This document shows, piece after piece, positions 1 to 34,341 of a DNA stretch of 34,341 nt. The notes under the pieces were generated by a model that saw only the letters and a list, made by a program, of their open reading frames with translations, was not told the DNA's origin and did not search any database. Positions within the stretch are counted from its first letter, which is position 1, and every line of letters starts with the position of its first letter. This DNA comes from SAR324 cluster bacterium. Its GTDB lineage: Bacteria > SAR324 > NAC60-12. The stretch is taken from NCBI GenBank assembly GCA_028281495.1, contig JANQJU010000021.1:1-34341 (forward strand), written 5' to 3'. The translations under genes and the position numbers were made by a program.

Positions 1-170
1 AGTGCGTTGATTTGGTCGGTGTTGTCCAAAAAACCAATCGCTTGCTTGAGAAATTTCATTTCTGCTCCATCCACATGGCCATCGGCACAAATCATTCCAG
101 CCATTGCCGACGCCAGCCATTTTCGTGTGCTCAGCGGCAAGGATTGCACATCCACTCCTTCAATTTCCAT
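1..170 (-). CDS. TerB-like helical protein, partial (runs off left edge)
   Basis: The first 56 residues of a gene that continues beyond the window. The visible part aligns by eye with the N-terminus of the next gene: both open with a short M-(E/K)-I-x-G-(V/I)-D-V segment, then a helix with a W-x-A-x-A-(M/I)-A-G-M pattern and an acidic loop (ADGHVDGAEMKFL here, ADEKVTEPEVKFL there). This is the layout of TerB-like (tellurite-resistance B family) all-helical domains, whose acidic loop may bind metal. The start is ATG at 170, with a weak GGGGG Shine-Dalgarno upstream. It lies 42 bp downstream of its paralogue on the same strand, so the two are probably one operon made by tandem duplication. The cellular role is unknown. 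Confidence 0.6.
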   Translation of the reverse strand, partial: MEIEGVDVQSLPLSTRKWLASAMAGMICADGHVDGAEMKFLKQAIGFLDNTDQINA

Positions 171-212
171 GGGTCCCCCTATTTCATAAAAGTTACTCGT
201 CTTGCCATCCGA

Positions 213-650
213 TCAGAGTTCTTGGGCTTTGCGAGACAACTGAACCAGCACCAGATCGGCTTCGACCTGTTGGTTCGCCCATTCGATCAATTCGTGTATG
301 AAACTTTCTGGATAGCCTAATTTTTCTCCCGCGTGCATGAGGAATTCGGTCTCTGTGTAAGACAACTTTCGATCCGAAGCAGCCATGCGGGCCAAATGCC
401 GTAAAATTCGAAAAGACTGCTTACGATCCATTTCAAGCGCGTGCAACTTGGGTTTTTCCCGCTTTTGGATTTTTTCCTTCAGCCCTTTGACTTGTGACGA
501 ATTGCCCAACAGGGAGACCGTTTCCTTGAGAAACTTCACCTCGGGTTCGGTCACCTTTTCATCTGCAATCGCCATTCCGGCAATAGCGCAAGCCACCCAC
601 AGTTTTTCTTGTTGGGACATAGAGTCCACATCAATGCCTCCGATTTTCAT
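213..650 (-). CDS. TerB-like helical protein
   Basis: A 145-residue protein. I start it at ATG 650 rather than at the longer upstream ATG because AGGAGG lies just before it. It has two helical units, each with an acidic loop: ADEKVTEPEVKFLKETVSLL near residue 25 and ASDRKLSYTETEFL near residue 95. This is typical of the TerB-like fold. No signal peptide or membrane segment is seen, so it is probably cytoplasmic. It precedes a truncated paralogue at the window edge. TerB-family proteins occur in stress and phage-defence contexts but also widely as uncharacterised housekeeping genes, so no function is claimed. Confidence 0.65.
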   Translation of the reverse strand: MKIGGIDVDSMSQQEKLWVACAIAGMAIADEKVTEPEVKFLKETVSLLGNSSQVKGLKEKIQKREKPKLHALEMDRKQSFRILRHLARMAASDRKLSYTETEFLMHAGEKLGYPESFIHELIEWANQQVEADLVLVQLSRKAQEL

Positions 651-770
651 ATTCCTCCTACTCATCAAATTATAACATAGGCCTCTCGGCGATTTCATTA
701 TTTTCCATGAAACTTAAATACGATGGTGTTAAACAAAAATAACTTTATGGTCGTTTATGGAAAGGGAGTC

Positions 771-1289
771 ATGCGTTTTTGTAGTTTGTGTGGTGGCTCG
801 GTTGAGTGGAAAATCCCTCTAGGGGACAACCGGGAACGCTACGTCTGTCAAGCTTGCGAATACATTCATTATGAAAACCCCAAGGTGATTGTGGGATGTC
901 TTCCCTACTGGAACGATCAAGTACTGCTGTGCAAACGCGCCATTCCTCCTCGTGAAGGCTGGTGGACCATTCCTGCAGGTTTTCTAGAAAATGGAGAAAC
1001 GGTCGAGGAAGGAGCCTTGCGGGAAACTCAGGAGGAAGCGAATGCCGACGTAGAAATCATCCGATTGTTTTCCTTTGCCAGCATCCCTCGGATCAACCAA
1101 GTGTACATGATTTTTTTAGCCCACCTGAAAAACATCAATTTTTCCGCAGGCCCTGAAAGCCTCGAAGTTAAACTATTTCGCCCTTCCGAGGTGGTGTGGG
1201 AAACGCTGGCTTTCCCCTCCGTCACATTATCTCTAGAACGTTACTTTGCCGACCCGCATTCGCTTCAGATCCACAGTTTCACGTTCTAG
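771..1289 (+). CDS. Nudix hydrolase with N-terminal zinc ribbon
   Basis: A 172-residue protein that starts at ATG 771, preceded by AAGGGAG; an upstream in-frame ATG at 723 lacks a good ribosome site and would add residues before the zinc ribbon. Cysteines 4, 7, 26 and 29 form a C-x2-C...C-x2-C ribbon. The Nudix box follows at about residues 70-92 (GFLENGETVEEGALRETQEE), matching G-x5-E-x7-R-E-x2-E-E, though the usual later glycine is Asn. This arrangement is seen in ADP-ribose, NADH and related nucleoside-diphosphate pyrophosphatases; the exact substrate cannot be read from sequence. It is transcribed divergently from the TerB-like genes and converges with the exported protein downstream. Confidence 0.85.
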   Translation: MRFCSLCGGSVEWKIPLGDNRERYVCQACEYIHYENPKVIVGCLPYWNDQVLLCKRAIPPREGWWTIPAGFLENGETVEEGALRETQEEANADVEIIRLFSFASIPRINQVYMIFLAHLKNINFSAGPESLEVKLFRPSEVVWETLAFPSVTLSLERYFADPHSLQIHSFTF

Positions 1290-1341
1290 CTTCCTCGTTG
1301 CCCAGCATTGCCCCAAAACCTGTCTTGCGGATCAATCGATC

Positions 1342-2016
1342 TCAAAAATAGTAGCGAACCGACAGGGTAGGAAATCCCGTATTGAAAATTCCAAAGGTGG
1401 TACGGTCTCCCACGGTTTGATTGGTCACTCCAATCTCTGAAGAAATTCCGACATTGGGCAGAGCAATAAAAAACATCTCGATGCCCAGAAACGCACTGAC
1501 GGTACTGCCGCTTTCATTGATCTCGTCATCATCGTCGTTCACGTTCAGCACTCCTAAACTGCCCCCCCAATACAGATCATGTCCCCCTTCTTGCAACATG
1601 ACCCGTGTGAAACGAAATCGAAGATCCAGCACTTCTTCCAGTTTATCTCCACCATCAGTGGTGCTTCCAAAACCCATCAATAAGTCCACGGAATCCGAAG
1701 AATTGAGCCAATACTTGAGTGACGCCATCCCCACGCTGAACTCCTGTGCCACCGTGCCACGTTGATAAAACCCCACGCCAAATTTTCTAGAAAGATCGCG
1801 CTCGTTGCCTTCAAACTCGATCATTCGTATGTCCGCCCGGTCGATTTGCAAGATGCCAAACCCTCGGTCGGATTCGAGGGTCAAAGTTTGATCATCCATG
1901 CTTTGAATGCGTCCGCTGAGGGCTTCTCCACTATTCAAATGAACCATGGCCGCTTGAGCGACGGTGACCGTACCCAACCAAATTCCTAAAAACACCACTA
2001 TGTTTACCCATTTCAT
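1342..2016 (-). CDS. Exported beta-barrel-like outer-membrane protein
   Basis: A 224-residue protein with a clear signal peptide (MKWVNIVVFLGIWLGTVTVAQA, cleavage probably after AQA). A short beta-rich segment at about residues 24-70 (LNSGEALSGRIQSMDDQTLT) resembles small SH3-like modules. The rest alternates polar and aromatic/hydrophobic residues, and the chain ends in SVRYYF with a terminal phenylalanine, the usual C-terminal signature of outer-membrane barrels. GAGAGGA upstream of ATG 2016 supports the start. I do not recognise a specific family. The 2017-2289 gap upstream holds no other gene; it has only a repeated 10-bp AACCGAGCCT at about 2163 and 2185. Confidence 0.65.
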   Translation of the reverse strand: MKWVNIVVFLGIWLGTVTVAQAAMVHLNSGEALSGRIQSMDDQTLTLESDRGFGILQIDRADIRMIEFEGNERDLSRKFGVGFYQRGTVAQEFSVGMASLKYWLNSSDSVDLLMGFGSTTDGGDKLEEVLDLRFRFTRVMLQEGGHDLYWGGSLGVLNVNDDDDEINESGSTVSAFLGIEMFFIALPNVGISSEIGVTNQTVGDRTTFGIFNTGFPTLSVRYYF

Positions 2017-2214
2017 ATGTCCTCTCTACACTCCTGTGGTTATGAAGAATATCTTTCGCAATGCGACTCGATACATCGACGGTTTTGCTTTCTATTTTCT
2101 TGAAAACACAACTCGCTCTTACTGCGAATAAGCTGATTCTAATGGGTGTCATGCAATTCATAAACCGAGCCTCATAATTTCTTCAACCGAGCCTTCAAAA
2201 GCCGGGCGGATCAC

Positions 2215-2242
2215 TTGACTTTCGCGTGTTTTGGACTACTTT
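2215..2242 (+). promoter_or_regulatory. Candidate sigma70 promoter of lpxA
   Basis: TTGACT (2215-2220), a 16-bp spacer and TACTTT (2237-2242) lie about 48 bp before the lpxA ATG. The -35 is good and the -10 poor, so this is only a candidate. Confidence 0.3.
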
Positions 2243-2289
2243 GAAGAAAATTTTTCACACTGAGCAGCACAGCAAAGGAAGGCAGCTTT

Positions 2290-3066
2290 ATGAACAAAAT
2301 TCATCCTACGGCAATTGTTGCACCGGAAGCAGAATTAGGGGATCACAATGAAATCGGTCCCCACTGCGTTGTTGGTCCTGAAGTCACGATGGGAAATGGA
2401 AACGTATTGCGATCCCATTTGCTGATTGAAGGAAAAGCAATACTCGGAAATGAAAATCAATGCTTCCAATTTTCGTCACTTGGCACCGAACCACAAGACT
2501 TGAAGTACCATCAAGAAGATACCCTTCTGGAGGTGGGAGACAACAACGTGTTCCGAGAAAATGTTTCGGTGCATCGCGGCACGGCGAATGGTGGAGGGAA
2601 AACCCTCATTGGCAACCATAACCTCTTCATGGGATATGTGCACGTGGCCCATGACTGCCATATCGGTAACTATAACATTCTGGCCAACTACACTGGGTTG
2701 AGCGGGCATGTCGTTCTGGACAACTATGTCACCTTAGGCGGACAAAATGGAGTCATTCAATTTGTCCGGATTGGTTCTTATTGTTATTTCGGTGCGGGAA
2801 CCATGGTGGATAAACATATTGCCCCTTACACCACGGGTTATGGCAATCGGATCACCATCAAGAGTGTGAACGTGGTTGGACTCCAACGTCGCGGTTTTTC
2901 CCGTGAAGCAATCAATGCGATTCGGGATGCCCATCGGATGTTATACCGTTCCGGCATGAATACGGAAGAAGCCGTTCAAGCTATTGAATACAAATACGGA
3001 CAAATTGAAGAAGTTCGAGTCTTCACCGAATTCATCAAAGACGTGAAGCACGATGTGAAGAAATAA
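2290..3066 (+). CDS. lpxA: UDP-N-acetylglucosamine O-acyltransferase LpxA
   Basis: A 258-residue cytoplasmic acyltransferase that performs the first step of lipid A synthesis, moving a 3-hydroxyacyl chain from acyl carrier protein to the 3-OH of UDP-GlcNAc. The N-terminal two thirds shows hexapeptide repeats of a left-handed beta helix (IHPTAIV, IGPHCVVG, IGNHNLFMG, IGNYNI). The catalytic histidine is in VAHDCHIG (about H121), and a helical C-terminal tail follows. Length is normal for the family. AAGGAAGG lies upstream of the ATG. Unusually, it is not next to fabZ, lpxD or lpxB. Its presence indicates an LPS-bearing outer membrane. Confidence 0.95.
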   Translation: MNKIHPTAIVAPEAELGDHNEIGPHCVVGPEVTMGNGNVLRSHLLIEGKAILGNENQCFQFSSLGTEPQDLKYHQEDTLLEVGDNNVFRENVSVHRGTANGGGKTLIGNHNLFMGYVHVAHDCHIGNYNILANYTGLSGHVVLDNYVTLGGQNGVIQFVRIGSYCYFGAGTMVDKHIAPYTTGYGNRITIKSVNVVGLQRRGFSREAINAIRDAHRMLYRSGMNTEEAVQAIEYKYGQIEEVRVFTEFIKDVKHDVKK

Positions 3067-3094
3067 CCTCCCCCCTCTCAGACACCCTTAGATT

Positions 3095-4291
3095 ATGTCT
3101 CTCGCGGATGCTTTGGAGCAGCAACTGCTCAAATACTGGCAGAGTTTGGAAACTCGAAAAACTTGGTCGCAATGGATGCAATGGCTTACCACTCAGGGCA
3201 TTTCTCTCCCTTCCTCCTCCCCACCACCCACGGATGCCAACCAACCGATCACCTTTCAAGTTTTCCTCAGATCCTGTGAGGCGGAGGTGCTTCAGCATCC
3301 CGAATGGGCGGAAATCCTCGCTTCTCCCGAATGGCTACAAGCACACAATGTGACCCCCCTTCCCACAAAAATTTCGGCCCATGCCAGCCTCCCCACTTGG
3401 GAACAACAAATCCGAGTTCTGGTTCAGGAGATCCATCAATTGCAGCAGCGTGTGACGCAACTGGAAGCACGCCCTACTGCAAACTCCCCCCATGCCCCTG
3501 ACTCCATGCCTCACTTTATTACCGAAGCGAAAGTTCAAGATCTCAAGGCAACTCCCGATCAGGGAGTTTCTACAGGGCCAGCGGGTTTGCCGCACACTCA
3601 AATGCTAGAGAAGGATCTCGCCGTAATGCAATTCAACCGCAAACAACGGCCTCCTCAAGAGTCTCCTCCCTCATCGCCTCGTCAACAAAAACTGGAAGAC
3701 GTGTATTTACCGATTCAACAGTGGTATGAACAATTTTTGGAGGTAGGCTTGGATCTGCAATCATTCTGCTCCGTGTCCTTGCAGTCCCAAAGCAGCCATC
3801 GGATCTCGTTCCAACAACTTGGCAAGCGTCTTGAACGCAGTGTGGAAGATAAAGCAGGTTTTCAAAAAGTTCTGAAACAGTTTGAGGAAAAACATCATGA
3901 TGGCATCACGATCACCAATTCAGACCACCACGGGGGAACAACAGAAACAGCCTCTACTGAAAATTCGCATGAGGCATCCTCCGGAAACTCCAATCACTCG
4001 GGGGATACGGTAGACAATAGCCATCTGGGAAACACTCCAAACGTTAAAAACAACCCAACGATACAAGACGAAGACAATGCAACGGGATTCAGCCCACCCC
4101 CGTCGGACTTGTATCAAGACTTTCATAGCTGGCTCGAATGGCTGGATGAAAAGGGAGTGGATGTGCGCCGATTCACATCACAAGAACTGTCGGTGCCCAG
4201 TAGCCATCGCATTTCATTTCCCCAGTTTTGTCGGCGTTTAGAACGCAAGCTGGATGATTTGGAAGGATTTTATCATGCCATTCAAGCGTAA
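3095..4291 (+). CDS. Unknown protein with a roughly three-fold repeated domain
   Basis: A 398-residue protein that I do not recognise. Two segments, about residues 199-263 and 336-398, are clearly homologous: each has a W-x2-(W/F)-L or WYEQFL-type start, then G-(L/V)-D-(L/V), the identical SSHRISF, then (K/R)RLER and GF. A weaker third copy at about residues 10-75 keeps W-x2-WL, GI-x-L and ITFQ-x-FLR. The linkers are low-complexity: Pro/Ser-rich in the middle and Asn/His/Ser/Thr-rich at about residues 265-335. Residues 104-125 look coiled-coil. There is no signal peptide or membrane helix. It starts 28 bp after lpxA and ends 27 bp before pheS, so it may be co-transcribed. No strong Shine-Dalgarno precedes the ATG. 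Confidence 0.7.
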   Translation: MSLADALEQQLLKYWQSLETRKTWSQWMQWLTTQGISLPSSSPPPTDANQPITFQVFLRSCEAEVLQHPEWAEILASPEWLQAHNVTPLPTKISAHASLPTWEQQIRVLVQEIHQLQQRVTQLEARPTANSPHAPDSMPHFITEAKVQDLKATPDQGVSTGPAGLPHTQMLEKDLAVMQFNRKQRPPQESPPSSPRQQKLEDVYLPIQQWYEQFLEVGLDLQSFCSVSLQSQSSHRISFQQLGKRLERSVEDKAGFQKVLKQFEEKHHDGITITNSDHHGGTTETASTENSHEASSGNSNHSGDTVDNSHLGNTPNVKNNPTIQDEDNATGFSPPPSDLYQDFHSWLEWLDEKGVDVRRFTSQELSVPSSHRISFPQFCRRLERKLDDLEGFYHAIQA

Positions 4292-4318
4292 CTTATTCAT
4301 TTTTTGGAGAAAATCGTT

Positions 4319-5341
4319 ATGTTAGTTCAACTGAACACTTTGAAAGAAACCGCCTTGCAGGAGCTGGAAACGATCACCGATGTGGATCAACTGCCCGAAT
4401 GGCACCGCAAATATTTATCGAAAAAAGGGGAACTGACCCAAGTTCTCAAACAGTTGGGAAGACTGTCCGCAGAAGAAAGACCTGCTGCTGGACAAGCAGC
4501 CAATAAGGTCAAACAAGCGTTGACAGGACGTTTTCAAGAACACCAAGATCGTTTAAAAGAAGCAGCTTTGGATCAACAGCTAGCCAAGGATGACATTGAC
4601 ATTTCTTTGCCAGGGCGTCCTTGCCATTTGGGACACTTGCACGTCTGTACTCAGATGTTGCGACAAATTTACCAAGTGTTTGGAGAGATGGGATTTCAGA
4701 TTTATGAGTCGCCCGAAGTGGAAAGCGATGAAAACAATTTTCAACTCCTCAATATCCCTGCTTACCACCCGGCACGGGACATGTGGGATACCTTTTGGGT
4801 CAATGATCAGGTGGTGCTCCGCACCCATACCTCTCCTGGTCAAATTCGAGTGATGAAAGAAAATTTTCCCAATCCCATCCGTGTGATTCTCCCTGGGAAG
4901 GTTTATCGTTATGAGCAGGTCACACAGCGGTCGGAGCATCAATTTTATCAAGTCGAAGGTTTGGCCGTTGGATTGAATATCCGGATGACCGATTTGATCG
5001 GGGTGATGCAAGAGGCCACTAAAAAAATGTTTGGAAGTGATCGTAAGAATCGTATCCGGGGCAGTTATTTTCCGTTCACGGAACCGAGCATTGAAATCGA
5101 CATGGATTGTATCTTTTGTGGTGGGAGTGGTTGCCGCATGTGCAAACACACCGGTTGGTTGGAAATTGGCGGAGCTGGAATGGTACATCCCGTCGTTCTG
5201 AACAACGGGGGTTATGATCCTGACGTATGGAGCGGGTTCGCCTTTGGAATCGGGGTGGAACGCCCTTTGTTGCTCAAGCATGGCATTCCGGACATCCGTT
5301 ACTTTTACGGCAATGATCTCAATTTTCTTCAGCAATTCTAA
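4319..5341 (+). CDS. pheS: Phenylalanyl-tRNA synthetase alpha subunit
   Basis: A 340-residue catalytic subunit that, with PheT, charges tRNA-Phe. The N-terminal coiled-coil arm spans about residues 1-90. The class II core carries HQFYQVEG near 207, FTEPS near 253 and the motif 3 FAFGIGVER near 308. ATG 4319 is chosen because TGGAGA lies about ten bases upstream; an in-frame TTG at 4304 overlaps that site. A cysteine cluster (C264, C267, C272, C275 in CIFCGGSGCRMC) could hold a metal; similar CxxCxGxGCxxC insertions occur in PheS of some bacteria. No pheT follows, so the beta subunit must be elsewhere. Confidence 0.95.
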   Translation: MLVQLNTLKETALQELETITDVDQLPEWHRKYLSKKGELTQVLKQLGRLSAEERPAAGQAANKVKQALTGRFQEHQDRLKEAALDQQLAKDDIDISLPGRPCHLGHLHVCTQMLRQIYQVFGEMGFQIYESPEVESDENNFQLLNIPAYHPARDMWDTFWVNDQVVLRTHTSPGQIRVMKENFPNPIRVILPGKVYRYEQVTQRSEHQFYQVEGLAVGLNIRMTDLIGVMQEATKKMFGSDRKNRIRGSYFPFTEPSIEIDMDCIFCGGSGCRMCKHTGWLEIGGAGMVHPVVLNNGGYDPDVWSGFAFGIGVERPLLLKHGIPDIRYFYGNDLNFLQQF

Positions 5342-5359
5342 TTTCTTCAGCAATTCTAA
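5324..5359 (+). repeat. 18-bp perfect tandem duplication across the pheS stop codon
   Basis: The unit TTTCTTCAGCAATTCTAA occurs at 5324-5341 and again immediately at 5342-5359. It covers the last five codons and stop of pheS, so the copy repeats FLQQF-stop in the same frame after the true stop. It looks like a simple slippage duplication. Confidence 0.9.
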
Positions 5360-5373
5360 TCCACAGGGACGAA

Positions 5374-5778
5374 ATGGCGCTCACCCTCCACCTATATAGC
5401 TTTGGATATCATTTTTCCGGAGTTCCCACCGACCCAACAGGAAACGGAGGCGGCTTTGTTTTCGACTGCCGCTGCCTCCCCAACCCCGGACGTTTCACCG
5501 AATATCAACGTCTCACAGGCCTGGATGTTCAAGTGTGTGACTTTCTTGATGAGGCTTCCGAGGTTCAAGAGTTCGCCCAACAATGCCTACAACTGGTTCA
5601 ACTCGCCATCCGCCAATATCAACAACGGGGTTTCACCGATTTGATGGTGGCCTTTGGTTGCACGGGAGGACAACATCGCTCCGTTTATCAAGCAGAAAAA
5701 CTGCGATCCAGACTTGTGCACATTCCCGATCTTCATATCGAACTGATTCACACAGAACGAGAGAATTGGCCCTACTGA
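5374..5778 (+). CDS. Stand-alone RapZ C-terminal domain protein
   Basis: A 134-residue protein equivalent to the C-terminal half of RapZ/YvcJ. The signatures are FDCRCLPNPG near residue 30, GLDVQV near 48 and VAFGCTGGQHRSVY near 92. In full-length RapZ this domain binds RNA and UDP-GlcNAc and the N-terminal half is a P-loop NTPase. No P-loop exists here or upstream, since the ATG directly follows pheS by about 32 bp, so this is a naturally short form and not a truncation inside the window. A role in sugar-nucleotide sensing or RNA binding is inferred from the family only. Confidence 0.8.
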   Translation: MALTLHLYSFGYHFSGVPTDPTGNGGGFVFDCRCLPNPGRFTEYQRLTGLDVQVCDFLDEASEVQEFAQQCLQLVQLAIRQYQQRGFTDLMVAFGCTGGQHRSVYQAEKLRSRLVHIPDLHIELIHTERENWPY

Positions 5779-6020
5779 CAAATCACACCAGAATCTTTCC
5801 ATCCTCTTGAAATTCCTTCCTGTCTTATTAGATTCTAACTTTTCTCAGAAAATAATTCCTGTTAAAGCTAACCATCCTGTCTATAATTTTAGGGGGAATG
5901 CATCGCGGTTCTGAAAAATGGCCGACAAATTGCTTTGTAAAGGGAGACCCCCTCATAAGGCAAAAATGACATCAGCAGAACAAGATTTTCCGCATTGAGG
6001 GGTTTATAGAAGAGAGGAAC

Positions 6021-6944
6021 ATGACACGACCAAAAATTTGGGCCATCGGCGGTGGAAAAGGCGGCGTTGGAAAAAGCTTGTTGACAGGAAATCTGGGAAT
6101 CAACTTATCTCAGGCAGGCAAGAAGGTCATTTTGATCGACGGGGATTTGGGTGGAGCTAATTTGCACACATGTTTAGGAGTGGCCAATCCAGACGTCAGT
6201 CTTTCCGATTTCATGACACGGCAAGTCGAACATCTCAGTGAAGCGGCAGTGGAAACGCCGGTTCCCAATCTTAAGTTGATTAGCGGAGCACAGGACATTT
6301 TGAGCATTGCCAACCCCAAGCATGCTCAAAAGATGCGATTTCTGAGAGCCGTGCAGACCTTAGAAGCCGACTATGTTCTATTGGATTTGGGAGCGGGTTC
6401 CAATTTCAACACCTTGGACTTTTTCCTATTGGCGAAACCCCAGGTGATTGTAGTGATTCCTGAACCCACATCGATAGAAAATGCGTACCGTTTCATCAAA
6501 AGTGCGTTTTATCGAAGAATTCGGCACGCCAGCCCGACTTCCCAAATTCGTGATTTGATCAATGAAACGATGGATAAAAACAATCGGTATGGCATTCGAA
6601 CTCCTCATGAGTTGCTCACTCATCTGCGCAACATGGAGGAAGACCTTGACGCGTTTGTGGATCAGCAGGTGAATGCGTTTCGCCCCAAGCTGGTTCTGAA
6701 TCAGATCCGTTCCCGAAGTGACATTCGTATCGGGTTTGCAATGGAAAACGCCTGTGCCAAATATTTTGGAATCCATTTGGATTTTGTCGGTTACGTAGAT
6801 TATAGCGATATCGTTTGGCAATCGGTGGTGCAACGACAACCGCTATTGATCCATCATACTCACTCTCCGATCACTCAAAAAATCAAAAACGTATGTGAAA
6901 ATCTGTTGAAAAATCGAAAACTGGAACCTCAAAAAGTGATGTAG
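6021..6944 (+). CDS. MinD/ParA-family ATPase (FlhG/YlxH-like)
   Basis: A 307-residue deviant-Walker ATPase: GGGKGGVGKS at residues 10-19 (with the signature lysine of the ParA/MinD group), LIDGDLGGANLH near 38 and LLDLGAG near 120. The family works as dimers on membranes or nucleoid to place flagella, chemosensory arrays or other structures. The closest style is the FlhG/YlxH group, but it lacks flhF or other flagellar neighbours here. GAGAGGAAC precedes the ATG. It ends five bases before the DnaJ-like/HTH gene, so the two are almost certainly co-transcribed and may act together. The 240-bp gap upstream (5779-6020) contains a perfect TATAAT at 5882-5887 without a convincing -35. Confidence 0.85.
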   Translation: MTRPKIWAIGGGKGGVGKSLLTGNLGINLSQAGKKVILIDGDLGGANLHTCLGVANPDVSLSDFMTRQVEHLSEAAVETPVPNLKLISGAQDILSIANPKHAQKMRFLRAVQTLEADYVLLDLGAGSNFNTLDFFLLAKPQVIVVIPEPTSIENAYRFIKSAFYRRIRHASPTSQIRDLINETMDKNNRYGIRTPHELLTHLRNMEEDLDAFVDQQVNAFRPKLVLNQIRSRSDIRIGFAMENACAKYFGIHLDFVGYVDYSDIVWQSVVQRQPLLIHHTHSPITQKIKNVCENLLKNRKLEPQKVM

Positions 6945-6948
6945 CGCT

Positions 6949-8043
6949 ATGACGACTCAGGAAGCTTTTGTGGAAGAAGATTATTATGACGTCCTCAACA
7001 TTCCCAAACATGCCACAACCGATGAAGTAGAACGGGCCTACAAGCTGGCTTATCAAACCTTTAACAGCAACTCGCTGGCCACCTACTCCTTGTTTTCTGA
7101 CGAAGAAAACGATGCCATCCTACGAAAAATCACCCGCGCCTACATGACTTTAAAAGACCCCGTCACACGATCCCGCTATGATGAAGAATTGCATTGTGGG
7201 TCTTCCGCGTATACCAAGCCCGAACCCGCCCATGCTTCAGAACAGGAAAATCTAGAGTCACCCGCTTTTGAGGATTTCAAACAATCCCCCATGTCCTCTG
7301 TCCCGATACAACAAACCGAGGCAAACCTCGATCCTCCCCAATCGATTTATAACGCATCGCCGCATCCCCTCTTTCCTCCCCAATCCATAAAACCGGCTGA
7401 TGGGCCTGTTTCCTCGGGGGAAACCCATCTTGACCAGATCCCATTGCCTGCAACTTCCATCGCCCCCAGTACAAGTCCAGGAACGGCCTCTGAAACGATG
7501 GAGGAGACTCCCATTTTCATAGTTAAATCGATGCGGAAACCAGAAACACCAACACCGACTTCTGAAACGAGGCGGGAACCAGAAACACCAATACCGGCTT
7601 CTGAAAAAATACCTCAACAATCGGAAACGCCTGTGCTGAGCACCGATAAACCAACATCGCTCCCAGAGCCAGCCCAACCCCAATCCGCTTATGAGATGTC
7701 CCAACTGCAAGCCAACGAGCGCAATCGGAATCGGAAACTACTGATGTACAAAAACCGCGCTTCCAAGGAAAAAGCTCAAGAATTCTTAGAGTCGATTGGC
7801 ATGTTCACGGGTGAGATCTTGCAACACATCCGAGAATTGAAAGCAATCGCCATCGAAGAAGTCGCTAAAGAAACTTGTGTACGTCAGGTGTATTTAGAGG
7901 CGCTTGAACAAGATGACCTCTCTCAACTCCCCTCCGCTCCCATTTACTTGAAAAGTTTTTTGAAAAGCTATGCCCGCTGTCTGGAGCTGCCCATTGATAA
8001 GGTAACCGACGACTATTTGAGTCGTTTCAAAAATTTGAAATGA
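6949..8043 (+). CDS. Degenerate DnaJ domain fused to a RodZ-like helix-turn-helix
   Basis: A 364-residue protein in three parts. Residues 10-82 are a J-domain (YYDVLNIPKHATTDEVERAY ... ITRAYMTLKDP), but the HPD tripeptide needed to stimulate Hsp70 is absent; the helix II-III loop reads AYQTFNSNSLA. Residues 83-250 are Pro/Thr/Glu/Ser-rich linker with short repeats. About residues 286-364 form an HTH_25/RodZ-type domain (LKAIAIEEVAKETCVRQVYL, LEQDDLSQLP, YLKSFLKSYA), the part of RodZ that contacts MreB. There is no transmembrane segment. It lies five bases after the MinD-like ATPase, which suggests a partner in positioning or a scaffold. The function is not established from sequence. Confidence 0.75.
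   Translation: MTTQEAFVEEDYYDVLNIPKHATTDEVERAYKLAYQTFNSNSLATYSLFSDEENDAILRKITRAYMTLKDPVTRSRYDEELHCGSSAYTKPEPAHASEQENLESPAFEDFKQSPMSSVPIQQTEANLDPPQSIYNASPHPLFPPQSIKPADGPVSSGETHLDQIPLPATSIAPSTSPGTASETMEETPIFIVKSMRKPETPTPTSETRREPETPIPASEKIPQQSETPVLSTDKPTSLPEPAQPQSAYEMSQLQANERNRNRKLLMYKNRASKEKAQEFLESIGMFTGEILQHIRELKAIAIEEVAKETCVRQVYLEALEQDDLSQLPSAPIYLKSFLKSYARCLELPIDKVTDDYLSRFKNLK
7534..7606 (+). repeat. 39-bp-period coding repeat in the linker
   Basis: Two near-identical 34-bp segments at 7534-7567 and 7573-7606, with a 39-bp (13-codon) period, encode PETPTPTSE and PETPIPASE. The repeat is in frame and extends the disordered linker of the DnaJ-like/HTH protein. Confidence 0.8.
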
Positions 8044-8107
8044 TTTTGAAGTTCCAATCCGCTTTCTCTCCGCCTTCCGCCGTGTTTTTCCCTGTGGTAT
8101 TAGTGTC

Positions 8108-8136
8108 TTGAGCAATATAGTGCTGTGGCCTACAGT
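8108..8136 (+). promoter_or_regulatory. Candidate sigma70 promoter for the MaoC-prfB unit
   Basis: TTGAGC (8108-8113), a 17-bp spacer and TACAGT (8131-8136) each match four of six consensus bases. It lies about 73 bp before the chosen start of the MaoC gene and after the preceding operon. Confidence 0.35.
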
Positions 8137-8208
8137 TGCAAAAAAAGTAAAAATGCAGTAGGTACACCCTTGGTTTTACATGGTTTTCTAACGATTGGAA
8201 AAAGGGTT

Positions 8209-9285
8209 ATGGAAAAAACCAGCTCAGGAAATTTCTTTGAAGATTTTGAAATCGGCAGCACGATTCAACATGCCTTGCCACGTACTGTCACTGAAAGTGA
8301 CAACGCCTTGTACATCGCGCTCACGGGAGATCGGTACCCGCTGTATTCCTATGCTGAATTTGCACAATCTTTGGGATACCGACGTGAATTGATCAACGAC
8401 CTCCTAGTCTTTCATACCGTGTTGGGAAAGACTGTGTCAGACATCAGTCTCAATGCCACAGCCAATTTAGGGTATGCTGAAGTGTTGTTTTTACGGCCCG
8501 TCTATCCGGGAGATACCCTGCGAGCGGAATCGACGATTCTTGGAAAAAAGGAAAATTCTAAAAGCAAAACAGGCACTGTTTACGTCCATACCAAGGGCTA
8601 CAATCAATATGATGAAGTGATCCTCCAATTCTACCGCTGGATTCGGGTGAATAAGCACTATCCCGACGCCATTACCGAATGGGATGAAAAACCAGAAATG
8701 CCTTCAGAAATCCGAATCGAGGAGTACCAGCCTCCTACCGAACTGAAGCGGACCGGGCTGAATCCAGCCATCACGGGTGGCAAGTGGTTTTTTGAAGATT
8801 ATGAAGTGGGCGAGCGCATCTGCCACACGGATGCTCGAACGATTGAAGAATCTGACCACATGCAAGCGACGAGTGCTTATTTGAATCTCAACAACATGCA
8901 TTTCAATCAACATCTGATGGCCCATAGCCGTTTTGGAAAACGGGTGATGTACGGAGGCCATGTGATCTCAATTGCTCGCTCACTCTCGTTCAACGGCTTA
9001 GAAAACGCTTTAGGCATCATTGGATGGAACAACAGCACCCACGTGCACCCTACCTTTGGGGGCGACACCCTTTATGCCTGGTCGGACATCCTGGAGAAAA
9101 AAGATCTCTCTGGCCATGACGACCTCGGAGCCTTACGGATCCGGTTGGTGGCTTTGAAGAACCTAGACCCCACTCAACCCGGAGTGGCCTTGAAGTTCAT
9201 GGATCCGGAAAAAGAAAAAGAGCAATACCATCCCAACGTGGTATTGGATCTCGATTACTACATTCTCATGCCTAAACAAATATAA
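8209..9285 (+). CDS. Double-hotdog MaoC-like dehydratase/hydratase (mesaconyl-CoA hydratase-like)
   Basis: A 358-residue protein with two MaoC-type hotdog halves. The first begins FFEDFEIGSTIQHALPRTVTE and the second, near residue 205, WFFEDYEVGERICHTDARTI; the latter includes NNMHFNQHLMA and VMYGGHVISI, which resemble the hydratase active-site region. The two-domain layout and length resemble mesaconyl-CoA (beta-methylmalyl-CoA) hydratases, which interconvert mesaconyl-CoA and beta-methylmalyl-CoA, but other enoyl-CoA hydratases share it. I start at ATG 8209 (AAAGGG upstream) because the domain begins directly after it; an ATG-like start at 8125 would add a non-conserved tail. It sits 7 bp before prfB, so the two share a transcript. 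Confidence 0.75.
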   Translation: MEKTSSGNFFEDFEIGSTIQHALPRTVTESDNALYIALTGDRYPLYSYAEFAQSLGYRRELINDLLVFHTVLGKTVSDISLNATANLGYAEVLFLRPVYPGDTLRAESTILGKKENSKSKTGTVYVHTKGYNQYDEVILQFYRWIRVNKHYPDAITEWDEKPEMPSEIRIEEYQPPTELKRTGLNPAITGGKWFFEDYEVGERICHTDARTIEESDHMQATSAYLNLNNMHFNQHLMAHSRFGKRVMYGGHVISIARSLSFNGLENALGIIGWNNSTHVHPTFGGDTLYAWSDILEKKDLSGHDDLGALRIRLVALKNLDPTQPGVALKFMDPEKEKEQYHPNVVLDLDYYILMPKQI

Positions 9286-9292
9286 GGAGATT

Positions 9293-10412
9293 ATGACTCA
9301 AGAAGAAATCAACGCTAAACAAGAAGAGATTGCTCAACGGCTGAGTAATCTGAAGGGGTATCTTTGACGTTGCTACCAAAGAAAAAGATTTAAATGACCT
9401 CGAAGCTCAATCCTCCCAAGATAACTTTTGGACCCTCCCTCAAGAAGAACGCACTCCCATCTTGAAAAGGATTTCTCAACTCTCGGACATTCTTAAAGAA
9501 TATCAAGAATTGGTGACACTCAATGACGATTTAGTCACTGCCGCAGAATTGTTTCAGGAATCGGAAGATGAAGAACTGTTGGAAGAGATCCAAACCTATG
9601 CCAGTGAGCTGGAACTCAAGCTCACACATTTGGAGATTGTGAATCTGTTTTCTGGATCTCATGACGATGGCAATGCCATCATTGCCATCCATCCTGGAGC
9701 CGGAGGCACGGAATCCACAGACTGGGCTTCGATGCTGTATGACATGTATCTCAAGTGGGCCAACCACAATGATTTCAAGGTTCAGATCTTGGATTACCAA
9801 CCTGGAGATGAAGCCGGAATCAAATCTGTCACGTTTTCCGTATCGGGCAAATATGCCTATGGTCATCTCAAAACGGAGATTGGTGTGCATCGGCTCGTTC
9901 GGATTTCTCCTTTTGATGCCAACAAACGCCGGCATACGTCTTTTGCTTCCGTGTTTGTGTATGCCGACATTGATGAAGACATCGAAGTGGAAGTGAAGCC
10001 AGAAGAGCTTCGTGTCGATACATTCCGCGCGAGCGGGGCTGGAGGGCAACATGTCAATACAACCGACTCGGCCATCCGGATCACTCACTTGCCCACAGGC
10101 ATCGTCGTTCAATGTCAGAACGAACGATCTCAGCATAAAAACCGCTCGACGGCCATGAAGATTCTCAAAGCCAAACTTTATGAACGCGAGCAACAAGCAC
10201 TGAATGCCGAAAAGGATAAGCTCCACAGTGCCAAGCAAGACAATGCCTGGGGGAGCCAAATTCGAAGCTATGTGCTGCACCCTTACCAGATGGTTAAAGA
10301 CCATCGAACGAATTGGGAAACCGGCAATACAGCTGCCGTGTTGGGTGGCGAAATTGACGATTTCATTAAAGAAACTTTGTCACAAAAAGCGTTTCTCCAA
10401 GTGTCGTCATAA
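9293..10412 (+). CDS. prfB: Peptide chain release factor 2, expressed by programmed +1 frameshift
   Basis: RF2 (372 residues after the frameshift) ends translation at UGA and UAA. The gene begins at ATG 9293, with AAGGAG directly upstream, and reads 24 codons to ...GYL before an in-frame TGA at 9365. After a +1 shift the frame continues DVATKEKDLNDLEAQ... to 10412. The anticodon-like SPF motif is in RISPFDANKRRH and the catalytic GGQ is in SGAGGQHVNTT (codons 10041-10049). Only the part from 9462 on is seen as a simple open frame, so an automatic start there would be wrong. It is coupled to the MaoC gene, which ends 7 bp earlier. Confidence 0.95.
9353..9368 (+). promoter_or_regulatory. prfB autoregulatory +1 frameshift site
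   Basis: AAGGGGTATCTTTGAC: an internal Shine-Dalgarno-like AAGGGG, then the slippery CTT, then TGA-C. When RF2 is scarce the ribosome slips from CTT by +1 and makes more RF2. The layout agrees with the classical element (AGGGGGTATCTTTGAC) at all but one base. Confidence 0.95.
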
Positions 10413-10468
10413 ATCATTTTTTATTTTCAACCCTCAATGACTCAACCTTTCAATGATGGAAGACTCTC

Positions 10469-10960
10469 ATGGCACAAAGTTCATTTGACATCGTTTCGGA
10501 AGTCGACATGCAGGAAGTGAACAATGCGGTAGACCAAACCGAACGTGAAATCAGCACACGCTATGACTTCAAAGGAACCACCGCTGAGATTTCTCTCGAT
10601 AGAGACATTCCAGCAGTTAAGCTAGTGGCGGATGATGAAATGGTTTTGAAAAAAGTCATCGACGTTTTGTTGACCAAAATGCTGAAGCGTTCGGTGCCGG
10701 TCAAGTCGCTGGAGTATGGCAAAACCGAACCCACAGGAAAAGTGGTCCGCAAAGAGATCAAACTGCAACAAGGACTCACCAAAGAAAACTGCAAAACCAT
10801 CACGCAATTCATCAAGAAAACCAAACTGAAGGTCCAAGCCCAAGTGAATGGAGATCAAGTACGAGTCACCGGAAAAAGCCGGGACGACCTCCAAAACGTT
10901 ATCCAGCAACTCAAAGACCAAGAGTTTGAATTTGATATGCAATTCACCAATTATCGGTGA
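10469..10960 (+). CDS. yajQ: YajQ family protein (DUF520)
   Basis: A 163-residue cytoplasmic protein of the YajQ/DUF520 family: SSFDIVSEVDMQEVNNAVDQ at the start, STRYDFKGT near residue 30, LEYGKTEPTGK near 82 and VRVTGKSRDDLQ near 130, with normal length. Some family members bind cyclic di-GMP and affect transcription; others are reported to bind nucleotides, so the role here is not settled. GGAAG precedes the ATG. It follows prfB by 56 bp. Confidence 0.93.
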   Translation: MAQSSFDIVSEVDMQEVNNAVDQTEREISTRYDFKGTTAEISLDRDIPAVKLVADDEMVLKKVIDVLLTKMLKRSVPVKSLEYGKTEPTGKVVRKEIKLQQGLTKENCKTITQFIKKTKLKVQAQVNGDQVRVTGKSRDDLQNVIQQLKDQEFEFDMQFTNYR

Positions 10961-11034
10961 GGCATTTCACAAGGGTACTCCCTACCCATTGAAGCGGGCG
11001 GTTTGTGGCTCGCTTCCTCGCTCAAGCATCCCTC

Positions 11035-12675
11035 ATGCAACCACCCTCCCCATTCCCAATTATTCCCCACCCTATTTGGGTTCTACTAGGAGTTTATTTG
11101 ATATCCCGGTGTTTTGGGATGTTTTGGTTCATTCCCCACAATGATGAGGTCATTTACACGGATGTTGCCATGCAAATGGCATCCGACTGGGCCACCAACC
11201 AATATCTCACTCTCAATGGCTCCCTGTTTGATGATTATAAAGAACCTCTGCAATATTGGTTGACCTCACTGACCGTAACCACATGGGACAACCCATTGAT
11301 CGGAATGCGTCTCTGGTCCTTGGTTATGGGGGGCTTGGGGCTCACTTGCACGTACCTGCTCGTCGCGCGTCTCTGGGATGTCAGGGCAGCCAGCATCACG
11401 GGTGGCCTGATTGTCCTTTCAGAATACTATTTTTACTTCGATGCCATCGCACTCCATGAAGCCCATATTTATGGATGGGGGACATTTTACCTGTATACCT
11501 TGTACTTATTCTTAGAAGAAACGCCGGAAGGATCACCCCGGCCACGCCACCTAAAGCGATTGGGTTTTGCGGTGTTGGCTATCCTCGGTCTCACGGCATG
11601 TTTGATGTCAAAGACATCAGGACAGATGTGGTTGATTTTAGGGGGAGCGATGCCTTTTTGTGTCTTAGCCGTCCGACACAACCATTGGGCCGGGAAAACT
11701 CGCCTCATTTGGCAACAGGGGATGGGAAAGCTTGCTTGGGTGGGCCTCTTGGCGTTGGCTTCCGAAGGAGTGCATCGTCTATTCATCCCCGCTCAATTTG
11801 CCGCAATCAAAGAGGCGTCTTATCAAGTGGGACTGGTTCGAAGCAGTGACGAATTGCTGGCATTGCCATTCCAAGCATGGTGGAACAACCTGGAGTACTA
11901 TTTCAGAAAAATCCTTTGGGCAGAGTTCGACGTCGCAACCGGGTTGGTGTTAGGCATCTACGTTGTGATGTTGTGGCTGTTGTGGATACAAAAGCGATCC
12001 CATTTCGGCAGATACTGTGTATTGCTTGTTCTCTGGTGCCTCTCATTTCTGCCGTTGGTCCTTGTCGCGAAAGGACTCACCCCACGTTATTTCGGGGTGG
12101 GGTTGTATTGGTTTTATGCGCTTGCTGGAGTGACCCTGTCGTGGGCCTGGTATCAAGAACGCTTTCAGAAATCGATTCGTATAGCACTGATTGCCGGGTT
12201 GACTGTCTTAATATTATCCAGAGCGGTCTTTTCTTACCTTCCTTTGCTGACCTGGAAACAGAATGATTATGCGTTGCAAGAAACCATACCGGGATGGGCC
12301 AATGGAGCGAATATCATGGAGTTGGTCAAACAGGTTTCCCAACTGCCTCCAGGAACAATTTGGGCGGACCCCCAATGGGGGCACCCCACGACCACGCTTC
12401 GCATCTTTCAACATCGCTATCCACACCTTTCCATTGAAAACGTCACACGAGACCGGTTAGACCAAGTCTTCTTGACCTACTTGGAACTCCAAAAATCAGG
12501 GAAAAATCTATATTTTGTATTTGACGCCCGGGTTGTTGGGGAAAGGCCGGTGTTTGACCAAATTTTTCAACACCCGCTTCTGTGCGGCAAACGCCTCGTC
12601 ATCCCTAAGGGATATCGGGGTGTCGACTTTCCGAACAGCCGTTATGTGCTCTGTGAAATGACAGGAGTTCGGTGA
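11035..12675 (+). CDS. ArnT/PMT-like polytopic membrane glycosyltransferase (GT-C)
   Basis: About 546 residues with many hydrophobic helices. The first periplasmic loop carries the acidic pair of GT-C enzymes (IPHNDEVIYTDVAMQMA), followed by DDYKEPLQYW, as in ArnT and PMT-like transferases that move a sugar from a polyprenyl phosphate donor. Acceptor and sugar are unknown. ATG 11035 is preferred over an upstream GTG at 11005 because the first membrane helix follows closely, but neither has a strong Shine-Dalgarno. The 3' end, including the stop codon, forms the first unit of a tandem repeat (12657-12795). Confidence 0.75.
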   Translation: MQPPSPFPIIPHPIWVLLGVYLISRCFGMFWFIPHNDEVIYTDVAMQMASDWATNQYLTLNGSLFDDYKEPLQYWLTSLTVTTWDNPLIGMRLWSLVMGGLGLTCTYLLVARLWDVRAASITGGLIVLSEYYFYFDAIALHEAHIYGWGTFYLYTLYLFLEETPEGSPRPRHLKRLGFAVLAILGLTACLMSKTSGQMWLILGGAMPFCVLAVRHNHWAGKTRLIWQQGMGKLAWVGLLALASEGVHRLFIPAQFAAIKEASYQVGLVRSSDELLALPFQAWWNNLEYYFRKILWAEFDVATGLVLGIYVVMLWLLWIQKRSHFGRYCVLLVLWCLSFLPLVLVAKGLTPRYFGVGLYWFYALAGVTLSWAWYQERFQKSIRIALIAGLTVLILSRAVFSYLPLLTWKQNDYALQETIPGWANGANIMELVKQVSQLPPGTIWADPQWGHPTTTLRIFQHRYPHLSIENVTRDRLDQVFLTYLELQKSGKNLYFVFDARVVGERPVFDQIFQHPLLCGKRLVIPKGYRGVDFPNSRYVLCEMTGVR

Positions 12676-12795
12676 AGAAACAGATTTGATCAATGACAGG
12701 AGTCCAGTGAAGAAACAGGTTTGATCAATGACAAGAGTCTGGTGGGGAACAGATTTGACAAATGACAGGAGTCCGGTGGGGGAACGGATTTGACA
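12657..12795 (+). repeat. Four tandem 34-35-bp repeats overlapping a gene end
   Basis: Units at 12657-12691, 12692-12726, 12727-12760 and 12761-12795 each open AATGACA(G/A)GAGT and close with (A/G)TTTGA(TC/CA). The first unit contains the last codons and stop of the glycosyltransferase. The last abuts the end of the convergent GHKL gene. No coding sense is apparent beyond the first unit. Confidence 0.85.
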
Positions 12796-12807
12796 AAACG
12801 AGGTGGG

Positions 12808-13980
12808 TCAATCCCGGTTGAAGTAATGGAAAGAAGAAGTGGTTTTGGTGTAGTTGGGATCAATATTGAAGATGGCTACCATTTCAGTGCGCTCTCCAGG
12901 GGCCACATTGATGGCAAACAAGTCACACATTTGCATCACTTGATACAATCCCAATCCTGCCCCCCCTTTATTTTGGTTCAGAGAACCAGCTCGCCCTGTG
13001 TAACAACTTTCCAAATAATTCAATGCGATCTCTTTTGAGAACGAACCAAATGGATCTTCCACCGCTACGGCTAGTAAAAAGCCGTCACAAGCATACCGAA
13101 AAACCGCACGTTCTTCTGGGATCAGCTGCACTGGCGATGTGCGTGGCAGGTGATTATAGCGTGCCGTGCCATCCTCGTTCACGGGTGCATCATAGATAGC
13201 GTTCATCAAAAATTCTTCTGCGACCATTTCGGCCCGAATTTTGAAGATCTTTCGTACACCCAAGCGTCTTAGAAAACCGCCCATTTCATCAATCAAATCA
13301 TCACGCTGATCGCTATGAGTGACCGAACTCACTCGGATGTCCGCTCCCCAATCCAAATATTTATCGATACCAAACACATCACCCGTGATCAGTTTGCTCA
13401 CGGTGGTGAGGATGTTTTTCAAATAATACGTCCGATCTTCCTCATGGCGAGTGACGATGTTGGAAATGGAAGGAAATTGCTGGAGTACCGGGTAATAACA
13501 TTGTGCCGGTTGTGAGGTCATGAACACCGACTTGATTTCGGGATAATGGCGCCGCGCATAAGGAATCAAGCGGAGCAATTCGGCATTGGCACATAAGACA
13601 TCGTAGTTGCGTTCGCGAAGCAGTTGCTTGCCTTCTTCGAGAGAGGTCACAATGTCCAATTCCACCCCGGATCCCCCTAAAGCCATTTTAGCAATACTCT
13701 GGTGCCGACGATGCGTTTCGGCCAGCATCACTCGCTTGTGTAAGATGAGTTGTTCCGTGAGATAAAGCGAGTGGATGGGAGTGATAATTTCCTCCACTTG
13801 GCGCACTTCTCGAATGAGCTGTTCCAAGTGCTGGCGAGTGATCGTCCCTTCGTGACCTAACAAATGTTCCAGCTCATGACGGATGGGAGTCACGAAATCC
13901 TCGTTGAGCGATCCGAGCTTTTTAAGAATTTGCTCTTTGCTAACGGTGGGATTAAAAAAGAACATCGGTGATTCTTTCAT
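12808..13980 (-). CDS. GHKL ATPase with degenerate receiver-like domain
   Basis: A 390-residue soluble signalling protein. Residues about 80-160 have the size and pattern of a response-regulator receiver (RVMLAETHRRHQS ... NYDVLCANAELL), but the phospho-acceptor aspartate position reads Ala/Asn. The C-terminal half is a Bergerat-fold ATPase: N-box EEFLMNAIYDA at about 255-265, VEDPFGSF at 307-314 and GGAGLGL at 339-345. There is no H-box for autophosphorylation, so it resembles anti-sigma/SpoIIAB-like or HATPase-only proteins rather than a histidine kinase. A STAS protein at 22779 is a conceivable partner, but it is 9 kb away. No good ribosome site is seen at 13980; ATG 13965 is an alternative start. 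Confidence 0.7.
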   Translation of the reverse strand: MKESPMFFFNPTVSKEQILKKLGSLNEDFVTPIRHELEHLLGHEGTITRQHLEQLIREVRQVEEIITPIHSLYLTEQLILHKRVMLAETHRRHQSIAKMALGGSGVELDIVTSLEEGKQLLRERNYDVLCANAELLRLIPYARRHYPEIKSVFMTSQPAQCYYPVLQQFPSISNIVTRHEEDRTYYLKNILTTVSKLITGDVFGIDKYLDWGADIRVSSVTHSDQRDDLIDEMGGFLRRLGVRKIFKIRAEMVAEEFLMNAIYDAPVNEDGTARYNHLPRTSPVQLIPEERAVFRYACDGFLLAVAVEDPFGSFSKEIALNYLESCYTGRAGSLNQNKGGAGLGLYQVMQMCDLFAINVAPGERTEMVAIFNIDPNYTKTTSSFHYFNRD

Positions 13981-14078
13981 GGCGATGATACAACGTAGTA
14001 AGGGATTACAACTTTTAGTGCAAAACCTATCGTATTAAATAGCACGGCTTCCTGCCGATTCCAAGGAGAGAGAACGGT

Positions 14079-16040
14079 ATGAATTTTTGGAAACATCATT
14101 ATTTTGTTATTGGCGGATTGCTCTACCTCTGGGTCCATCCCCTCTTCGGAGAAATGCTCTTGCAGTCAGGCTGGAGCCGCCTTTTTTATCTATCCACTTT
14201 GCCTTGCGCAATAGCTATTGTAGCTGGGATTACCTACGTTGGCGAAGCCATTCGTTTGCAGCTCCAAAAACGCCATTGGATTCGGTCTTTCTATTCAGGA
14301 GCCAATTGGGTGATGGCACAAATGCTTGGCGTGGTTTTCTTTGGACATATCGCCATCCTCGCCGCCCTTGCTAATATCAACATTCCCCTCATTTACCAAC
14401 TGTTTTTTACAGGTATGGTTTTGCTCTCAATCCTTGCGATTCGAGACAAATCCATCGCAGCTTCTTTCCATCGAATTCATCGAACATTTCGATCCATGGA
14501 TGCCTGGAAATGGCTCTGGCTGATTCCCGTTCTAGCCTTTGCAATTCGGGGTCTGGTGACCTTTTTATTAGTGAATGGCACCGAGCAGATGCACAACACC
14601 TTGCCCTTTGCCAAATACCTATTCCGCGGAGTCGATTTCAACGAGTATAACCTGGATACTCACTTTTTGCTTTTGGGAACCTATGAAACGTTTGGTGTGT
14701 TCATTCGAGCGTTCACTCCCAATGACTTTGCCTTCCAGTTGGTGGCTCAACAATCGACGTATTTGATCACAATCGGAGGCATGTGTCTGATTCTGGGAAC
14801 CATTCCATGGGTCTTACGGAAACTCCCGTCTTTTGCTCCCTTCTTGATGTTTTGGCCTACCACGTTGAACTTTGCTCCCTCCGATACCATTGCATTCAAG
14901 CCCGATTGGCTCGCCATTTTATCCGCATGTATCGCCTCACTTGCGTTACTACGTCAGTGGCGGAATTACGACCGACACAATCACACGCCCTATATGATCA
15001 TGGTCGTGGTGTTTTCCGGGATTGCCGCTTGTGCCAAGATGACCGCTGTGCCGTACATCATCTTTTTATTGCCAACAACGGTCCTTCTCGCGGTATGGAA
15101 GCAACGTCGTATTCATGGGATCCATTTATTCATGCCCATCTTGTTCTTCCTTGTCACCCTACCGTTTTTTGGCAAGAACACCATCTGGCTTGGAAATCCC
15201 GTCTTCCCCGGCTTCCAAAGCGTGTTTGAAAGACCAGAGCGCTTGTCCAACACCACCTTATTCAACACGTTTAAGATCAACAAAGTGACCCAAAATGTTC
15301 CGGATGCGTGGGACAATCTAAACGGGTATCTGCGCTTTTTTTGGCATCATCCTGAGTTTTTCGTTCCTGTGTTTTTGCTGCTGTATCTCATGATCCGCAA
15401 GATCTTCCATAAAGCCGTGTTGCTCACTATGGGATTTTTCTTAACTTACTGCACACTCTACGTTTTCACGTTTTATCCTAGTCTGTATCAACGGTATGTG
15501 GCCTACGTCTACATCATCCTATTGGCATTCACCGTCCTCACGTTTCTCGAATTCAAACGGCATGCTCCCCACTCGTGGGTCAAGGCGGCAATCGGCGGGT
15601 TTTTTGTGCTGATGTTGACCCATGCTTACATCGATGCCAACCTCACTCGCAGTTTCAAATGGTGGGGAGAAGGCATGTCTCCCCAAGAATATCGCTTCTA
15701 TAAAGATAAGGTGGATGTGTTTTATACGAAGATCAACGAAAAGTGCTCTGATCCGGGTCGTCTACTCAACCGGCAGTGGCGTAACTACTTTTATGCCGAT
15801 TTCGACACCATCAGCCTCACCGATCTCCAAGGGGACATGTATGGGCCTGAATTTTATGATCGCTATAACGTCAACTTCGTGATTTTACCGGATGATAAAA
15901 TGGACGAAGTGAATGCAGCGACAAAAAACCGCCCTTGGTTTCCCCAAAACTTCACTAAAGTGGACCGGGCCGGTGTGTTGAATCTGTGGATGCGGAACTC
16001 TTACACCGGATGCGGAAACACCTTTGTAGCAAAAAATTAA
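14079..16040 (+). CDS. Polytopic membrane protein, probable GT-C-type glycosyltransferase
   Basis: A 653-residue protein with roughly a dozen hydrophobic helices in residues 1-530 and a soluble C-terminal part. The first half includes an exposed acidic segment (FNEYNLDTHFLLLGTYE), which recalls the acidic loop of GT-C enzymes, but I cannot confirm the family. AAGGAGAGAGA lies upstream of the ATG. It is followed after 38 bp by a GT2 enzyme that could supply a polyprenyl-phosphate sugar, so lipid-linked sugar transfer to a surface molecule is a reasonable inference. It is divergent from the GHKL gene with a 98-bp gap. Confidence 0.65.
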   Translation: MNFWKHHYFVIGGLLYLWVHPLFGEMLLQSGWSRLFYLSTLPCAIAIVAGITYVGEAIRLQLQKRHWIRSFYSGANWVMAQMLGVVFFGHIAILAALANINIPLIYQLFFTGMVLLSILAIRDKSIAASFHRIHRTFRSMDAWKWLWLIPVLAFAIRGLVTFLLVNGTEQMHNTLPFAKYLFRGVDFNEYNLDTHFLLLGTYETFGVFIRAFTPNDFAFQLVAQQSTYLITIGGMCLILGTIPWVLRKLPSFAPFLMFWPTTLNFAPSDTIAFKPDWLAILSACIASLALLRQWRNYDRHNHTPYMIMVVVFSGIAACAKMTAVPYIIFLLPTTVLLAVWKQRRIHGIHLFMPILFFLVTLPFFGKNTIWLGNPVFPGFQSVFERPERLSNTTLFNTFKINKVTQNVPDAWDNLNGYLRFFWHHPEFFVPVFLLLYLMIRKIFHKAVLLTMGFFLTYCTLYVFTFYPSLYQRYVAYVYIILLAFTVLTFLEFKRHAPHSWVKAAIGGFFVLMLTHAYIDANLTRSFKWWGEGMSPQEYRFYKDKVDVFYTKINEKCSDPGRLLNRQWRNYFYADFDTISLTDLQGDMYGPEFYDRYNVNFVILPDDKMDEVNAATKNRPWFPQNFTKVDRAGVLNLWMRNSYTGCGNTFVAKN

Positions 16041-16078
16041 ACGAATCCATCATCAATCGATTGAAGAAAGCAGGAGAC

Positions 16079-17020
16079 ATGACCAAACAACCCACCCAAG
16101 TTTCACTCGTGGTTCCCGTTTATAATGAAGAAGAATCGTTGCCAGAGTTGCATCAAAAGATCGAATCGGCTCTGACCGACTACGCGGCCGAGGTGATTTA
16201 TGTGGATGACGGCAGTACGGACCGCTCCCCCCAGATTCTTGAAGAACTTCAAGCCAACAGTAAGATTCAAGTGAAGGTTGTGTTTTTTCGCAAGAATTTC
16301 GGCAAGTCGGCGGGACTTTCCGCAGGCATTGAAGAGGCTCAGGGGGACATCATCATGACCATCGATGCTGATCTGCAAAATGACCCGAAAGACATGCCAC
16401 GGATCATCGAAGAAATTCAAAACGGAGCGGATCTGGTCTCTGGTTGGCGCATCAATCGGGATGACCCTTTGGAAAAGACACTGCCTTCCAAATTCTTCAA
16501 CCGCACCATTTCGCGGCTCAGCGGGTTACCCATCCACGATTTCAATTGCGGACTGAAGGCTTATCGCCGTGAAGTGCTGGAAGAACTGCCCATCTATGGC
16601 GACATGCATCGCTTCATTCCGGTGTTGGCCCACCGCAAAGGATTTTTAGTGAAGGAAATTAAAATCGATCACCACCCTCGACGTTTTGGAGTATCAAAAT
16701 ACGGATTTGAACGATATCTCCACGGTGCGCTCGATATGCTGACGGTGATCTTTCTGACCACGTATCTCGTGCGCCCGATGCACCTCTTTGGAGGATTCGG
16801 ATTGGGCACAATTTTTGTCGGTTCGGTGCTGTTCCTTTACCTCGTCTTTGGTCGCTGGGTTTGGGGGGTCTCGATTGGCACCAGTCCATTGCTCGCTGTA
16901 GTGCTTTTGATGATTGGAATGGGAATGCAACTTCTCATCTTTGGGTTGCTTGCTGAAATGATTGTCCATTTCCGCAAAACTCAACACCAAGAATTTTCGA
17001 TCAAAAAAAAGCTTGGATAA
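16079..17020 (+). CDS. Membrane-anchored GT2 glycosyltransferase (DPM1/ArnC-like)
   Basis: A 313-residue protein starting at ATG 16079 with AGGAG seven bases upstream. The catalytic GT-A domain shows SLVVPVYNEEESLPEL, YVDDGSTD, IDADLQNDP and an FNCGLKAYRRE segment. Two hydrophobic hairpin helices near residues 230-300 anchor it at the inner membrane. This layout belongs to polyprenyl-phosphate sugar synthases, which load a sugar from a nucleotide donor onto undecaprenyl phosphate. It shares a transcript with the membrane protein before it. Confidence 0.88.
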   Translation: MTKQPTQVSLVVPVYNEEESLPELHQKIESALTDYAAEVIYVDDGSTDRSPQILEELQANSKIQVKVVFFRKNFGKSAGLSAGIEEAQGDIIMTIDADLQNDPKDMPRIIEEIQNGADLVSGWRINRDDPLEKTLPSKFFNRTISRLSGLPIHDFNCGLKAYRREVLEELPIYGDMHRFIPVLAHRKGFLVKEIKIDHHPRRFGVSKYGFERYLHGALDMLTVIFLTTYLVRPMHLFGGFGLGTIFVGSVLFLYLVFGRWVWGVSIGTSPLLAVVLLMIGMGMQLLIFGLLAEMIVHFRKTQHQEFSIKKKLG

Positions 17021-17027
17021 CAAGACG

Positions 17028-17076
17028 GATCAAGCAATCGATGTGAAGCAGAAACGATCAAGCAATCGATGCGAAG
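17028..17076 (+). repeat. Pair of 21-bp direct repeats
   Basis: GATCAAGCAATCGATG(T/C)GAAG occurs at 17028-17048 and 17056-17076, differing at one base with a 28-bp period. It lies just after the GT2 stop codon, in the gap before the convergent flagellin. Confidence 0.8.
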
Positions 17077-17151
17077 GAGAGGCTGAAGAGACAGACCGGA
17101 AGGCAGGATAGGCTTTGTTCAGTAATAAGAAGTGACGCAGAACCAAGGTCA

Positions 17152-17178
17152 CCGGAATCCCCGGTCAAAGGATTCCGG
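17152..17178. terminator. Hairpin between convergent GT2 and flagellin genes
   Basis: A perfect 9-bp stem, CCGGAATCC (17152-17160) with GGATTCCGG (17170-17178), and a 9-nt loop. It sits 41 bp beyond the flagellin stop. No T-tract follows on either strand, so termination would be Rho-assisted or the hairpin serves RNA stability. Confidence 0.4.
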
Positions 17179-17218
17179 CAATAGGTCGGTCAATCACAAA
17201 GGGAACAAAGGCTTACCC

Positions 17219-18661
17219 TTAGGACAGCAACGATAACACGGCTTGTGGTGTCTGGTTGGCTTGTGCCAACATCGCCGTACCGGACTGAACAAGGATTTGA
17301 TTTTTCGTAAAGGTAGACATTTCTTCAGCCATATCCGCATCGCGCAAGACGGATTCTGCATTGGTTAAGTTCTCATGGGCGATTCGTAAGTAGTTCACGT
17401 TGCTTTCCAAGTTATTCTTCTGGAAGGCCCCCAGTTCGCCTCGTGTGGAAGCGATGTGTTCTAGGGCAGCATCGAGTAGCCGGATCGCATCTTGAGAACC
17501 TTGAGGATTGGTCACATCGATTTCTCGTAAGGACTTAAAACCGGATTCATTTTCCACTCCTCGGGCGAGGGCACGAGAGCTGGTGTTGGCCAACGAAATC
17601 GAAGTCGTTTGATCGGCGTTGCCTCCGATTTGGAACACCAAAGAATTTTGCATCACGGTGACGGTGCCTGCAAATTCGCCTTCTTCATTGGCTTTGTCGC
17701 CAGTATATCGAATGGTCAACCCTTCGATGCTTTCTGTTCCGGCTCGCCCCGTGAGTAATTGACCTCGTCCTAACGCTTCTTCACCATTGATTGTTCCTGA
17801 GACATCAAAACCTCGCGTCGATTCCACACTCACATCCCCTTGAGCAGAGACCAACCCTGCCGTGGAGCTGGCTGCCGAAAACGAATGCTCACTCCCATAT
17901 CGGGTGTGACGGAAGTGAATGAGGTTTTCAGGATTTCTCACCAACTCCACATTCAAACCCGCTTCTTTGACCTGAGCCGACAAAGCATTCAATGTGCTTT
18001 CGATGCTCTCTCCCGCCTTGGTTTGAAAACTCATAGTTTTCCCACCTTCGGTGATGGTGATTGTTTCACCCGCATCAATAATCTGCTGGGTCAGAGCGAC
18101 TTGACCAGTCAAGCTAGACCGTGTGGCCGCTTGAGTGATGCGTACCTTGTAGCCATCCACTGGAGACGTTTTGGTGTCGACAGAGGCATCCACAAATTCC
18201 AGGTTTTCACCTACAGTCACGCCGTTTGCTCCTTTGCTGCCATCGAGCAAGCGTTTGGTACCAAACTGGGTGTAGGCTGAGATTCGGTCTAAGGTGTCAA
18301 GAACATTATCGATTTCTTGTTGATCTGCTTGAAGCATCACATCGTCGTTCACCCCTTCGTTCGCGGCGTGAATCGCGATTTGTCGAGCAGAAATGAGCGC
18401 CCGGCTCACTTCATCCAGCGCGGCTTCTGTAGTTTGCACCATCGAAATACCGGTTTCCGAGTTGTCGATGGCTTGTTTGACCCCAGCAATCTGGGATCGC
18501 AAGCGCTCAGAAATCACCAAGGATGCCGGCCCATCGGCGGCACGGTTGATCTTCAACCCGGAAGCCAAACGCTCCAGGTTTTTCGCTTGCATGTCGGTGG
18601 TTCGAGTTAACTGTCGTTGAGAATTTAATGAAGTGATGTTGTGATTGATTCGTAAAGCCAT
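17219..18661 (-). CDS. fliC: Flagellin (copy 1)
   Basis: A 480-residue filament subunit secreted through the flagellar export apparatus. The N-terminal D0/D1 region (RINHNITSLNSQRQL ... LERLASGLKINRAADGPASL) and C-terminal D1/D0 region (NYLRIAHENLTNAESVLRDADMAEEM ... SGTAMLAQANQTPQAVLSLL) are strongly conserved, and the middle, about residues 165-360, is the variable surface domain. It starts MALRINHN with AAGGAGG just upstream. It shares its two ends closely with the second flagellin but differs in the centre, so the pair are diverged paralogues. Confidence 0.95.
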   Translation of the reverse strand: MALRINHNITSLNSQRQLTRTTDMQAKNLERLASGLKINRAADGPASLVISERLRSQIAGVKQAIDNSETGISMVQTTEAALDEVSRALISARQIAIHAANEGVNDDVMLQADQQEIDNVLDTLDRISAYTQFGTKRLLDGSKGANGVTVGENLEFVDASVDTKTSPVDGYKVRITQAATRSSLTGQVALTQQIIDAGETITITEGGKTMSFQTKAGESIESTLNALSAQVKEAGLNVELVRNPENLIHFRHTRYGSEHSFSAASSTAGLVSAQGDVSVESTRGFDVSGTINGEEALGRGQLLTGRAGTESIEGLTIRYTGDKANEEGEFAGTVTVMQNSLVFQIGGNADQTTSISLANTSSRALARGVENESGFKSLREIDVTNPQGSQDAIRLLDAALEHIASTRGELGAFQKNNLESNVNYLRIAHENLTNAESVLRDADMAEEMSTFTKNQILVQSGTAMLAQANQTPQAVLSLLS

Positions 18662-18697
18662 AATAACCTCCTTAAGGTTCCCTGTAGATTTGAATGA

Positions 18698-18783
18698 TTG
18701 ACCTGTGTTTGACCTATAATATTGACCTAATAAAACTTAATTGACCTAAAAACTTAAATTGACCGTTTGTGAACAGAACAAAC
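18698..18783 (-). promoter_or_regulatory. Repeated AGGTCAA motifs upstream of flagellin 1
   Basis: On the flagellin strand AGGTCAA occurs four times (plus-strand positions 18698-18704, 18709-18715, 18722-18728, 18741-18747), with a fifth near copy at 18759-18764. The start-to-start steps are 11, 13, 19 and 18 bp. An inverted repeat GTTTGT-N7-ACAAAC (18765-18783) adjoins. The block lies 37-120 bp before the ATG, where a regulator or promoter array would sit. I see no clear sigma28 (GCCGATAA-type) element here. Confidence 0.45.
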
Positions 18784-18848
18784 CTGTTGAATGAATGCTC
18801 TGCTCGTAGTGCCTTTCCGACGATTCAGCCGAAATAGACACCAATTTG

Positions 18849-19058
18849 CTACGCATTTTCCGAACGCTCCAAGCTGACCAAGCCCGGACCGTCTTGCGAA
18901 AAATACTGTGATGAGGACTCCAGTCCTCGTGAATCGTTTTCGATCCGTTTCACAGACTCGATTTCAGTTGATTGGCCTTTGTGTAAAATCGTGATGACGA
19001 CCGTCAAACCTCCTGGCAAGTTCGCAATCACGAGTGAGCGGCCATCCGCTCCGATCAT
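18849..19058 (-). CDS. Small unknown protein between flagellins
   Basis: A 69-residue frame. Its ATG at 19058 overlaps the stop of the upstream gene as ATGA, the usual mark of translational coupling. The first half (DGRSLVIANLPGGLTVVITI) is beta-rich and loosely resembles the middle of the preceding protein (DEESLVVGLGRNHSSQGTMI). The two could be tandem homologous domains, or one original gene split by a frameshift. No motif is recognised. Confidence 0.45.
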   Translation of the reverse strand: MIGADGRSLVIANLPGGLTVVITILHKGQSTEIESVKRIENDSRGLESSSQYFSQDGPGLVSLERSENA

Positions 19059-19414
19059 GGTACCGAATGAGATTGCATGGGTGGTGACGGCTGTATCGCT
19101 TGCGAGGATGGCACCGTTTGCGGTGGCTGCATCGCTTGCGAAGACGATACCGATTGTGTTGCCGGTAAGCTGGGCAACCGTACCATCACATCCCCTTCGT
19201 GATGCACAACCCCGAGCATCCGAACTGTAATCATCGTGCCTTGGCTCGAATGATTACGTCCTAGCCCCACGACCAAGGATTCTTCATCGGCAAGGTATAT
19301 TGTTTCCCCTTCTTCCTTGCTGTCATCTTGTAGTTCCGCTTTTTGTTTCAACTGCGTCAAGGGAAGTGAGCATCGAAACAAGGGCACTAGCTGTGCCTTG
19401 GTATCATTTGACAT
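19055..19414 (-). CDS. Small unknown protein between flagellins
   Basis: A 119-residue frame starting at ATG 19414 with GAGGTAGG just upstream, 71 bp after the second flagellin ends. Residues about 35-80 are beta-rich (EESLVVGLGRNHSSQGTMIT, VRMLGVVHHEGDVMVRLPSL). The C-terminus is a Gln/Pro/Ser-rich tail encoded by a 36-bp repeat (SSSQAMQPPQ, PSSQAIQPSP). Because the repeat keeps the reading frame, coding is plausible. Its position suggests a flagellar role (FlaG, FliW and CsrA often lie next to flagellins), but it does not match those families by eye. Confidence 0.55.
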   Translation of the reverse strand: MSNDTKAQLVPLFRCSLPLTQLKQKAELQDDSKEEGETIYLADEESLVVGLGRNHSSQGTMITVRMLGVVHHEGDVMVRLPSLPATQSVSSSQAMQPPQTVPSSQAIQPSPPMQSHSVP

Positions 19415-19485
19415 CCTACCTCTTGTTGAAAGATTCGGTCTGCAAAGATTCTATTTTTCTATCGTTTGGGATGACTGAGACTCAT

Positions 19486-21096
19486 TTATCCTTGCGCTCC
19501 CGATAGAAGTTGTAGAACCGATTTTGGAATTTGGTTCGCTTGCGCGGCCATTGCGGTGCCCGAAGCAAGCAAGATTTGATTCTTGGTGAATCGGCTCATC
19601 TCAGCCGCCATATCCGTATCGCGGATGACAGATTCCGCATTGGTTAAATTCTCATCAGCAATTCTTAAGTAATTTAATGTGGTTTCTAGTGAGTTCTTTT
19701 GAAAGGCTCCTAGTTTCCCTCGCATTTGCGATGTTTCTTGAATCGCTTTATCGATGAGCGCGATACTGTCAGTGGCTCCTTTTGCCGTGCGGACATCAAT
19801 ATCGTCGAGACTCTCAAAGTCGCTATCGTTTTTAACTCCGCGGGATAATGTGCTGGGATGCACGCTGTCGATGTCGATCTTCACGTTTTGTTCTTGATTC
19901 GGACCGATGTGATACGAAAGCGATTTTTGGCTCACAATCACATGGCCATCGATCTGTCCTCCGACCAAGGCATCGTTATCTTCTCGCACCAACTGTCTTC
20001 CCGTCACTTCTCCTGTTTGTTCATCAATGGTTTCCACAACTTTGGTGCCCAGCACCTTGTTGTATTCCACCGCAAGGCCATCGACAGGGGTGCCTCGGCT
20101 GCCGGTTAGTGTTTGTCCATTTCCGATGGCTACATGGCCTCCGATGAATCCGGCCACATCCCGCCCCTGTTCCGCATCCAACCCCACATTCGCGATGGGG
20201 GACAGGAACCCGTTCCGGTCTCCTGTGACCGTGAACGAAGGATCCGTTCCAAATTGACGGTGCCGCACCGTGAGCATTCCGGCTTCGTTGATAAACACAT
20301 CCACATCCAACCCCGCCGTCTCGATTTCTTTTTGAAAGCCGCGGGCGACCACATCACGAATGGCCGAATCAATTTTTTCTGGATCATGAATATTCGGACG
20401 TTGTTCGACATCAGTGATCAGTTTATCAATAATCTTTTTGATGTCACCGCTGCGTGTGTCGAATGCGACCACCTTCCCCCCTTCGTTTACGGTGAAGGTG
20501 AATCCTTCTTTTGCATTTTTCGCCGTAATTGCTGTTGACCCGGAAGCCATCGCCCGTGTGGCGACTTGGCTAATATCGACGATATACCCATCGGGCGGCG
20601 AGGGCTCGGTTTCCGGGGTGGCTCCTACAAACCGGAGACCGTCTCCAACCGTGGCGCCATCGATTCCGTTGCTCCCATCAAGCAGCGGTTTGGAACCGAA
20701 TTGGGTGAACTTGGAAATCCGTTCTAACGTGGTGACCAAATTGTCGATTTCACTTTGATCCGCTTCCAGCATCGATCGATCGTTGGCCCCTTCGTTTGCC
20801 GCGTGGATGGCCAATTGGCGCATGTTGATCAGTATGTTGCTGACCTCCTGCAAGGCCCCTTCGGCCGTTTGCACCATCGTGATCGAAGTTTCAGAGTTGT
20901 CTGCTGCTTGTCGAATCCCGGCAATCTGTGCCCGCATGTTTTCTGAGATCATGAGTTGGGCAGGACCGTCGGCAGCTGTATTGATCCGCTGCCCTGAAGA
21001 CAACCGTTCTAAATTCTTTTTTGTTGCCATTGTCGTTGTGCCCAAATGCCTCAGTGCGGTTAACGACGGGATGTTGTGATTGACTCGCATTGCCAT
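19486..21096 (-). CDS. fliC: Flagellin (copy 2)
   Basis: A 536-residue flagellin. The conserved ends are present (RVNHNIPSLTALRHL ... LERLSSGQRINTAADGPAQL; NYLRIADENLTNAESVIRDTDMAAEM). The central domain (about residues 165-420) is longer than in copy 1 and differs in sequence. GGAGGAAGG precedes the ATG. The order on the minus strand is flagellin 2, two small genes, flagellin 1. Two flagellins with unlike surface domains would allow a mixed or switchable filament. Confidence 0.95.
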   Translation of the reverse strand: MAMRVNHNIPSLTALRHLGTTTMATKKNLERLSSGQRINTAADGPAQLMISENMRAQIAGIRQAADNSETSITMVQTAEGALQEVSNILINMRQLAIHAANEGANDRSMLEADQSEIDNLVTTLERISKFTQFGSKPLLDGSNGIDGATVGDGLRFVGATPETEPSPPDGYIVDISQVATRAMASGSTAITAKNAKEGFTFTVNEGGKVVAFDTRSGDIKKIIDKLITDVEQRPNIHDPEKIDSAIRDVVARGFQKEIETAGLDVDVFINEAGMLTVRHRQFGTDPSFTVTGDRNGFLSPIANVGLDAEQGRDVAGFIGGHVAIGNGQTLTGSRGTPVDGLAVEYNKVLGTKVVETIDEQTGEVTGRQLVREDNDALVGGQIDGHVIVSQKSLSYHIGPNQEQNVKIDIDSVHPSTLSRGVKNDSDFESLDDIDVRTAKGATDSIALIDKAIQETSQMRGKLGAFQKNSLETTLNYLRIADENLTNAESVIRDTDMAAEMSRFTKNQILLASGTAMAAQANQIPKSVLQLLSGAQG

Positions 21097-21515
21097 ACCT
21101 TCCTCCTGCGCTGTAAAGCGTCATTATTTATCCAGAAAATATTATTTTCATTTCATATTAGCTCGCACGCCGTTGCTGACGAGGAACTTGGATCGATTAA
21201 ACCGTATCAGTTACTCAACTGTAGAAGGTGTCGTCCGTAGTAAGACATTTAAGATGTTGGGGCTTCCTTGCCCCGTCTGAGATACCAATCCCTGGATATA
21301 GGACGACAATCCTCAAAAAAACATTATTTTTATTTCAAAAGATCTTATGCTTAGTCGTGATGTTTGTGACACAAGAGTCTAGGTCACAAAGCATTGTTTT
21401 GAACCATACACCTCGACACTCGAAAAATTCGATAGAATCTCCCTAAGGGTCTGTACGGCAAGCACGCTGCCCCGCGTTTAGGTCAGGTTGGATACGGCGT
21501 GCCTTATGTCATTCC
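21097..21515. other. Non-coding gap upstream of flagellin 2
   Basis: About 420 bp without a convincing gene. It holds the candidate sigma54 element described separately, a short GGGGC/GCCCC hairpin near 21259-21274, and AT-rich runs near the flagellin start. One TTATCCAGA (about 21128) resembles a DnaA box with one mismatch, but it is alone. Confidence 0.5.
21458..21471 (-). promoter_or_regulatory. Candidate sigma54 promoter of flagellin 2
   Basis: On the minus strand GGCAGCGTGCTTGC has the -24 GGCA and -12 TTGC of sigma54 promoters with the required spacing (GG-N10-GC). Sigma54 often drives flagellar genes. The predicted start would leave a leader of about 350 nt before the flagellin ATG, which is long and lowers confidence. 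Confidence 0.35.
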
Positions 21516-21710
21516 AATGATCTTTTATTTAATGATCTTTTATTCAACGATCTTTTACTCAACAACTCTTCATTCAATGATCTTTTATTCAATGATCTTT
21601 TATTCAATGATCTTTTAATTCAATGATCTTTTAATTCAATGATCTTTTATTCAATGATCTTTTATTTGGTGATCTTTTATTCAATGATCTTTTATTTGGT
21701 GATCTTTTTT
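21516..21710 (+). repeat. 13-unit AT-rich tandem repeat with GATC in nearly every unit
   Basis: Thirteen consecutive units of AATGATCTTTTATTC or close variants, 15 bp each, with two 16-bp units at 21606-21637 and a shorter last unit. Two units begin GGTGATC. One (21561-21575, AACAACTCTTCATTC) is eroded and lacks GATC. It is intergenic, between flagellin 2 and a small gene, and a GC-rich hairpin (GGGAGCGG/CCGCTCTCC) follows at about 21711. Confidence 0.95.
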
Positions 21711-21774
21711 GGGAGCGGCCGATTCAACCGCTCTCCTATAGAATAAAGGAAATCATTGTTGAAGAATTCCATTG

Positions 21775-21927
21775 TTAAGACACCTGTGTTTGAAGGCCTC
21801 CCACTACCATTGAAGAAAGCCTTAAAAACACATCTCTCGATTTTCGTTTTTCCAAGGTGAACCCTAAGGTTTCGGAAAACTCCGATTCACGATTGAAAGT
21901 TTCTTCATAAGCTTTAAGTACGGTCAT
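21775..21927 (-). CDS. Small unknown protein
   Basis: A 50-residue frame starting at ATG 21927, with AAAGGAA about six bases upstream; a longer reading from 21993 has no comparable signal. The sequence is charged and probably helical (MTVLKAYEETFNRESEFSET) with a Val/Gly-rich end. I recognise no family. Its position beside the flagellins is suggestive only. Confidence 0.4.
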   Translation of the reverse strand: MTVLKAYEETFNRESEFSETLGFTLEKRKSRDVFLRLSSMVVGGLQTQVS

Positions 21928-22014
21928 GGTGATTCCTTTCTTGGTTTCCCTAGATCGAGTTGTCCGTGGGTTCAATTCCACAGCGACCCTCACTGGGGTG
22001 ATTCATGCCTTAAG

Positions 22015-22052
22015 CTTCCATCAGCACCTCAAGGGTGCTGGAGTGATGGAAG
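22015..22052. other. Strong imperfect hairpin in the 21928-22239 gap
   Basis: CTTCCATCA (22015-22023) pairs with TGATGGAAG (22044-22052). Inside, GCACC (22024-22028) pairs with GGTGC (22034-22038), leaving a 5-nt bulge. The hairpin lies between divergent genes, so it could be a 5'-leader structure or a small-RNA element. Nothing else is visible in the 312-bp gap. Confidence 0.5.
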
Positions 22053-22239
22053 GTTGAAGTTTCTTTAACTTACTTATCGGCATGCTGTAGAATTTCTTTA
22101 GCGAAATTTTTCATCTTTTGTTGTGGCTTCGTTGTTTCAATGCCGACTTAAGATCCTTATCGGTCGGTTTGCGAATTTCTTGAGTTCGAACTAGACTGCG
22201 ACTCACTTTTTTCCGAAACCCTCTTTTTTCATCAGCAAT

Positions 22240-22683
22240 ATGACCGCCTCTCGACTCGACAATCCTCGCCTTCCCGAACGAGTGCTCGTTCAACTGACCT
22301 TCCAAATTTTTTTGCATGTTGCCGATGCCGACCAAACCATCGATGCCGACGAACTGAACCAATACATGAAGCTCCTCAATGAGCCGACCTTTTGCCAAAG
22401 CAAGGTGGCAAAACGGATTTTTCGTTTGGCAGGAGATTCTTACCCGGCGCTCGCCAAGCAATATGCGGGGGGAAAGATCAAGAAAGATTTCATCGAAATG
22501 ACAGAAGCTGTTAAAAATGCCGACCGCATTCTCAAAGAGGATGAACAAACCCACTTCAAAGAGGACTTGTATCGTCTGGGTGTGGAAATCGCGAAGGCTT
22601 CCGGCAAGTGGTTTGCAAAAACGAGTGAGGAAGAAAAACAGGTGCTCTCACAGCTTCGTACCTTATTAAATATAGACACCTAA
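22240..22683 (+). CDS. TerB-like helical protein
   Basis: A 147-residue soluble helical protein. The acidic segment DADQTIDADELNQYMKLLNE near residue 30 and a second one (RILKEDEQTHFKEDLYRLGV) near 98 place it with TerB-like domains, related in style to the two genes at the left end of the window. No Shine-Dalgarno is seen at the ATG, so the start is uncertain. It lies 96 bp before the STAS protein gene. Confidence 0.6.
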   Translation: MTASRLDNPRLPERVLVQLTFQIFLHVADADQTIDADELNQYMKLLNEPTFCQSKVAKRIFRLAGDSYPALAKQYAGGKIKKDFIEMTEAVKNADRILKEDEQTHFKEDLYRLGVEIAKASGKWFAKTSEEEKQVLSQLRTLLNIDT

Positions 22684-22778
22684 TTGATAGAAGCACCTCA
22701 TTGGTCAGGAGGGAAAGCATTCCCCTCAATTGTGTGTGTAATTGATGCAAACTTTAGAAGGAGTGAAAAACCAAGTTT

Positions 22779-23105
22779 ATGGACTTTCAAACAGAACAGA
22801 ACATCGGAATCGTGCATTTGGGAGTGTCTCCCTCCACCTCGGATATTGACAAAGTGGTCCGGTTTGCCAAGAACTCACAACTCCTTGGCGTGTTGTTGGA
22901 TCTAGAAGGGATTCGGACCATAGGTTCTCAAGCCATTGGCATCATTGTGGGCATGTACAAAGAATTGAAGGAGTGTGGCGTGCCGATGGGACTATTGCAC
23001 CTGCATTCCGACTTAGAGCATTTGATTCGGCTGACCCAACTCCATCACCTGATGCCCTTGTTTCAAGACCAGGCAACTGGCGTCGCCGAAATGCAACAAG
23101 ATTGA
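22779..23105 (+). CDS. STAS-domain protein (anti-sigma factor antagonist-like)
   Basis: A 108-residue single STAS domain: IGIVHLGVSPSTSDIDKVV, then the central strand and loop LLDLEGIRTIGSQAIGIIVG, where Ser of IGSQA is at the position phosphorylated in SpoIIAA-type proteins. Such proteins sense or relay signals by binding an anti-sigma kinase or another GHKL ATPase. AAGGAG lies 15 bases before the ATG, rather far. The next gene starts 6 bp after its stop, so they are co-transcribed. Confidence 0.8.
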   Translation: MDFQTEQNIGIVHLGVSPSTSDIDKVVRFAKNSQLLGVLLDLEGIRTIGSQAIGIIVGMYKELKECGVPMGLLHLHSDLEHLIRLTQLHHLMPLFQDQATGVAEMQQD

Positions 23106-23111
23106 CACATC

Positions 23112-23927
23112 GTGAACCTCATGAGCTTGTGGCCTGCAAAAGAAAAAATTTTATACGAAACGGAGTCTTTGGACACAACCATTCAAGTGGTGGAAAAGGG
23201 ATCTCGTCGGGAATTGCGGTTTGGCAATAAGGTGGTCCAAAGTGCAAAATCCCTCTCCATGCACGACCACCTGCTGCTTGCCTACACCCGCTTCATGATG
23301 TTGGGGCTGCTGCTCAATCCACAACCTCGACATGTGCTTCATGTGGGGCTAGGTGCCGGCAACATCCCACGGTTTTTGTTCGAGCACTTTCCGCTAGTGC
23401 AACAGGACGTGGTGGAACTGCACCCGCCTATGACAGAAATCGCTCACCAATACTTCGGTCTTCCTCGCCACGACAGCATCCGAGTCCATACTTCGGATGC
23501 CTTACAATGGGTCGCTCACCATCAAGACCAACAATACGATTTGATTTTTCTGGACGCCTTTGAAGCTCAAGGCATGCCCGAGCACTTGACCACACGCACT
23601 TTTCTCAGTTTATTGCATGATCGTTTGAAAGAAGGCGGCTGGGTGGTTGGCAACGTGTGGACCGGCTCCCGTTCGCTTTCGCGTCAATTGCGATTTTGGG
23701 ATACCGTGTTTGAGGCAATTTTTTTGGCTCCCGTTCCCACGATGGGGAACGCGATTATTTTTGGAGGGAAAGCGGATGAAAACGCCGTGGATAAAATCAA
23801 ACTGAAACAAATAGCGCGGAATTTTCAAAAATCGATGCCTCTGCAATTGGTGGAAATGCTGAGGCATCTTGAACATCTGGATCGCACCCGTATGCTCAGT
23901 TCCCACTACGACGAGCCACACCACTAG
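23112..23927 (+). CDS. Spermidine synthase-like methyltransferase-fold protein
   Basis: A 271-residue Rossmann-fold protein of the spermidine synthase group. The nucleotide-binding loop is VLHVGLGAGNIPRFL, the acidic end of strand 2 is VVELHPPM, and LIFLDAFEAQGMPEHL follows. It may bind S-adenosylmethionine or its decarboxylated form, but the lack of a clear polyamine site means the reaction is unknown. The start is GTG 23112 or ATG 23121. Its last 32 bases overlap the end of the convergent malic enzyme gene. Confidence 0.75.
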   Translation: MNLMSLWPAKEKILYETESLDTTIQVVEKGSRRELRFGNKVVQSAKSLSMHDHLLLAYTRFMMLGLLLNPQPRHVLHVGLGAGNIPRFLFEHFPLVQQDVVELHPPMTEIAHQYFGLPRHDSIRVHTSDALQWVAHHQDQQYDLIFLDAFEAQGMPEHLTTRTFLSLLHDRLKEGGWVVGNVWTGSRSLSRQLRFWDTVFEAIFLAPVPTMGNAIIFGGKADENAVDKIKLKQIARNFQKSMPLQLVEMLRHLEHLDRTRMLSSHYDEPHH

Positions 23928-25320
23928 CCACTGCGGCGTCTCGAACGGCTTTGGCCACCTTCGTCACCACCGTGGCATCAAATACGCTGGGAATCACATA
24001 ATCCGGCTGAAGCACCGCAGGATCGATCACATCTGCAATTGCAGAAGCCGCTGCCATTTTCATTTCTTCATTGATGGTGCGTGCCAAGCAATCCAACGCC
24101 CCCCGAAAAATTCCTGGAAAACACAACACGTTGTTGATCTGATTTGGGAAATCACTCCGCCCCGTGGCCATCACGGCAACATGGGGTCCTGCTTCTTCAG
24201 GCATGATTTCCGGGGTGGGATTGGCCATCGCAAACACGATGGGATCTTTGGCCATCGACTTCACGTCATCCACAGAAAGCAATTTCGGCCCCGACACCCC
24301 AATGAACACATCCGACCCCGCAATGACTTCGCTTTTGGAGCCTTGCTCATTGTCTGGGTTGGTGTGGTCGGCAAACCATTGCTTGGCTTCATTCAGCCCT
24401 TCTCTTCCTTTATAGATAGCGCCTCGGCGGTCGCACCCAATGATGTTACGCACTCCCAATTGCATGAACATCTTGCTGATGGCTGTTCCGGCCGCGCCTG
24501 CTCCCAACACCACGACTTTGAGGTCTTGGGGTTGCTTCCCGATCAGTTTGATCGCATTGATCAAAGCAGCGGTGCTCACAACAGCCGTCCCGTGTTGGTC
24601 GTCATGGAACACGGGAATATCGAGTTCTTCTTTGAGACGGGATTCGATCTCAAAGCAGCGAGGCGCCGAAATATCTTCCAGATTGATGCCTCCGAACGTG
24701 GGAGCCATCGCTTTCACGGCATCCACAATCCCTTCGACGCTTTTGGTGGCCAAACAGATCGGAAAGGCATCGACATTGGCAAATTGCTTGAACAGCATCG
24801 CCTTGCCTTCCATCACGGGCATGGCTGCTTCGGGTCCGATGTCGCCGAGTCCCAACACGGCAGTGCCATCGCTCACCACCGCCACTGTGTTGCGTTTGAT
24901 GGTCAGGTTGTACACGTCGTCGGGTCGGTCATGAATCGCCATGCACACGCGAGCCACTCCCGGCGTATAGGCCATGGAAAGATCGTCGCGGGTTTTCAGA
25001 GGAGCACGATTTTGAACTTCGATCTTTCCCCCCAAATGCATGAGAAACGTGCGGTCGGAGTAATGGATGAATTCGACATCGGGCATGTGTTTCAATTCAT
25101 CAACCAATTTTTGAGAGCACTCCACACTGCTCGTCACCACACTAAAGTCGCGAATGCTTCCGTCTTTTAAGGGCCGCACTAGGTCAATGGCTCCGGTATT
25201 TCCGCCGACATCGGCAATTTTTTTAGTAACACCCGCCAACACGCCAATGGTATTGCCAAGCTTCAAACGCAAAATGATGTTGGTGCCCAAAGTTTGGGCC
25301 GGACTGTTTAATTTACTCAT
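23896..25320 (-). CDS. Malic enzyme with N-terminal ACT domain
   Basis: A 474-residue enzyme that oxidatively decarboxylates malate to pyruvate with NAD(P)+. An N-terminal ACT-type regulatory domain (about residues 10-85, IILRLKLGNTIGVLAGVTKK) suggests control by a small-molecule ligand. The malic domain follows (YTPGVARVC, VSDGTAVLGLGDIGPEAAMP, VFHDDQHGTA) and then the NAD-binding domain (VVLGAGAAGTA, FAMANPTPEIMPEEA). I start at ATG 25320, preceded by GGGGAAA; the open frame extends upstream to 25545 but the added residues look unconserved. It is transcribed away from the CRISPR locus. Confidence 0.9.
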   Translation of the reverse strand: MSKLNSPAQTLGTNIILRLKLGNTIGVLAGVTKKIADVGGNTGAIDLVRPLKDGSIRDFSVVTSSVECSQKLVDELKHMPDVEFIHYSDRTFLMHLGGKIEVQNRAPLKTRDDLSMAYTPGVARVCMAIHDRPDDVYNLTIKRNTVAVVSDGTAVLGLGDIGPEAAMPVMEGKAMLFKQFANVDAFPICLATKSVEGIVDAVKAMAPTFGGINLEDISAPRCFEIESRLKEELDIPVFHDDQHGTAVVSTAALINAIKLIGKQPQDLKVVVLGAGAAGTAISKMFMQLGVRNIIGCDRRGAIYKGREGLNEAKQWFADHTNPDNEQGSKSEVIAGSDVFIGVSGPKLLSVDDVKSMAKDPIVFAMANPTPEIMPEEAGPHVAVMATGRSDFPNQINNVLCFPGIFRGALDCLARTINEEMKMAAASAIADVIDPAVLQPDYVIPSVFDATVVTKVAKAVRDAAVASGVARRSGN

Positions 25321-25579
25321 ATCGTTTCCCCGTGTTTGAGTTGAGTTCAGGTGAACAAGACCGCGACGGTCTCCGGCGTCGGACATTTCCTTGAGATTCC
25401 GCAATTGCCCCCGGAAGTCAAGGGGATATTCGTTCAGCTTGGATTGTATGAACACACCTCCAATGTATCCTTTATTTGTGAATCGTATTTTAGCGTATCG
25501 AAGGGCATCAGCCTTTCGATTGCCACCAAAGCTAATAGTGCTCAATGAAAATTAATTTTATAGAAAAATGGCCATAAAT
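25321..25579. other. Gap between malic enzyme and the CRISPR-linked promoter
   Basis: No convincing gene. An 8-bp hairpin with one mismatch (25499-25518, CGAAGGGC/GCCTTTCG) may belong to the malic enzyme leader. The last 40 bases are AT-rich and precede the promoter at 25580. Confidence 0.5.
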
Positions 25580-25608
25580 TTGACAAAAATTATCTTTTCA
25601 ACCATACT
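25580..25608 (+). promoter_or_regulatory. Promoter of the mini-array/zipper transcript
   Basis: A perfect TTGACA (25580-25585), a 17-bp spacer and CATACT (25603-25608, four of six including the key A2 and T6). Transcription should start near 25615, about 48 nt before the first degenerate repeat. The -10 and start region are the sequence matched by the pseudo-spacer. Confidence 0.65.
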
Positions 25609-25619
25609 GCTTTTAGTAT
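25604..25619 (+). promoter_or_regulatory. Pseudo-spacer match / dyad over the -10 element
   Basis: ATACTGCTTTTAGTAT differs from the first 16 bases of the pseudo-spacer (ATACTTCTTTTAGTAT) only at position 6. It covers most of the -10 and the predicted start. It is also a dyad, ATACT-N6-AGTAT, so a protein operator is the competing reading. The three bases 5' of it are ACC, unlike the GTN-type PAM of characterised I-D systems. Confidence 0.6.
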
Positions 25620-25662
25620 AAAATCTAGTCCCATCAGCATTATCATTCACAACCGTTGTAAT

Positions 25663-25738
25663 GTCGCGAATCCCCGTGTGGGGTTATGAGATACTTCTTT
25701 TAGTATCCAGGTTCCGAATCCCCTGTGAGGGGTAGACG
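25663..25738 (+). CRISPR. Degenerate two-repeat mini-array with 20-nt pseudo-spacer
   Basis: Pseudo-repeat 1 (25663-25690) matches the array repeat at 24 of 28 positions, keeps the CCCC...GGGG stem and the whole TTATGAG 3' handle, and differs at positions 3, 4, 14 and 17. The 20-nt pseudo-spacer ATACTTCTTTTAGTATCCAG is at 25691-25710. Pseudo-repeat 2 (25711-25738) keeps the first 13 bases and the stem but has a 5-nt loop (TGTGA) and a diverged tail. Orientation is that of the main array and the cas genes. Processing by Cas6 would give a short crRNA-like RNA with a normal 5' handle. Known relatives in concept are CreR and CreA RNAs of other type I systems. The pseudo-spacer matches the upstream promoter and not, as far as I can see, anything else in the window. 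Confidence 0.8.
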
Positions 25739-25769
25739 TTCAATTCATTTTCGCCAGTAGGAGAAAATT

Positions 25770-25922
25770 ATGGATGACCAAACCAGCGTAATCACTCAAC
25801 TCAAAACCTATGTGCACAATTTGAGGCGTGAAAATGCAGTGCTACGACGTGAAAACTCAATTCTACAGCAGACTATTAAAGAAAAAAACAGGAAAATCAA
25901 TGGGTTAAAAGAGTTAATTTAA
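25770..25922 (+). CDS. Small leucine-zipper protein next to the mini-array
   Basis: A 50-codon gene with GTAGGAG nine bases upstream, 31 bp after pseudo-repeat 2 and followed by a terminator. Almost the whole protein is a regular coiled coil: d-positions L11, L18, L25, L32, (K39), L46 and a-positions I8, V15, N22, N29, I36, I43. Asn at two a-positions is typical of parallel dimers. There is no basic DNA-binding stretch before the zipper, no cysteine and no membrane helix, so it is a dimeric scaffold or inhibitor-like peptide rather than a bZIP. I recognise no family. Its place in the transcript suggests it is controlled by the mini-array. Confidence 0.65.
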   Translation: MDDQTSVITQLKTYVHNLRRENAVLRRENSILQQTIKEKNRKINGLKELI

Positions 25923-25944
25923 TTTCTTATCCAATCGCGAGTGT

Positions 25945-25986
25945 AATTGAGGGAAATTTAATTTTAAGTTTTCCCTCAATTCTTTT
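25945..25986 (+). terminator. Intrinsic terminator between zipper gene and cas6
   Basis: AATTGAGGGAAA (25945-25956) pairs perfectly with TTTCCCTCAATT (25970-25981) around a 13-nt AT-rich loop, and CTTTT follows. It begins 22 bp after the zipper gene stop. It should end most transcripts from the 25580 promoter before the cas operon. Confidence 0.7.
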
Positions 25987-26075
25987 GCGACATTATTTGT
26001 CGTATGACTCAGCTACATTAGTGATCAACTCCTGTTGAGGATTAGACTTGTCGTTGTTAGCTCAACTTGATGTGC

Positions 26076-26105
26076 TTGAAACCTTACGGAATTCCTTTCT
26101 ATTAG
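26076..26105 (+). promoter_or_regulatory. Candidate promoter of the cas operon
   Basis: TTGAAA (26076-26081), an 18-bp spacer and TATTAG (26100-26105) give a moderate sigma70 match 31 bp before the cas6 ATG. The terminator upstream makes a separate promoter likely, but this one is only the best candidate by eye. Confidence 0.35.
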
Positions 26106-26136
26106 TTTGATTAACTCTATTTCAGGAGGTGCGTGT

Positions 26137-26865
26137 ATGTATCGTGTGAGGCTGCAATTGCCTGAGAAGGAGGTGGCGCAATATCGCCATCTGGACTTGA
26201 TTCATGATGCGTTGGTTCAAGCTTGGCTGACGGCGGGAGCTGCCTCGGAGGAGGTGGTTGGCATGGATGCATTGCCCTGGACATTTGCTGTGTTGGGATA
26301 TCATCGAAAGCATCAGGGCTTTGCTCACTCGGTGGTGGTTTCCACTCCGTCTGAAAAGCTAACGAAATGTCTTCAGCAATTCGATCCACAATCGGTGCGT
26401 TATGCCCGAGCACAATATGGGGAATTGTTGGACTTCAGCAATGCGTCCATCCTTCCTGAACCGGACCCCATATTGCCAGGAATCCAAATGTTGGGGATGG
26501 TGTGTTTGTCCCCCATTGCGGTGAGTCGTCCTGGTTCGAGACCCAAACGTTGGGAGACTGATATATCCCAAGTGGATCTGTCAGCGGTTGCCAATAAACG
26601 ACTGTCTCGCATCGCAGGACGTTCCGTCACATTGAAGGTGCAACCGGATTCGTTGTTTGTGATGGCCAACCCCCAACATTCGGTTTTGGTTCAAGACAAA
26701 CTTCGCCCCAAAGGGAAAGGAGGTTATGTGCTCGGTATGGAAGCACCAATCGTGGCAGCCGGAAGCGAAGCCGATTTGCGATTGTTGTGGTACGCCGGAA
26801 TTGGGGAGAAAACCCGCAATGGTTTCGGCTGTTTAGGACTTCTTGACGAAGGAGTGGGCCGATGA
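26137..26865 (+). CDS. cas6: CRISPR RNA endoribonuclease Cas6
   Basis: A 242-residue RNase that cuts pre-crRNA within each repeat. The start is ATG 26137, six bases after a perfect AGGAGGT; an in-frame ATG at 26107 precedes that signal and is unlikely. The C-terminal glycine-rich loop (GIGEKTRNGFGCLGL, about residues 221-235) is the family signature. It overlaps cas10d by ATGA, so translation is coupled. Placing cas6 first is unlike the common I-D order, where it follows csc1. With a CCCC-ATGC-GGGG stem in the repeat, cutting at the stem base would leave a 7-8-nt handle ending ATGAG. Confidence 0.85.
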   Translation: MYRVRLQLPEKEVAQYRHLDLIHDALVQAWLTAGAASEEVVGMDALPWTFAVLGYHRKHQGFAHSVVVSTPSEKLTKCLQQFDPQSVRYARAQYGELLDFSNASILPEPDPILPGIQMLGMVCLSPIAVSRPGSRPKRWETDISQVDLSAVANKRLSRIAGRSVTLKVQPDSLFVMANPQHSVLVQDKLRPKGKGGYVLGMEAPIVAAGSEADLRLLWYAGIGEKTRNGFGCLGLLDEGVGR

Positions 26866-29768
26866 CACCCCAACATAAACCTAGCCTCCATGAAACGATT
26901 GAAATCGTTGAACAAGAGTACAGTGCCTTCTTGGACCAGGTGGTTGGTCAACACGTCCTTCAAGAACGCACTCGCTCCTTACAAGAACGGGAACAAAAGC
27001 AAATTGACAAAGGCACTCATGTGGATGTGCGTGTGGTGAAGCTGATGTCGATCAGTGGTAAGGGAGGTGCTCATCCAGCCCCCGACCGTCAGCACCAATT
27101 CTCCGCTTATACCAATGTGACTTTGTTGGACCATCTTCTCTCAGTGGTTCGGGGTGCGATGACTGTAGCGGCCTATCACTGGTGTTATCTATGGTCTCAA
27201 CATCCTGAAAGTGAGGCACTCCCAGAAGACCGTTTGCGTCAGCGTTTGAGGACCATTGCAGCAATTGGCTTCCTGCACGATCTCGATAAAATAGAACAAC
27301 TCGAACGTGATACTTCCCTCACCTTAGACCAAGTGGAGTATGCGTTAACACGCTATGGATTGATTCCCTTCTTGCAATCTGATGCCCCCCCTTTAACGCC
27401 CTCGCAGATCCGCTATTTGATTGCTGAAGCAGAAGCCACGCAATCCAATCGCTATCCTTTGGATAAAGACCTCCCCAAAGTGAGCAAAGCTGACATGGCG
27501 TATGTGGCCTTGGCCGACAAGTTGGACGGTCTTTGGTTGTCATCGGCCCCCTTAGAAGAGCGAATCCGGCGCATCCGACAACGGATCCAACGCATGGATT
27601 CAATGGACGCTGATTGGTTCCCAGCCCTCCATGTCGTGGATATATTCGACCCTCACCATCCGTTCCTGTTGGATGGTCTCCAGTCCGAAATTTCCTGGAG
27701 TTGCGTGAGTTTAACGGGTCTGCCCCCGCTCATCGAAACCCATCATGATGGCCGCTTGATCATGCTGATCCACCAAGATCAGTCTCAAGAAGTGATCGAA
27801 GAGGCCTTGGACGCCTTCATTGAATCCCTGCCCTTCCAATTGGAACTCACGGTTTCCAATCGAGGTGTACCGGAGTTACGCAATGGCCGTCCTAGTCATC
27901 GGAGCTTGACCCAAAAATTCTTACCCAAATTGGAACCTGGGAAATTGAGTGACCTGTTTCGCGTGAAAGCCGATTTGCGCGAAATTGTCACGGCTCCGTT
28001 GGATTCCCTGTTGCGTCCGTGGGATCTTGCCCCCCGATGGCCTAAAAACTTTGGACAGTTGGCTTCCCTATTTGCCCAGCCGGAAACGTTATCGAACAAT
28101 GCCTTAGATGCCCTCCGAACCGCAGCACACCTCGCCCTCCTACTGAACCTGAAAGTCCCCGCTAAACCCAAAGACGGCATTCCTACCAGCGAGATTCGAG
28201 AACAAGAACTGTTGAATATTTTACCGGAAGCACCTCCCGAATGGATCACTTCGATTGCAGACCCGGCTTCCCGACGAACAATGACGGCTCTTTGGTGTTG
28301 GTCACTCACCGGGTCCCACCCAGAGGTGATGGAGCATATCTGGGGAGAAACCGGTTTATTGCAACGTTGGTTGGAAGGCGACAGCCAACGTCCAGGATTT
28401 CAACGTTTTTTTGCGGGAGACGGTGCGTTCATCTGCGAACAAGTTCGAGAGCATTTCCAACAACTGCTGTCTCAGAAACAACGAGTGGTCACAAACGAGG
28501 ATGCCTCGCACCATTGCCTGTTCACCAATGAACCGGTGGGGCTTTCTAAATTCGAAAAAGCCTGGGGGTTGTACGAAGTGAAAGTATCGGCTTTTTCGGG
28601 TCGGGACGGTCGACTCGAAACCGTGACTTCAGAACAGAGCGACACCCACATTGGTCCCGTTTCTATTGCTGAACACAAACTGCGGATGGCAAAGCATCCG
28701 GGTGGCAAAACCTCCGGTGTCCCCACGTTGATTTCCTCACCATCAACCGTTGGACTTTTTGGTGGGTTGAATTTGAAGAATTCACTTGGCGCATACTCCA
28801 TGTATGACCTCAGCCGTCAGGAGATTAAAAAAGGGCAGATTTACACAGGCAATGAGATCTACCGGGGTCGGTACCGCCTCGCTCGTTATGAACGGCTTTC
28901 CGAAAAGCTAGCGGATCAAATTGTCGAGTTGCAGCTTTTGATAAAAGCCTGCCTGCGCTTGGGACGACCGTTTCATTTGTTCCGAGGTCTACCAGTGCCA
29001 GTGAGAGATTTTTTCTATTACGATGCCATGCCTCGAATTCTGCAACAGATTGTCGGCGGCAATCGATTTCGCTTGGAAGAACTTCCGGGAGCTTTGAATC
29101 GCCTGAACATGGCTCACACCCTGATGGAAGCCCCTGGTTTGGGTTATGAGGTAGTACGACTGTATGCCAATCCCAGCACTCGATTTCAGGCAATTTGCGT
29201 CGCCTGGGTACACTTTCATCAGTTGGAAGGCACTCAAGCAAAATTTTATCATTCCGTGCTGCTAGAGTTGCAGCGACATTATTCAACCCATTTACAAGAG
29301 GGACTCATGAGTGAATCCGATGAACCGTTAGTCCGAATGGGCCAAGCGGCCGCAACCATCCAACAGTTTCCTCGTTCGGGCGGGAACAATGCTGAATTGT
29401 TGGTGTTCAATCTCGCCTTTGGTGCCGCCATCGACGCCCGGAAGGCTGGCGTGGGGACTCCGGTCTCTTTGGTTTATGCCGTGGCAGATGCGCTTCGTTA
29501 CAAACTGGAAAAAGGCAAAGCCGAAGGTCCCATTCACACACTCGACGACCGTTGCTTAGCCTTTGCTCAGGTTTTTATTGACGAGGTTTGGAACGGTGTG
29601 TGCCAAGGCCGTCCCCCCAAACAGGCAAAAAAAAGAACGTTAGGTGGTATCTACCGCATGGCCTTTGTTCAAACTTGGCGGCAACGATTTGCAGAAATCA
29701 AAGCCAAAAAAGCTGCTCAAGCCGAAAAAGCCGCTCAAGGCAATCCACCTCCATCTGAAAACCCATAA
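26862..29768 (+). CDS. cas10d: Cas10d (Csc3), large subunit with HD nuclease of type I-D
   Basis: A 968-residue large subunit of the type I-D interference complex. The N-terminal HD domain shows H91 (LLDHLLSV) and H139-D140 (IGFLHDLDKIEQ), where target cutting is expected, since the Cas3 protein of this locus has no HD domain. No GGDD cyclase motif is seen, consistent with Cas10d not making cyclic oligoadenylates. The C-terminal 150 residues are helical and contain an internal start for Cas11d (separate entry). The tail is Lys/Ala-rich. Its ATG overlaps the cas6 stop. Confidence 0.88.
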   Translation: MTPQHKPSLHETIEIVEQEYSAFLDQVVGQHVLQERTRSLQEREQKQIDKGTHVDVRVVKLMSISGKGGAHPAPDRQHQFSAYTNVTLLDHLLSVVRGAMTVAAYHWCYLWSQHPESEALPEDRLRQRLRTIAAIGFLHDLDKIEQLERDTSLTLDQVEYALTRYGLIPFLQSDAPPLTPSQIRYLIAEAEATQSNRYPLDKDLPKVSKADMAYVALADKLDGLWLSSAPLEERIRRIRQRIQRMDSMDADWFPALHVVDIFDPHHPFLLDGLQSEISWSCVSLTGLPPLIETHHDGRLIMLIHQDQSQEVIEEALDAFIESLPFQLELTVSNRGVPELRNGRPSHRSLTQKFLPKLEPGKLSDLFRVKADLREIVTAPLDSLLRPWDLAPRWPKNFGQLASLFAQPETLSNNALDALRTAAHLALLLNLKVPAKPKDGIPTSEIREQELLNILPEAPPEWITSIADPASRRTMTALWCWSLTGSHPEVMEHIWGETGLLQRWLEGDSQRPGFQRFFAGDGAFICEQVREHFQQLLSQKQRVVTNEDASHHCLFTNEPVGLSKFEKAWGLYEVKVSAFSGRDGRLETVTSEQSDTHIGPVSIAEHKLRMAKHPGGKTSGVPTLISSPSTVGLFGGLNLKNSLGAYSMYDLSRQEIKKGQIYTGNEIYRGRYRLARYERLSEKLADQIVELQLLIKACLRLGRPFHLFRGLPVPVRDFFYYDAMPRILQQIVGGNRFRLEELPGALNRLNMAHTLMEAPGLGYEVVRLYANPSTRFQAICVAWVHFHQLEGTQAKFYHSVLLELQRHYSTHLQEGLMSESDEPLVRMGQAAATIQQFPRSGGNNAELLVFNLAFGAAIDARKAGVGTPVSLVYAVADALRYKLEKGKAEGPIHTLDDRCLAFAQVFIDEVWNGVCQGRPPKQAKKRTLGGIYRMAFVQTWRQRFAEIKAKKAAQAEKAAQGNPPPSENP
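29307..29768 (+). CDS. cas11d: Putative Cas11d small subunit, internal in-frame start in cas10d
   Basis: ATG 29307 is in frame with cas10d (codon 816) and is preceded by GAGGGA with three bases between, a usable Shine-Dalgarno. It would give a 153-residue helical protein (MSESDEPLVRMGQAAATIQQ...) identical to the Cas10d C-terminus. Type I-D complexes studied elsewhere use a small subunit made exactly this way, so the position and size fit. Expression here is inferred. Confidence 0.55.
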   Translation: MSESDEPLVRMGQAAATIQQFPRSGGNNAELLVFNLAFGAAIDARKAGVGTPVSLVYAVADALRYKLEKGKAEGPIHTLDDRCLAFAQVFIDEVWNGVCQGRPPKQAKKRTLGGIYRMAFVQTWRQRFAEIKAKKAAQAEKAAQGNPPPSENP

Positions 29769-29861
29769 CCTCGATTATTTTATCCATGCGGACCGACACG
29801 ATGGAAGATCTCATCGTTGTTTGGATCGTGATATCATCCAACCATGATTCCAGGAGACCTG

Positions 29862-30911
29862 ATGCAAGCGATTCTTCCTTATTTGAGCAGTTTGACCACT
29901 CTGGTGCAGGAAAGCGCCAAAGACGATAAAAATGTGTATGTCCATCCCGCGTTTAAAAATTTGGGGGCGGTCAGTATGGTGTTGATTCGAGAAGCGATTG
30001 GCCCTGTGATTTTTCGCAATGCAGAGCAGGAAATCACCGATATCGAAATCGAACACGAAGTGCATGTGAGAGCAGTGCCCAACAAGTTCAAATTCATCGA
30101 ACGCAACCGAGGCCTGCAAATCCTGCGCTATTTTGGCACCGGAGGCCGCCTCCCCCAGAACAAAACCGTGTTCCGAAAAGGTCAAAAAATTTCAGAAGTG
30201 TATGACCTCAATACCCTCGTATTTGGGGATTCTGCCATGCAGGAAGCACGGGTGCTTTCGGTGAAAGCGGCCGTGAATTATTCCGACGCTTTGAGCATTC
30301 AGCCCAAAGAGTATTGTGTGGATGAAACCTTCCACAACCGAGCCTTCGAAGACGGCACTTTATTTGATGCCACTGAAAAGAAAAATTCTGACAACCTGTT
30401 CAACCGACACTTCATTGAACCAGGAACTTTGATGGTGCAGGTGCTTTCCACCCGTGGCAAGGTGTTGCCCCCGGAAGGCCTGGATCACTTATTATTGTGC
30501 ATCGGATTTGCTGGGGCTTATGGGGGACAAACCTCCATCACCGGAACAAATATTCGAACCCATGTGGTCGGAGTGTATGCCGATCAGTTTGAACAAGCGG
30601 AATCGTCTCCCTATGAACTGATTCGGCAGCTCCGACAACAAAAACTCTCGGAAACCGATCAACGTTCGGTGGAAACGGTGAAATCTCATCTTCACAAAAT
30701 TATGACGGTCTCTTCTCCTGAAACCTCCACCCCATCAGCGGATGTAGAAAGCTCCCAACGTGCTAAACATGCGGCTTGTGTCTCCGGGAACGAAGCTCAC
30801 ACGTACCTACAAAATTTGATGCAAAAGTTCGATCAAGACGAGTTGCGCCCACAGTACCAAGAGGCTCAGGAGAAGGTGGGTAATTTGTTTGTTCAATGGT
30901 TTGGCAAATAG
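29862..30911 (+). CDS. csc2: Csc2 (Cas7d), crRNA backbone subunit
   Basis: A 349-residue Cas7-family protein that polymerises along the crRNA spacer in the type I-D complex. Family-like segments include VYVHPAFKNLGAVSMVLIRE, LRYFGTGGRLPQNKTVFRKG, YSDALSIQPKEYCVDETFHN and the Gly-rich GFAGAYGGQTSITGTNIRTH. ATG 29862 is chosen because AGGAGA lies four bases before it; the ATG at 29844 lacks a site. It is separated by 93 bp from cas10d and followed by csc1 after 7 bp. Confidence 0.9.
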   Translation: MQAILPYLSSLTTLVQESAKDDKNVYVHPAFKNLGAVSMVLIREAIGPVIFRNAEQEITDIEIEHEVHVRAVPNKFKFIERNRGLQILRYFGTGGRLPQNKTVFRKGQKISEVYDLNTLVFGDSAMQEARVLSVKAAVNYSDALSIQPKEYCVDETFHNRAFEDGTLFDATEKKNSDNLFNRHFIEPGTLMVQVLSTRGKVLPPEGLDHLLLCIGFAGAYGGQTSITGTNIRTHVVGVYADQFEQAESSPYELIRQLRQQKLSETDQRSVETVKSHLHKIMTVSSPETSTPSADVESSQRAKHAACVSGNEAHTYLQNLMQKFDQDELRPQYQEAQEKVGNLFVQWFGK

Positions 30912-30918
30912 GAGGTCT

Positions 30919-31560
30919 ATGCAACTCATCGGAATGCAGGCCACCACACTGACCCCATTCGCTTACCACAGCCTGATGGTACAGAACGGAACGGCCACTC
31001 TCCCGGAATTGATCAGCGACCACGCCATTGCATTCGGATTGGCAGGGACGTTGGGGCTGCTTTCTTCTGCCGGGGCCTTACCAACTCAGAAAAACTATCG
31101 TCAACACTTAACCGCAATGCCGTATCGCTGTTCGGTGTTCCGCACCGAGGATCCTCGGTTGTTGTCTCCCTTGATCCGTCGGCTCAATTTGGATGCCGAA
31201 GCTGGATACAAAGAAAAAATCGATAACGTCGCTCGGAAGGGGAATCTGAAAACTTTCTTTTCCACCCAAGAAGTGCCACAGGGCCAAACCTTCACGGGCC
31301 TGCTGTTCGGTTGGGATGATTTTGACCCCTTTGCCCACTATGGACGCGATCACTTTGTCATCCGCATCGGCTTGCATCGCAATGGCATGGTTCGGTTGGA
31401 AAAAACAGAGGTGCCGCAGGTGTGTCTCAACGTTTCCACCGCAGCCTTATTTGGCCGGGGTGCGTCGCTTTCGGTAGGACGGTATCTGCTGCACAATTTG
31501 CAGTTGACTCCACCGATGCCACCCGAAATGGCAGGAAAGGAGGTGGCCACATGGCAGTGA
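30919..31560 (+). CDS. csc1: Csc1 (Cas5d-type), crRNA 5'-handle-binding subunit of type I-D
   Basis: A 213-residue protein starting at ATG 30919 just after AGGAGGT (short spacing); a frame start at 30889 would lie inside csc2. The beta-rich sequence (MQLIGMQATTLTPFAYHSLM ... FTGLLFGWDDFDPFAHYG ... RLEKTEVPQVCLNVSTAALF) fits Csc1, the Cas5-like subunit that caps the 5' handle and takes part in PAM recognition. It overlaps the cas3 start by ten bases. Confidence 0.85.
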   Translation: MQLIGMQATTLTPFAYHSLMVQNGTATLPELISDHAIAFGLAGTLGLLSSAGALPTQKNYRQHLTAMPYRCSVFRTEDPRLLSPLIRRLNLDAEAGYKEKIDNVARKGNLKTFFSTQEVPQGQTFTGLLFGWDDFDPFAHYGRDHFVIRIGLHRNGMVRLEKTEVPQVCLNVSTAALFGRGASLSVGRYLLHNLQLTPPMPPEMAGKEVATWQ

Positions 31561-33545
31561 AGGTAGCCAAACATTATGTCGGTTCACTTCCTGGAATTGG
31601 ATTGTCACAGTTTCAGCAGGATTTGTTATCCGATGCCGCCCCCGTCAGGATTGCCGACGCCCCGACCGGAACGGGAAAAAGCTATGCGTTCCAAATGGCC
31701 ATGCAGTCGTCAAAGCGTATCTTGTTCATTGTCCCCACCAAACGTTTAGCCCAAAATTTAGCCGGAAGCTTGGTAGACGACCTGATCCACAACGATTGGC
31801 CTCCTCAAAAAGCCCAACGTGCGGTTGAAATCTGGAGTGGTGACGAAACCCAACGCTTGCGGGAAGCCGGCATGGTGAATGTGCAAGCTCACCGGCTTCG
31901 TCAATTCACGGTGCTGGACCAATTGAGCGATACCGGTGAAATGATCTTTGCCATTCCCGAGTCGCTGAGTTACTTGCTGCTGCGTGATCGGAAAGATACG
32001 GGAGTCTCAGGAAAGACCATCCTCGACTTGATGACAGACTTCGAACACATTGTATTTGATGAATTCCACACCATCGATCCACGAGGATTTGGATTGGCCG
32101 CTGCTTTATCGATCCTAGCGGCCCGACGCACGGGAGTGCGAGCGAAGGTGAGCTTTCTTTCGGCCACTCCGCTGCGATTGCGTCCTGTGCTGGAAAAGTT
32201 GGGAATTCCTTCGGATGCCATCCATGAATTGAAGGAAACGGTGGGACCACAACAACATGAAACCGACCGAGCGATTCACGGAGACGTTCGATTGCATTTG
32301 TCGGATGCTCCCCGGTTGGTCGATGTGCTGGAGTCCCAATCCGAACGAATCCAAGCCTATTTGCAACGCGATCCAAACCATCAGATGGTGGTGATTTACG
32401 ACCGTTTGGATGAACTGAAACGCCAGCAACCCGCGTGGCAAGCCTTGGTGTCGCAGTGGCAGATTCCCGAAGAGAAAGTTTTGGTGATCAATAGCCTGGA
32501 CGATAGCGGACGGCAATCGGAAACAAACGAAGGTTTTGCGTCTGGCCGGAAGCACTCACCGGATGATTTTTCCATAATTTTCGCCACCGCAAGCGTGGAA
32601 ATGGGGGTGACGTTTCGAAAAGGGGACCTCCTGTTCATGGAGCCAGGATTTGCACCGATGAACTTTGTTCAACGTTACGGACGCTGCGCTCGCAAAGGGG
32701 CGGATGGCGATGTGTTCGTTCGGGTGGATCCCGCCTCACCTTTTTCCAATCCTTGGATTCGTGATTGGGTGGAATGGTATCGTTGTCACGACGGCCAATC
32801 GGTCACCATTCATGATCTGACGAAGTGCCTCAGCAGCCCCGTCGACAAAGCGTATCGCGATGTGGATGCGGAGGCCGATCTCGACACTTTTGGTGAATTC
32901 CCTCTCCGCTCGGCCTACTGTGCAGGACTTTACTGGAATGCCCTCAAAGCTCACTGGAGTTTGGGAGGCCATCGCTTCCAGGAAATTCAGCCCTTCACCC
33001 CCAAAACGGCCAAACACATTTGGACGTTGCTGCAAAAAGTCCGAAAAATGGAATCGGACCGCCAACTGGGAACAGCCGCCAAAATCTGGTGCGACCGCTT
33101 TGAAGCCCAGGCGTTCACACTGCGTGACATTGGCAAACGGATCCGGGTGATTGAATCGGAAGGCAATGTGCGTTCGGCCAGCCTCACTTGGTTGCAACGC
33201 TCCACCGAAGTTTTGAACCGTGGCCAGGCGGGCCACGATAAAGAAGGCGATTTTGTGAAGATTCCTGGCGTTCTGGAAGACTACCTGCTGCCAGAAAATC
33301 GGCGGGTCAGCGTGCAATACCAAGCCCTGCTCCCTCATCGGCAAGACACCTGCTGTCTCAAATCCAACGAAGACCTGGTGAGAGCCTGGAACGATTGTCT
33401 CGAAGACAATCGTGGTGGCCTCAACCGCAAGGCTTGGAAACAATATCGATCCAGCATGGAAGCCGCTCAACAATTAACTCGATACACCGGCTTGGTCGTA
33501 TGCGATGACGAAGATTTTGAGATAGGTGCTCACTATGTCATCTAG
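31551..33545 (+). CDS. cas3: Cas3' helicase (type I-D, no HD domain)
   Basis: A 664-residue superfamily 2 helicase that unwinds and translocates on target DNA. Motifs: APTGTGKS (37-44), VPTKRLAQNL (61-70), DEFH (170-173), SATPLR (204-209), IIFATASVEMGVTF (342-355) and QRYGRCAR (374-381). No HD nuclease domain is present, as in I-D loci, where Cas10d carries it. The correct start is ATG 31551, preceded by AAAGGAGGT; the long open frame from 31422 runs back inside csc1. It ends 144 bp before the array. Confidence 0.9.
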   Translation: MAVKVAKHYVGSLPGIGLSQFQQDLLSDAAPVRIADAPTGTGKSYAFQMAMQSSKRILFIVPTKRLAQNLAGSLVDDLIHNDWPPQKAQRAVEIWSGDETQRLREAGMVNVQAHRLRQFTVLDQLSDTGEMIFAIPESLSYLLLRDRKDTGVSGKTILDLMTDFEHIVFDEFHTIDPRGFGLAAALSILAARRTGVRAKVSFLSATPLRLRPVLEKLGIPSDAIHELKETVGPQQHETDRAIHGDVRLHLSDAPRLVDVLESQSERIQAYLQRDPNHQMVVIYDRLDELKRQQPAWQALVSQWQIPEEKVLVINSLDDSGRQSETNEGFASGRKHSPDDFSIIFATASVEMGVTFRKGDLLFMEPGFAPMNFVQRYGRCARKGADGDVFVRVDPASPFSNPWIRDWVEWYRCHDGQSVTIHDLTKCLSSPVDKAYRDVDAEADLDTFGEFPLRSAYCAGLYWNALKAHWSLGGHRFQEIQPFTPKTAKHIWTLLQKVRKMESDRQLGTAAKIWCDRFEAQAFTLRDIGKRIRVIESEGNVRSASLTWLQRSTEVLNRGQAGHDKEGDFVKIPGVLEDYLLPENRRVSVQYQALLPHRQDTCCLKSNEDLVRAWNDCLEDNRGGLNRKAWKQYRSSMEAAQQLTRYTGLVVCDDEDFEIGAHYVI

Positions 33546-33689
33546 TGAAAGGCATCCCAACACCTTGTCCACTTCGACCCCGGATGGAGTGCGAAACCCC
33601 AGGGTTCGAAGTAAATCCAACAGGGCCACCTCCACGTTTCAGGAGAGGTGGCATGGTCAACTTGAGGAGAATCTTCAATGATTCCAAGG
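33546..33689 (+). promoter_or_regulatory. Probable array leader
   Basis: 144 bp between cas3 and the first repeat. It contains an 8-bp perfect hairpin, GCCACCTC (33625-33632) with GAGGTGGC (33645-33652), and a small CGAAACCCC...GGGTTCG inverted repeat near 33592. No strong promoter is seen. The leader side is inferred from the shared orientation of the repeats, the mini-array and the cas genes. Confidence 0.45.
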
Positions 33690-34229
33690 GTTCCGAATCC
33701 CCATGCGGGGTTATGAGGACGGCGATTGTTCATTGTGGCCACGAAGGATGATCGTTCCGAATCCCCATGCGGGGTTATGAGGAGGTAAGTGAGAATGCTC
33801 ATAGAGAGTTGCATCTAGTTCCGAATCCCCATGCGGGGTTATGAGTCCAGGACTATCCCAGGCTCGCAATGAATTTCCAAAGTTCCGAATCCCCATGCGG
33901 GGTTATGAGGTTGCCCCTTCTGGGCGGAATGAAAATGAAATCATTGTTCCGAATCCCCATGCGGGGTTATGAGTCCAGAGCGGTTTCGACAAGGCTATCG
34001 TGGAATATGGTTCCGAATCCCCATGCGGGGTTATGAGTACAGTGGGAAGACTAGCGATGGAGCTTAAAGAAGTGTTCCGAATCCCCATGCGGGGTTATGA
34101 GCGCACTAATTCCATTGCAAGCTGTGCCGAAGAAGAAGTTCCGAATCCCCATGCGGGGTTATGAGACTCGGTCAGTCGTCACGGCTATCACTAAAAAACG
34201 GGTTCCGAATCCCCATGCGGGGTTATGAG
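33690..34229 (+). CRISPR. CRISPR array: nine 28-bp repeats, eight 36-bp spacers
   Basis: Repeats start at 33690, 33754, 33818, 33882, 33946, 34010, 34074, 34138 and 34202, an unbroken 64-bp period. All nine are identical, including the last. The repeat opens GTTCCGAAT, has a 4-bp CCCC-ATGC-GGGG stem-loop and ends TTATGAG. All eight spacers are exactly 36 bp and none visibly matches the window. No adaptation gene lies within view. Short reverse-strand open frames beginning MGIRN in this region are artefacts of the repeat. Confidence 0.98.
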
Positions 34230-34266
34230 TTGCCATACAGTACTATTGCGTAATCCGCTCCACCTC

Positions 34267-34341
34267 GATCACTCAATCCACCGCAGTTGGATCACCGAAT
34301 CCAGTAAACCTGGATCACTCAATCCAATCCGTTGGATCACC
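34267..34341 (+). repeat. 22-23-bp tandem repeats downstream of the array
   Basis: Units at 34267-34289, 34290-34312 and 34313-34334 and a partial unit from 34335 share GATCAC(T/C)(C/G)AATCCA followed by a variable eight-base part. They begin 37 bp after the last CRISPR repeat and run off the window. They are unrelated to the CRISPR repeat in sequence and spacing. Confidence 0.85.

What the first reader, a model, noticed from the sequence alone, without database searches (positions are those of the whole stretch)
25580..25738. Degenerate mini-array whose pseudo-spacer matches its own promoter: candidate type I-D autoregulatory guide
Seen: two degenerate copies of the array repeat flank a 20-nt pseudo-spacer (25691-25710). 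Its first 16 bases match 25604-25619, over the -10 and start of a TTGACA-17-CATACT promoter, at 15 of 16 positions. The only mismatch is at position 6, and position 18 is another mismatch; in type I effectors every sixth crRNA base is flipped out and need not pair. Known: CreR and CreA RNAs in other type I systems use partial matches to direct Cascade to repress, not cut, a promoter. Inference: Csc2/Csc1/Cas10d loaded with this short guide binds and silences the promoter, giving feedback that senses effector or crRNA supply. I know of no described I-D example with this layout. Caveat: the 5' flank is ACC, not the GTN-type PAM of studied I-D systems.
Basis: partly seen in the sequence, partly recalled or inferred. 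Interest (0 to 1): 0.93.

Follow-up and report, generated by a model that had tools for sequence, protein, structure and literature searches.

The report
Type I-D self-silencing CRISPR guide
Just upstream of a type I-D CRISPR system, two worn CRISPR repeats flank a 20-base pseudo-spacer that matches, at 15 of its first 16 bases, the predicted promoter just ahead of it, so the locus likely makes a small guide RNA that would steer the CRISPR complex to turn that promoter down, a control circuit known from other CRISPR types but not seen for type I-D in the papers we could search.

Summary
Two degenerate copies of the array repeat flank a 20-nt pseudo-spacer whose first 16 bases match 25604-25619, over a predicted promoter, at 15 of 16 positions (mismatch at position 6). 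No control reached this (0 of 3000 and 0 of 1000 shuffles, 0 of 334 real spacers). The first repeat keeps the crRNA 5' handle and stem, the second its 5' half and stem, much as in published CreA guides. The 20-nt length (array spacers 34-38 nt) is in the range that represses without cutting in type I-B. New here: the promoter is followed by an orphan 50-codon leucine-zipper ORF and a strong hairpin; and the WYL regulator gene found upstream of cas6 in 29 of 31 testable relatives is missing from the window, this module standing in its place. A protein-operator regulon is unlikely: the full site occurs only at these two places in 9.7 Mb. Against: flank ACC rather than GTN, a self-complementary pseudo-spacer, a promoter call no better than chance scans, no close relative, no RNA data. 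Best read as a type I-D variant of CreTA/CreR autorepression, untested.

The parts
25580..25608 (+). predicted sigma-70-type promoter TTGACA-17-CATACT
   Evidence: 10 of 12; prediction only, number of such sites not above shuffles
25604..25619 (+). predicted guide target (protospacer), over the -10 and start region; 5' flank ACC
25663..25690 (+). degenerate repeat psiR1; 24 of 28 to the array repeat; stem CCCC/GGGG and 3' handle GTTATGAG intact
25691..25710 (+). pseudo-spacer, 20 nt
25711..25738 (+). degenerate repeat psiR2; first 13 bases identical to the array repeat, CCCC/GGGG stem kept around a 5-base loop, 3' tail changed
25770..25922 (+). orphan 50-aa ORF with leucine-zipper heptads (L11, L18, L25, L32, L46); AGGAG at 25759-25763
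25935..25990 (+). strong hairpin between the ORF and cas6, terminator-like but with a broken T run
   Evidence: z -6.6; the simple terminator scan did not call it
26137..26865 (+). cas6d
26862..29768 (+). cas10d
29844..30911 (+). csc2 (cas7d)
30889..31560 (+). csc1 (cas5d)
31422..33545 (+). cas3d helicase ORF; its best profile match begins at residue 44, so the true start is probably later
33690..34229 (+). main CRISPR array, nine repeats GTTCCGAATCCCCATGCGGGGTTATGAG, 36-nt spacers

Best explanation
The two-repeat mini-array at 25663-25738 is likely transcribed from the predicted promoter at 25580 and would be cut by Cas6 into a crRNA-like guide (8-nt handle, 20-nt pseudo-spacer, psiR2-derived 3' handle) that is predicted to bring the type I-D effector (Cas10d, Csc2, Csc1, Cas6) back to 25604-25619 and so repress, without cutting, the operon that makes the guide and the 50-aa ORF. 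Shown here: the sequence anatomy, the 15-of-16 match starting at pseudo-spacer base 1, the wear pattern of the repeats, the ORF, the hairpin, and the absence of the WYL regulator. Inferred: transcription, Cas6 processing, loading, binding and repression. The inferred outcome is negative feedback: when the effector is lost, blocked by an anti-CRISPR or filled with other crRNAs, the promoter opens and the ORF (and possibly cas6-cas3d by read-through) is made. Whether the ORF product is a toxin, as in CreTA/CrePA, or a regulator is unknown; the short spacer would favour binding without cleavage by analogy with type I-B.
For: Match beyond all controls, unique in the 34-kb window; the 14-base pattern ATACTNCTTTTNGTAT occurs without mismatch only at these two sites of the 9.7-Mb genome. 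Positions 1-5 and 7-16 match; 1-5 plus 7-11 is the seed of two characterised CreA guides (PMC8501985, passages). All four psiR1 changes avoid both stem arms and the 8-nt handle (0.035 if changes fell at random); psiR2 keeps its first 13 bases and stem; in published creA genes the 3'-handle part of psiR2 is usually closer to the repeat than that of psiR1. Pseudo-spacer 20 nt against 34-38 nt for 334 of 335 array spacers; shortened spacers repress without interference in type I-B, at 24 nt or less in Haloarcula and 26 nt or less in Parageobacillus. H. hubeiense creTA also lies immediately upstream of its cas operon and its operon promoter is auto-repressed by CreA. The five effector genes are present and open. 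A 50-codon ATG ORF with a ribosome site arose in 1 of 2000 shuffles, without the site in 44 of 2000. The WYL gene of 29 of 31 testable relatives is absent, as is the TGTCAT/ATGACA element seen upstream of cas6 in 18 of 30 relatives checked.
Against: The target's 5' flank is ACC, not the GTN/GTH PAM of studied type I-D systems; the PAM of this branch is unknown and spacer searches gave none. The promoter call is weak support: 3 promoter-like sites against 2.3 expected. The pseudo-spacer can fold on itself, though no better than shuffles (-9.6 kcal/mol, z -0.34), and the target is a perfect 5-bp inverted repeat, as a protein operator would be. In haloarchaeal CreTA psiR1 is the more diverged repeat; here it is the less diverged one (24 of 28 against 19 of 28 ungapped). 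In Haloarcula a 20-nt spacer repressed less than 21-24 nt at one site. [quoted passage not shown] No close relative: 1 of 52 genomes of the phylum, the window's own, has this Cas6; of 29 relatives that can be judged, 28 show no mini-array near cas6 and the one that does, L018, has no clear target. L024 and L040 lack WYL without having a mini-array. No RNA data.
Confidence: 0.62

Rival explanations
1. CreR-type reading (nested in the best one; differs in which genes matter): the guide mainly tunes the cas6-cas3d operon through read-through from the 25580 promoter, in place of the WYL repressor used by relatives.
For: On the + strand between 25380 and 26200 the only promoter-like sites found are at 25580 and 25595; with looser rules the best match in the 147 bp before cas6 is 9 of 12. 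No WYL gene in the window. CreR is reported for I-B, I-E and V-A (review PMC13131331, passages).
Against: A strong hairpin lies between the ORF and cas6, and the ORF with its own ribosome site sits directly behind the mini-array. The 29 relatives scanned also show only 8-10 of 12 before cas6, so lack of a clear second promoter proves little.
Confidence: 0.28
2. A protein operator pair: a local repressor dimer binds the inverted repeat ATACT-N6-AGTAT at both 25604-25619 and 25691-25706 (87 bp apart), and the CRISPR-like repeats are incidental.
For: Both sites are perfect 5-bp inverted repeats with a 6-base gap.
Against: The six central bases also match at 5 of 6, which a palindromic operator does not require; the match begins exactly at the repeat-spacer border; both flanking repeats are worn in guide-like fashion. 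The inverted repeat occurs at 4 places in 9.7 Mb (control pattern 8), the other two with unrelated cores, one inside a 695-codon open frame and one not in any long frame, and at none in 31 relatives: no sign of a regulon. A repressor dedicated to this one promoter is not excluded.
Confidence: 0.15
3. A dying two-repeat array: a remnant whose short spacer arose by duplication of promoter DNA, with no function now.
For: Terminal repeats of arrays often wear at the 3' end (recalled), which would account for psiR2; the window shows no cas4-cas1-cas2 between cas3d and the array as Lamprocystis has.
Against: psiR1 changes avoid stem and handle; the spacer length lies outside 34-38 nt, the range of 334 of 335 spacers; the target lies on the predicted promoter that would transcribe it.
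Confidence: 0.17

Closest known systems
[quoted passage not shown] a bacterial CreTA with I-F in Acinetobacter (PMC10097628, abstract in search listing)
   Same: A pseudo-spacer with one (H. hispanica) or two worn repeats; seed match at 1-5 and 7-11 to the operon promoter; located in or next to the cas locus; H. hubeiense operon auto-repressed by CreA (PMC8501985, passages)
   Different: Type I-D effector here; guide lies before, not after, the small ORF; 50-codon leucine-zipper ORF instead of a toxic RNA with a 4- or 6-codon ORF; 16-nt rather than about 11-nt match; 20-nt pseudo-spacer; no known PAM at the target; psiR1 less worn than psiR2
CreR (cas-regulating RNA; types I-B, I-E, V-A as summarised in PMC13131331 and PMC12737573, passages)
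   Same: crRNA-like RNA partially matching a promoter at the cas locus; expected feedback on effector supply
   Different: Not reported for I-D in what could be read; an ORF and a hairpin separate the promoter from cas6. The primary paper (Liu 2023) is not held
CrePA (CRISPR-repressed protein toxin; PMC12737573, passages)
   Same: A protein, not an RNA, would be the product kept silent
   Different: CreP typically has a KilA-N domain; the 50-aa ORF has no Pfam match
WYL regulator Sll7009 of the Synechocystis I-D system (PMC10212523, passages)
   Same: Negative control of a I-D system
   Different: Protein repressor; a WYL gene is present in 29 of 31 testable relatives and not in the window

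Membership tests
CreTA / creA guide | Two degenerate copies of the co-occurring repeat flanking a pseudo-spacer | tested here: met
CreTA / creA guide | Pseudo-spacer seed (1-5, 7-11) complementary to a promoter of the same module | tested here: met
   the promoter itself is predicted only
CreTA / creA guide | Target flanked by the system's PAM | tested here: inconclusive
   ACC, not GTN; PAM of this branch could not be derived
CreTA / creA guide | psiR1 more diverged than psiR2 (haloarchaeal trend, not a strict criterion) | tested here: not met
   psiR1 24 of 28, psiR2 19 of 28 ungapped; trend stated in PMC9458426
CreTA / creA guide | Cas6-processed guide RNA with 8-nt 5' handle | not testable with these tools
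   handle sequence GTTATGAG intact at 25683-25690; no RNA data
CreTA | Repressed gene is toxic when released | not testable with these tools
   the 50-aa ORF is an orphan
CreR | Target promoter drives the cas operon | tested here: inconclusive
   only promoter-like sites on the + strand at 25580 and 25595, but a hairpin before cas6
Type I-D CRISPR-Cas | cas10d, csc2 (cas7d), csc1 (cas5d), cas3d, cas6d present | tested here: met
Ordinary immune CRISPR array | Identical repeats and full-length (34-38 nt) spacer | tested here: not met

The most novel reading that the evidence does not exclude
At this type I-D locus an RNA-guided feedback circuit has taken the place of the WYL repressor that nearly all relatives carry: the effector, led by a 20-nt guide encoded in the leader of a new leucine-zipper protein gene, silences its own leader promoter, so any loss or blocking of the effector releases that protein. 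This would be the first type I-D self-silencing guide and a swap of protein control for guide-RNA control at one site.
Probability: 0.3. Interest if true: 0.78.

Novelty: new variant of a known kind. Interest (0 to 1): 0.63.

Why it matters
If true, guide-RNA autorepression extends to the type I/III hybrid effector I-D, and a single site shows a protein repressor being replaced by guide-RNA control. The small leucine-zipper ORF becomes a testable candidate for a gene kept silent by the CRISPR effector and released by anti-CRISPRs. The 16-nt match with a 20-nt spacer would also show at what spacer length a I-D effector binds without cutting.

Tried and rejected
PAM from protospacers: 5 of the 18 arrays were used as queries (L029 and L033 against plasmids, L010 and the window against phages, L012 against 204 genomes); 13 were not. 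Only arrays and short partial matches (E 3e-4 to 0.01) came back; the flanks of those were not inspected, and no PAM was derived.

Comparative co-variation test: not possible, no close relative.

L018 (Thiomargarita) as a second self-targeting case: mini-array-like (24-nt pseudo-spacer), but no target found in the locus or by pattern in its genome, where hits (14) were no more than controls (16).

Global protein operator: rejected as a regulon. Rfam: one sub-threshold hit (22.6 bits, gathering score 45) on 25886-25995, regarded as chance. PHROG hits of the ORF (best 6e-4, unknown function) regarded as generic coiled-coil similarity. Structure prediction was not used: an orphan 50-aa coiled coil would not decide function. 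Papers sought but not held: Shmakov 2023 and Liu 2023 (both recalled, Liu also cited), so a I-D case there cannot be excluded. One paper search of ten was left unused.

Full report
What is there. It carries a type I-D system: cas6d, cas10d, csc2, csc1, cas3d and a nine-repeat array. Upstream of cas6 lies the module of the finding: predicted promoter (25580-25608), psiR1, a 20-nt pseudo-spacer and psiR2 (25663-25738), then an ORF of 50 codons (25770-25922) and a strong hairpin (25935-25990, z -6.6). The finding mentions neither the ORF nor the hairpin.

Is it more than chance? Pseudo-spacer bases 1-16 match 25604-25619 at 15 of 16 positions, the mismatch being at position 6. Beyond base 16 the mismatches are at 17, 18 and 20. 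Scored as a guide, the run is 16; the maximum was 13 in 3000 shuffles of the pseudo-spacer, 14 in 1000 dinucleotide shuffles of the region, 12 for 334 real spacers from 18 arrays, and 7 at any other site of the window. In the genome the pattern ATACTNCTTTTNGTAT occurs without mismatch only at these two sites. The promoter, by contrast, is only a good consensus match: the scan found 3 sites in the region, shuffles 2.3 on average.

Does it look like a processed guide? psiR1 differs from the repeat at positions 3, 4, 14 and 17 only; both stem arms and the last eight bases, GTTATGAG, are intact. psiR2 keeps its first 13 bases and a CCCC/GGGG stem with a five-base loop; its tail is changed. So the parts that would end up in a mature guide are largely kept (the psiR2 loop is not), and changes fall in parts that would be cut away or in loops. 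The random chance for psiR1 alone is 0.035 with stem and handle defined by me, modest taken alone. This resembles published creA genes (PMC8501985, abstract and passages; PMC9458426, introduction and passages), except that in haloarchaea psiR1 is the more worn repeat and here it is the less worn one. Spacer lengths: 334 of 335 array spacers are 34-38 nt, the other, 11 nt, lying in a decayed array (repeats had to match at 23 of 28 or more, and a few irregular gaps were dropped); the pseudo-spacer is 20 nt. In two type I-B systems shortened spacers repress without cutting (passages of PMC10551041, and PMC10989794), though 20 nt was weaker than 21-24 nt at one Haloarcula site.

Relatives. Thirty loci from GTDB genomes and one viral contig carry a related Cas6 (36-60% identity). 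In the 17 relatives with a usable array the repeats resemble the window's. Outside recognisable arrays, paired worn repeats near cas6 were found only in the window and in L018, Candidatus Thiomargarita nelsonii, on the other strand in the leader of a DUF3800 gene, with a 24-nt pseudo-spacer and no clear target. L015 (88 bp of upstream DNA) and L016 (one lone repeat copy, 25 of 28, at the contig end) cannot be judged; so 28 of 29 judgeable relatives show none. Copies worn below about 18 of 28 would be missed. None of the 51 other genomes held for the window's phylum has this Cas6, so the requested co-variation test cannot be made.

The missing regulator. A divergent gene upstream of cas6 encodes a WYL-domain protein: Pfam found WYL in 26 of 27 such proteins scanned (L031 gave none). 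A profile built from these 26 found a copy there in 29 of 31 testable relatives (the 31 relatives plus L059, less L015); 26 of the 29 are the profile's own members, the new ones being L017, L031 and L059. L024 and L040 had none, and in L018 the gene is displaced by the DUF3800 gene. The window has none; its other contigs were not searched for it. L024 and L040 also lack a mini-array, so loss of WYL is not always matched by a mini-array. WYL protein Sll7009 is a negative regulator of Synechocystis I-D (PMC10212523, passages). In 18 of 30 relatives checked an element TGTCAT or ATGACA lies within 300 bp upstream of cas6, in 5 of them as the inverted pair TGTCAT-N5-ATGACA; it is absent from 25546-26136.

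The ORF. AGGAG ends six bases before its ATG. An ATG ORF of 50 codons or more arose in 44 of 2000 shuffles, and with a ribosome site in 1 of 2000. It reads as a leucine zipper (L11, L18, L25, L32, L46; heptad reading mine). It matches only itself among the 2 candidates the protein search scored, only itself in its own genome and nothing in Pfam; PHROG hits are weak and coiled-coil-like. CreT toxins are described as extremely diversified and poorly conserved, so an orphan is not unexpected, but no toxicity can be claimed.

Problems. The target's flank is ACC, while I-D systems studied use GTN or GTH (passages of PMC10212523 and PMC9123187). The window's Cas10d matches no relevant solved structure by sequence (its only hits at E up to 1, about 0.8, are an unrelated dehydrogenase) and its Csc2 none at E up to 0.1 (I did not check that the solved I-D complexes are in that copy), so this branch may use another PAM; that is inference. 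The pseudo-spacer can fold on itself, pairing the last handle base with C17, though no better than shuffles (z -0.34). The target is an inverted repeat, which keeps a protein operator alive, although that inverted repeat occurs at just four places in the genome against eight for the control pattern, and nowhere in 488,650 bases of relatives.

Verdict. Guide-directed autorepression by the type I-D effector is the best reading (0.62), a variant of CreTA/CreR. Whether it guards the ORF or tunes the cas genes is open. In nine literature searches the listings, and the passages I read, showed no I-D case, but the two papers I recall as most relevant are not held.

Noticed in passing
L018:9685-9825: Thiomargarita nelsonii I-D locus: worn repeats (with a partly repeated first copy) around a 24-nt pseudo-spacer in the leader of a DUF3800 gene that lies between the WYL gene and cas6; no target found.
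   Followed up: partly
window 33545-33690: The array follows cas3d directly, whereas Lamprocystis (L010) has cas4, cas1 and cas2 before its array; the only Cas1 found in the window's genome is on another contig (C53).
   Followed up: partly
upstream of cas6 in L011, L012, L013, L020, L032: Inverted pair TGTCAT-N5-ATGACA at about -90 to -72, a likely WYL operator.
   Followed up: partly
window 21478-21723: Run of about 15-base tandem units (TTCAATGATCTTTTA-like) on the 5' side of a flagellin gene.
   Followed up: no
window 34252-34326: 23-base tandem units (AATCCA...GGATCAC) at the contig end, just after the array.
   Followed up: no
window 17219-18661 and 19486-21096: Two flagellin genes on the minus strand, whose starts share a 48-base stretch at 77%.
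   Followed up: no
L038:8504-8916: Telmatospirillum I-D locus has a second, seven-repeat array on the opposite strand, beyond the WYL gene upstream of cas6.
   Followed up: no
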